A stretch of DNA of 38,967 bases. Origin: a virus. Within the stretch, counting starts at the first letter, position 1, and each line of letters starts with the position of its first letter. This document shows positions 1 to 38,967 of the stretch, piece by piece. The position numbers were made by a program, and so were the translations under genes. Location: positions 1 to 38,967 of the IMG/VR virus record IMGVR_UViG_3300045012_000256; one strand, 5' to 3'. A model generated the notes under the pieces. The model did not search any database. It worked only from the letters and a program-made list of their open reading frames with translations, and was not told the DNA's origin.

Positions 1-249
1 ATGCCCCGACCGAAAATGACGCCCGTTGAAGCGACGCAGCAATCTGGCGAGAGCACGATGTTCGAGGAAGCGGAGCAACGCGGATGGACAGGCGATGAGT
101 TACTAGCCCTGCTCAAGCGCGTTGGTGTCATCATCCGCACCATCAACATGAGCGGCAAGAAAATGGAGAACAAGTGTAGGCTTTGTCCTCAAGCCCGCTT
201 GCTCAAGGTGCCGTGTCCGCACGAGCAGATTTGGGAGCTAACCAAATAA
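1..249 (+). CDS. Hypothetical small protein with Cys/His cluster
   Basis: An 82-residue reading frame whose ATG is the first base of the window, so a longer upstream start cannot be excluded. The C-terminal third holds CRLC (about residues 59-62) and CPH (72-74), a C-x2-C-x9-C-x-H pattern that could bind one zinc ion. The rest is polar and unrecognised. It ends in TAATG, shared with the next gene, and lies two genes before the terminase large subunit, where a small terminase subunit might sit. I see no helix-turn-helix to support that role. Confidence 0.6.
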   Translation: MPRPKMTPVEATQQSGESTMFEEAEQRGWTGDELLALLKRVGVIIRTINMSGKKMENKCRLCPQARLLKVPCPHEQIWELTK

Positions 250-431
250 TGCGTGCACGATTCGCATTACTGTTCTGGTGGTTTTTGCTATACGCCAATG
301 GCAGGGCGACGGTGGTCGGACCATTTCGGGACCAGACACAGTGCGAGAGCATCCAGAAGGAAATGGTTAGCCAATTCTTCTGGGCTACGGCGTGCTGGGA
401 CGATACGCAGCAGAATACTCTAAGGCGATGA
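249..431 (+). CDS. Small exported or membrane-anchored hypothetical protein
   Basis: The ATG at 249 overlaps the preceding stop by one base (TAATG) and is preferred over an upstream in-frame ATG at 183 inside the previous gene. The 60-residue product begins with two Arg and an aromatic-rich hydrophobic stretch (ALLFWWFLLYA), like a signal peptide or short membrane anchor, followed by a polar tail with two Cys. It ends in ATGA shared with the terminase gene, which supports real translation and coupling. Function unknown. Confidence 0.55.
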   Translation: MRARFALLFWWFLLYANGRATVVGPFRDQTQCESIQKEMVSQFFWATACWDDTQQNTLRR

Positions 432-1915
432 GCCAACTCCGCAACATCTGCCGCGACAGCTTTGGAGAATTCTATCTCTTACTCAACGAAGGCTACGAGT
501 ACGTCGAATTTCAGCAGGAGAGGATTGTGCCCGTGCTGGAGGGAGTCGAATGCGGCGACCTGGACCGCGTGATGATTTTCATGCCAGCGGGACATGGAAA
601 GTCGGACATCGCGACGAAGGCATTCATCCCGTGGTATCTGGGCCGCAACCCGAACAAGAACGCCATCCTGCTCTGCCACACGCAGCCACTAGCCAAGGAC
701 TTCGGGTCCCAGATCCGCACGATAATGGCCGACAGTCCGAAGTACCGGCAGGTGTTCCCCGACGTGAACGTCTCTCAGGCCAATCACGCCGCCGACTTCT
801 TCCGGCTGAATAACGGAGGAGCCTTCTATGCTTTTGGCATGGTGGAGTCTGGTGTGACGGGACGCCGCGCCGACCTGATCCTGATCGACGACCCCATCAA
901 ATCGCTCGACGATGCCTTGTCGGACCTCGTGCAGACGACGCTCTATAATTCCTACAAAGCTGTGATCAAGGACCGTCTGCGACCCGGCGGGAAGATGGTG
1001 CTGGTCGTGACGCGCTGGGCGACGCGCGACCTCGCGGCCCGCATCCTTGCCGACGAAGGTGAGGACTGGAAGATTTTGGTGCTCAAGGCTCAGGAGACGG
1101 AACCGGACGGTGAGTACCTTTGGGAATCCTATTACGGAAAAAAGCCCTATGAAGACGCAAAGCGGGACGCATTCATCTGGAACGCCAAGTGGCAGCAGAT
1201 GCCGGAGCCGCGCCTGATCCAAGGCTTCAGTCCCGACTGGCTGCACTTCTACAACCCACAGGACATGGACAAGATCAACCGCTACAACGCCTATATCTTC
1301 GTAGACCCAGCGATGGGGAAGACAGCCGCGCACGACCGCACAGCCATTCTCGTAGTTATCGCTGGACCCGAGAAGAAAGTCTTTCTCGTGGATGCCGTGC
1401 TCGACCGACTGGACCCGACGCAGCGGATTGAGCACTTGATTCGACTGACGAGAGTGTGGCGCCCGAAGATAGTCGCATACGAGGAGTACGCGCTGACTGC
1501 CGATACGCATTTTATGCGCAAGCGATTCGACGAAGAGAAGCTGACAGACACGCCCATCGTGAGTCTGGGTCGTGCAGCAGTGAAGGGTGGCGGGTCAAAG
1601 AGCGGCGGCAGGCTATCGAAGGACGAGCGCATCTACTCGTGGCTCGCGCCGGACTTCCGTGACGGACTCGTCTGGTTGCCGAAACGAATGCTCCGTAAGC
1701 TCGAAGACGGCTCTGACTTCGATGTGATCGACTATTTCGTGAATCACGAATTCCTGCCCTACGCCGGAGAGGGGAGCATCGAGCACGACGACATGCTCGA
1801 CTGCTTGTCACGAATTCATGACCCGAACGTGATGATGGAGTTTGCAGTGTCGGGCAGAAACGCGGAAGCTTACGACAACTATCCGAGCACGGGAAGTTGG
1901 GAGTCGAACTACTGA
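428..1915 (+). CDS. terL: Terminase large subunit
   Basis: Packaging motor ATPase and headful or cos nuclease; it binds the portal and pumps DNA into the prohead. The 495-residue protein has a Walker A variant GHGKS (55-59), a Walker B LILIDD (150-155) and the motif VVTRW (193-197) after the ATPase core. The C-terminal RNase H-like nuclease shows FVDPAMG (Asp293), AYEEY (Glu352/353) and EHDDMLD (Asp454, 455, 458), the usual acidic metal-binding set. Length is normal for the family. I chose the ATG at 428 because it forms an ATGA overlap with the previous stop; an in-frame ATG at 392 would add 12 residues but sits inside the upstream gene. No small subunit is recognisable next to it. Confidence 0.95.
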   Translation: MSQLRNICRDSFGEFYLLLNEGYEYVEFQQERIVPVLEGVECGDLDRVMIFMPAGHGKSDIATKAFIPWYLGRNPNKNAILLCHTQPLAKDFGSQIRTIMADSPKYRQVFPDVNVSQANHAADFFRLNNGGAFYAFGMVESGVTGRRADLILIDDPIKSLDDALSDLVQTTLYNSYKAVIKDRLRPGGKMVLVVTRWATRDLAARILADEGEDWKILVLKAQETEPDGEYLWESYYGKKPYEDAKRDAFIWNAKWQQMPEPRLIQGFSPDWLHFYNPQDMDKINRYNAYIFVDPAMGKTAAHDRTAILVVIAGPEKKVFLVDAVLDRLDPTQRIEHLIRLTRVWRPKIVAYEEYALTADTHFMRKRFDEEKLTDTPIVSLGRAAVKGGGSKSGGRLSKDERIYSWLAPDFRDGLVWLPKRMLRKLEDGSDFDVIDYFVNHEFLPYAGEGSIEHDDMLDCLSRIHDPNVMMEFAVSGRNAEAYDNYPSTGSWESNY

Positions 1916-2100
1916 TGGATTTAGATAGGCTCGACCTGAAGGAAATCCGCACCATGTCCAAGCTCATCGATACGCTCGGTACGCCCGTCGCCATCGACCG
2001 ACTCGAATCCAATATCCGCATCTGCGAAGCCGCCTCGACCATGTATCGCGCTCAGTTGGTAAAGTCGCAGGCCCAGAGCCGCGCCCACGGTGAAGACTGA
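1915..2100 (+). CDS. Hypothetical small protein
   Basis: A 61-residue product; its ATG overlaps the terminase stop by one base (TGATG) and its own stop overlaps the next ATG in the same way. An in-frame ATG at 1897 lies inside the terminase gene and is less likely. It looks largely helical (IRTMSKLIDTL, IRICEAASTMYRAQL) and charged. No recognisable domain. Placement between terminase and portal suggests a packaging or head-assembly accessory, but nothing in the sequence proves it. Confidence 0.65.
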   Translation: MDLDRLDLKEIRTMSKLIDTLGTPVAIDRLESNIRICEAASTMYRAQLVKSQAQSRAHGED

Positions 2101-2738
2101 TGCCTGATTGGAAAGTCACGATGACTCGCTCCTTGAACGTCAACGGGGCGTCGAAGGCGATTCAGGCCGACCACATGGTGGAGGGAACGACCCGCGATCT
2201 CGCCATTCCCATTGGCATCGAGGAGTTATTTGCCCGCGAAGTGGCTAACGGCTTCAAGTTGGTGCCCCAGCAGGCTGTGGACTTCTGGCACGAGAAGAAG
2301 AACACGGGCGGGATGCTGTACGAGATACTGTCGGAGTTGGAGAACAACTGGGGCCTGACGTTCGGTATTGCCGACGCCGCTGAAGAGGTTGCGCCGCCGC
2401 CGCAGAATCACGCACGCACGAACGGGCATCAGCCACAAGTGGAGGAGCTTCCCGACCTCGATACGATGCTCAAGCATCAACTGCAAATCTTGCAGGACCG
2501 AAACGGGGCGCTGAACGTCACCATCGACAAGGCGACGGCGGAGCGCGATCGGAACGAAGCGAGCATCATGCGCATCGCGCAGTTTCTCGGACCGGAGATT
2601 CGGCTAGTCGGCGCCAAGTCCATGAAACAGATTGCCGAAGAAAAGGCATTCCCGATAACGCCCGCGTTATGTGAGGTGAGTCAGCCCGCCCAGAAGAAAC
2701 GCGGACGCCCGCCGAAGGCGCAGCCCAATGTTGAATGA
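2100..2738 (+). CDS. Hypothetical protein with C-terminal AT-hook-like motif
   Basis: A 212-residue protein of unknown function. The N-terminal ~90 residues look globular. A Pro/Asn-rich hinge (EEVAPPPQNHART) follows, then a predicted long helix or coiled coil (about 120-165: LDTMLKHQLQILQDRNG onward). The basic C-terminus KKRGRPPK matches the RGRP core of AT-hook minor-groove binders. The gene overlaps its neighbours, with TGATG at the start and 11 bases at the end. A DNA-associated role in packaging is possible, but a C-terminal RGRPPK can also occur by chance in a basic tail. Confidence 0.75.
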   Translation: MPDWKVTMTRSLNVNGASKAIQADHMVEGTTRDLAIPIGIEELFAREVANGFKLVPQQAVDFWHEKKNTGGMLYEILSELENNWGLTFGIADAAEEVAPPPQNHARTNGHQPQVEELPDLDTMLKHQLQILQDRNGALNVTIDKATAERDRNEASIMRIAQFLGPEIRLVGAKSMKQIAEEKAFPITPALCEVSQPAQKKRGRPPKAQPNVE

Positions 2739-3009
2739 CGATACCGCTCGCGCCGTTCGCCGCTGGAAGAAACGGAAAGTAGAGAACATCTGCGAGAAGG
2801 TCTACCAGGAATTCTACAAAGAGATCCAAGTCTACGGCACGATGAGCGCCGAGGAAATCCTGATCGTCGGCCTCGACTTGCTGGAGCGCTGCACAATTCA
2901 GCCGCTGTTGCGGATGGGGAAGGACGAGGACCAGCAGATATTGCGCGAGAGCATCATCTACCAGATAGCGGCTATGTTGGGAGTCGATCCGAAAGAGGAA
3001 GGTAATTGA
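2728..3009 (+). CDS. Hypothetical protein upstream of portal
   Basis: A 93-residue, mostly helical protein. The N-terminus is strongly basic (RAVRRWKKRKVENI) and the rest acidic and amphipathic. It starts 11 bases inside the preceding gene and ends 11 bases before the portal start, so it belongs to the packaging and portal transcription unit. A small helical DNA-contacting protein here could be a diverged small terminase or a portal accessory, but no family motif is visible. Confidence 0.7.
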   Translation: MLNDDTARAVRRWKKRKVENICEKVYQEFYKEIQVYGTMSAEEILIVGLDLLERCTIQPLLRMGKDEDQQILRESIIYQIAAMLGVDPKEEGN

Positions 3010-3020
3010 GGTAAACGAGG

Positions 3021-5276
3021 ATGGGCGGTGGCGTAGGTACTTTGGGTCTACCCCGTGGTCTCCCCAGCGATGAAATAGTTTCGCTCACTCCGCAAATGGA
3101 ATCGGGAGAACCGGGGATCACCGGCCAAGTCGTCCCCGATGCCGGACTCCCGCGCAAAGTGAGATGGGCCACTAGAGAGATCGTCAAGGCAGAGCCGCAC
3201 GTCATGGCGTGGCGCGAGCAGGCTCGCGATTGCTATCGCTTCCGCGACGGGCACCAACTTTCATCCGAAGACGCGCAGATTCTTAGGTCTCAGAAACGAC
3301 CCAACACCGCCTTCAACGAGATTCAGAAGTTCCTCAAGTTCGTGTCGGGTATCGAACGCCGCACGCAGCAGGCACTGCTTTACCTTCCGCGCAACATGGA
3401 CGACCAGCAGGCGCAGATTCGCGGTGAGTGGAAGACGAAACTTTACGAGTGGTTCATCGACCAGAGCAAAGCGCAGTACGCCAGAAGCCGCGCCTTCGAG
3501 GACATGATAGTCGGCGGCCTCGGCTTTGTAGACATCGGAGTCTCGAAGGCCATCAACCCTCATGGCACTCCGCGCTATAGCCGGATCGATTCTTCGCAGA
3601 TGCTATGGCCGGAAACCGACGCCGAGAATCTGATCGGATCGAAGTGGCTGGCCCGCGAGAACCACATGGACGTGGTGGAGGCGATCGACAAGTGGCGTGA
3701 TAGCGCTATGTTTCTGCGCGCTGCCGCTGGAGGCGCAGCCAACGAAGATGCATTTCCCGACTTCGGTCGTGGTGCGGGACGCCCCATCCAGTACGTCGTG
3801 CCGTGGATTATGACGGAGCCGCTCAATAAGAACGGCGGCGAGATGTCCGGGAAGCCCGGTAAGGTCGCTATCTGCGAGTTCCAGTTCTACGAAGACGACG
3901 AGGGCTATTACTTTTTCGATCCGCTCGAAAAGAATGATACCTGGCTGAATACATCGGATTATCGCAAGTACAAGACTCGCCTCGCGCGCATGTTCGATGC
4001 CGAGATAACCGATTTCACAATCATGCGGAAGCGGGTCTACAAGCGGATGTTCCTGTTGCAGCGCCGCATCCTGCTCGAAGGGCCGACGGAACTCCCAACC
4101 AATTCCGAGAATCCCAACTACACGTTTCTCGCGATGACAGGGACGTGGGACCCTGACGACAAGTGCTTTTACGGAATTACGCGAGTTCTGATGGACCCAC
4201 AGCGCTACGCGAATGCGTTCTTCCGGCAGGTGCTGGAAGTGATGGGAGCGAGTACAAAGGGAGGCTACTTGGCGGAGTCGGGCGCGATAACACCTGCTCA
4301 GAAACATGACATTGAAGAATCAGGTTCTCGTCCCGGCTCCATCAACATCGTACAGCCCGACGCCATCCGCACCAATCGAATCCTGCCCAAGACCATCCCG
4401 CAGATGCCGCAAGGCTCCCTAGCGGTCCTTCAATTCTGCATCGACGCCATCGAAAAGGTGGCAGGCATCTCGACGCAGATGATGGGTAGTGCCGTTCAGG
4501 GTGCGGTTCCGGGGGTGTCGCTTAGGCGCCAACTCACATCGGGCATGGTGCTGCTCGCCGCCGCATTCGATAGTTTGAGTTTGTTTCGTCAGAGCGAAGG
4601 CTACGTTGTCGCTGACTTTCTGAAGCTCATTGCCGACGACCGGAAGGTGACGATTGGCGGAGCCTTTGATGCGCAGTCGATTCAACTAAAGAAAAGCATC
4701 TTCGAGGAGTACGACGACATCATTCTGGACGAGTCGGATCAGGACCCGAATCTCCGCCAGCTCTATACCGACTCGATCCTCCAGATCGCACCTATGCTGA
4801 TCCGCACTGGCAACTTCTTCCCCGAGCTGCTCGACTACCTGAACCTGCCTGTCCAGATCCGTCAGAAACTCAAGCAGGGCATGGAAGAATCCAAGAAGCA
4901 GCAGATGGACATGATGATGCAAGGCATCGGGCAGCCGGGACGTGGTAAGCCACGCGGCATCGAAGAGATCAAGGCGCAGAACCAACTCACGCAGGCCCGC
5001 GCAGCGGAGCACGGAGCGAAGGCGCTCAAGTTGCAATCAGAAGCGAAGCTCCAGATACCGGCGCAGGCACAGGCGACCATCAAGGGCATCCGCCGCGACG
5101 ACATGAAAGCGATCCTCGATTCGCTGATGGAGCTTCACAAGGCGAAAAAAGAAGAGAATGCGCGCAAGGCTGAGTATCTGCTGAAGGCTTTCGACACGAC
5201 AACGAACATGGTGGGGACGTTCGGCGGACTGGCGAATGACCGCTTAAAGGCGCGGAACGGCGGCTCAAGTGACTAA
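3021..5276 (+). CDS. Portal protein (P22-like)
   Basis: Dodecameric head vertex protein through which DNA enters and leaves. The 751-residue length matches the P22 gp1-type portal family (about 700-750). The N-terminal third has the typical pattern: FRDGHQLSSEDAQILRSQ (about 74-91), KRPNTAFNEIQKFLKFVSGIE (about 92-112) and a run of Q/R-rich helices. The C-terminal ~130 residues are helical, Gln/Lys/Ala-rich (QNQLTQARAAEHGAKALKLQ), as expected for the barrel or tail of podovirus portals. A GAGG ribosome site precedes the ATG at 3021. The stop overlaps the GTG start of the methyltransferase by 8 bases. Confidence 0.88.
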   Translation: MGGGVGTLGLPRGLPSDEIVSLTPQMESGEPGITGQVVPDAGLPRKVRWATREIVKAEPHVMAWREQARDCYRFRDGHQLSSEDAQILRSQKRPNTAFNEIQKFLKFVSGIERRTQQALLYLPRNMDDQQAQIRGEWKTKLYEWFIDQSKAQYARSRAFEDMIVGGLGFVDIGVSKAINPHGTPRYSRIDSSQMLWPETDAENLIGSKWLARENHMDVVEAIDKWRDSAMFLRAAAGGAANEDAFPDFGRGAGRPIQYVVPWIMTEPLNKNGGEMSGKPGKVAICEFQFYEDDEGYYFFDPLEKNDTWLNTSDYRKYKTRLARMFDAEITDFTIMRKRVYKRMFLLQRRILLEGPTELPTNSENPNYTFLAMTGTWDPDDKCFYGITRVLMDPQRYANAFFRQVLEVMGASTKGGYLAESGAITPAQKHDIEESGSRPGSINIVQPDAIRTNRILPKTIPQMPQGSLAVLQFCIDAIEKVAGISTQMMGSAVQGAVPGVSLRRQLTSGMVLLAAAFDSLSLFRQSEGYVVADFLKLIADDRKVTIGGAFDAQSIQLKKSIFEEYDDIILDESDQDPNLRQLYTDSILQIAPMLIRTGNFFPELLDYLNLPVQIRQKLKQGMEESKKQQMDMMMQGIGQPGRGKPRGIEEIKAQNQLTQARAAEHGAKALKLQSEAKLQIPAQAQATIKGIRRDDMKAILDSLMELHKAKKEENARKAEYLLKAFDTTTNMVGTFGGLANDRLKARNGGSSD

Positions 5277-5802
5277 GCCCTATTACGAGCGAGACGGCAT
5301 TACGCTGTACAACCGCGATTGCCGTGAGATGTCGTGGCCGTCTACTTCGGTCGTGTTCACGGGACCACCCTACTTTGAGGACCCCGCCGTAGCGGGGCAG
5401 GTGATGCACGGTTTGTTCGCCGAAGTGATTATCTGTCAGTGGAACGAATATTCGCGGCCGCCGGTAGAAATGCCGCTGATGGCAGCGCACGCGTGGATCA
5501 ACAACGATGCGCAGGGGCTTCGCTACCAGACGTTCTGCCATTACGGCTACGGCCCGCGCATCCGCTCCGAAGTACTGCAATATCCAAACGTCAACGACGG
5601 CACGCACCCGCACCAGATTCCGGTGGCGTTGATTCAACGGCTTTTGCTCAAGACTCCGCCTGAGTTAGTGGTCGTCGATCCGTTCTGCGGGGCAGGAAAT
5701 ACGCTGCTTGCAGCGAAGGCGTTCGGGCGTAAGGCGATAGGCGTGGAAATCAACGAGAAGTGGTGCGAGCTGGCGGCAAAGAGGTTGAGCGGTGAAGGTT
5801 GA
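5269..5802 (+). CDS. DNA methyltransferase, N4/N6 (beta-class order), short form
   Basis: An S-adenosylmethionine-dependent amino-methyltransferase of the N6_N4_Mtase family. The catalytic motif IV appears as TGPPYF (31-36), followed by HPHQIP (113-118) and a C-terminal SAM-binding motif I DPFCGAGNT (137-145) with GVEIN (158-162): motif IV before motif I is the beta-class order. TGPPY departs from the usual D/N/SPPY. At 177 residues the protein is short; I see little room for a target-recognition domain, so specificity may be low or supplied elsewhere. The GTG start at 5269 overlaps the portal stop. It heads a cassette of transferases and a ligase, so it might act on phage DNA as anti-restriction or on another substrate. 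Confidence 0.85.
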   Translation: MTKPYYERDGITLYNRDCREMSWPSTSVVFTGPPYFEDPAVAGQVMHGLFAEVIICQWNEYSRPPVEMPLMAAHAWINNDAQGLRYQTFCHYGYGPRIRSEVLQYPNVNDGTHPHQIPVALIQRLLLKTPPELVVVDPFCGAGNTLLAAKAFGRKAIGVEINEKWCELAAKRLSGEG

Positions 5803-6817
5803 ATTTTACACGACGACCGCGATGGAGATTGCCCACTACGCGCCCATCGTGCGTGCATTATCGGCGCTGGGCGTGGACGCCCACTTCGTCTCTCCGCAGT
5901 TACAGCCGAAGGCGATGGCGTGGGGCTGGGATGACGCCGACCGCATCGAGGCGCTACTGACTCAACTGAATCTGCCGTGGACGAAGCGGCCCGATTTTAA
6001 CGCTGATGCTGTGGTGACGATTCAGTCCGAAGACTTCGTAGACCAATACATCGGCACGCGCATACGCATGACCTACGGCGTGGGGCTGATTCCGCCAGCA
6101 ACCGTCACCAACGACAGCAAGCCATTCGATTACCACTTCGTTCATGGCCCTTTCAATCAGCGGGTGCAGTTTCGGTATCACGCACTGCCGTCGCCCGACC
6201 TGCCTCAAGACCGAGTGAAGGTAATTGGCTATCCGAAGTTTGATGAGTGGTTTCGCGATCCGCAGCGCATGTTCAATATCGCCGCGACAGAGTATCTGAA
6301 GAACGACAAGCCGGTCCTGCTGTGGCTCCCGACCTGGGGGCGCTCGTCATCCATCCCGCGCTACGCCGATGCCATCTTTGCCCTAGCCGACAAGTACCAC
6401 ATCTGGGTGAGGCCGCATCACGGCACTGTCCATTGGGAACGCGACCGCATGGCACTGCTGGCCGAAGGCCCCTGCCGCGTGCTGGACTTCGATGGGCCGT
6501 GCGAACCTGCGTTCGCTGCCGCGTCTATAGTGCTGGCGGACTTGAGCAGCGGAGCGTTCTGCGAATCGCTCTTTCTGAGAAAGCACGTCGTTGCACTGTC
6601 GGCCTATTCCGAGTCGGGGCGGTTACTAGTGCCTTATGTGCAAGGGCACTATCCGATCTGTTGGGACCCGGATCGGATTGAGCGGTTCATGGACAAGCAG
6701 GAATGGCTGTTAGAATCTGGTTGGCGCGATAGTATCCGTAGCGAGCTGGTCGATTCCTCCTGCGGCGCAGACGGGCCACGCGTCGCCGAAATCATCATGG
6801 AGATTCTCAATGCCTGA
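5792..6817 (+). CDS. GT-B-fold transferase, CDP-glycerol glycerophosphotransferase (TagB/TagF)-like
   Basis: A 341-residue protein with the signature of the glycerophosphotransferase/GT-B group: VKVIGYPKFDEW (about 139-150), KPVLLWLPTWGRSS (about 174-187), VRPHHGT (about 207-213) and ASIVLADLSSGAFCESLFLRK (about 246-266), which parallels the family's LP(T)W..., K/RPHP and DYSS...E/D... elements that bind the nucleotide-activated donor. It would transfer a glycerol-phosphate or sugar to an acceptor. No export signal, so it acts in the cytoplasm. The GTG start lies within the methyltransferase gene (11-base overlap) and the stop overlaps the next glycosyltransferase by 8 bases, so the genes are translationally coupled. 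The acceptor is unknown: DNA base, virion protein or host glycan. Confidence 0.7.
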   Translation: MKVEFYTTTAMEIAHYAPIVRALSALGVDAHFVSPQLQPKAMAWGWDDADRIEALLTQLNLPWTKRPDFNADAVVTIQSEDFVDQYIGTRIRMTYGVGLIPPATVTNDSKPFDYHFVHGPFNQRVQFRYHALPSPDLPQDRVKVIGYPKFDEWFRDPQRMFNIAATEYLKNDKPVLLWLPTWGRSSSIPRYADAIFALADKYHIWVRPHHGTVHWERDRMALLAEGPCRVLDFDGPCEPAFAAASIVLADLSSGAFCESLFLRKHVVALSAYSESGRLLVPYVQGHYPICWDPDRIERFMDKQEWLLESGWRDSIRSELVDSSCGADGPRVAEIIMEILNA

Positions 6818-7544
6818 GATTATCAAGGACTCCATCCTGATCGGCTACGTCTGCGGCAGTTCGGTGGACCCTGAGTTCATGCCGTCCGTGTTCAACTTCA
6901 TGAACTACGACTCCGACATCCGGCACGGCGGGCGGCGCTCGGTGCTCGGACTGTTCAACGAGCCAGGTTCCTTCGTGGATGACAACCGCAACAAACTGAC
7001 CCGCAAGATGCTGACGACTCCCGCCGAATATTTTCTGCTGCTCGATACCGACACCATCATCTCGCCGCCCGCTCCCTACTTGTTGCTCGACGTTGCCAAG
7101 GCGAGAAACTGCAAGATTGTCGTTGGTCTTCAATTTTCCTTTCTCACTGATGGAGGGTTGTTGCCCATCTGGTACGACGGAGTAGCCGACAACGGCGAAG
7201 TTCGGCAGGTGGGTAAGATAGAATTCGGCACGACGCAGCCACTGGTGGCGGCAGGCTTGGGATGTGCGCTCATTCATCGCGAAGTATTCGAGGCATTCCT
7301 GAAAGTCCCGAAGTGGCGCAACGATAGCTGGACATGGTTCGGACGTGACCAGTACGGACCCGTCGGCGATACTGCGCATCTCGGCGAAGATGTGACGTTC
7401 TGTCTTCGGGCAAAGGAACTTGGCTTCGAGATGCTGGGCCATGCAGGGGTCGAGGCGCGGCATGCTAAGCGATGGGTTGTGGGCTTCGAGGAGTTCAAGA
7501 TTCTCTATCAGGCTAACTACAAAGGCGTACGAGGCGATGCTTGA
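6810..7544 (+). CDS. GT-A-fold glycosyltransferase (GT2-like)
   Basis: A 244-residue glycosyltransferase. LLLDTDT (about 77-83) is a DxD metal/nucleotide-sugar site. AGLGCALIHREVFE (about 149-162) and GEDVTFCLRAKELGF (about 192-206) correspond to the acceptor-side helix and the ED catalytic-base region of GT-A enzymes. An N-terminal RNKLTRKML stretch is typical of the phage version of this fold. No membrane segment or signal. It overlaps the upstream transferase by 8 bases and ends in TTGA, which also provides a possible TTG start for a tiny downstream reading frame. Donor and acceptor cannot be read from the sequence. Confidence 0.8.
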   Translation: MPEIIKDSILIGYVCGSSVDPEFMPSVFNFMNYDSDIRHGGRRSVLGLFNEPGSFVDDNRNKLTRKMLTTPAEYFLLLDTDTIISPPAPYLLLDVAKARNCKIVVGLQFSFLTDGGLLPIWYDGVADNGEVRQVGKIEFGTTQPLVAAGLGCALIHREVFEAFLKVPKWRNDSWTWFGRDQYGPVGDTAHLGEDVTFCLRAKELGFEMLGHAGVEARHAKRWVVGFEEFKILYQANYKGVRGDA

Positions 7545-7627
7545 GTTGGGCGGCATTCTGGATCGTACAGGACGGTGAGATGGGCGAAGAAGATTGGTCG
7601 TTCATGGTCAAGTATTGGGGAATATGA
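7541..7627 (+). CDS. Possible 28-residue peptide upstream of the ATP-grasp gene
   Basis: TTG at 7541 overlaps the glycosyltransferase stop (TTGA), and the frame runs to TGA at 7625-7627, which overlaps the ATP-grasp ATG at 7624 (ATGA). The product would be 28 residues: an aromatic N-terminus (LSWAAFWIV), an acidic middle (DGEMGEED) and an aromatic C-terminus (WSFMVKYWGI). Coupling at both ends is the main support, because the gap it fills would otherwise be one of very few non-coding spacers in this operon. It could instead be a translational bridge with no functional product. A second frame from ATG 7537 gives only 13 residues. Confidence 0.4.
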   Translation: MSWAAFWIVQDGEMGEEDWSFMVKYWGI

Positions 7628-8943
7628 AGCCGGTTGAAGAAGTGACGGCGTGCGTCTGCGACTACGGAACGTTTATTAGCGTGGCTGAAAAACTCGCTGA
7701 AACGATGGAGAAGGTCTACTACTTCTCGCCATTTGAGACTGAGTATCAGGACATTCGTGCATGCATTAACGGTGAAGGCCTCTCCAAGGTTCAACGACTA
7801 GACAATCCGCTTGATCCGACCATCCTACCCGACATTGACTTATTCGTGTTCCCCGATATCGGCTTCTCTGGTCTGCAACGTCACCTGCGCGACATGGGCA
7901 AGGCAGTCTGGGGCCATTGCGGCGCATCAGACCTTGAACTGTACCGTGATTTTTTCCTAGCAACGTTGGAGGAAGTCGGTCTGCCCACCATCCACTCCCA
8001 AGAATTGGTCGGGCTGACGGCGCTTAACGAGTACCTGAAGGACGAAGAGAATCAGAACAAGTGGGTGAAGGTCTGCCGCTACCGAGCCAACATGGAGACA
8101 TGGCACCATCAGGACTACCGCACCAGTGTTCGCTCGCTCGATTCGTTGGCCGTCATCTTCGGCGGCGCAAAAGAGACGGTCAAGTTCGTAGTACAGGACG
8201 ATATCAAATCCGACATGGAAGTCGGATATGACGGGTGGTGCATCGACGGGCAATATCCATCGCATTCTTTTCAGGGGTATGAAAAGAAAAATGAATTGTA
8301 CCTGGGATCGGTGCTGTCGGCGAAAGATCTGCCCGAAGGGATTCAGGTAGTGAATGCGGCAATGGCTCCCGTGCTTGCGAACTACGGCTATCGAAACTGG
8401 TGGGCGACCGAGATTCGGATGGCCGACGGCATTCCGTATTTCATTGACCCGACTCCACGCATGCCGGGGCAGACCGGAGAGCATCAACTGGAGAGCATCG
8501 CCAACTTCGCCGATATCATCTGGGCGGGAGCCAACGGCATCGTGCTGAGACCTCAGTTCCGGTGGAAGTTTGCCGCCGAAGCGACGCTACATTACGAGCT
8601 GGAGCCGAAGGACCGCGCCATCAACGACGAGTGGAAAACTCTGCCGGTACCGGAAGAAGTACAGCGATGGGTAAAGCTCTATTACTACTGCCAGATAGAC
8701 GGCGTGTATCACCTGATGGCGAAGAACACCGACGAAGTAGGGGTAGTGATTGGCGGCGGCAACGACATCGACGAAGCGATTCACAACCTGATGGAGCATC
8801 TAGAAATGCTCAAAGGGTTGCCGGTGCATGCGAATCTGGTGGGCTTTGCGAGCTTGCTCGGAAGCATCGAAGAGGCCGAAGAGCAAGGCCTGAAATTTGG
8901 CGGCGAGATTCCTGACGCGGATATTATTCTCGACGAGGCATAG
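7624..8943 (+). CDS. ATP-grasp family ligase (GARS/PurD-like fold)
   Basis: A 439-residue protein with the domain order of ATP-grasp enzymes. The N-terminal Rossmann-like part (IDLFVFPDIGFSGLQRHL) leads to GKAVWGHCGASDLELYRDFF, the usual linker. The ATP-grasp core includes KWVKVCRYRANMET, VVQDDIKSDMEVGYDGW (central acidic residues) and EIRMADGIPYFIDPTPRMPG, matching the E...(D/N)P..R metal- and phosphate-binding end of the fold. It would join a carboxylate to an amine or other nucleophile using ATP; the substrate is unknown and need not be a purine intermediate. The ATG at 7624 is preferred over an in-frame TTG at 7594 because it overlaps the preceding small frame. It closes the enzyme cassette; the scaffold gene follows 4 bases later. 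Confidence 0.7.
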   Translation: MKPVEEVTACVCDYGTFISVAEKLAETMEKVYYFSPFETEYQDIRACINGEGLSKVQRLDNPLDPTILPDIDLFVFPDIGFSGLQRHLRDMGKAVWGHCGASDLELYRDFFLATLEEVGLPTIHSQELVGLTALNEYLKDEENQNKWVKVCRYRANMETWHHQDYRTSVRSLDSLAVIFGGAKETVKFVVQDDIKSDMEVGYDGWCIDGQYPSHSFQGYEKKNELYLGSVLSAKDLPEGIQVVNAAMAPVLANYGYRNWWATEIRMADGIPYFIDPTPRMPGQTGEHQLESIANFADIIWAGANGIVLRPQFRWKFAAEATLHYELEPKDRAINDEWKTLPVPEEVQRWVKLYYYCQIDGVYHLMAKNTDEVGVVIGGGNDIDEAIHNLMEHLEMLKGLPVHANLVGFASLLGSIEEAEEQGLKFGGEIPDADIILDEA

Positions 8944-8947
8944 ATAA

Positions 8948-10000
8948 ATGGCAGACGAAAAGCCGAACATAGACGCGGTATTGACCGAAGAACAAAAGCT
9001 GGCGGCGGAACTGGAGAGCCTGAAGAACGCTGCTCCACAGGGCACGCCACCCGCAGAAGCAGCGGCAGCGGAGCCTGTTCCTGCCGAGCCTGAGCCGCAA
9101 CCTAAACCAGAGCCAACACCGGAACCGAATCCCGAAGCCAAGGTCGAGACTGATGAGGAGAAGGAAGCGCGGACCAAGGGCCGTGCGTTCCAGTTGCTCC
9201 GTCAGCGTGAGAAGGAATTGGCCGAGGCTCGCGCCGAACTCGCGCGGCGGCAGGCGGCGGCAACCGAACCAGCGAAAGAGCCGAGTTTCGAGGATGCGCC
9301 CGCCGACTATCTCAAGAAGAAAATCGAAGCGACTGAAGCGGAACTTCGACAAGTTAGAGCGGAAGAGCAGCGACGCAACTACATCGACGGTATCAAGGCA
9401 CAGGAGGTCGTATTCGCAAAGGACCACCCGGACTACTTCAAAGCGACCGATTACCTGATCGACAAGGATACAAAGCAGTGGGTGCGTTCGGGTCTTTCGA
9501 CACGCGACACGAATATCGTAATCAACACGGTGCGAGAATATGAACGCACACAGAATCCGCAGTATAAGCCTTGGTATGACGCTGTGCGCGGGCGGGTGAA
9601 CGATCCCGGCGTTATCGCCACAGCCGAGAAAGAAGGACGCGATCTTGAAGAAATGGCGGCGTTCGTCGTAGCCCGCGATACATGGCTGACTACGCGGCGC
9701 GATCTCTTGGCTGAGGGCGCGAAGGCGGAGGGGCGATCGGTGGCGGAAGTGGCCTACGAGGAAGCGGTGGATCGCGGCTGGTCGGCCAACGAAAAGGGCG
9801 CGAGCAAGAACGAGCAGGCAGCGCTCCAGCGGGTGCGGCAGGCGAAGGAAGTGGCGACGGCGAGCCAGAGTCTCAGCGACTCGGCCACGGCAGAGCCGAC
9901 TCCTGAAGTCCGGGTGCTCCGCAATCGCCAGCAAATCATGGACCTCGACGAGAAGTCGCTGGACGAACTGATTAAGAGTGGAGCGTATAAGGAACTTTAA
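8948..10000 (+). CDS. Scaffolding protein
   Basis: A 350-residue, strongly charged protein. An acidic N-terminus is followed by a Pro/Glu/Ala-rich disordered segment (about 35-72: EPVPAEPEPQPKPEPTPEP), then long coiled coils (EARTKGRAFQLLRQREKELAE; KKKIEATEAELRQVRAEEQR), a middle domain (DHPDYFKATDYLIDKDTKQW) and a charged C-terminal helix (MDLDEKSLDELIKSGAYKEL). This design and its place upstream of the capsid gene fit a podovirus internal scaffold that guides prohead assembly and leaves before packaging. It starts just after the ATP-grasp stop and ends in TAATG shared with the next gene. Confidence 0.8.
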   Translation: MADEKPNIDAVLTEEQKLAAELESLKNAAPQGTPPAEAAAAEPVPAEPEPQPKPEPTPEPNPEAKVETDEEKEARTKGRAFQLLRQREKELAEARAELARRQAAATEPAKEPSFEDAPADYLKKKIEATEAELRQVRAEEQRRNYIDGIKAQEVVFAKDHPDYFKATDYLIDKDTKQWVRSGLSTRDTNIVINTVREYERTQNPQYKPWYDAVRGRVNDPGVIATAEKEGRDLEEMAAFVVARDTWLTTRRDLLAEGAKAEGRSVAEVAYEEAVDRGWSANEKGASKNEQAALQRVRQAKEVATASQSLSDSATAEPTPEVRVLRNRQQIMDLDEKSLDELIKSGAYKEL

Positions 10001-10254
10001 TGGCAGATATAATTCCACCGTCGATGACAGAAGGGCAGCAAATCTTCGCCAGCTACATGCCGCCGATGCGCGAGAAGGACGGCTCATGGCGTATCATGGT
10101 GACGGTGAGCACGGTGCCTCCGAATATCCAGATGATCGCCTATGGTGAGTTCCGGGTAGCGACACGCGACAGCGGTATTGCGCTCGGCGAGGCCATCAAG
10201 GCAATCGTGGCGAAGGAAGTGCCGCCGCCCATTCATACGGCGAACGGAAACTGA
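10000..10254 (+). CDS. Hypothetical protein downstream of scaffold
   Basis: An 84-residue protein starting at an ATG that overlaps the scaffold stop. It has a predicted beta-rich centre (SWRIMVTVSTVPPNIQMIAYG) followed by an amphipathic helix (GIALGEAIKAIVAKEV) and ends PPPIHTANGN. No recognised family. Position suggests a minor head or assembly factor. Confidence 0.65.
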   Translation: MADIIPPSMTEGQQIFASYMPPMREKDGSWRIMVTVSTVPPNIQMIAYGEFRVATRDSGIALGEAIKAIVAKEVPPPIHTANGN

Positions 10255-10267
10255 GGATTGTGCGCGC

Positions 10268-10441
10268 GTGAAAAAGTTTAGTGGGAATGCCAAGCAGCGA
10301 CGGGTTGCTTCGCGACGATGGGAGAGCGAGGCAACGGCGTGGCGTGCGTTGATAGAAACGGGGCAGGAAGCAGCGGCGTCTGTGGGATCGATTTTTGCCG
10401 ACGATTGCCCAGTCTATAACAACGTGATTATTGGTGAGTGA
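10268..10441 (+). CDS. Hypothetical small basic protein
   Basis: The GTG at 10268 is preceded by TGAGGA (10252-10257), a good ribosome site at suitable spacing; a longer in-frame start at 10178 lies inside the previous gene and is rejected. The 57-residue product has a basic N-terminal half (KKFSGNAKQRRVASRRWESE) and a more hydrophobic C-terminal half. It ends in GTGA, shared with the zinc-ribbon gene. Function unknown. Confidence 0.5.
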   Translation: MKKFSGNAKQRRVASRRWESEATAWRALIETGQEAAASVGSIFADDCPVYNNVIIGE

Positions 10442-10728
10442 CCATGCAAACTAACTACCGTGGTGCCGTAGGCCAATTTCCCATTGATGCACGAGCCATC
10501 TGCATAAACTGCAAGGAGAAGCTCAGCAAGAAGCATGGATTGAATCGCAACCGTCCCGACCAGCCACCAACCGTGATGGGCTGGTTTCTCGGCGATACGG
10601 GGCCGCGTTGCGTGTGGTGCCACAAGGAAGCATGGACCGACGCGGAATTCTGGAAGCGCACGGGCAGCAGCGAGTACCGGGCGGGGCGATTCGACCTGAA
10701 TTGGGATTTCAGGCCGAAAGAATTCTAG
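10438..10728 (+). CDS. Zinc-ribbon hypothetical protein
   Basis: The GTG at 10438 overlaps the previous stop (GTGA); an ATG two codons later (10444) is an alternative start. The 96-residue product has two CxxC knuckles, CINC (about 22-25) and CVWC (about 59-62), with 33 residues between, consistent with a single zinc ribbon. The C-terminus (FWKRTGSSEYRAGRFDLNWDF) is aromatic and charged. Its stop lies on a palindromic CTAG that also provides the stop of the converging minus-strand gene. Function unknown; a nucleic-acid or protein-binding adaptor is possible. Confidence 0.65.
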   Translation: MTMQTNYRGAVGQFPIDARAICINCKEKLSKKHGLNRNRPDQPPTVMGWFLGDTGPRCVWCHKEAWTDAEFWKRTGSSEYRAGRFDLNWDFRPKEF

Positions 10729-10970
10729 TCTTTGTATTCCGCTACGAGCCTTCCGATTCTCTCCGACGTTCGCGAGTAGGTCGCAATCAGTAGCGGCTCG
10801 CCGATGGTGCGTGCGGCCTTGAGCGCAGCTTCGGGACTATTCCAGAAGTGGAAATTACCATCATCGTAAGTCATCCAGATTATTTCTGGAAACGCCACGC
10901 GAACGGGCTTGGTGTTACGGGGTACGAGAGCTTTTGGTTTCTTCTTTTTCATTTTACGTGTTTCCATACT
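10725..10970 (-). CDS. Hypothetical protein in minus-strand island
   Basis: An 81-residue product reading leftward from an ATG at 10970 with GAGGA just upstream. It opens with a poly-Lys stretch (MKKKKPKAL), then a beta-hairpin-like block (IIWMTYDDGNFHFWNSPEAALKAARTIGEPLLIATY). It overlaps the end of the HNH gene by about 22 bases, so the two may be transcribed together. No family recognised. It is one of only four minus-strand genes in the window. Confidence 0.55.
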   Translation of the reverse strand, partial: SMETRKMKKKKPKALVPRNTKPVRVAFPEIIWMTYDDGNFHFWNSPEAALKAARTIGEPLLIATYSRTSERIGRLVAEYKD

Positions 10971-11512
10971 AATCCTCGACGAACTGCCATGACGGTGTGC
11001 TGACTGATTCCGAAGTGACGACCAATACTGCGCTGTTTCCAGATACCGCATAAGTGGCGTATGCAAACGACTTGCGGGGCGGTGAGCTTGGACATGCCAT
11101 GGCGTTCGCCGCGCGGGTGCGTCCGTAGTCGGGACGCGCGATTGCTTCTCCAAGAGTGGTGTTGATTTTGTGTTAACGAGTTCCATTCCAGATTTTCGAG
11201 AGCATGATTTTTACGATCGCTGTCAATGTGATTGACCTGCTCCAGATCGTCGGGATTCGGAATGAACGCCTTAGCGAGTAAGCGGTGTACGGAGCATTGG
11301 TATCTTTGCCGCTTGTTATAAAGCGTAACAGATGGGTAGCCGCTCGCATTCAGCCAAGGAGTCAGAACTGTGATGCGGGCGACGATGCCTCTGCGGCTTA
11401 TCCAGTAGTCTTCGTGATCCTCGACGCAGGCCCAACTCTCACCCGTGGCCTGTTCCAATAAGGACTTTTGCACTTCGGGCAGCGAACCGGCTCCTTTGTT
11501 GTGTTCACCCAT
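10949..11512 (-). CDS. NUMOD4/HNH homing-type endonuclease
   Basis: A 187-residue protein with the free-standing phage HNH layout. A NUMOD4-like start (ESWACVEDHEDYWISRRGIV, about 25-44) and GYPSVTLYN lead to an HNH core: VHRLLAKAFIPNP, then VNHIDSDRKNHALENLEW with the paired His/Asn and final N..HH residues. The C-terminal part (SKLTAPQVVCIRHLCG; RSIGRHFGISQHTVMAVRRG) resembles a helix-turn-helix DNA-binding region. Such enzymes nick or cut intron-less or intron-bearing sites to spread themselves. The exact start is uncertain: ATG 11512 is used here, with ATG 11533 and GTG 11473 as alternatives. The 5' part overlaps the zinc-ribbon gene in another frame. Confidence 0.85.
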   Translation of the reverse strand: MGEHNKGAGSLPEVQKSLLEQATGESWACVEDHEDYWISRRGIVARITVLTPWLNASGYPSVTLYNKRQRYQCSVHRLLAKAFIPNPDDLEQVNHIDSDRKNHALENLEWNSLTQNQHHSWRSNRASRLRTHPRGERHGMSKLTAPQVVCIRHLCGIWKQRSIGRHFGISQHTVMAVRRGLVWKHVK

Positions 11513-11583
11513 TGATGCCCACAACGATAACATTCAACGCCGCTGATTGCAACCCGCTTCGGAGTAATTGCTGTAGTTGGCAT
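11398..11583 (-). CDS. Small zinc-ribbon protein in minus-strand island
   Basis: A 61-residue protein with CYRCGHQW (about 18-25) and CPKCKSPYWNRPR (about 35-47), two CxxC knuckles 13 residues apart, a pattern I know from small phage and bacterial zinc ribbons of the form CxxCGHxW...RCPKCKSPYWxxPR. It is read leftward and overlaps the HNH gene start in a different frame, so the two would be coupled. It could bind DNA or RNA or regulate its neighbour. No clear ribosome site is visible. Confidence 0.65.
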   Translation of the reverse strand: MPTTAITPKRVAISGVECYRCGHQWVNTTKEPVRCPKCKSPYWNRPRVRVGPASRITKTTG

Positions 11584-11786
11584 GGAACGAATAGTACGTA
11601 CTTAGATAGTCCTTGCGCAACCGTGTGTAAAGGTGATTGGAGTGTCGATAGCTGGAATCATTCACGCCAAGGGACGTTGACCCTGAAAGATGAATGTCGC
11701 GCGCTGTCCTAGCGGAACAGGGCAAATGACTGAGAGAGGCATCGGCCTGACAAGTTGTTTGACTCTGTTAACTAGGAGAGAGATTC
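11584..11786. other. Non-coding gap ahead of the capsid gene
   Basis: About 200 bases between the divergent zinc-ribbon and capsid genes, one of the longest non-coding stretches in the window and a likely home for a promoter. I see TTGACC near 11677 and TTGACT near 11759 but no convincing -10 at correct spacing, so no promoter is called. The 3' end carries the strong AGGAGAG ribosome site just before the capsid ATG. Confidence 0.4.
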
Positions 11787-12932
11787 ATGGCAGAGACGAT
11801 TGTCGCAAGCGGGGACGCCGCCGCGGTGGTGATCTATTCCCGTAGGGTTTTCCTACAAGCAATCCACACTCCCGTTCTCGCCAAACTGATGGCGCCGGGA
11901 CTCAACGCCCGCGATCAGACAAGCATCGTCCAGCTATTTGACGAGCCGCTGAAGGGACCGGGCGACACCGTAAAATTCGATTTTCTGCCCAACCTGACGG
12001 GACCCGGCGTCATCGGTGACGCCCCGATCTCAGGTCAGGAAACGGCAATGACGTGGCAGACCACGTCCTTCACCATCAACCAGCAGCGCAATGCAACGCT
12101 GATTGTCGGCAAGATGTCGCAGCAGCGGGTGCCGTGGTCCATGCGGGACGCGGCATATGCGCAGCTGGCGAACTGGGTGAAGACTATCATCGACGCAGGC
12201 CTGCTCAATCAGGCGGCGTGCAACACGAACCAGACCAACGTCGCGTACACTGGGCTGAACACTCCGGCGACCATCGACTCGTCTCACCAGATTTTCGCTG
12301 GTACTGCGACCTCAGACGGGACGCTGACCTCCTCGATGATCATGGACCTCGAACTGATTACAGAGGCGGTTACCAAGGCGCAATCTACTCTGATCTTCCC
12401 GATCAAACCTCCGGTAATCAAAGGCGTCGAAGTGGCGGGGATGCTGTTCATGCATCTGACCCAAGTCCGCGACCTGAAGAACAACTTTCAGGCCGGTGAG
12501 TGGGGAAACATCTTCGGCATGGCGATGCAGGGCGGACAGGTCACTGGCAACCCGATTTTCACTGGAGCAATCGGCGTTTACGAGAACGTCGTGATGCACG
12601 CGGATGCGAACGTGCCGTGGGGCAGCTCGACGCAGAACCAGATGATGACCGCCACGGGACAGCTTGTCGCGGCTCCGACCGTGCTCGGGGTGACCAGCGT
12701 GGCACGGGCAGTCTTCATGGGCGCACAGGGGCTCGCTATCGCGTTCGGCTCTGCCGATAACATGGAAGGGAAACCCCTTCGGGTGCGGTGGTACGAGGAA
12801 ATTCTGGACGCTGGCAACCAGCTTCGGGTGACCGGAGGCCTGATTTGGGGGTGCGCGCAGCCGCAGGTCACGATTAGCGGGACCGCACAGAACTACGCCA
12901 CAATCAGCATCGACACTTGGGCTGCGCCATGA
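11787..12932 (+). CDS. Major capsid protein (N4-gp56 family)
   Basis: HK97-fold capsid subunit. The 381 residues match the N4-gp56 / DUF4043 type: an N-terminal helix ending in VLAKLMAPG, then GPGDTVKFDFLPNLTGPGVI with GDAPISGQE, QQRNATLIVGKMSQQRVPW (E-loop/P-domain region), then LFMHLTQVRDLKNN (about 216-229), GNPIFTGAIGVYENVVMHAD (about 253-272) and a C-terminal WYEEILDAGNQLRVTGGLIWG. No protease-cleaved delta domain is evident because a separate scaffold is encoded upstream. A strong AGGAGAG site precedes the ATG, fitting its high expression. It follows the minus-strand endonuclease island rather than the scaffold directly. Confidence 0.9.
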   Translation: MAETIVASGDAAAVVIYSRRVFLQAIHTPVLAKLMAPGLNARDQTSIVQLFDEPLKGPGDTVKFDFLPNLTGPGVIGDAPISGQETAMTWQTTSFTINQQRNATLIVGKMSQQRVPWSMRDAAYAQLANWVKTIIDAGLLNQAACNTNQTNVAYTGLNTPATIDSSHQIFAGTATSDGTLTSSMIMDLELITEAVTKAQSTLIFPIKPPVIKGVEVAGMLFMHLTQVRDLKNNFQAGEWGNIFGMAMQGGQVTGNPIFTGAIGVYENVVMHADANVPWGSSTQNQMMTATGQLVAAPTVLGVTSVARAVFMGAQGLAIAFGSADNMEGKPLRVRWYEEILDAGNQLRVTGGLIWGCAQPQVTISGTAQNYATISIDTWAAP

Positions 12933-12953
12933 TCGCGGGAGAGTAAAAGACAA

Positions 12954-13556
12954 ATGGCAAACGCATATTACGCGACGACCTTTAACGACAACCAGGTATT
13001 CATACCGGGGATCATCGGCGCTTTCGTGCGTCCGTTTTCCTTCAACCTGACTGCGACCCTCAATGGCGGGGCGACTCCTGTTGGCTTCGTCGTCAATGAC
13101 ACGGTTGCTCTCGCATCCTTCGGCTACAAGCAGGGCGCTGGCGGCGTCATGGTGCTCGGCTACCGGGTGAACGTTCCGGCATTGGATACGGGCACGGCAT
13201 CGGTAGTCAGTATCGGCGACAACAACGGCACGGCAGGAGCCTTTCAGGCGACTTACTACGCCACCAAGGCGGCGGGTCAAAGCTCGTTGGGCACCGTGTT
13301 CGATTCGCTGTGCGGATTCAACGGAACCACGACCACGCCGTTCCTGCCGGTGGCATTAACCAGCAACATGCCGCGTTCGTATACGACTTCGACGGTCACT
13401 TCGACTTCGACGCCGTATACCGAAGGGCCACTGTTCATCCTCAAGGTGACGACCGCACCGACGACGGCGACAACGACCGGACTGATCACGGGCTATGTGC
13501 TCATGCAGCCGATTGGCACGCAGTCGGTAACGTATCTCAACGGAGCAACGAATTAA
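12954..13556 (+). CDS. Virion structural protein, possible head decoration
   Basis: A 200-residue, Thr/Gly/Val-rich protein with few charged residues, predicted beta. The N-terminus (MANAYYATTFNDNQVFIPGI) and middle (GGVMVLGYRVNVPALDTGTASV) look like alternating strands. The Thr-rich segment (YTTSTVTSTSTPY, about 142-154) may be a surface loop. It lies 21 bases after the capsid gene, the usual place for decoration or minor head proteins. No signature motif, so decoration is inferred from position. Confidence 0.6.
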   Translation: MANAYYATTFNDNQVFIPGIIGAFVRPFSFNLTATLNGGATPVGFVVNDTVALASFGYKQGAGGVMVLGYRVNVPALDTGTASVVSIGDNNGTAGAFQATYYATKAAGQSSLGTVFDSLCGFNGTTTTPFLPVALTSNMPRSYTTSTVTSTSTPYTEGPLFILKVTTAPTTATTTGLITGYVLMQPIGTQSVTYLNGATN

Positions 13557-13557
13557 T

Positions 13558-13998
13558 ATGCCGACTCTAATCGAGAATCGACAGACGGAAGCCCTTGAGG
13601 CTATCGCGCAGGCGTTGCAGGCGCGTCTCCATCCCGAAGCGCTGGTAATCACCCATCGTGCGCGCGTGAACCATGCGCTTGTATCGGCGGGACAGGACGC
13701 CGAGTCGGGCGACTGGAGCGTGACTACCGAGAATCCGAATACGGGTCAGCGCAAGGTGGCGGTGCTCAGCGCCAAGGAATTCGCGACGCAGTACGAGGCT
13801 ATCACGCCTGACGGCAAGGTGGTGGAAGAGCCTCCGGTCCCGTACCGGAACAAGGCCAGTCAGGAAGTCGTGCAGGTGCAGAAGGCGCATGACGGGAACT
13901 TGGCCGACAACCTGTACGTCGTGACTCATGCAGACGGGCGCCCCGAAGAGCGCATCACCGAGCAGGCATTGGGAGAGAGCTATGAACAAGCCTCCTGA
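13558..13998 (+). CDS. Hypothetical virion-region protein
   Basis: A 146-residue protein that begins directly after the previous stop. The N-terminal half is helical and charged (IENRQTEALEAIAQALQARL); the rest reads as short strands (WSVTTENPNTGQRKVAVLS; NLYVVTHADGRPEE). No family recognised. Overlap with the next gene (17 bases) places it in the head-gene operon. Confidence 0.6.
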   Translation: MPTLIENRQTEALEAIAQALQARLHPEALVITHRARVNHALVSAGQDAESGDWSVTTENPNTGQRKVAVLSAKEFATQYEAITPDGKVVEEPPVPYRNKASQEVVQVQKAHDGNLADNLYVVTHADGRPEERITEQALGESYEQAS

Positions 13999-14278
13999 TT
14001 TCACCAGCGGGCTGGGTGGCTACGGCCCGTGGCCCGACACCGATCCACCGGGTGTGGGCGCAGACCCGAGTCCGTATTACAAGGACGGGTACGCCAATCG
14101 GGCACCAGCGGGAACGCACTACGAAGGACCAGCGGATTACTGGATTGATTGCATGGTGTATCCTGACAGGAGCTATGCGAACAGCGAGCCGATGGCGGAC
14201 ATGCTCGACCACAACTCGCGGTTCTTTCGCGTGAGCGAAGGTAACATCACGGGCAAGAAGCCCGGACCTGAGAACTAG
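13982..14278 (+). CDS. Hypothetical virion-region protein, Pro/Gly/Tyr-rich
   Basis: The ATG at 13982 is preceded by GGGAGAG; an in-frame ATG at 13928 inside the upstream gene is rejected. The 98-residue product is rich in Pro, Gly, Asp and Tyr (GLGGYGPWPDTDPPGVGADP; YYKDGYANRAPAG) and probably extended or disordered. Function unknown. Confidence 0.55.
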   Translation: MNKPPDFTSGLGGYGPWPDTDPPGVGADPSPYYKDGYANRAPAGTHYEGPADYWIDCMVYPDRSYANSEPMADMLDHNSRFFRVSEGNITGKKPGPEN

Positions 14279-14287
14279 GAGTAAATC

Positions 14288-14674
14288 ATGGCAGGCAAAT
14301 TCAATCTGAAGTCGGGCACGGAGTACCTTCCGAAGTACAACTGGGAACTCGGCATGAATGACGACCTCGCCTACTCGGATCGGGCGGGCTGGACGACATC
14401 GACCGAGATGTTGTGCGGTGGCGTCGGCATGGAGTGGGATGACCTCGGCGCTCTGGAAGTCGGCAACCAGTACGACCTCGACCCGATGAGCGAAGAGCGT
14501 GGCAAGACTACGTTCTCGGATGGCGTGCCGACTGCAATGGGCCACATCGGCATCATGGCAGCTGAAGGCGCTCCGGGCATGCAGATGACCGAGCGCACTG
14601 TCGGCGGAAAGAACGTCGATCTGAGTTCGCCGCAGACCTACAACAAAATCGACGCGAACAAATACAAGGGCTGA
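14288..14674 (+). CDS. Hypothetical virion-region protein
   Basis: A 128-residue protein preceded by TAGGAG. It is acidic with many Gly and Met residues (LCGGVGMEWDDLG; GHIGIMAAEGAPGMQM), with no domain I can name. Located in the head-to-connector interval. Confidence 0.6.
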   Translation: MAGKFNLKSGTEYLPKYNWELGMNDDLAYSDRAGWTTSTEMLCGGVGMEWDDLGALEVGNQYDLDPMSEERGKTTFSDGVPTAMGHIGIMAAEGAPGMQMTERTVGGKNVDLSSPQTYNKIDANKYKG

Positions 14675-14677
14675 GCC

Positions 14678-14848
14678 GTGCCAGCGAAGAGCGAAAAGCA
14701 GCGTGAGGCGATGGCGATCGCCGAGCATCATCCCGAAAAGCTCCACAAGGAGAACAAGGGGATGCTCGACATGTCGCACAAGCAGCAGCACGACTTCGCG
14801 TCGAAGCCAATGAAGTATCACGGCGAAGGCAGGAAGGCTCATGGCTAG
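14678..14848 (+). CDS. Small PAKS-type conserved phage protein
   Basis: GTG at 14678 to TAG at 14848 gives 56 residues. The N-terminus PAKSEKQREAMAIAEHHPEK and the later HDFASKPMK match a widespread small phage protein pattern: PAxSxxQ..M near the start and (D/E)FAS near the end. Role unknown in all cases known to me. Short, basic and helical. It sits 3 bases after the previous stop and overlaps the next gene by 8 bases. Confidence 0.65.
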   Translation: MPAKSEKQREAMAIAEHHPEKLHKENKGMLDMSHKQQHDFASKPMKYHGEGRKAHG

Positions 14849-15050
14849 GACGAAAGGCGTAGACCTCGGGCTGGACAAGCCGGACAAGATGTCGAGCGTA
14901 CTCGGCTCGCCGCCGGGTGAGATCGATGGTTGCATGGATCAAGGAATCGGGGACGCCGCTGTTGAGGCCGACTTGGACCCCGGCAGCGGCACCCAATCTG
15001 GCAGTCATCCAGCAAAAACGCAGAGCAAGATTATGCGGTTCTTCGGATAG
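14841..15050 (+). CDS. Hypothetical small protein
   Basis: A 69-residue acidic, Gly/Asp-rich protein with a basic end (KTQSKIMRFFG). It begins inside the preceding small gene and ends 10 bases before the adaptor gene. No family recognised; overlap and spacing support its expression. Confidence 0.5.
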   Translation: MARTKGVDLGLDKPDKMSSVLGSPPGEIDGCMDQGIGDAAVEADLDPGSGTQSGSHPAKTQSKIMRFFG

Positions 15051-15060
15051 TGAGGCGTGA

Positions 15061-15708
15061 GTGGCAGCATTCACATGGGCCGACCTGATCGCTCAGATTT
15101 CGTTCCGTCTGAATCGCACAGACTTGCCGGATTTGTTCGTCCGCCAGATGCTGGCAGAACGCGTGGATTTTTGGGGACCCCAAGTCCTTTACTCGTCTGA
15201 AGTAGTCAACACCGACATCGTTACGAATCCGGGGCAGCAGTTCTATCCGCTGCCTCGTGGTTGCCAGAAAGTCCGCTACGTCCGAATCCTCTACGGCGGT
15301 ATCTGGATTCCCGTTTACTTAGCGGACCATTACGACGACATCCTCTACGCCGATCCGCTCCAGCCGCCGTTTACTTCACTGCCGGTGACGCTGTGCGCCG
15401 TGCTGGGCAACCAGATTCGATTCTTCCCAACGCCATCGTCGAACTTTCCTGCCGAACTTACGATGGATCAAACTATCGTTGAGCCGACACAGGATACCGA
15501 CTCGACGAATTTCTGGGTGACGGATGGGCGAATGCTCCTCATCAACTCGACGTGTGCTGAGATTTGCCGTGAGTATCTGGACATCGAATTGGGGCCGCAG
15601 AGTCCACGGATACAAGTCTACGATCAGAACACGCAGGCGGCGCTGGCGCAGATCCAGATTCGCACGCATGAAATGACAACGCCCTCGATTATGAAGCAGC
15701 ACATTTAG
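15061..15708 (+). CDS. Head-to-tail adaptor protein
   Basis: A 215-residue protein resembling podovirus adaptors of the SU10/phiEco32 kind, which dock under the portal. The N-terminal helices (TWADLIAQISFRLNR; DLFVRQMLAERVDFWG) precede a beta domain (QQFYPLPRGCQKVRYVRILY; RFFPTPSSNFP) and a C-terminal helix pair (CAEICREYLDIELG; AALAQIQIRTHEM). GTG start at 15061, with a TGAGGCG site upstream. It is followed by a small gene and then the nozzle, the expected connector order. Confidence 0.7.
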   Translation: MAAFTWADLIAQISFRLNRTDLPDLFVRQMLAERVDFWGPQVLYSSEVVNTDIVTNPGQQFYPLPRGCQKVRYVRILYGGIWIPVYLADHYDDILYADPLQPPFTSLPVTLCAVLGNQIRFFPTPSSNFPAELTMDQTIVEPTQDTDSTNFWVTDGRMLLINSTCAEICREYLDIELGPQSPRIQVYDQNTQAALAQIQIRTHEMTTPSIMKQHI

Positions 15709-15885
15709 ATGGACACGGCAAAGGCAGCAACAGTGATGCGGATGGTGGTCTACGGCAGACAGAAGCAGGGCATCAAATCATCCGATTGGGTCGCGATAGG
15801 GCACGTCATCATGGAGAAGATGGAGGCGATGCCGGAGAACTCGACAGCCAAGGACATCGCCATCGCGGTACTTGAGAATAAGTAG
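15709..15885 (+). CDS. Hypothetical small protein between adaptor and nozzle
   Basis: ATG at 15709 to TAG at 15885 encodes 58 residues directly after the adaptor stop and directly before the nozzle ATG. It is helical and Met/Ala/Lys-rich (AKAATVMRMVVYGRQKQG; VIMEKMEAMPENS). No motif known. Exact packing between two structural genes argues that it is real. Confidence 0.6.
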   Translation: MDTAKAATVMRMVVYGRQKQGIKSSDWVAIGHVIMEKMEAMPENSTAKDIAIAVLENK

Positions 15886-17322
15886 ATGCCGCTTCAACCA
15901 CTGCTTTTCACTGACTTCGCACCGGATTTGGACACGGTGACGAGTCCGGGCGCCTGCACTGATATGTCAGGGATGTATCCCGTTCAAAGCGGTTTCTATC
16001 GGACCATGCCGGGCTTGCAGCAGGTAGCGACAGGGCTACCGACCACGGTCCTTGGTGGCTACGCAGGGCTTCTCATCGACCAGCCCGTGAGCGTAGCGGC
16101 GACGCAGCGCGACCTTTGGATTTACCAGAACGGCTTCTACGTCAATTCGGCGCTCGCACTTCAGACCACGCAGAACCGCAGGCGATTTGCTACCTACGGC
16201 AATCTCATCATCGTCGTCGATGGCGTGAACGTGCCCTATTACTATTCCAGCGGCTTTGTTGTTCCAGCATTCCAGCCGCTTCCGGGGTGGCCCGGTAACT
16301 TCGGCACGGTGCAACCGTCCATTGTCGAGACGACCGACTACGCGACCATTCTGGTTCAAGCTAACTCGCAGGTACTGTGGTCGAGTCTCAATCCTACGGG
16401 GCCGTACATTCCGAGCGTGCCTGCTCAAGTTTACCAATACAACCTCGGCCAGATAGTTGGCGACATCACCGCCGTCCACCGACTTCGTTCTTTGCTCGTG
16501 GTCTATCGGCAGAATGCTTTTCAGTGCGCGACATTCGTTGGTGTCGATATTGGCTGGGACTTCGGCTCCCCTGGTACGATCTCCGAAGACATCGGTGCGG
16601 CAGGCAACGAGTGCGTCATCAACACGGGCGACTACCACTACATCTGGGGGCCTGACGACTTCTGGCAATTCGACGGCTACAACCTCAACCGCATCCCGAA
16701 CAACCTGAAGCAATTTATCTTCCGGGATCTGGATCAGGAATTCTTTGCTAATGTGGCTGGACGATACGACATCAACCGCACGCTCGTCTTCTGGCACTAT
16801 CCGAGTGTCAACGCCAACCCGCGCGGCACGCTCGACTCCTACGTGAGCCTGAACCTCCGCACAGGAAAGTGGGGCTTCGGACGGCTGACGATTGACCTGC
16901 CGCTAGGCGGTGTCATGCAGGACCCGATCTCGGCACAAACGACACCCGACACAGGAGTCTTCCTGCCCGACCACAATCTCTACCTGTACGACGAGCTGGC
17001 TCCGTTCACCGGCCCCGCACACATCACGAGCAACGACTTCGGCGACCGCCACATGGTCTATTCGACCCGGCGTCTCCGGCCCGGTTTTGCGCTGTATCCC
17101 GTGCCACCGATTCAAGTACCAACGCCCGTGCTGATCACTCCGTACGTGCAGATGCAGAACACAGGGACTCCGCCGGTCGCAGCATTCAGCATACCCATCG
17201 CGCCCAGCGGTTTTGGAGACCTTAAAGTGACGGGAAGACTCACGCGATTCCGATTGGATCTGTACGGGACGTGCGAACTGGCTCAAGGCGATATCGACAT
17301 TTCCGTGACAGGAGCGATCTGA
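15886..17322 (+). CDS. Tail nozzle / stabilization protein (beta-propeller)
   Basis: A 478-residue protein of the type that closes the tail tube below the adaptor in short-tailed phages (P22 gp10 or SU10 nozzle class). Repeated blade-like segments suggest a beta-propeller: TQRDLWIYQNGFYV, RRFATYGNLIIVVDG, ILVQANSQVLWSSLNP, VHRLRSLLVVYRQNAF, GDYHYIWGPDDFWQFDGYN, FWHYPS and NLRTGKWGFGRL. Few Cys and no signal. It is one of the best-supported tail genes here, next to the adaptor and before the fibre-like gene. Confidence 0.72.
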   Translation: MPLQPLLFTDFAPDLDTVTSPGACTDMSGMYPVQSGFYRTMPGLQQVATGLPTTVLGGYAGLLIDQPVSVAATQRDLWIYQNGFYVNSALALQTTQNRRRFATYGNLIIVVDGVNVPYYYSSGFVVPAFQPLPGWPGNFGTVQPSIVETTDYATILVQANSQVLWSSLNPTGPYIPSVPAQVYQYNLGQIVGDITAVHRLRSLLVVYRQNAFQCATFVGVDIGWDFGSPGTISEDIGAAGNECVINTGDYHYIWGPDDFWQFDGYNLNRIPNNLKQFIFRDLDQEFFANVAGRYDINRTLVFWHYPSVNANPRGTLDSYVSLNLRTGKWGFGRLTIDLPLGGVMQDPISAQTTPDTGVFLPDHNLYLYDELAPFTGPAHITSNDFGDRHMVYSTRRLRPGFALYPVPPIQVPTPVLITPYVQMQNTGTPPVAAFSIPIAPSGFGDLKVTGRLTRFRLDLYGTCELAQGDIDISVTGAI

Positions 17323-17326
17323 TCTT

Positions 17327-17758
17327 GTGCTCTATCAGCCACAACTACCACGACCGCAACCCGTCCAGCGGGCCAAGAAGTGGGACGACATCTGGAACGG
17401 CTTCACGACCCTATCGAAACAGAACCAGAATCTCGTCCAGTACCTCCAGAACTACCTCACGCAGGTCTACAACTGGCTCGTTCCTCCGAAGGTCAACGTG
17501 TCGATGGCGTTGCCGCCCTACACGGTCAACGGCACCGATGCGTTCATTTATTCAGCAGGCGGAACGATCCAGCTTCCAGCAACCAGCGGGAGCGGGCGCG
17601 TGATCACCATCAAGAATCTCGACATGGGGAGCGTGCCCGTTGTAATCACGCCGACTGGTACGGATACTATCGACGGACAGCCGACTTATGCCCTCGGCCC
17701 ATTGTATGAGGTGATTTCTCTGGTGGATGCGACGGCGGGACAATGGATGATCTACTGA
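17327..17758 (+). CDS. Tail fibre-like structural protein
   Basis: GTG start at 17327; 143 residues. An N-terminal Pro/Gln-rich segment and helix (IWNGFTTLSKQNQNLVQYLQ) lead into a beta region with the pattern GTIQLPATSGSGRVITIKN, then VVITPTGTDTIDGQ and a final GQWMIY. This block is common in phage fibre or spike C-termini, where trimers are built. It overlaps the GNAT-like gene by 16 bases. A virion role is likely; receptor binding is inferred. Confidence 0.6.
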   Translation: MLYQPQLPRPQPVQRAKKWDDIWNGFTTLSKQNQNLVQYLQNYLTQVYNWLVPPKVNVSMALPPYTVNGTDAFIYSAGGTIQLPATSGSGRVITIKNLDMGSVPVVITPTGTDTIDGQPTYALGPLYEVISLVDATAGQWMIY

Positions 17759-18240
17759 CCAACGGAGCAGTGAAGGAAGCGAAGCCTTATCGGCTCGTGC
17801 TGTGCAATGCCGAGTTGGTGAAGGACTCGTGGCCCTATATTAATCGGGGACTCTTACGCATCAAGCAGAAGGACAAGCGATCGGGCCAGTGGATTCCCGA
17901 GCACGTCCGCCAGCGTATCGAAGCAGGTCTCGTAGGCCGCATTTTCTGTGAGTGTTACCTGTGCGTCGATGAGTCCAGCAATCCGGTGGGCTTCTGTGTG
18001 GTCACCAGCGGTCCCGATGAATTCGTTGGCGTGCCGCTATCGCTTTTCATGTGGATCACCTACTGCACGGCACCGATGGACAAGGTGCTGCCAGCGGTGA
18101 TGCCGACCCTACTCCAACGGAAACGGGAGCTGGGGCTGCGCTACATTGACGGCGTGAGTTCTCGCTTTGGCTGGATGAAGAATCTGACCAAGCAGGGGTT
18201 CCGCATCCATCAATACATTTTCCGACACGAGGAACCATGA
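17743..18240 (+). CDS. GNAT-like acetyltransferase-fold protein
   Basis: A 165-residue protein that reads like a GNAT fold: ECYLCVDESSNPVGFCVVTSG (strands 2-4), a central helix (VMPTLLQRKRELGLRYIDGV) and a final GFRIHQYIF where acetyltransferases often end with strands beta6-beta7. The acetyl-CoA loop (Q/RxxGxG/A) is not clear, so activity is uncertain. Such proteins occur beside tail genes in other short-tailed phages. It starts inside the previous gene and ends in ATGA shared with the next. Confidence 0.55.
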   Translation: MDDLLTNGAVKEAKPYRLVLCNAELVKDSWPYINRGLLRIKQKDKRSGQWIPEHVRQRIEAGLVGRIFCECYLCVDESSNPVGFCVVTSGPDEFVGVPLSLFMWITYCTAPMDKVLPAVMPTLLQRKRELGLRYIDGVSSRFGWMKNLTKQGFRIHQYIFRHEEP

Positions 18241-18599
18241 GCGGCGGTGGCGGTAGTTCTGGATGGAATGGTGGGATGGGCATGAATCCCGGTGGTGGTT
18301 TCCAAGGTCGCGGTGGTATGCAGGCTCAGGCCACGAGTTCTCCTAGTGCGATGGGCATGAATATGAATCAGGCTCTGCAAAGCGCACCGGGACAGTTTAC
18401 AGCCACGCCGGGGCAGATCAGCACAGGTGCAGGCGGTGGACAAACGCCGTTGACGCCTCCCGGTAACACGTGGGGCGGTAATCAGGGCGGTGTACCGGGC
18501 GGATACGCTGGCGGGCAGATGCCGAACTTCTCGGCTCTCAATAGTTTGCGAAATGTTGGGATGCCGAATCTCAGTGGCATCAGCGGTATGGGAAAATGA
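18237..18599 (+). CDS. Glycine-rich protein, MSGGG-type (1)
   Basis: A 120-residue low-complexity protein of Gly, Gln, Met, Asn and Pro (GGMGMNPGGGFQGRGGMQAQ; QSAPGQFTATPGQISTG) ending SGISGMGK. ATGA overlaps join it to both neighbours. Disordered by appearance; possibly an internal head or ejection component, because it opens the run of such genes. No enzymatic motif. Confidence 0.6.
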   Translation: MSGGGGSSGWNGGMGMNPGGGFQGRGGMQAQATSSPSAMGMNMNQALQSAPGQFTATPGQISTGAGGGQTPLTPPGNTWGGNQGGVPGGYAGGQMPNFSALNSLRNVGMPNLSGISGMGK

Positions 18600-19366
18600 G
18601 TGGCGGCGGAAGCGGCACCCAATCTTCGACCACGACTACTTCCTTGCCGAAGTGGGAGCAGCCCTACGCGAAGTCTTATCTGTGGCAGTTGGGGCAGCTC
18701 GTTGATCCGGGCGGTTCTCTCGCGCCATATAACCCCGCCCTCAATCAGCAAGTAGCTCCATTCAGTAGCGCACAGAATCAAGCGCTGGCATTAGGGCAGA
18801 GCCAGACTGGAACGGCGCAAGGACTCGCAGGACTTGGAGCGGGCGAGAACGCCTATTACGCATCAGGGCTGGCGAATAACCCTTCGACCAATCCGAATCT
18901 CGCAGCCTACGCGAACGCTGCGGCAGGACCTCTCGTCCAGAACTACCAGCAGGCCGTGCAGCCGTCGTTGCAGGCGCAAGCGGAACAATCCGGTACGCTC
19001 AATTCGTCGGGATTTAATCAGGCGCAATCGAATGCGCAGTATAACTTGGGCCAAGGGCTAGCGACTCAGAACGCCAATATCTACGAGCCTGCTTACCAGC
19101 TTGGAACGCAGGAACAAATGTCGGCGATCCAAGGAACCCCGGCTCAGGTGCAAGGACTCTACGGCCCAACGCAGGCACTATATGGATTGGGGGCGACGCA
19201 GCAGCAGCAACAGCAGAATGTGCTGAACGCCGGAACGGCAAACGCCCAGCAGCAAGCCAACTGGCCGTTCAACCTTCTTTCAGTGCTCGGGTCGGGACTC
19301 GGACTAGCAAGCGGTGGCGGCGGCATCACTACATCGACAGGCCCTGCGCCAACGAGCGGCAAATGA
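18596..19366 (+). CDS. Putative internal virion / ejection protein, MSGGG-type (2)
   Basis: A 256-residue protein beginning MSGGGSGTQSS and rich in Gln, Ala, Asn and Gly. The block YNPALNQQVAPFSSAQNQALA (about 45-65) resembles a short motif (APFSxxQxxAL) found near the start of phage internal or ejected proteins. The middle is helical and repetitive (QAEQSGTLNSSGFNQAQSNA), the end a Gly/Ala hydrophobic segment (LLSVLGSGLGLASGGGG) that could insert in a membrane. A role in DNA ejection is inferred from composition and order. Confidence 0.55.
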   Translation: MSGGGSGTQSSTTTTSLPKWEQPYAKSYLWQLGQLVDPGGSLAPYNPALNQQVAPFSSAQNQALALGQSQTGTAQGLAGLGAGENAYYASGLANNPSTNPNLAAYANAAAGPLVQNYQQAVQPSLQAQAEQSGTLNSSGFNQAQSNAQYNLGQGLATQNANIYEPAYQLGTQEQMSAIQGTPAQVQGLYGPTQALYGLGATQQQQQQNVLNAGTANAQQQANWPFNLLSVLGSGLGLASGGGGITTSTGPAPTSGK

Positions 19367-19716
19367 TGAGTGGTGTATCGTCATTGATGGGAAGTCTAGC
19401 TTCGACCGCAATGTCGGGGCTGGGGCCGGACTACGCCCTCGTGAATGCGATCAGCCCGAGCGCGGCCAAGTACTACGGCTACGCCACTAATCCCGGCGGT
19501 ATGGCACTGTTTCAGAACGGCGGACCAATGAGTTTGTTTGGAGGGGGAAGTCAGCAGCAGCAAACGGCGGCGCCATTTCATTCGCAGAGTGGAGCAGCGG
19601 CACCAGCACCAGCCAGCGGTGGGGGTTCGTTAGCGTTCGCTCAACCGAGCGCCAAATCTCAGTCGCCGCAGTTATCAGGCAGTCAGCAACCATCGATGGG
19701 GTTATTCGGCAAATGA
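19363..19716 (+). CDS. Small Gly/Ser/Gln-rich protein (3)
   Basis: A 117-residue low-complexity protein starting MMSGVSS and ending SMGLFGK. A hydrophobic N-terminal part (VSSLMGSLASTAMSGLG) is followed by Gln/Ala/Ser runs (GGGSQQQQTAAPFHSQ). Overlapping ATGA junctions on both sides tie it to the glycine-rich run. Function unknown. Confidence 0.55.
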   Translation: MMSGVSSLMGSLASTAMSGLGPDYALVNAISPSAAKYYGYATNPGGMALFQNGGPMSLFGGGSQQQQTAAPFHSQSGAAAPAPASGGGSLAFAQPSAKSQSPQLSGSQQPSMGLFGK

Positions 19717-20495
19717 GCGGCGGCGGCGGACAGGGTGGCATTCTTACGCAGTACGTGCTTCCCGGCTTGGAGGCCGTCGGCGGTGCTGTCAGCGAATACT
19801 TCGCGCCCGGCAATCCCATCGGCACGTCATTGCTCGGATCTGGCGTTGGACAACTTGCGGGCGGTGCAGCGGGCGGAAGTCAGGGACAAGGAATCGGGGG
19901 CTTGCTTGGGGGCTTGGGCGGTGGTCTTGGAGGATCAATTTACAGCGGCGGTAGCGGGTCGGGCGGATTGAGTTCGCTCGGGGGCCTTGGAAGCATGCTC
20001 GGCGGTGGCCCACAATCCGGCACAGCGCAGCCTCAGTTTGCTCCCCCATTTCAATCGAGTGGTGGAGTTGGGACTACGCCGCTGGCAGTTGGTGCGGGTA
20101 CGGCTCCTATGGGCACAGGGAGTTTTGGCGGATGGGGTAGCCTCGCTGACGGTACGGATGGAACGACACCACCGTCACCGGCCCTTTCGCCTAGTGGTGG
20201 CGGTGCGACGGGCACTGCGCCTAATCCGAACCTTTCGCCCGCTGGAGGAGGACCGGCAACACTCGCCAGTACGAGCCCGGCGACAACGGGACAGCAACCC
20301 TCACTTCTCCAGACTGCGCTCGGCGCGTCGGGCAGTGCGTCGCAAGCGTACGCTAACTACATCAGTCAGATGAATCAGTTGAAGTATCGACCTGAGTACG
20401 CGAGCGAACATAGTTCTCCAGTGATAGCGCCGCAGCTTAATCCATTGGCTCCGATACAGAGTTCTCCAATAGCTCCGCCGCAGTTGCAGGTTTAA
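19713..20495 (+). CDS. Glycine-rich protein, MSGGG-type (4)
   Basis: A 260-residue protein whose first ~115 residues are dominated by Gly, Leu, Ser and Ala (GQLAGGAAGGSQGQGIGG; GGLGGGLGGSIYSGG), then a Thr/Pro/Gly segment and a short helical C-terminus with Tyr and Asn (ASQAYANYISQMNQLKYR). The early Gly/Ala/Leu pattern could form membrane-active helices during ejection. No known domain. Confidence 0.55.
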   Translation: MSGGGGQGGILTQYVLPGLEAVGGAVSEYFAPGNPIGTSLLGSGVGQLAGGAAGGSQGQGIGGLLGGLGGGLGGSIYSGGSGSGGLSSLGGLGSMLGGGPQSGTAQPQFAPPFQSSGGVGTTPLAVGAGTAPMGTGSFGGWGSLADGTDGTTPPSPALSPSGGGATGTAPNPNLSPAGGGPATLASTSPATTGQQPSLLQTALGASGSASQAYANYISQMNQLKYRPEYASEHSSPVIAPQLNPLAPIQSSPIAPPQLQV

Positions 20496-21536
20496 ATGCC
20501 GGACGATCCCACACAGCAGCCCGATCAGAGTCAGCTACCGAGCTGGCTAAGCCGCGCAGGCAGCGCGATAGGCAGCGGACTGACTCAGGCGCTCCCCTAC
20601 GCAGTTCCCGCCGTGTTGGGCGCCGCGATGGGGCGCGGCGTAGGCGGCGGACCTATTGCAGGAGCTCTGGCAGGCGCGGGCATGGCGGGTGGAGATATTC
20701 AGGAGCAGCAGCGCACGCAGCAGGAATTGTCGATGGAGCAGCAAAAGCTCCATATTGAGGCGCAGGAAGGCGATATCGAAGTCCAGAAGGGCAAAGTCGC
20801 ATTGCAAGATGACGCTGATCGGAAGGCTTACGCCAAGACGATTACCGATCCAGACCAGCGCCGCATGTACCTAGAAAACCCTGAAGCCTACTTTCAAAAC
20901 AAACAGTGGCAGAATTTCTCTACGGTATTGAGTAAGGACCCGACGTTCGCGCAGAGCAATCCGACCCTCGCCAAGTTGCTGCCTGAATTGGGGCCAACGA
21001 TGGGGCCGAAGGCGGTTCAATCCGCGTTGAGCGGCAAGTTCCCCAACGGGCACGTCACCGTTAATAACCCTGACGGTACGACGACGGTGTATGGCCTTGG
21101 GCCGAATGGTGAGAAGACTCCCATCGCGCACGGCATCACACCGAAGATGTTGCTTGCTCCGGGTGCCGTCACTCAGCAGGACAGACAGACAACAGAGGCG
21201 GATACCAAGGCGACGGCTTCGGTTCAGAAAGAATACGACGCGATGCGAACGGCAAATGAAAAGGCATCGGGCGTCATGACCAGTATGGGCCTGAAGAAGT
21301 TGCCCTACCCCGATTTGCCCGACACGTTCGACGATTATCTCACATCGCCGGGAGGTCAGACGGCATTCGGCAAAGTACGGCAGTCATTAGGTAAGGCTCC
21401 GGTGGATGCCAATGCTCAACTGAAGGGAAGCGAAGCGCCTCCGACTCCGCCGAAGGAATTGTGGGGTAAGACGGTCACGGTTAACGGCAAGCGCTGGAAG
21501 ATTGACAGCAAGGGTAATCCGACACCGGCAAGCTGA
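20496..21536 (+). CDS. Putative internal virion / ejection protein
   Basis: A 346-residue protein. An N-terminal Gly/Ala-rich hydrophobic region (YAVPAVLGAAMGRGVGGGPIAG onward) is followed by a long Gln/Glu/Lys coiled coil (about 70-115: EQQRTQQELSMEQQKLHIEA), a helical domain with repeated Pro-Asp turns and a beta-like C-terminus (GKTVTVNGKRWKIDSKGN). The arrangement (hydrophobic start, coiled coil, charged end) fits proteins ejected with DNA. It begins directly after the previous stop and overlaps the next ATG by one base. Confidence 0.55.
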   Translation: MPDDPTQQPDQSQLPSWLSRAGSAIGSGLTQALPYAVPAVLGAAMGRGVGGGPIAGALAGAGMAGGDIQEQQRTQQELSMEQQKLHIEAQEGDIEVQKGKVALQDDADRKAYAKTITDPDQRRMYLENPEAYFQNKQWQNFSTVLSKDPTFAQSNPTLAKLLPELGPTMGPKAVQSALSGKFPNGHVTVNNPDGTTTVYGLGPNGEKTPIAHGITPKMLLAPGAVTQQDRQTTEADTKATASVQKEYDAMRTANEKASGVMTSMGLKKLPYPDLPDTFDDYLTSPGGQTAFGKVRQSLGKAPVDANAQLKGSEAPPTPPKELWGKTVTVNGKRWKIDSKGNPTPAS

Positions 21537-23506
21537 TGGGCTTTTGGGATAACGCAACGGTCGAATCGGACTCAGGGGGCGACTACTGGGCCAATGCGGT
21601 TGTGTCCGATCCCAACGCGGGCTTAAAGAAAGGCTCGCCCAAGATTCCAACTGCCGAAGAAGAAGCCTTGCAACCCGTGGCCGAAGATCCGATCGCCCAG
21701 ATGCAGAAGCATCCCTACCTCACTGCGGCGGCGACGGGTGCCGTCATGGGACCGACGGTCGGGATAGGCGAAGCAGCCAGCGCGATACCAGGAGCAAGCG
21801 CGGCGGCGGGCGCAGCCGAGCAGATGGCTTATCAGAAAATCTCCGATGTCGGCCAGAAGATGGCGGGGCCGAATCATCCCTACTTAGGCATGGTTCCCGG
21901 CATGGTAGCGCCGATGCTCAGTCCTGCCGTGACTCTGGCGGGTGGCGGACGTATCGCGGCCAAGGCCGCTACTGAAGCGGAATTGCAAGCGCAAGCGGAA
22001 GCACAAGCCCAACACGCGGCGGAAGAGAAGCTGGCACTCACCGCACCGCAAGCGGCGGAACTGGCGAAGCCTCAAATCAATCCGCAACAGGGACAGCCGC
22101 CGAGTCCCGAATTCGCGCAGCAGGCGCAAAAGCTACAGCAGGCCAAGCAGGCGATGTGGGCGAGTCGGCGCGATGCGCTCCACACCGTCGGACGGCAATA
22201 CGATCCCATCTTCCAGAAAGTAGATGAGATGCCCCTGACGCCGGACCATTCGGCGAATATTTCCAGGGGTGTGGCCGACGCGAGAGCGACAGTAGCAGCG
22301 CGCGGACGATCGTTCTCGCCTGCGACGAATAAGTTGCTCGATGAGATCGACGGGCCGGTCAAGGAGGGCGGGAGGCCCTACGACACGGCAGAGAGCATTC
22401 GTTCCAAGGAAGGCGAGACAGGGCCACAGCCGGGAGCGACGCCTGCGACGTACATCGACTCAGCAAGGGCCAAGCGCGAATTGGCAGACGATCTCTTCAA
22501 GCGTAGGGGCGCGGTCAAGAATCAACTCGCCGTCAAGGGCGATGAAGTCGATAATGCGCGCACGATAGGCCAGCTTCGCGGGCAACTCTCGCGTCTCCGA
22601 CAGGCGGCGGATAGTCCCGGCGTGAGCGCCGTCGAGCGCAGTGGTATCTTCGACGCGACCAAGCCGATCATCCAGACTCTCGATAGCGTCATCCCCGACG
22701 AGCAGAAACCGATACTTGCGTCGATCAACGCCCAATACGCGCAGGTCAATAAAATCCTGCCGTTCAAGGGCATGCGGGCAATGAATGCCGCTGGGACGTT
22801 GCCCGAGCTCGGTGAAGCAGTCTTCGGGAAGGGCAATCAGGCGGCGACGAATCTCGCACTGTCAGGTATGAACGACGGGCAGAAAGGATTGATGCGGCAG
22901 GCATTCGCAAGCTGGGCCATCGATCCGAATCGTAGTCCGAAAGAAGTTTTCAACCTGCTTAATTCGCAAAAGGACAATATCGCGAGGCTGGGCTTTCCGC
23001 CTGAACTGTCGTCGCTCAAGCAGTGGAACGATTTAGTGACGGGCGCGAACAAGATGAAAACGTTGCCCGATCTTCCTGCTCAGAAAGAGTTCATGAAGGG
23101 CGTGCAGCAGCAGATGAAGGACTCGGGCTACTCGCAGCAAGCGCTGGAAGCTGCGGATGATGCGCTGCGGCAATCGGCCAAGGGCAGTCCCAACATGGCT
23201 GCGAGGCGTCTTCTAGTCTACCTGCCGATGAGCGCGATGATGGGCTACGGCGTGCTGTCGAGACAGCCGGAATTGTGGGCGCCGATTGCGACGCTCGGAG
23301 CGGCCTACATGGGCAAGCGAGCGCTGATTAACAGTCCTGAACTGCTCCCAGCTTATCGCAACTTCGTGATGGGTGGATGGACGCGGCAGGGCGGCTCGGC
23401 TTTCGGTAAGATGTTCGTCGCCGCGACACGCAATGCTATTCAGGCGGCAGCGGCACCGACTTTACGTCCCGACAAGGAGCGACAAGCAGAGGCGATGACA
23501 CCATGA
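21536..23506 (+). CDS. Large putative internal virion / ejection protein
   Basis: A 656-residue protein, the largest of the internal group. It starts MGFWDNATVESDSG, then an Ala/Gly hydrophobic region (about 64-90: AAATGAVMGPTVGIGEAASA), an Ala/Gln/Glu coiled coil (about 146-200: TEAELQAQAEAQAQHAAEEK) and a long helical body with Lys/Arg/Asp. The C-terminal 110 residues contain a second hydrophobic segment (VYLPMSAMMGYGVLS-like) before a basic end. No transglycosylase glutamate context is obvious. Placement after the nozzle and glycine-rich genes suggests a DNA-ejection conduit protein. Confidence 0.55.
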   Translation: MGFWDNATVESDSGGDYWANAVVSDPNAGLKKGSPKIPTAEEEALQPVAEDPIAQMQKHPYLTAAATGAVMGPTVGIGEAASAIPGASAAAGAAEQMAYQKISDVGQKMAGPNHPYLGMVPGMVAPMLSPAVTLAGGGRIAAKAATEAELQAQAEAQAQHAAEEKLALTAPQAAELAKPQINPQQGQPPSPEFAQQAQKLQQAKQAMWASRRDALHTVGRQYDPIFQKVDEMPLTPDHSANISRGVADARATVAARGRSFSPATNKLLDEIDGPVKEGGRPYDTAESIRSKEGETGPQPGATPATYIDSARAKRELADDLFKRRGAVKNQLAVKGDEVDNARTIGQLRGQLSRLRQAADSPGVSAVERSGIFDATKPIIQTLDSVIPDEQKPILASINAQYAQVNKILPFKGMRAMNAAGTLPELGEAVFGKGNQAATNLALSGMNDGQKGLMRQAFASWAIDPNRSPKEVFNLLNSQKDNIARLGFPPELSSLKQWNDLVTGANKMKTLPDLPAQKEFMKGVQQQMKDSGYSQQALEAADDALRQSAKGSPNMAARRLLVYLPMSAMMGYGVLSRQPELWAPIATLGAAYMGKRALINSPELLPAYRNFVMGGWTRQGGSAFGKMFVAATRNAIQAAAAPTLRPDKERQAEAMTP

Positions 23507-23940
23507 GACGAAATTGGGTGATGATATATCTCTTGTGCGGAGCGCTTGTCGTGAGCGTAGCGGCCTACGCGCAGCAAAATCCGATACCGCTCTGTTCGAC
23601 GACGAGTGTCACGTCGGCCTCTGTCCCTGTGCAGGTAAGCGCTACCCATCTTCAGACAACGTGGACGATCAAGGAACGACACGGCGGAGCGGAAAATATA
23701 CTGGTATTCCCGATTTTGAACGGGGCGGTGCCGACCAGCGCGCCATCGGCGTGCGCGAGTCCGGCGACCACCTTCACGGCGGGAACCGGCTGTATTGAAT
23801 TGGTGCCGGATGCATCGTTCAGCGATTCGGTTGGGTGCGACAATCCATCGTGCAATAACGCAAGCGCAGTGGGAGCGGGCTGGGCAGCAATTCTCGAAAC
23901 AGGCTCGACTGCGGTCACGGTAGACTCTTGTTACAGGTAA
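23503..23940 (+). CDS. Exported protein with signal peptide (1)
   Basis: A 145-residue protein with a clear Sec signal: MRRN, a hydrophobic core (WVMIYLLCGALVVSVA) and cleavage after AYA before QQN. The mature part is Ser/Thr/Ala-rich with several Cys (VGCDNPSCNN, VDSCYR) that could form disulfides after export. It begins the run of exported proteins and overlaps the large internal protein by 4 bases (ATGA). No fold recognised; phrases such as AENILVFPILNG suggest beta structure. Confidence 0.65.
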   Translation: MRRNWVMIYLLCGALVVSVAAYAQQNPIPLCSTTSVTSASVPVQVSATHLQTTWTIKERHGGAENILVFPILNGAVPTSAPSACASPATTFTAGTGCIELVPDASFSDSVGCDNPSCNNASAVGAGWAAILETGSTAVTVDSCYR

Positions 23941-23972
23941 TCAGCGCCCACGGGCGTTCAAGGAGAATGGAG

Positions 23973-24533
23973 ATGAGGAAAATATTTGTTCTGGTGGCAG
24001 CGGCGCTGATTCTTGGCACCGCGCAGGCAAGAGCGCAGCAGCCGACGTTTGCGATGCTTGCGCCTAACGGTTGCTCTGGCGCAACCCCTTACGGCAATGC
24101 GTCGTACTGCTTCGACAGCGTAACCACGGCCAATCCGGGCCTCTGGTACAACAACGCAGGAGTGTTTACTTCGGTTGCGACAGGTGGGTCTACTCCGAGT
24201 TTCACGACCGTGACGATAACTGGGACAGCGGATAAGACTCTCAACATCGCCAATGGCGGCCATATCTCCGATCCGCTCGGCACGGGCACATTACCCACTG
24301 TTGGGACTGGCACCGTGGCGGCGGGTGGCACCGACAATTCGATGCGCGTAACTGGTGGCACAAGTCCCGTCACGGTGACGTTCCATACCGCATTTGCCGT
24401 AGCTCCGGTCTGTGTGTGCTCGAATGGCACGACAGCAGCGGATGGGTGCAAGACTTCATCGGAAGCGACAACTGGCGTCGTAGTGACGACCGCGAGCACG
24501 GATACGTTTTCGTTGATTTGCTTTGGCAAATAA
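23973..24533 (+). CDS. Exported protein with signal peptide (2)
   Basis: The ATG at 23973 is chosen because AGGAG (23961-23965) lies 7 bases upstream; in-frame ATG 23967 has no room for that site. The 186-residue product has a textbook signal (MRKIFVLVAAALILGTAQARA, then QQ). The mature part is Thr/Gly-rich beta (TVTITGTADKTLNIANGG) and ends with Cys pairs (VCVCSNGTTAADGC) and CFGK. Repeated T-x-T patterns and IANGG look like fibre-type beta-helix turns. Surface or virion adhesin is inferred. Confidence 0.65.
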   Translation: MRKIFVLVAAALILGTAQARAQQPTFAMLAPNGCSGATPYGNASYCFDSVTTANPGLWYNNAGVFTSVATGGSTPSFTTVTITGTADKTLNIANGGHISDPLGTGTLPTVGTGTVAAGGTDNSMRVTGGTSPVTVTFHTAFAVAPVCVCSNGTTAADGCKTSSEATTGVVVTTASTDTFSLICFGK

Positions 24534-24536
24534 TGG

Positions 24537-27413
24537 ATGAAGGTTGTCGGTTTCACCGTTCTGATCTGGTGCTTTTTCGGCGCTTGCGCGTGGGCGCAGA
24601 CCGCCACGGCGACAGCTACCCAGACGGCGACCGCAACGCCTACGGCGAGCCGCACGCTAACGCCTACGGCGACCAAGACTTCGACGCCGACAACTCCGAC
24701 GGCTACCGCCACGGCTACGCTGACGGCGACCGCGACACTGACGGTGACAGCTACGGCGACGAGTACGTTCACGGCCACGGGGACGGCGACGCCTACGGCC
24801 ACGCCGACACCGATCAATGGATGCCCAGCTAATGTCACGTCGATAAACCCAGTCCCCACGTCGTGCTGGCCGATGCTCGTAAGCGGGACGACGGTCGCGG
24901 ACGCCATCGACTCGAATCCGGGAACCATCTCCGGCGGTTTTACCACCTACCCGACGACGTTTACGATCTCGACGATTACAGTAGCGGTGTCGTTCACGGC
25001 GACGGTAACGCTCGCGTCGCCGACCTCGGCTATTGCGGTGGGAGATTCCATCCTCATCGCGGGTAATACGTCGAGTCCGTTCAATGGCACTTGGGTAGTT
25101 AGGAGCGTCCCGAATCCGACGACTTTCACATTCGTTGCCTCGTCCAACGTGACGCCAATCGGTACGGGTGGCACCGTCACCGACCAGACGATTCTCGGCA
25201 TCGCCTGCAATCCGTCCAGCGGCACCGGATGCAACATCACGACGGCACTCCAGTACACTCAGCCGCAGCCGTTCTCGTTTATTTTCTCTTTCTCAGGGAA
25301 TTACGGCGGTATCATCCAGTTCGGCAACGCATCGTCCCAGACGGCGACGGCGGTCTACTATGCCGCATACCTTGACACGTCGGGACATCTGACTTTTGGC
25401 GTACTGAATTACGGGCTCAACTACGTCATTCAGTCCCAGCGTTCTTACTCCGATGGAAACAGGCACGTTGCGATAGTATCGCTCGGTTCCGCTGGCATGA
25501 AGATGTACGTTGATGGCTTTCTGGTCGCCCAGCGCAGCGTCCAACTTGCTAATTTCACTCAAGGGTACTGGTTCTTCGGCGGCATGAATCCGGCGGGATG
25601 GCCTTACGCAAGTTCGCCCTACTTCAACGGGTCGCTCTATTACGGTGCTTGGTGGGGCAATATCCAATTAAGTGACTTCGTAGCCGAGCAGGCGACGCAG
25701 CCTTATGCGACCCCGATCCCGAATAATTACTGCTCGTTCACGGGCAACATCGCATCGGTAGTGCAGCCGCCAGGGTACGCTTACGCCAATCAGCCAGTGA
25801 CAATCACGGTGCAGAATCAGGCTCCGCAGTGCGGATCAACGTCACCGATTGCGTATTCGTACCAGACCTACACGACGGATTCGCAGGGCAACCTGCCTTC
25901 CGGCATCCTGATTCCGCAGGGAGCCAGCTTCAATCTGGGCATCAGCCTCGGTCCACCGATTCCGTTGGTGGCGCCGTGCTCTGCGAATTGTCCGCTGAAC
26001 CTGTTCTATCCGACGGCTACGGCTACATCGACGATGACACCGACGGCTACGGCTACAGCGACCGTCACTGCCACATTGACAGTGACCGCGACGCCTACCC
26101 CGACGCCAGTCGCGTTGCCATGTCTCTCAGGCGGGCAGCAGATTGGCTTCAACATATCAACTTGCAACGCCGTAGGGTCTGCCACCTTGACGACTCGGGC
26201 GGGTGATACGCTCTACGTGGCGGCAGGAAATAACGGCACGGGCGCTTCGCAAGTCGTCTGGATCTCGGATTCTCAGGGCGACGTCTGGAACGCCAACGAT
26301 ATGCTCAATGCGGAAGGAACCATCCAGAGCGCAGCGATCGGCAGTTCATTCAACGTGGCGGGTGGCCCGACCACTGTGACCGTCCAGATTGCTGGAGGGA
26401 CGGTTTGCAATACCAACGTCTACCTGATCGAGACGCCGCCGACTAATGCACTGGATGTGACGGCGAAGAACCAAAGTCCAGCATCCGGCACCTTCGATTC
26501 AGGCACGACGGGGCCGACCTATGGGATACAGGAATTCGCCTTGGCGGTGACAGGGCAGAATGGCAATGCGCTGTCGTTTGGACCGACGGCAGGCTTTACT
26601 GAGCTTAACGATCCGACCAACAATCAGTCGTTCGCCGCCTGCAACGTTGTGCCTCTCGGTACTGATGTCGATACGCAGTGGACGCCGATTTCGTTCTCAG
26701 GCTCCTATGCCGCTGGAGTTGCTGCCTACAAACTTATCGTCACAGCTACGCCCACGGGCGGCGTGACACCGACTCCGACGGCAAGTCCCACGCCTACTTC
26801 GCCGCCGCAATTCGTGCAGACGATCAGCGGCTCACATACGGCTACCAGCGGTACTCTGACATTCCGGTCGAACGCCAGCATCGGCGACACGGTATTTCTG
26901 TCGTTGAACGTCGATGCAGCAGGGACGCCATCGGTTAGCGGGTTGGGCGCGACATGGGTCCAGCTTGGGGCGCTCACTCCTGGTAGCACCGGGCTGGGGA
27001 CGTATCTATACGCTGGCAGCGTGACATCGTCTGGCAAGACGGTGAACTTCTCGGGGCTATCCGCCACCGCGACGTATCTGGCATCAATCGCGGACTTCGC
27101 CGGTATGCCGACCACGGTTACGCAGGACGGCAGCGCCACGACCGGCAGCAGCAACGGTGCCGCGACCATACAGCCGAGTCCGTACATGAACGCGAATCCC
27201 AATGATGTCGTGTTCTGCACGGCGATGACTGGGAATACCAATTCGTTCGCGAGCCAGCCCACCGCGCCGTGGGTGACTATCGGTCCGGTGGTTGACGGCT
27301 CATTTCTGGTGGCAGGATCAACTTTCCAGATCGTGTCGAATAGAGGCTCGTTCCAGCCGTCGTGGGGCAATGGATCTCTCTGGAACGCGATGTGCGCAGC
27401 AGTGGAGTGGTAG
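24537..27413 (+). CDS. Giant exported repeat protein with LamG-like domain
   Basis: A 958-residue protein. The signal peptide (MKVVGFTVLIWCFFGACAWA, then QT) is followed by a Thr-Ala/Pro repeat (21-92). Next comes a segment like NGTWVVRSVPNPTTFTFVAS (about 185-210), then a LamG/concanavalin-like region (about 240-400; GNRHVAIVSLGSAGMKMYVDG is the typical signature). A second repeat (492-524) precedes a beta-sandwich-like module (about 525-735), a Pro-Thr linker and a second such module (about 756-958). LamG-like folds often bind glycans, so adhesion is plausible. Export signal and repeat linkers are unusual for a phage structural protein. No catalytic motif is evident. Confidence 0.7.
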   Translation: MKVVGFTVLIWCFFGACAWAQTATATATQTATATPTASRTLTPTATKTSTPTTPTATATATLTATATLTVTATATSTFTATGTATPTATPTPINGCPANVTSINPVPTSCWPMLVSGTTVADAIDSNPGTISGGFTTYPTTFTISTITVAVSFTATVTLASPTSAIAVGDSILIAGNTSSPFNGTWVVRSVPNPTTFTFVASSNVTPIGTGGTVTDQTILGIACNPSSGTGCNITTALQYTQPQPFSFIFSFSGNYGGIIQFGNASSQTATAVYYAAYLDTSGHLTFGVLNYGLNYVIQSQRSYSDGNRHVAIVSLGSAGMKMYVDGFLVAQRSVQLANFTQGYWFFGGMNPAGWPYASSPYFNGSLYYGAWWGNIQLSDFVAEQATQPYATPIPNNYCSFTGNIASVVQPPGYAYANQPVTITVQNQAPQCGSTSPIAYSYQTYTTDSQGNLPSGILIPQGASFNLGISLGPPIPLVAPCSANCPLNLFYPTATATSTMTPTATATATVTATLTVTATPTPTPVALPCLSGGQQIGFNISTCNAVGSATLTTRAGDTLYVAAGNNGTGASQVVWISDSQGDVWNANDMLNAEGTIQSAAIGSSFNVAGGPTTVTVQIAGGTVCNTNVYLIETPPTNALDVTAKNQSPASGTFDSGTTGPTYGIQEFALAVTGQNGNALSFGPTAGFTELNDPTNNQSFAACNVVPLGTDVDTQWTPISFSGSYAAGVAAYKLIVTATPTGGVTPTPTASPTPTSPPQFVQTISGSHTATSGTLTFRSNASIGDTVFLSLNVDAAGTPSVSGLGATWVQLGALTPGSTGLGTYLYAGSVTSSGKTVNFSGLSATATYLASIADFAGMPTTVTQDGSATTGSSNGAATIQPSPYMNANPNDVVFCTAMTGNTNSFASQPTAPWVTIGPVVDGSFLVAGSTFQIVSNRGSFQPSWGNGSLWNAMCAAVEW
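24597..24812. repeat. Thr-Ala/Pro repeat-coding tract 1
   Basis: Degenerate tandem ACN-GCN/CCN codons, residues 21-92 of the giant LamG-like protein, immediately after signal cleavage. It encodes TATATPT-type units with Ser and Leu interruptions. Third codon positions vary, so it is not a perfect DNA microsatellite, but 6- and 9-base periodicity could still allow in-frame length change. Confidence 0.85.
26010..26108. repeat. Thr-Ala/Pro repeat-coding tract 2
   Basis: A shorter tract of the same kind (residues 492-524 of the same protein), placed between the LamG-like region and the first beta-sandwich-like module, so it acts as a linker. Confidence 0.75.
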
Positions 27414-27416
27414 AGA

Positions 27417-27758
27417 ATGGCAACAAAACAATTCGCGATAAACGCAACGATGGCGAGCAGCATTCCGAGCAACAGCAGCAATCAGACGGCGGGGTCAGAC
27501 CCTGATCGACGCTCGCTCTACATCCGCAACTACTCCACATCGCTCGTGACGATGTGGGTGGCTTTTGGACAGCCCGCTACAGCGGGAACCAATGGCGAGA
27601 TGGAGGTGCCGCCCGACTTCGAGTACACGTTCGGCGGTAGCCTGAAGCCTTCCACGCAGACGCTTCCGGGGTCGTTCTATCTGCCCAACTGCCCGCACGA
27701 GTCGATCAACGTGATCACCTCGTCAGGAGTGGCGACAGGATGCGTGGTGACTCAATGA
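27417..27758 (+). CDS. Hypothetical protein within exported block, no signal
   Basis: A 113-residue protein lacking a signal peptide, unlike its neighbours. It is Ser/Asn/Thr-rich with a beta pattern (RRSLYIRNYSTSLVTMWVAFG; INVITSSGVATGCVVTQ) seen in small phage virion proteins. It ends in ATGA, which starts the next exported gene. Possibly a virion-side partner, but unassigned. Confidence 0.55.
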   Translation: MATKQFAINATMASSIPSNSSNQTAGSDPDRRSLYIRNYSTSLVTMWVAFGQPATAGTNGEMEVPPDFEYTFGGSLKPSTQTLPGSFYLPNCPHESINVITSSGVATGCVVTQ

Positions 27759-28198
27759 AGGCTCTCGCTGCCATCGTGCTTGCATTATCGCTGGCGGGCT
27801 CAGCGATGGCACAGACCGGCGGTTCTGGGAACACGACGCAGCAGCAGAATCCGCGTCCCATTCCACCGATCCGTGTGAATGTGACGACTGCCAACACTGC
27901 TCTCCCGACCTGCGGCTCTTTGGCCTGCTATTACATTTTGCTCATGCGGGCGAGCAGCACGATTGCGCTGCCGTGCTCTCTGGATGGGCAGGCGACGACG
28001 ATCAAGGCTCTGCAAATCTCGCCGGGTGGGTTCACTCCAACTTTCGCTGCGTGTCCGGGGTACACGATCAACTGGGCCAACGGGACTCCGTATGCGCCTG
28101 TGCTGACGAGCGGCAAAGGCCAGATGTACGAGTTCATTACGGACATCAGCTCGCAATCGACACCCGTCTACAACGAGATGAGGCCCGGACCCGAATGA
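27755..28198 (+). CDS. Exported protein, paralog A
   Basis: ATG at 27755 (ATGA overlap) gives 147 residues with a signal peptide (MKALAAIVLALSLAGSAMA, then QT). The mature part has CGSLACYYILLMRA, CSLDG, GGFTPTFAACPGYTINW and a C-terminal YNEMRPGPE. The same order of elements is found in the next protein, so the two are tandem duplicates. Conserved Cys suggest disulfides after export. Function unknown. Confidence 0.7.
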   Translation: MKALAAIVLALSLAGSAMAQTGGSGNTTQQQNPRPIPPIRVNVTTANTALPTCGSLACYYILLMRASSTIALPCSLDGQATTIKALQISPGGFTPTFAACPGYTINWANGTPYAPVLTSGKGQMYEFITDISSQSTPVYNEMRPGPE

Positions 28199-28602
28199 AG
28201 CGCGCCGTTCTCATCGTGCTTGCATTATCGCTGGCCTCTCCCGCGTTCGCATGGGTCGGCCCGCAACGCCTCGTCGTGACTAAGGCAACGACCCCGCTGC
28301 TCGCGTGCCCGGGCCTGAAATGCGGCTACGTCCTTGAGATGTGTGCGAACAGCAATATCGTGCTGCCGATGCCGCTCGACTTCCAAGCGCTCGTCATCAA
28401 GGCATACCAGAGTCCGACGTGTGCGGGAGGCTTTGTGCCGACCTTCGTGCCCAACGCCAAGTGCCCAACCATCAAGTGGATGAACGGGACGGCTCCGCAG
28501 CCTATCCTGACCAAGGGCAAGACCCAGATGTACAGCCTCGTCGGTGACGTGAAGACTGAAGCCACCTGCGTCTACAACGAGATGCGACAGGGGGCGGAAT
28601 GA
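28195..28602 (+). CDS. Exported protein, paralog B
   Basis: ATG at 28195 (ATGA overlap) gives 135 residues: MKRAVLIVLALSLASPAFA signal, then CPGLKCGYVLEMCANSNIVL, GGFVPTFVPNAKCPTIKWMNG and YNEMRQGAE. Spacing and motifs match paralog A, including GGF-PTF and the C-terminal YNEMR. An in-frame start at 27973 falls inside paralog A and is rejected. Its relationship with A, and their place just upstream of the giant protein, suggest partner or accessory subunits. Confidence 0.7.
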   Translation: MKRAVLIVLALSLASPAFAWVGPQRLVVTKATTPLLACPGLKCGYVLEMCANSNIVLPMPLDFQALVIKAYQSPTCAGGFVPTFVPNAKCPTIKWMNGTAPQPILTKGKTQMYSLVGDVKTEATCVYNEMRQGAE

Positions 28603-31600
28603 GGCGTGGACTCGCTCTGCTCGTACTCCTATTCGCATGCTCATTCGTTTTCACGAGCATCTTCTACGCTCGTCCGTTCCGCCAGCAGCTAAGTCCTCCA
28701 AACGCACTCGCTGCCACGGCTACGCCTACGGCGCAGGTGACTGCAAGCGCACCGAGCGAGCCGTGGGGCGTCAACAAGATTGGCGTGAACGTAGGCGGTA
28801 CGGCTGAGGACGATAACAACATCGCGCAGAACCTATTCTATAATCCCGGCTTCGAGCCTCCGACTGATGGGCATCTGATTCAAGTCGGCAGCGGAGCGTC
28901 GAGCAGCAGCTTCTCCGACACAAAAGACAGTGGAGCGCCTACGGGCTATTGGGTCGGGGCTCTCGCCTCAGTCCGCACGGGTGCAGCGGCAGGCACGACA
29001 TTCACGATTACCGGCTTTACGTCCGGCGGCTCCTACACCTTCGGTTCGTGCTCGCCAAGTTGCCCCACTCTGGCCTCTGGCGTGGGCGTTACGGAAGTCC
29101 TTACCTCCGTGAGCATCGGCGGTAACATCTCGTCCTCGACGGTCGGCGGCTGGGGCGCAAACGACGCGAACGGTGCGCTCACCACAGCGAATTCCTACGA
29201 GGGCTTAGGCTCTCTGGCTATCAATGTCGCTGACGGAAATTCGCACACCGTCCATTGGCAGGTAGATAATCAGGGAAGCGTAGGCGGCGTCTGCTCCAAC
29301 GACAACGTGACGGTCTGCACCGTCGCCAACCAGACCACCGATTGCGGCGGCTCGAATACGTGCGTCACGGCTCCGCAGGCTGGTCCGTGGCATCCGATCA
29401 TCGGGAACTTCGAGGCAGATTTCTACGCGCAGGCTCTTAACACGAGTGGCCGCACGCCGACCGTGCAAATTCAGTTGATCCGCAACGGCGTCTGGACCGT
29501 CTCGCATACCTTCACGCTGACGAATGATGGTGCATGGCATCAGTACCATTTTCCCTTCACCGGAACCGACGTAGCGGCGAATCGCTACGACTCCCTGCGG
29601 TTCAATTATATCGCGAATATCGGCGGGGCCGCTCAGAGCGGAGCGACCATCTATATCGACGACGATTACTTGGGCACGACTGCCACGCAGGCCACCGGCT
29701 TCCGCAGCGAAGCGCTGACGATGCTTACCGCTATGAACGTGGGCTCTCTGCGCTACATGATTCCGGACACGCTCGGTAGCAGCCAAGCCGAATTCGAGGG
29801 TCAGAGCGGATGCACCTTCGGCGGTGGACCTCCAGATCAGACCGGAACCTGCGATATGCTCAAGGGGCCGCAGGGGACCACCGGAGACAATCAGGCACCC
29901 GGCAACTGGTACATTTCATCGACTGACATCTACCCTTTGGCGAGTGCCTTAGGCGCCGTGCCGTGGATCTCGTTTCCGAATACATTCTCGGATGCAGACC
30001 TGAGCGCCTTTACGAATAACCTGTGCTCTGCGCTCACCACCTACAATTTTCCTTCGGTCTGGGTCGAGCAGAGCAACGAGGAATGGAACGGCACGGGCGG
30101 GACTGTCCATTGGGGCAGCAGCGCGCTGGAGAGCGGCTACGGGCCGGAGGCGGGGCGCAATTTCAACAAGATGAGCACGACCGCAACAGCGAACTGCCCG
30201 AGTGTTGCGAATCGCATTCACTACATGCTCGGCAATCAGGTCTGCAACAGCGGCATCATCTTCGGGGAGCTTCAGGGAGCGAGTTCGGCGGGCTTTGCCA
30301 TCCCCAATACAAACCAGTACGGCACCGACGATGCGCCCTACTACACGAATAGCTCAGGCAACATCGACGTGGCGACGGGCTCCAATCTGGCTCAGGTCGA
30401 GACCTACGCATCCGACTTCTTCGGGACCGGCCCCGAGTACGTGCAGAATTACGTCGCTCCGTCGGGGTGCATTTACAACAACGGATCGATCTTCGCGGAC
30501 CTCGGCACCATCGGGTCGAACAACTTCCTGAATTTTTACGAAACGGGACCGGGAGCCATCGGGCCCGGTCCTCCACCCTCGACCGAGCAGATGTATCTCG
30601 CGGAGAATACTTACCCGTCAGGCGCATGGATGAGCATGAGCTGGCTGCTCGGCATAGGCTTGCCCAAGGTGCCGCTCCAGAATGAATTCACTCTGGGTCA
30701 GATCGAGACGCAGCCGATCAACAACACTTCGACCACGGTGTCAGGACTCTGGGGCGTCACGCACGACCAGATAGGCAATAGCCTTGGGCCAACGTTCCCG
30801 CATCAGCGTCCGATCGCGCTGGGCATGCAGGTGGTGAATGGAGCCATTCAGCCGAACTACTACCCGATGAGTCCGCCGACGGGTGTGACGGCGGACGCGT
30901 TTAACTCAAATGCGAGCGCAACAGGAAACTGGTCCGCCGCTCTCGTCAACATGACCATCAACGTATCGCCGTTGGCGGTGAACTTCCCGGTGACAGGGAC
31001 GGTGCCTGCCAGTTGCCAAGCGCTGTGCTTCACGAACAACCTTGCCGACAACAACGAGAACTCCAATGACGTGAATATCTGTCCCTGCACGGGGTTCTCG
31101 TGCTCTGGGCAGTCGTGCGGGATTACGCTTCAGCCGTACCAGGTTGCAGCAATGGATCCGATGACTTCAGCCACTCCCACGGCTACTGCGACTGCAACAG
31201 CAACTCCCACCGCGACGGCGACAGCTACCGCAACGGCAACTGCAACTCTAACCGCCACGGCAACTCCGACGTTGACTGCGACTGCGACCCCGACGATTTC
31301 AGCAACACCGACCGCCTCACCGACCGCCGCCTGCGGTCCCTTCGCGCAGTCTACGGTGATTGCTGGCGGATCGGCGGCGTCGATTGTCTACAGCAAGCCA
31401 GCGGGCGTCGTATCCGGGGATACTCTCTTTGCGTGGGTCGCTTACGATTACAACACTTGGGAGAGCGTGCCTGCCTGTAGCGGCAGCTGTGGAGCGGGAT
31501 GGACGCTACTGGGAAGCGGGAAAGGTGGTTCGGTAGCTCATGCCAACGAGACGGCACTATACGAATTGACCGCTGGAAGCAGTGAGCCGAGCACCTACAC

Positions 31601-32909
31601 CTTTGCGCCGGGAACTCTTAACGCCAGCTGCCCGAGTACATGCGGATTTGCCTCTGGCGGAATCTTGGCCTTCGCGAATGTAACCGGCAACGATGGCGGT
31701 GCCGTCGTTACTCAGAATCAGGTGGGCGGCACGAGCGTGGCGGCAGGGCCGGTTGTGACGCACTCCGCCGGTGATTATCTGGTAGGCGCCTTCGGCTTTG
31801 GTACAGCGAATAGCTCGGATACCCTGTCCTTCACTGGCAGCGGACTGACGCTCGGCAACGCCATTCCATTCAACAACAATGTGAATTGGGGCGGCGGGAT
31901 CGCCTCGGTCCAAGTGGGGCCGCCGAGCACCTACGGCCCCTACGACGCCACCTCCAGCGGTACGCTGGTTGCGGGCGCGAGTATCATGCAGGCGCTGACG
32001 TGTGCGCCGAGTCCGACTGCTACGGCGACGGCTACCGCGACCGCCACTGCGACTGCTACTAGCACGGCAACGGCGACAGCTACCGCGACGGCTACGGCGA
32101 CACCGACAGCAACTGCGACTGCGACGGCAACCAGTACTGCAACAGCAACTGCAACAGCAACGGCGACTGCCACAGCTACAGCCACGCCCACAATCACGCC
32201 GACGGCGACGCCGACACCCGCTTGTGCTCCCGCTGTCTCCGTCTCGGCAGGCTTCGCGCAAGCCGTCCCCAGCGCCACAGCGAGCGTCACCGTCACCTAC
32301 CCTGGTGCCGTCGTGTGGGGCCACTGGCTGGGCCTGAATGCTGGCGTGGCGGGACCGAGCGGAGCGATCAGCTCAGTCAGCGATAACGTCAACGGAGCAT
32401 GGACCAAGGACGCAGCGTGTCCGAATACCAACGGAGACATCGAGAACGAAATCTGGCGGTACACGGGCAGCCTGCCCGCGAGCGCTGGGAGCCTGACGGT
32501 GACGGTGACCTTCGGCACGCCCGACAAGGCCAACATCACATTCGCAGATATCGCAGGGCTGGCGACGAGTGGAGCGCTGGATACGGTGGGAGCGTGTCAT
32601 CAAGGGAGTAGCGAGTTTCCATCGACAGGCGTCATCACTCCGGGAACGGTGGGAGACTTCCTGTGGGGCGGTATCTCTCAAGTAAACAGCTTGCTGGTTA
32701 GTATCAACCCGTCGAATCCAACGTTCTCCACGATGGCGGGCGGAGCGAATCCGCTGGAAGTGCCGCTCTATGTGCTTCAGAATCAATTCTCGACGGCGCA
32801 GGCGACTATCAGCGTGAGTGGAGGATCTAACGACTTGGCGGGACAACTCACGGCCTACAAGGTGTGTCCGGGAAACAGCACCAACGCGATGATTCCTTTG
32901 GCCTACTGA
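28599..32909 (+). CDS. Giant exported multidomain protein with putative glycoside hydrolase-like domain
   Basis: The longest gene (1436 residues). It starts with a hydrophobic N-terminal signal or anchor (LALLVLLFACSFVFTSIFYA). Domain order: a short Thr-Ala segment; beta-sandwich, carbohydrate-binding-like region (about 140-340) with a Cys-rich insert around 230-258; a putative TIM-barrel hydrolase-like region (about 360-760) where WVEQSNEEWNG puts Asn493-Glu494 at an acid/base-like site and NFYETGPG places Glu648 at a nucleophile-like site, as in clan GH-A; repeat 858-911; beta-sandwich module (about 912-1137); repeat 1138-1207; a second module (about 1208-1425). A glycan depolymerase is a reasonable inference, but catalysis is unproven. 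Confidence 0.65.
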   Translation: MRRGLALLVLLFACSFVFTSIFYARPFRQQLSPPNALAATATPTAQVTASAPSEPWGVNKIGVNVGGTAEDDNNIAQNLFYNPGFEPPTDGHLIQVGSGASSSSFSDTKDSGAPTGYWVGALASVRTGAAAGTTFTITGFTSGGSYTFGSCSPSCPTLASGVGVTEVLTSVSIGGNISSSTVGGWGANDANGALTTANSYEGLGSLAINVADGNSHTVHWQVDNQGSVGGVCSNDNVTVCTVANQTTDCGGSNTCVTAPQAGPWHPIIGNFEADFYAQALNTSGRTPTVQIQLIRNGVWTVSHTFTLTNDGAWHQYHFPFTGTDVAANRYDSLRFNYIANIGGAAQSGATIYIDDDYLGTTATQATGFRSEALTMLTAMNVGSLRYMIPDTLGSSQAEFEGQSGCTFGGGPPDQTGTCDMLKGPQGTTGDNQAPGNWYISSTDIYPLASALGAVPWISFPNTFSDADLSAFTNNLCSALTTYNFPSVWVEQSNEEWNGTGGTVHWGSSALESGYGPEAGRNFNKMSTTATANCPSVANRIHYMLGNQVCNSGIIFGELQGASSAGFAIPNTNQYGTDDAPYYTNSSGNIDVATGSNLAQVETYASDFFGTGPEYVQNYVAPSGCIYNNGSIFADLGTIGSNNFLNFYETGPGAIGPGPPPSTEQMYLAENTYPSGAWMSMSWLLGIGLPKVPLQNEFTLGQIETQPINNTSTTVSGLWGVTHDQIGNSLGPTFPHQRPIALGMQVVNGAIQPNYYPMSPPTGVTADAFNSNASATGNWSAALVNMTINVSPLAVNFPVTGTVPASCQALCFTNNLADNNENSNDVNICPCTGFSCSGQSCGITLQPYQVAAMDPMTSATPTATATATATPTATATATATATATLTATATPTLTATATPTISATPTASPTAACGPFAQSTVIAGGSAASIVYSKPAGVVSGDTLFAWVAYDYNTWESVPACSGSCGAGWTLLGSGKGGSVAHANETALYELTAGSSEPSTYTFAPGTLNASCPSTCGFASGGILAFANVTGNDGGAVVTQNQVGGTSVAAGPVVTHSAGDYLVGAFGFGTANSSDTLSFTGSGLTLGNAIPFNNNVNWGGGIASVQVGPPSTYGPYDATSSGTLVAGASIMQALTCAPSPTATATATATATATATSTATATATATATATPTATATATATSTATATATATATATATATPTITPTATPTPACAPAVSVSAGFAQAVPSATASVTVTYPGAVVWGHWLGLNAGVAGPSGAISSVSDNVNGAWTKDAACPNTNGDIENEIWRYTGSLPASAGSLTVTVTFGTPDKANITFADIAGLATSGALDTVGACHQGSSEFPSTGVITPGTVGDFLWGGISQVNSLLVSINPSNPTFSTMAGGANPLEVPLYVLQNQFSTAQATISVSGGSNDLAGQLTAYKVCPGNSTNAMIPLAY
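31170..31331. repeat. Thr-Ala/Pro repeat-coding tract 3
   Basis: Residues 858-911 of the 1436-residue protein, between the hydrolase-like region and its first beta-sandwich-like module. Composed of ACN-GCN and ACN-CCN codons with Leu and Ile interruptions. A linker role fits the boundary position. Confidence 0.8.
32010..32219. repeat. Thr-Ala/Pro repeat-coding tract 4
   Basis: Residues 1138-1207 of the same protein, between two modules. It is the purest of the tracts, with long TATATATA runs, a few STAT units and a Pro-rich end (ITPTATPTPAC). Confidence 0.85.
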
Positions 32910-34909
32910 TGAACAAGCTTAAAGTCATTCTCGCCGTTGGACTTGCGCTGTTTTTCACGCATGCGTTAAGCGCGTCTGCACAGACGGTCATCGACAAGCC
33001 TCAAGTCACCACGCCAAGCGCGTGCGGAGGCACCATCACCAACAACGCCTGCGTCTGCAACGGCGCGGCGGTCGCTGGTGCGTTTTCGTGCAGCGTAACT
33101 TGTCCTTCCAGCGGCGCGATCAGCGTTTGCTCGTGCGCGAGCACGGGAACCCTGACCGACGCCCTCACCGAGACAAGCCAATCGGCGACGGTGAACTCAC
33201 GTCAGCGCGTTCTCTCGCCCAGCAGCCCGACACTCAGTCTGGAGGCGGCAGATATTCTCAGCACCAACACAAGCGCCTATACGGTGAAATCGACGGCAGG
33301 GTCGGGCGTCATCACTCATTCAATGGCGTTGCAGTGCATGTCGGGATTGACGGCGACGCCCTTCGATACCATTGGCGGACAGGTCAATTCGACGGCGAGC
33401 GATACATGGCTAGGCGCCCCCATTTCCAGCTTTCCCTTGACCACCATCGCGTGCGCGGCGGGAACCTGTACCGGCACGACGCTGGTGACTGAAGGCTTTA
33501 CCGGCACTCCATCGGCGGTCATCGCGAACACGTCGAACAGCTCGTGCAACGGTACTTTCACGATCACGCCGGTGACGGGGACGACCTTCACATTTCCGGC
33601 TGGCAGTTGCAGTTCGGCGAGTGGCGGTTCGGTTTATCTGTCGCTCGCTTCTCTTGCGGACATCACGGAGCTTGGCATCGGTTGTAAGTGCGCAGGCGGC
33701 GTCCAGACGGCGATTAGCTCAACTTCGATGCCCGCATACCTCCTGCAAGGGACCAACACTGCCGTTCCCGCAAATGCTTCGAATAGCGTGGTGACGAGCA
33801 ACACGATAGCGAGTAGCGGCGCATCGCTGGCGGATTCCAACGTGGTGGTAACGGGTACCGCGCGGACGAATCTCTCAACCTTCGCGACCTATATCAGCAG
33901 CGTGCAGACGGCTTGGGTGGCGCATCCGGCAGATTCGCAAGGAACTGTGCTCACGGGGACTTCGGCGACTGTCGCATTGCCGACGAGCGTTGCGACTGGC
34001 GACTGCGTGACGATGCAGGGTGGTCCCGGCAACTCCGCTAACACCTTGTCAATTAGTAACAGCAACGGTAATACCTACACACCCGCTCCGAGCAGTCCCT
34101 ACACATGGAATATCGGCTTGGGCGGATATGCTTGGTACGTGTGGTACACACAGCAGCAATCGGGTGCGGGAAATCCGACCTTGGCTATTGCCGGAGGTAA
34201 CTGCACTAATTGCGGGGGCGTCATCACGCGCCATTTCACGCCCCCCAGCGGCGTTGGATGCTTCGTGAAGAGCGCGACATTTCAGGCGAACGCCTCTAGC
34301 TTGATAGGGCAAGCGCCCGCGTTGGCTGGAACGGTGGGCGATCTGTTGGCGTGGTCATTTATCGGAACGTCATCGTGGAATACCGCCTTCACGTTGCTCA
34401 ATCCCGAATTGGGAACGCCAGACCTCGCCTACGTGGGAACAGGTTCGACCGTCCTTCAGGACGGACACTATTACTACACCGCCACGAACACGGCGCCCGC
34501 ATATAATGTAACCAATGGTGGCACAGCGTCGGCCAACGGAGGCGTATCTCTTGATTTCCAAGGCTCGCCCACCCCGACAGCGACTGCGACTCCGACAGCT
34601 ACTGCAACAGCGACAGCGACTGCCACCGCAACGAACACCATAACGCCGACCCCAACGGCCACAGCCACGGCTACCGCCACTGCAACCGCCACTGCGACCC
34701 CAACCGTCACGCCTACGGCGACCGCGACGGCTACTGCGACCGCTACGCCTACAATCACGGCCACCCCGACCATCACCGCCACGCCTACGATAAGCGCCAC
34801 TCCTACAGTCAGCGCCACCCCCACCGGCGGCGCGACTCCGGTGTGCAGCAACGTGACGATGGGGAAGCGTATCGGGGGGCTTCATGTGTCGTGCAACGGG
34901 GGCTTTTGA
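32909..34909 (+). CDS. Exported Cys-rich repeat protein with C-terminal Thr-Ala tract
   Basis: The ATG at 32909 overlaps the previous stop (TGATG); an in-frame ATG at 32864 lies inside the preceding gene. The 666-residue product has a signal peptide (MNKLKVILAVGLALFFTHALSASA, then QT), a Cys-rich start (CVCNG, CSVTCPSSGAISVCSCAS), a long Ser/Thr body with a NGTFTITPVTGTTFTFPAG segment like that in the giant LamG-like protein, and a beta-sandwich-like module (about 350-550). It ends with a Thr-Ala/Pro tract (553-644) and a short Cys-containing tail. Here the repeat is terminal, so the tail may be an attachment end. Confidence 0.65.
   Translation: MNKLKVILAVGLALFFTHALSASAQTVIDKPQVTTPSACGGTITNNACVCNGAAVAGAFSCSVTCPSSGAISVCSCASTGTLTDALTETSQSATVNSRQRVLSPSSPTLSLEAADILSTNTSAYTVKSTAGSGVITHSMALQCMSGLTATPFDTIGGQVNSTASDTWLGAPISSFPLTTIACAAGTCTGTTLVTEGFTGTPSAVIANTSNSSCNGTFTITPVTGTTFTFPAGSCSSASGGSVYLSLASLADITELGIGCKCAGGVQTAISSTSMPAYLLQGTNTAVPANASNSVVTSNTIASSGASLADSNVVVTGTARTNLSTFATYISSVQTAWVAHPADSQGTVLTGTSATVALPTSVATGDCVTMQGGPGNSANTLSISNSNGNTYTPAPSSPYTWNIGLGGYAWYVWYTQQQSGAGNPTLAIAGGNCTNCGGVITRHFTPPSGVGCFVKSATFQANASSLIGQAPALAGTVGDLLAWSFIGTSSWNTAFTLLNPELGTPDLAYVGTGSTVLQDGHYYYTATNTAPAYNVTNGGTASANGGVSLDFQGSPTPTATATPTATATATATATATNTITPTPTATATATATATATATPTVTPTATATATATATPTITATPTITATPTISATPTVSATPTGGATPVCSNVTMGKRIGGLHVSCNGGF
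34565..34840. repeat. Thr-Ala/Pro repeat-coding tract 5
   Basis: The longest tract, residues 553-644 of the Cys-rich exported protein, near its C-terminus. It moves from TATATAT to TITATPTISATPTVSATP units, showing stepwise divergence along the tract. Only about 22 residues follow. Confidence 0.85.
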
Positions 34910-34914
34910 TGGCT

Positions 34915-34942
34915 TTGGAAGCCAAAGGTAATGCTTTATAGT
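34915..34942 (+). promoter_or_regulatory. Possible sigma70-like promoter ahead of lysis region
   Basis: TTGGAA (34915-34920), a 16-base gap and TATAGT (34937-34942) resemble -35 and -10 boxes (4 of 6 and 5 of 6 to consensus). The site lies in one of the few non-coding gaps, just before the run of small membrane genes. It may drive late lysis expression. The match is modest and a chance hit is possible. Confidence 0.3.
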
Positions 34943-34981
34943 CATGAGACGAGGCCTAATACAGGGGGAATCAGGAGGGGG

Positions 34982-35317
34982 ATGTCGGCTGGAGGCTGGT
35001 TTGTTCCGTTTGATTATGTGGTGTCGCTGGTCGGGGTATTCATTGGCGCGCTGGGCCTCTTGTGGTTCGGCGTCGTGGTGAGAGTCTTCGTGAACAACGA
35101 ACGCCGCCTTGTGAATCTCGAAGCCTATGCGGACCCACGCAACGAGGTAATGCGTAACGACTTACTGATCGCGCGATTCAAACTAATGCTGGCGGATATG
35201 GAAATACGACTGGGCACGAATCTGGAGAGCAAGCGCGTGTCGATCGAATCCACGATCAAGTCGCAGGTCAATCAAGTGGTTGACGCATTGAAGGAAAACG
35301 GAGGCGCGGGACGGTGA
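34982..35317 (+). CDS. Single-pass membrane protein, lysis region
   Basis: The ATG at 34982 follows AGGAGGGGG; an in-frame ATG at 34931 has no such site. The 110-residue product has an N-terminal hydrophobic segment (DYVVSLVGVFIGALGLLWFGVVV), then a charged helical domain (IARFKLMLADMEIRLGTNLE). The topology resembles an inner-membrane spanin or a class III holin, but other membrane functions are equally possible. Its stop overlaps the GTG of the next tiny gene. Confidence 0.6.
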   Translation: MSAGGWFVPFDYVVSLVGVFIGALGLLWFGVVVRVFVNNERRLVNLEAYADPRNEVMRNDLLIARFKLMLADMEIRLGTNLESKRVSIESTIKSQVNQVVDALKENGGAGR

Positions 35318-35394
35318 GCATCGGAACGCTGATAGAGGCTATCTGCGTGGTGGCGGCCGTGTCGTGGCTGATCGCGGGGTCGGACAGCCTGTGA
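35314..35394 (+). CDS. Tiny 26-residue membrane protein
   Basis: The GTG at 35314 forms a GTGA overlap with the upstream stop; TGA at 35392-35394. The 26 residues are MSIGTLIEAICVVAAVSW followed by LIAGSDSL, essentially one membrane helix. Coupled start and hydrophobicity support it; too short for any family call. Might assist lysis. Confidence 0.45.
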   Translation: MSIGTLIEAICVVAAVSWLIAGSDSL

Positions 35395-35395
35395 T

Positions 35396-35659
35396 ATGGA
35401 CGATGACGGGAAGGTACTCGCAGAGCGAATCGAGCAACTTGAAAAGCGCATCTACGAAAGATTCGATGCCGAGAGAGAACTACGCGAGAAGATGGAACAG
35501 TCGGTTAACGGCAGGCTCGAAGGAATGAACGAGTTCAGGCATCAACTCGATCGGCAGGCGGCGACCTTCATCACGTGGCCTTCGTTGTTCGCTGTATCGA
35601 CTGGTGTCGCATTAGCGGTGGCGGCGGTCGCGACGTTGATTCAAAAGTTACTGAAATAG
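35396..35659 (+). CDS. Coiled-coil / C-terminal transmembrane protein
   Basis: An 87-residue protein: a charged coiled coil (about 5-50: ERIEQLEKRIYERFDAEREL), the conserved-looking MNEFRHQLDRQAATFITW, then one C-terminal hydrophobic helix (SLFAVSTGVALAVAAVATLI). This layout is common in small phage membrane proteins found in lysis clusters. It starts 1 base after the previous gene. Holin-like or lysis-regulator role inferred. Confidence 0.6.
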   Translation: MDDDGKVLAERIEQLEKRIYERFDAERELREKMEQSVNGRLEGMNEFRHQLDRQAATFITWPSLFAVSTGVALAVAAVATLIQKLLK

Positions 35660-35668
35660 GAGGCCCAA

Positions 35669-35833
35669 ATGGACTTAGTTCTACTCGTGGTAGTGTTGAT
35701 TCTGCTGTTCGGTGGCGGCGGATACTGGGGCGGCGCGTTCGGCCCGTATAATTACGGCTCCTACGGCTACGGCGGCTTCCTGCCGATCCTTCTCGTCGTC
35801 GTGCTCGTGTGGCTCTTGCTGGGGCATCGGTAA
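35669..35833 (+). CDS. Small two-segment membrane protein, DUF3309-like
   Basis: TAGGAGG precedes the ATG at 35669. The 54 residues have an N-terminal helix (LVLLVVVLILLFGGGGYWGG), a Tyr/Gly loop (PYNYGSYGYGGF) and a second helix (LPILLVVVLVWLLLGHR). The helix-Gly/Trp/Tyr loop-helix pattern resembles the short DUF3309 membrane proteins. Ends in TAATG shared with the holin candidate. Function not established. Confidence 0.6.
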   Translation: MDLVLLVVVLILLFGGGGYWGGAFGPYNYGSYGYGGFLPILLVVVLVWLLLGHR

Positions 35834-36150
35834 TGCCGGACGATACGCCAGTCGTAAAAACGACCGTCATCGACGAGAAGACCGGCGCTGCCGCGACGCA
35901 ACAGCCGCCACCGCCCCAAATCATCGCGGACGATAACGCGCGGAAGTACCTCGCCTCTGGGGTCATACTTCAGTTTCTGCTCGTGGTCGGGTATATCATC
36001 TACTCGAACAAGGGAGTGGCGACGGCGAGCAATACCGAACTGATGATCGTCGGTGCCGAGGTGACCTTTATGACCACCGTGCTGAACTATTATTTTGGTT
36101 CGAGCTCGGGCTCGACCGCAAAGAGTGCCGCAGCAGGAGACAAACGATGA
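35833..36150 (+). CDS. Holin candidate
   Basis: The ATG at 35833 (TAATG overlap) gives 105 residues. A polar N-terminus (PDDTPVVKTTVIDEKTG) precedes two membrane segments: YLASGVILQFLLVVGYIIYS (about 44-63) and ELMIVGAEVTFMTTVLNYYFG (about 73-93), then GSSSGSTAKS and a basic end. NYYFGSSSGS just after the last helix is typical of two-helix phage holins. It would form inner-membrane lesions at lysis time. Overlaps the next gene by 4 bases. Confidence 0.65.
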   Translation: MPDDTPVVKTTVIDEKTGAAATQQPPPPQIIADDNARKYLASGVILQFLLVVGYIIYSNKGVATASNTELMIVGAEVTFMTTVLNYYFGSSSGSTAKSAAAGDKR

Positions 36151-36851
36151 TCAACATCGCAGTAATCAACGAATCGACCGTCTACACCGACCAGCAAGCG
36201 CAGCAGACGATGGCCGCGCTCCAGACGCAGTGGAATCGCGACATGGCTCCTGTGTGGGGCATCGAGAACGCGACGTTCGTGTGGACGCCGAAGGGCACGA
36301 CGCCGCCTGCGACCTCGTGGTGGCTGGTCTTTCTCGACGACAGCGATCAGGCTGGCGCGCTCGCCTATCACGACGTGACTAATACTGGCCTGCCAATCAG
36401 CAAGGTCTTCGTGAAGACGATCCAGTCCGACAACTCCAGCGTGAGCGTCGGCGCGTCGCACGAGTGCTGCGAGATGGCGGTGGACCCGACGATCAACCTT
36501 TCGGCGCAAGATCCGAACGGCTTGTTCTGGGCCTACGAGATTTGCGATCCCGTAGAGGACGACCAGTACGGCTATGACATCGGCGGCGTGCTCGTCAGCG
36601 ACTTCGTGACGCCAGCGTGGTTCGGATTTCAGAGCAGCGGCGCGCCGTTCGACTTCCAGAAGAAAGCGGGCGCTGCGTTTGCGATTCTGTCGGGCGGATA
36701 CGCGCAGAGCAACAATGGGTCAGGGTGGACGCAGACGACCGGACAGAAGGCGCGAGCATCGGCGATGGTGATGGCACCGCCGAAGGGCAGCCGTCGCGAG
36801 CGGCGGGTGCGCGGGAACGGCAACTTTCAGCCGTCGGCGCACAAGTTCTAA
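36147..36851 (+). CDS. HExxE-motif protein, putative metallopeptidase-like
   Basis: A 234-residue protein with SHECCEMAVDP (His105, Glu106, Glu109), followed by YEICDPVEDDQYGYDIGG and a SDFVTPAWF...GGY C-terminal block. I recall a bacterial and phage family with SHExxExxxDP and YEI.DPVE. The order resembles a shortened zinc-peptidase site (HExxE with a downstream acidic residue), but HExxH is absent. The basic tail (PKGSRRERRVRGNG) lies after the domain. It overlaps the holin candidate (ATGA). Cell-wall or protein cleavage is a possibility, not shown. Confidence 0.5.
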   Translation: MINIAVINESTVYTDQQAQQTMAALQTQWNRDMAPVWGIENATFVWTPKGTTPPATSWWLVFLDDSDQAGALAYHDVTNTGLPISKVFVKTIQSDNSSVSVGASHECCEMAVDPTINLSAQDPNGLFWAYEICDPVEDDQYGYDIGGVLVSDFVTPAWFGFQSSGAPFDFQKKAGAAFAILSGGYAQSNNGSGWTQTTGQKARASAMVMAPPKGSRRERRVRGNGNFQPSAHKF

Positions 36852-36894
36852 ACCTTAATTTGCAGTTAGCCGCTGGCGGGCGTAGGGTAACGAC

Positions 36895-37089
36895 ATGGAA
36901 GAAACGGTAGAATATCAGCGCCAGACGCTCCAAGTACTGGAGAAGATTCTTGCCGCAGACCTGCGTATCGAAGCGCTGCAAGAAAAAATTCTCGCCGTTG
37001 ATGAGAAGATTCTGAAGGTGCTGACCGCGAATCCAGACGTGAGTTCGTTCAAAATAACGGCGGGAACGCCAATAAAACAAGGAGCTTGA
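36895..37089 (+). CDS. Small coiled-coil protein
   Basis: A 64-residue helical protein with heptad pattern (YQRQTLQVLEKILAADLRIE; KILAVDEKILKVL), acidic and lacking Cys. Ends 5 bases before the next ATG. May oligomerise; otherwise unknown. Confidence 0.55.
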   Translation: MEETVEYQRQTLQVLEKILAADLRIEALQEKILAVDEKILKVLTANPDVSSFKITAGTPIKQGA

Positions 37090-37094
37090 GGACA

Positions 37095-37499
37095 ATGGCA
37101 GGAAAGAATGTGAGATCTCTTGGGGACCAGATCGCAGTAACGATGCTCGACGACCAGATGGTGACGCTCACTGCGGCGCCGGTGGACGACGAGGGCAATC
37201 CAATCGCCCTGCCTGCGGGTGGCGTGCCGACTTGGGCGACTTCGCCTGGTACGGCCGGTAGCGTCAGCGCAGCAGCCGATCCGACTGGCCTTACCGCCGT
37301 GTTTACCGGCACGAAGGGCGTAGCTGGGGTCGAGAACGTAACCGTCAGCTTTACGAACAGCGACGGCACCACGGCGACGGGCACCGCAGTCATCACCACG
37401 ACCATCGACCCGACCGAACTCGACATCGGCGGATTCAATGTGGCGGCTGGAACGCCCAGCGCGCAGACTCCTGCCGCCAGCTCGTCCAAGCGTCCGTAG
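37095..37499 (+). CDS. Ig-like beta-sandwich protein
   Basis: ATG at 37095 (an in-frame TTG at 37086 is rejected) gives 134 residues. Repeated strands (VTLTAAPVDDEGNPIALPAG; VENVTVSFTNSDGTTATGTA) match a bacterial Ig-like (Big) domain of the sort found on phage surfaces. No signal peptide. Possibly a virion decoration domain. A hairpin terminator follows its stop. Confidence 0.6.
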   Translation: MAGKNVRSLGDQIAVTMLDDQMVTLTAAPVDDEGNPIALPAGGVPTWATSPGTAGSVSAAADPTGLTAVFTGTKGVAGVENVTVSFTNSDGTTATGTAVITTTIDPTELDIGGFNVAAGTPSAQTPAASSSKRP

Positions 37500-37505
37500 T
37501 CCCAT

Positions 37506-37545
37506 CGCCAGCGGGGTTACTCCCGGCTCCGCTGGCGTCTTTCCC
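37506..37545 (+). terminator. Probable rho-independent terminator
   Basis: CGCCAGCGGGG (37506-37516) pairs with CTCCGCTGGCG (37527-37537), an 11-pair stem including one G-T, with a 10-base loop and TCTTTCCC downstream. Sits 7 bases after the Ig-like gene stop. The T-rich tail is short, so termination strength is uncertain. Confidence 0.7.
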
Positions 37546-37560
37546 TTGGCGTACATTTCG

Positions 37561-37566
37561 TATAAA
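37561..37566 (+). promoter_or_regulatory. Possible -10 element upstream of lipoprotein gene
   Basis: TATAAA at 37561-37566 lies just 8 bases before the ATG at 37575, after the terminator. No good -35 at 16-18 bases is seen. If used, the transcript would start near the ATG and be nearly leaderless, consistent with the lack of a ribosome site there. Weak evidence. Confidence 0.25.
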
Positions 37567-37574
37567 TAGACGCC

Positions 37575-37931
37575 ATGCGGAAAAGTATTAGCCTCGGACT
37601 TATCGTCGGCTCACTCGCGTTCTACCTCGCGGGATGCGCCAAAATCTCTCTCACCACTCAGTGCCCCGCGAATAGCGCAGGCGTCTCGTTCGCGCTCGCT
37701 GGATCGACTGTGGGCAATCAGGCTATCGCAATGCTTGGGTCCGCGCTTGGTGGCGCTGCGTTGATGGGTGCCAGGCAGAACGCGGCGGCTGACGCGACGT
37801 TGCCGACCAACACGATGTCGTACGAGTATTTGCCTATCTTCGGCGCGGACTCCGGATCGCTGACGTGCATCGAACCTATCGCGCCGCCGACGGTGGTGAC
37901 TGCGGGACCGCCTGCCGCGATTCTGCATTGA
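37575..37931 (+). CDS. Lipoprotein (1)
   Basis: A 118-residue protein: MRKSISLGLIVGSLAFYLAGC has a signal ending in LAGC, a clear lipobox, so the mature protein would be acylated at Cys21. The mature part is Ala/Gly/Ser-rich with two more Cys (TQCPANSAG, LTCIEPI) and a long Ala/Gly stretch. No ribosome site. Its TTGA end is shared with a second lipoprotein. May be an outer-membrane spanin-type or surface-exclusion protein. Confidence 0.7.
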   Translation: MRKSISLGLIVGSLAFYLAGCAKISLTTQCPANSAGVSFALAGSTVGNQAIAMLGSALGGAALMGARQNAAADATLPTNTMSYEYLPIFGADSGSLTCIEPIAPPTVVTAGPPAAILH

Positions 37932-38080
37932 GGCTGATAGCCTTGGCCCTCGCGCTGCTCTCGTCCTGCGCCGCCCCGCCACCCGTGGCGTACCCGTGGA
38001 ACGTGCATCCGCTGCCTGCGGCGACGCCTGCGCCCTGCGTGGAGAATGTCTACAGCGACGTGCTAAAACTATGTCCGTAA
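37928..38080 (+). CDS. Small Pro-rich lipoprotein (2), Rz1-like in design
   Basis: TTG at 37928 overlaps the previous stop (TTGA) and yields 50 residues ending at TAA 38078-38080: a hydrophobic lead (LIALALALLSSC) with an LSSC lipobox, then AAPPPVAYPWNVHPLPAATP and a Cys-containing tail. Size, Pro richness and lipobox recall phage o-spanins such as Rz1. No matching inner-membrane partner overlaps it, so spanin function is only a hypothesis. Confidence 0.6.
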   Translation: MRLIALALALLSSCAAPPPVAYPWNVHPLPAATPAPCVENVYSDVLKLCP

Positions 38081-38093
38081 AAGGAGAAGAACG

Positions 38094-38294
38094 ATGAACC
38101 CATTCGGAGAATCGGCAGGAACGATGGCACAACCTAGTCCGAGCGCCATAGGAATCGGGGCCGAAAAAGCTCCCGAGCCTGCGCCTCACGCTGAACGAAT
38201 CATGGAGCTATATCGGCGCGTAGGTGAACTCGAAGCGGCGCTGAACGAAGCCGCGCAACGCATCATGCGACTGGAACGACGTGTGGGAGACTAG
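38094..38294 (+). CDS. Small coiled-coil protein before cell wall hydrolase
   Basis: A strong AAAGGAGAAG site precedes the ATG at 38094. The 66 residues have a Pro/Ala/Ser-rich start and a helical end with heptads (IMELYRRVGELEAALNEAAQ). Lies 9 bases before the hydrolase. Unknown role, possibly a lysis regulator. Confidence 0.6.
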   Translation: MNPFGESAGTMAQPSPSAIGIGAEKAPEPAPHAERIMELYRRVGELEAALNEAAQRIMRLERRVGD

Positions 38295-38303
38295 CCGCAC
38301 CCC

Positions 38304-38714
38304 GTGAATCCCGACTCGGCCTATTGGTCGAACGTCATCCTCCTCGCTCTCTGCGTCTGGCGCGAGGCACGCGGCGAAATATACACGGCGAAGCTGGCAG
38401 TAGCCTATACCGTAGTCACGAGAGCGGCGCACGGTGGCTGGTGGGGCGACTCGATCATGGCGGTGCTCCGATGCCCCGCCCAGTACACGTCGATGACGCA
38501 TGAGGGCGATCCGAACCTGGTGGTGCTTCCCGGCCCTGCCGATCCGTTCTGGGACGACTCGGTACAGGCGGCAGTGGCGGCACTCAGCAAGAGCGTGCCG
38601 AATCCCGCGCCGATGGCGGATTCGTACTTCAGTGGGGATGTGGTGCCGTATTGGGCGGCGTCGGCGACGTTGATTGCTGACGTGGGCGACTTTAAGTTCT
38701 ATCGGACGGTGTAA
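38304..38714 (+). CDS. SleB-type cell wall hydrolase (endolysin candidate)
   Basis: A 136-residue protein of the Hydrolase_2 / SleB family, peptidoglycan lytic enzymes. The signature CVWREARGE (Glu21 and Glu25), KLAVAYTVVTRA and the later CPAQYTSM match E-A-R-G-E, AVAxVVxNR and the QF/S segment of the family. GTG start at 38304. No signal peptide, so it would reach the wall through a holin. It is the best endolysin candidate. Its stop is one base from the converging Dam gene stop. Confidence 0.85.
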   Translation: MNPDSAYWSNVILLALCVWREARGEIYTAKLAVAYTVVTRAAHGGWWGDSIMAVLRCPAQYTSMTHEGDPNLVVLPGPADPFWDDSVQAAVAALSKSVPNPAPMADSYFSGDVVPYWAASATLIADVGDFKFYRTV

Positions 38715-38715
38715 T

Positions 38716-38967
38716 TCACGGACGGAGGATCTTGCCTAAGTCGTAGATCCTCTCCATTGGCCAATCCTGATCGCTGAAAACAACCACCGCGCTCGGGAAA
38801 GGCGCTGAACCTCCCTGATTGCCGAACTTGAGGCGTCCCTTCAGGAAAAGGATATACCGTGCATCCCAGCAGTCTTGCCACCAGCGAGTATCCGTGCGGG
38901 CTGGCAACAGACAGACCACCGTAATTCGATGTTCCGCCCATTCATTACGAGCCTTGCGTACGAATCT
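38716..38967 (-). CDS. dam: Phage Dam-type N6-adenine methyltransferase, 3' fragment (cut by window edge)
   Basis: A leftward frame open to the right edge, 83 residues visible. FVRKARNEWAEH, VVCLLPARTDTRWWQDCW, FLKGRLKFG and SAPFPSAVVVF match the C-terminal half of the phage DNA N-6-adenine-methyltransferase family (Dam, PF05869). The NPPY catalytic motif should lie beyond the window. It would methylate phage DNA, perhaps against host restriction. It converges on the hydrolase gene and is likely part of an early or replication module on the other strand. Confidence 0.85.
   Translation of the reverse strand, partial: RFVRKARNEWAEHRITVVCLLPARTDTRWWQDCWDARYILFLKGRLKFGNQGGSAPFPSAVVVFSDQDWPMERIYDLGKILRP

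Follow-up and report, generated by a model that had tools for sequence, protein, structure and literature searches.

The gene at positions 36,147–36,851 belongs, judging from its sequence relatives, to a large unnamed family of many phages and bacteria, and structure prediction supports a metzincin-like fold for its 234-aa product with an invariant HExxE motif on the helix that corresponds, by order of elements, to the one bearing the metzincin active site. On balance, we lean towards this protein being an accessory metal-dependent peptidase of metzincin-like fold and variant site, which would act on the host envelope once the membrane opens. The family, the conservation and the predicted fold are the supported parts of this explanation, while the metal, the catalysis, the peptide substrate, the envelope site and the timing are inferred.

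The window, by which we mean the whole stretch of DNA analysed, is an IMG/VR virus record of 38,967 bases whose left side carries genes for the terminase, the portal and the major head protein (Table 1). The start codon of the HExxE gene has an AGGAG 7 nt on its 5′ side and overlaps the stop codon of the preceding gene. The product of that preceding gene has one hydrophobic segment by hydropathy and matches PHROG families with no assigned function, so that holin is a candidate label taken from the predicted segment only. On the 3′ side of the HExxE gene follow, in order and by reading, genes for a coiled-coil protein, an Ig-like protein (Big_9, below cut-off), a lipoprotein-like protein and a SleB-type hydrolase. 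The lipoprotein-like product is a possible partner of the HExxE protein, by analogy only, and the SleB-type hydrolase, which the original prediction had already named and which we find as Pfam Hydrolase_2, is probably the phage endolysin. Elsewhere in the window, a 681-aa protein (32,864–34,909) has a long run of Thr/Ala/Pro repeats towards its C-terminus, and a similar tract is seen in a relative's locus (L001, 55–1833).

Table 1. Features of the window around the HExxE gene, with codon positions of the residues discussed
Feature	Position	Strand	Basis or remark
234-aa protein of the unnamed HExxE, metzincin-like family	36147..36851	+	ATG start
ATGA stop–start overlap of the HExxE ORF with the preceding 113-aa ORF	36147..36150	+	
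Small membrane protein (holin candidate)	35833..36150	+	ATG; alternative GTG start at 35809 (113 aa, 35809–36150)
Conserved loop D64 to H75	36336..36371	+	intein site in relative L156
H75 codon	36369..36371	+	in strand 73–77 of the model
H105-E106-x-x-E109-x3-D113 codons, predicted metal site and general base	36459..36485	+	conservation, model
E131-x-x-D134-x-x-E137 codons, further candidate metal ligands or second shell	36537..36557	+	conservation
Basic C-terminal tail with GSRRERR motif, residues 214–234	36786..36848	+	lower model confidence
Short protein with lipoprotein-like start (LAGC)	37575..37931	+	sequence; lipoprotein-like neighbours in relatives
SleB-type cell wall hydrolase (Hydrolase_2)	38304..38714	+	Pfam 35.5 bits against a cut-off of 27

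An HExxE motif and a YEICDPVE stretch had been proposed as a possible zincin-like site, and both were found in the 234-aa protein, as H105-E106-C-C-E109-M-A-V-D113-P114 and Y130-E131-I-C-D134-P-V-E137, respectively. In 20,000 shuffles of the protein, HE..E arose 45 times, HE..E...D twice and HE..E...DP never. The looser pattern HE..[HE] occurs in five of the 214 window ORFs of at least 60 aa over both strands, with the HExxE gene as the sole case on the plus strand and the remaining four on the minus strand. Conservation among relatives, as read from the aligned sequences, is stronger evidence for the motif than these shuffles. Because loci had been fetched with motif patterns, it was counted separately for the viral and genome collections, and all loci also matched the window protein by tblastn. 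The viral set (the best 80 of 108 IMG/VR stretches) was fetched with patterns from other parts of the protein, VSDF or ExCD, and keeps H75, H105, E106, E109 and D113 in 80 of 80 relatives. For the genome set (the best 80 of 193 GTDB stretches) the HExxE motif itself was the bait, and E131 and D134 are kept in all 79 ungapped rows, H75 in all but one of the 79. E137 is present in 80/80 viral rows, though it lies within one of the two bait patterns, and in 67 of the 78 ungapped genome rows. The same picture is given by alignment A2, whose 135 rows are the window protein and 134 of 168 relatives, leaving out eight plasmid rows, short or open fragments, rows at least 85% identical to one kept, and L056; the row of L156 starts within its intein. 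H105, E106, E109, D113, E131 and D134 are invariant in A2 and H75 and E137 nearly so, and across these 135 sequences the invariant HExxE-x3-D and ExxD reach down to 27% identity with the window protein.

Among members whose C-terminal tail measures 21–99 residues, a net charge of at least +4 over the last 30 residues is seen in 67% of the viral ones (78 members) and 79% of the genome ones (71 members). R220 is present in 74 of the 80 viral rows, and GSRRERR-like motifs recur in the tails of the family, with the tail varying outside the closer relatives. One member (L124, 4941–6056) ends in a series of repeats, each about 17 residues long and nearly the same in sequence. At the other end, a hydrophobic N-terminus was seen in 0/169 members with the starts chosen; the farthest upstream start would give a hydrophobic stretch in two of them (L034 and L064).

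Searching IMG/VR with the window protein alone returned two close relatives (68% and 59% identity), and a 10-row profile brought the number of confirmed stretches to 108. Another 193 stretches were confirmed in GTDB contigs, eight of 72,556 plasmid records carry the family, and in one bacterial class 14 of 200 genomes have a member, in a sample drawn around, and counting, a known member genome. By tblastn at E ≤ 0.01 the window protein matched none of 50,697 cultured-phage records. PHROGs and NCBIfam were likewise empty for the window protein, and neither it nor the 135-row profile matched a PDB sequence. When the 135 members were searched singly, a convincing covering family was absent from Pfam, PHROGs, NCBIfam and PADLOC. 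At E ≤ 0.1, 14 Pfam families and 15 PHROG families, the latter all weak, matched any member; the PHROG family with the most matches, phrog_17776 (function not assigned, best E 0.002), was found in six members, one single PHROG match reached 1.3e-5, no NCBIfam family was matched by more than three members and no PADLOC family by more than one. The sole Pfam match of the window protein, VID27_PH (E 0.00085, below its cut-off), was judged to be due to chance and was found in 1/135 members. In the titles and abstract openings of open-access papers, no name for the phage HExxE family was found among the matches listed.

The one strong signal in these searches is an intein in L156 (E 2.7e-8 in Pfam, 1.2e-12 in NCBIfam). 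The gene there (3531–5579) is a single open frame of 683 codons, with the long intein between the positions of A69 and G70 and an HNH-like stretch, by reading, inside it, and from its sequence it reads as a genuine, phage-borne intein in an unnamed family. Inteins favour conserved functional sites of enzymes; thus its position in the loop before H75 speaks mildly, and independently, for an active site there. A FastTree tree was built from 165 of the 169 rows, and on it the viral label switches at least 17 times, with eight of the switches forced by well-supported branches, a count blurred by prophages, mis-binned contigs and long branches; from these label changes, repeated transfer of the gene between phages and bacteria is probable. 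The same Streptomyces replicon is recorded both as a plasmid (L154, PLSDB) and as a virus (L005, IMG/VR); it has integrase genes close to its HExxE gene and is possibly a phage-plasmid. Three members with 44–45% identity to the window protein (L027, L034 and L039) come from contigs labelled as archaeal MAGs, which may be wrongly binned DNA of bacteria or phages. In L076 (4001–7015) the family domain begins a 1004-aa protein whose later parts are, by reading, lipase-like and glycosidase-like.

The AlphaFold2 model of the 234-aa protein is confident (mean pLDDT 92.8, pTM 0.86), except at the C-terminus, where blocks fall to pLDDT 62–74. Its elements run E2–8, H15–37, E42–47, E58–63, E73–77, E83–88 and H99–112, that is, a strand, a long helix, four strands and the HExxE helix, an order which we take to be that of the metzincin N-terminal subdomain. 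Helix 99–112 holds the HExxE and D113 stands just past it, and strand 73–77 with H75, the fourth strand, would by order correspond to the edge strand of metzincins. Against the PDB, the top Foldseek match is ADAM33 at E 0.012, so that none reaches E ≤ 0.001, and 43 of the best 50 rows are metzincin-type chains by their titles, with TM-scores of the PDB matches of about 0.3–0.4. In VIA-align, the best 50 rows comprise 46 metzincins, three PIWI/Argonaute structures and 1oz9; the best Z-scores, 8.2 for MMP-11 and 8.1 for archaemetzincin, are at a level that may mean only a common arrangement. The first match in BFVD is an uncharacterised Caudovirales protein (E 2.5e-10, 20% identity), and ranks 2–6 include four named metalloproteases at E 0.0075 and above. 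Single PDB scores are weak; the support for a metzincin-like fold comes from the clustering of the matches in a single fold class and from the position of the motif in the corresponding helix. The zincin-like reading of the original prediction is thus supported in a variant form, by a confident model, mostly metzincin matches and an invariant HExxE in a helix that by order matches the active-site helix.

The likeness to metzincins such as archaemetzincin (2x7m), MMPs, snapalysin and ADAMs lies in the predicted order of elements, the top structural matches and the HExx start of the motif. The site itself differs from the metzincin HExxHxxGxxH/D, since the phage family has HExxE-x3-D, with Glu for the second His and an Asp at +8 instead of H/D at +10, and a conserved Met-turn downstream of the motif is missing, as no column of A2 that is fully or almost fully conserved holds a Met. 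As sequence relatives the classical metzincins found no support, profile comparison giving E 0.63 for snapalysin (nine sequences) and 0.15 for archaemetzincin (14 sequences). A possible precedent for HExxE, by motif description alone, is the CLCA peptidases, whose catalytic motif is given as HEXXE in the available part of one paper (PMC6851300) and as HExxH in that of a family survey (PMC3650047). A functional parallel is offered by Listeria Mtz/Tim, described in the available part of its report as a phage-derived metzincin/lipoprotein pair that sensitises cells to lysins and raises phage-mediated lysis; Mtz carries a signal peptide of the Sec type, the HExxHxxGxxH/D motif and a Met-turn (PMC8235301). 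In the phage HExxE family a lipoprotein-like neighbour recurs at 12 loci. The parallel is functional only, given the signal peptide and classical motif of Mtz.

The best sequence relative found for the phage HExxE family is PF04674 (Phi_1/EXORDIUM), in which HExxE-x3-DP is arranged and spaced as in the family, with a His before it (in C-G-W-H or similar) and an ExxD after it. The set assembled for this comparison contains 19 bacterial loci (L170–L188) and phage-borne members (among L189–L200). HExxE-x3-D with a downstream ExxD occurs in 24 of 24 distinct PF04674 sequences (19 bacterial, five phage loci) and the upstream aromatic-His in 20 of 24, a tally biased by a script that demanded at least one flanking feature; the motif is absent from the truncated phage-borne copies L194 and L197. 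Strict hhalign of A2 against 14 PF04674 sequences gave E 2e-4 and a probability of 46% over 24 columns, covering the motif region only, an E-value that does not come from a blind search, PF04674 having been picked for its similar motif. The comparison was for this reason controlled by shuffling, reversing and masking the alignment and by metzincin profiles. Against the A2–PF04674 score of 36.8, 100 column shuffles reached at most 25.0, the reversed profile 16.6, the motif-masked one 23.9, and the metzincin control profiles 11.4 (snapalysin) and 16.3 (archaemetzincin). The E-value was 0.0087 with the correlation score off and 0.018 with the motif masked. With relaxed settings, seven of the seven key residues of the family fall on invariant columns of the PF04674 alignment (A3), and a setting intended as global gave E 0.77 and no useful alignment.

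The similarity between PF04674 and the phage family is therefore mainly the motif, and the Pfam model of PF04674 matches none of the 135 members at E ≤ 0.1. The two also differ at the N-terminus, since the few PF04674 proteins whose N-termini were read start with a signal-like segment, which the members of the HExxE family lack. A model of one phage-borne PF04674 protein is weak (pLDDT 51.9, seven sequences); in VIA-align 49 of its best 50 rows are metzincins by reading, led by an archaemetzincin at Z 8.8, and it has no BFVD match at E ≤ 0.001. Taken together, the profiles suggest that PF04674 and the phage HExxE family are probably distant kin, with homology not established. EXO is described, in the available part of its report, as an extracellular protein mediating cell expansion, in a family placed in PF04674 (PMC2661892). 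The conserved HExxE-x3-DP of the bacterial and phage-borne Phi_1/EXORDIUM proteins (L170–L200), together with the metzincin matches of the weak model, raises the possibility that EXORDIUM is itself metzincin-like, and among the matches listed for open-access titles and abstract openings we found none that tied EXORDIUM to metalloproteases by structure.

Around the relatives, the commonest recurrent neighbour is the lipoprotein-like family, found at 12 loci (six viral, two of them identical, and six genomic) as the first or second gene upstream in nine of them. The neighbours were delimited with a crude gene caller that mis-called genes 3′ of the window ORF, and the scan of neighbours for known families took in 111 of 267 genes from 37 loci and the best 25 of 97 and the best 25 of 32 families. 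Lipobox-like genes stand at 10 of 142 places adjacent to viral members against 8 of 377 at ±3 to 5 (p 0.012, uncorrected), and at 5 of 157 against 6 of 309 for genome members (p 0.52). All six of the genomic loci have a gatA-like gene further upstream, five of the six a gatC-like gene and three a cysS-like gene next downstream, by reading. These are Acidobacteria-type contigs (L051, L053, L054, L058, L061 and L062) in which the lipoprotein-like and HExxE genes stand together downstream of the gatA-like genes, and the arrangement appears, from gene order, to be a recurrent non-phage context. Since members also occur in bacterial contigs beside such housekeeping-like genes, the family is not specific to lysis. 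Peptidoglycan hydrolases occur next to or near viral members; as the family scan covered 111 of the 267 neighbour genes and had no control set, we claim no enrichment of endolysins.

The original prediction had also coupled the HExxE gene to the holin candidate and named a second lytic enzyme or a protease acting on the host envelope as options; read strictly, the first would be a dedicated enzyme at the core of the lysis cassette. The ATGA overlap on which this relied is indeed present in the window, the SleB hydrolase lies 1.5 kb downstream, some relatives have endolysin-like neighbours (in a comparison run without a control), and, if upstream starts are taken, overlaps with an upstream gene recur in L002, whose upstream 118-aa protein has two hydrophobic segments, and in L001, whose upstream 68-aa protein has none. 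Counting the window, a 4-nt overlap at the start chosen was found at 20 of 81 loci, a number biased upward because the ORF nearest to such an overlap was picked at each locus. Elsewhere, however, this linkage is mostly lost or absent. Among 59 loci with homologues of the holin candidate (flanks up to 3 kb), one has a family gene (L202, on the same contig as L092), and the two genes are not adjacent there. A close phage (L201) keeps a holin candidate 80% identical to that of the window and, on its 5′ side, a lysozyme-like gene by reading, but has an unrelated 67-aa ORF at the ATGA position and no HExxE gene. Furthermore, the upstream genes differ widely among viral members, and bacterial copies exist away from phage and lysis genes, some beside the gatA- or cysS-like genes. 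We therefore regard a holin-coupled core enzyme as rather improbable. The same region of L201 also encodes a 262-aa protein (4733–5521) with a GDC...H pattern, which might be cysteine-peptidase-like.

That the protein binds metal and has no catalytic function, as a decoy, an inhibitor or a structural metal site, would suit an HExxE that lacks the second zinc histidine, and zincins with substituted, probably inactive motifs are described as common in the available part of the family survey (PMC3650047). Degraded sites normally drift, however, and here all 80 viral members keep both the general-base Glu and the putative ligands, which makes a non-catalytic role unlikely in our view. The basic GSRRERR tail could mean another kind of target, and together with the 1oz9 match in VIA-align (Z 7.3) it would fit a zincin-like nuclease acting on nucleic acid, 1oz9 being a YbeY protein. 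That match is one of 50 rows and is tied with many proteases, no sequence relation was found, and the tail is not constant across the family, so that we consider a YbeY-like nuclease very improbable. An equally small chance is given to a virion protein or a maturation protease packaged in the particle, for which the gene's place on the late side of the genome and the absence of a visible signal peptide could be cited. Against it, bacterial copies adjoin non-phage genes, and none of the 15 PHROG families weakly matched by the 135 members is described as structural. Virion folds, which the original prediction had set against its own reading, were not seen among the structural matches of the model.

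In the accessory peptidase explanation, H105 and E109 on the active-site helix would hold a metal ion, with D113, E131/D134 or H75 completing the shell and E106 acting as the general base. As no signal peptide is recognisable, synthesis is probably cytoplasmic, and the protein would gain access to the envelope only after the phage lysis proteins have opened the membrane. Once released, it may trim host envelope proteins or lipoproteins and aid the SleB-type hydrolase, in a role that would be accessory to lysis and not essential. A protease acting on the host envelope is plausible on this evidence. On a Rhizobium plasmid (L006, 4908–7367) a phospholipase D-like protein begins with the family domain, a fusion that fits a hydrolase role.

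As the HExxE family is widespread yet uncovered by the four libraries searched, it is a sizeable unannotated enzyme candidate, and its site is open to single substitutions. Should it prove to be a protease that acts on the envelope, phage lysis would gain an uncommon tool. A link to PF04674, if true, would provide a biochemical hypothesis for EXORDIUM proteins. More tentatively, and with considerable doubt, the family and PF04674 may together form an undescribed metzincin-like branch defined by HExxE-x3-DP, ExxD and the upstream His, with the cytoplasmic form released by phages and the secreted form leading to plant EXORDIUM. Phages would then repeatedly acquire the cytoplasmic version and let it out at lysis, where it would cut lipoproteins of the envelope, in many cases together with a lipoprotein partner, and the biochemical function of EXORDIUM would be, or would derive from, metal-dependent proteolysis.
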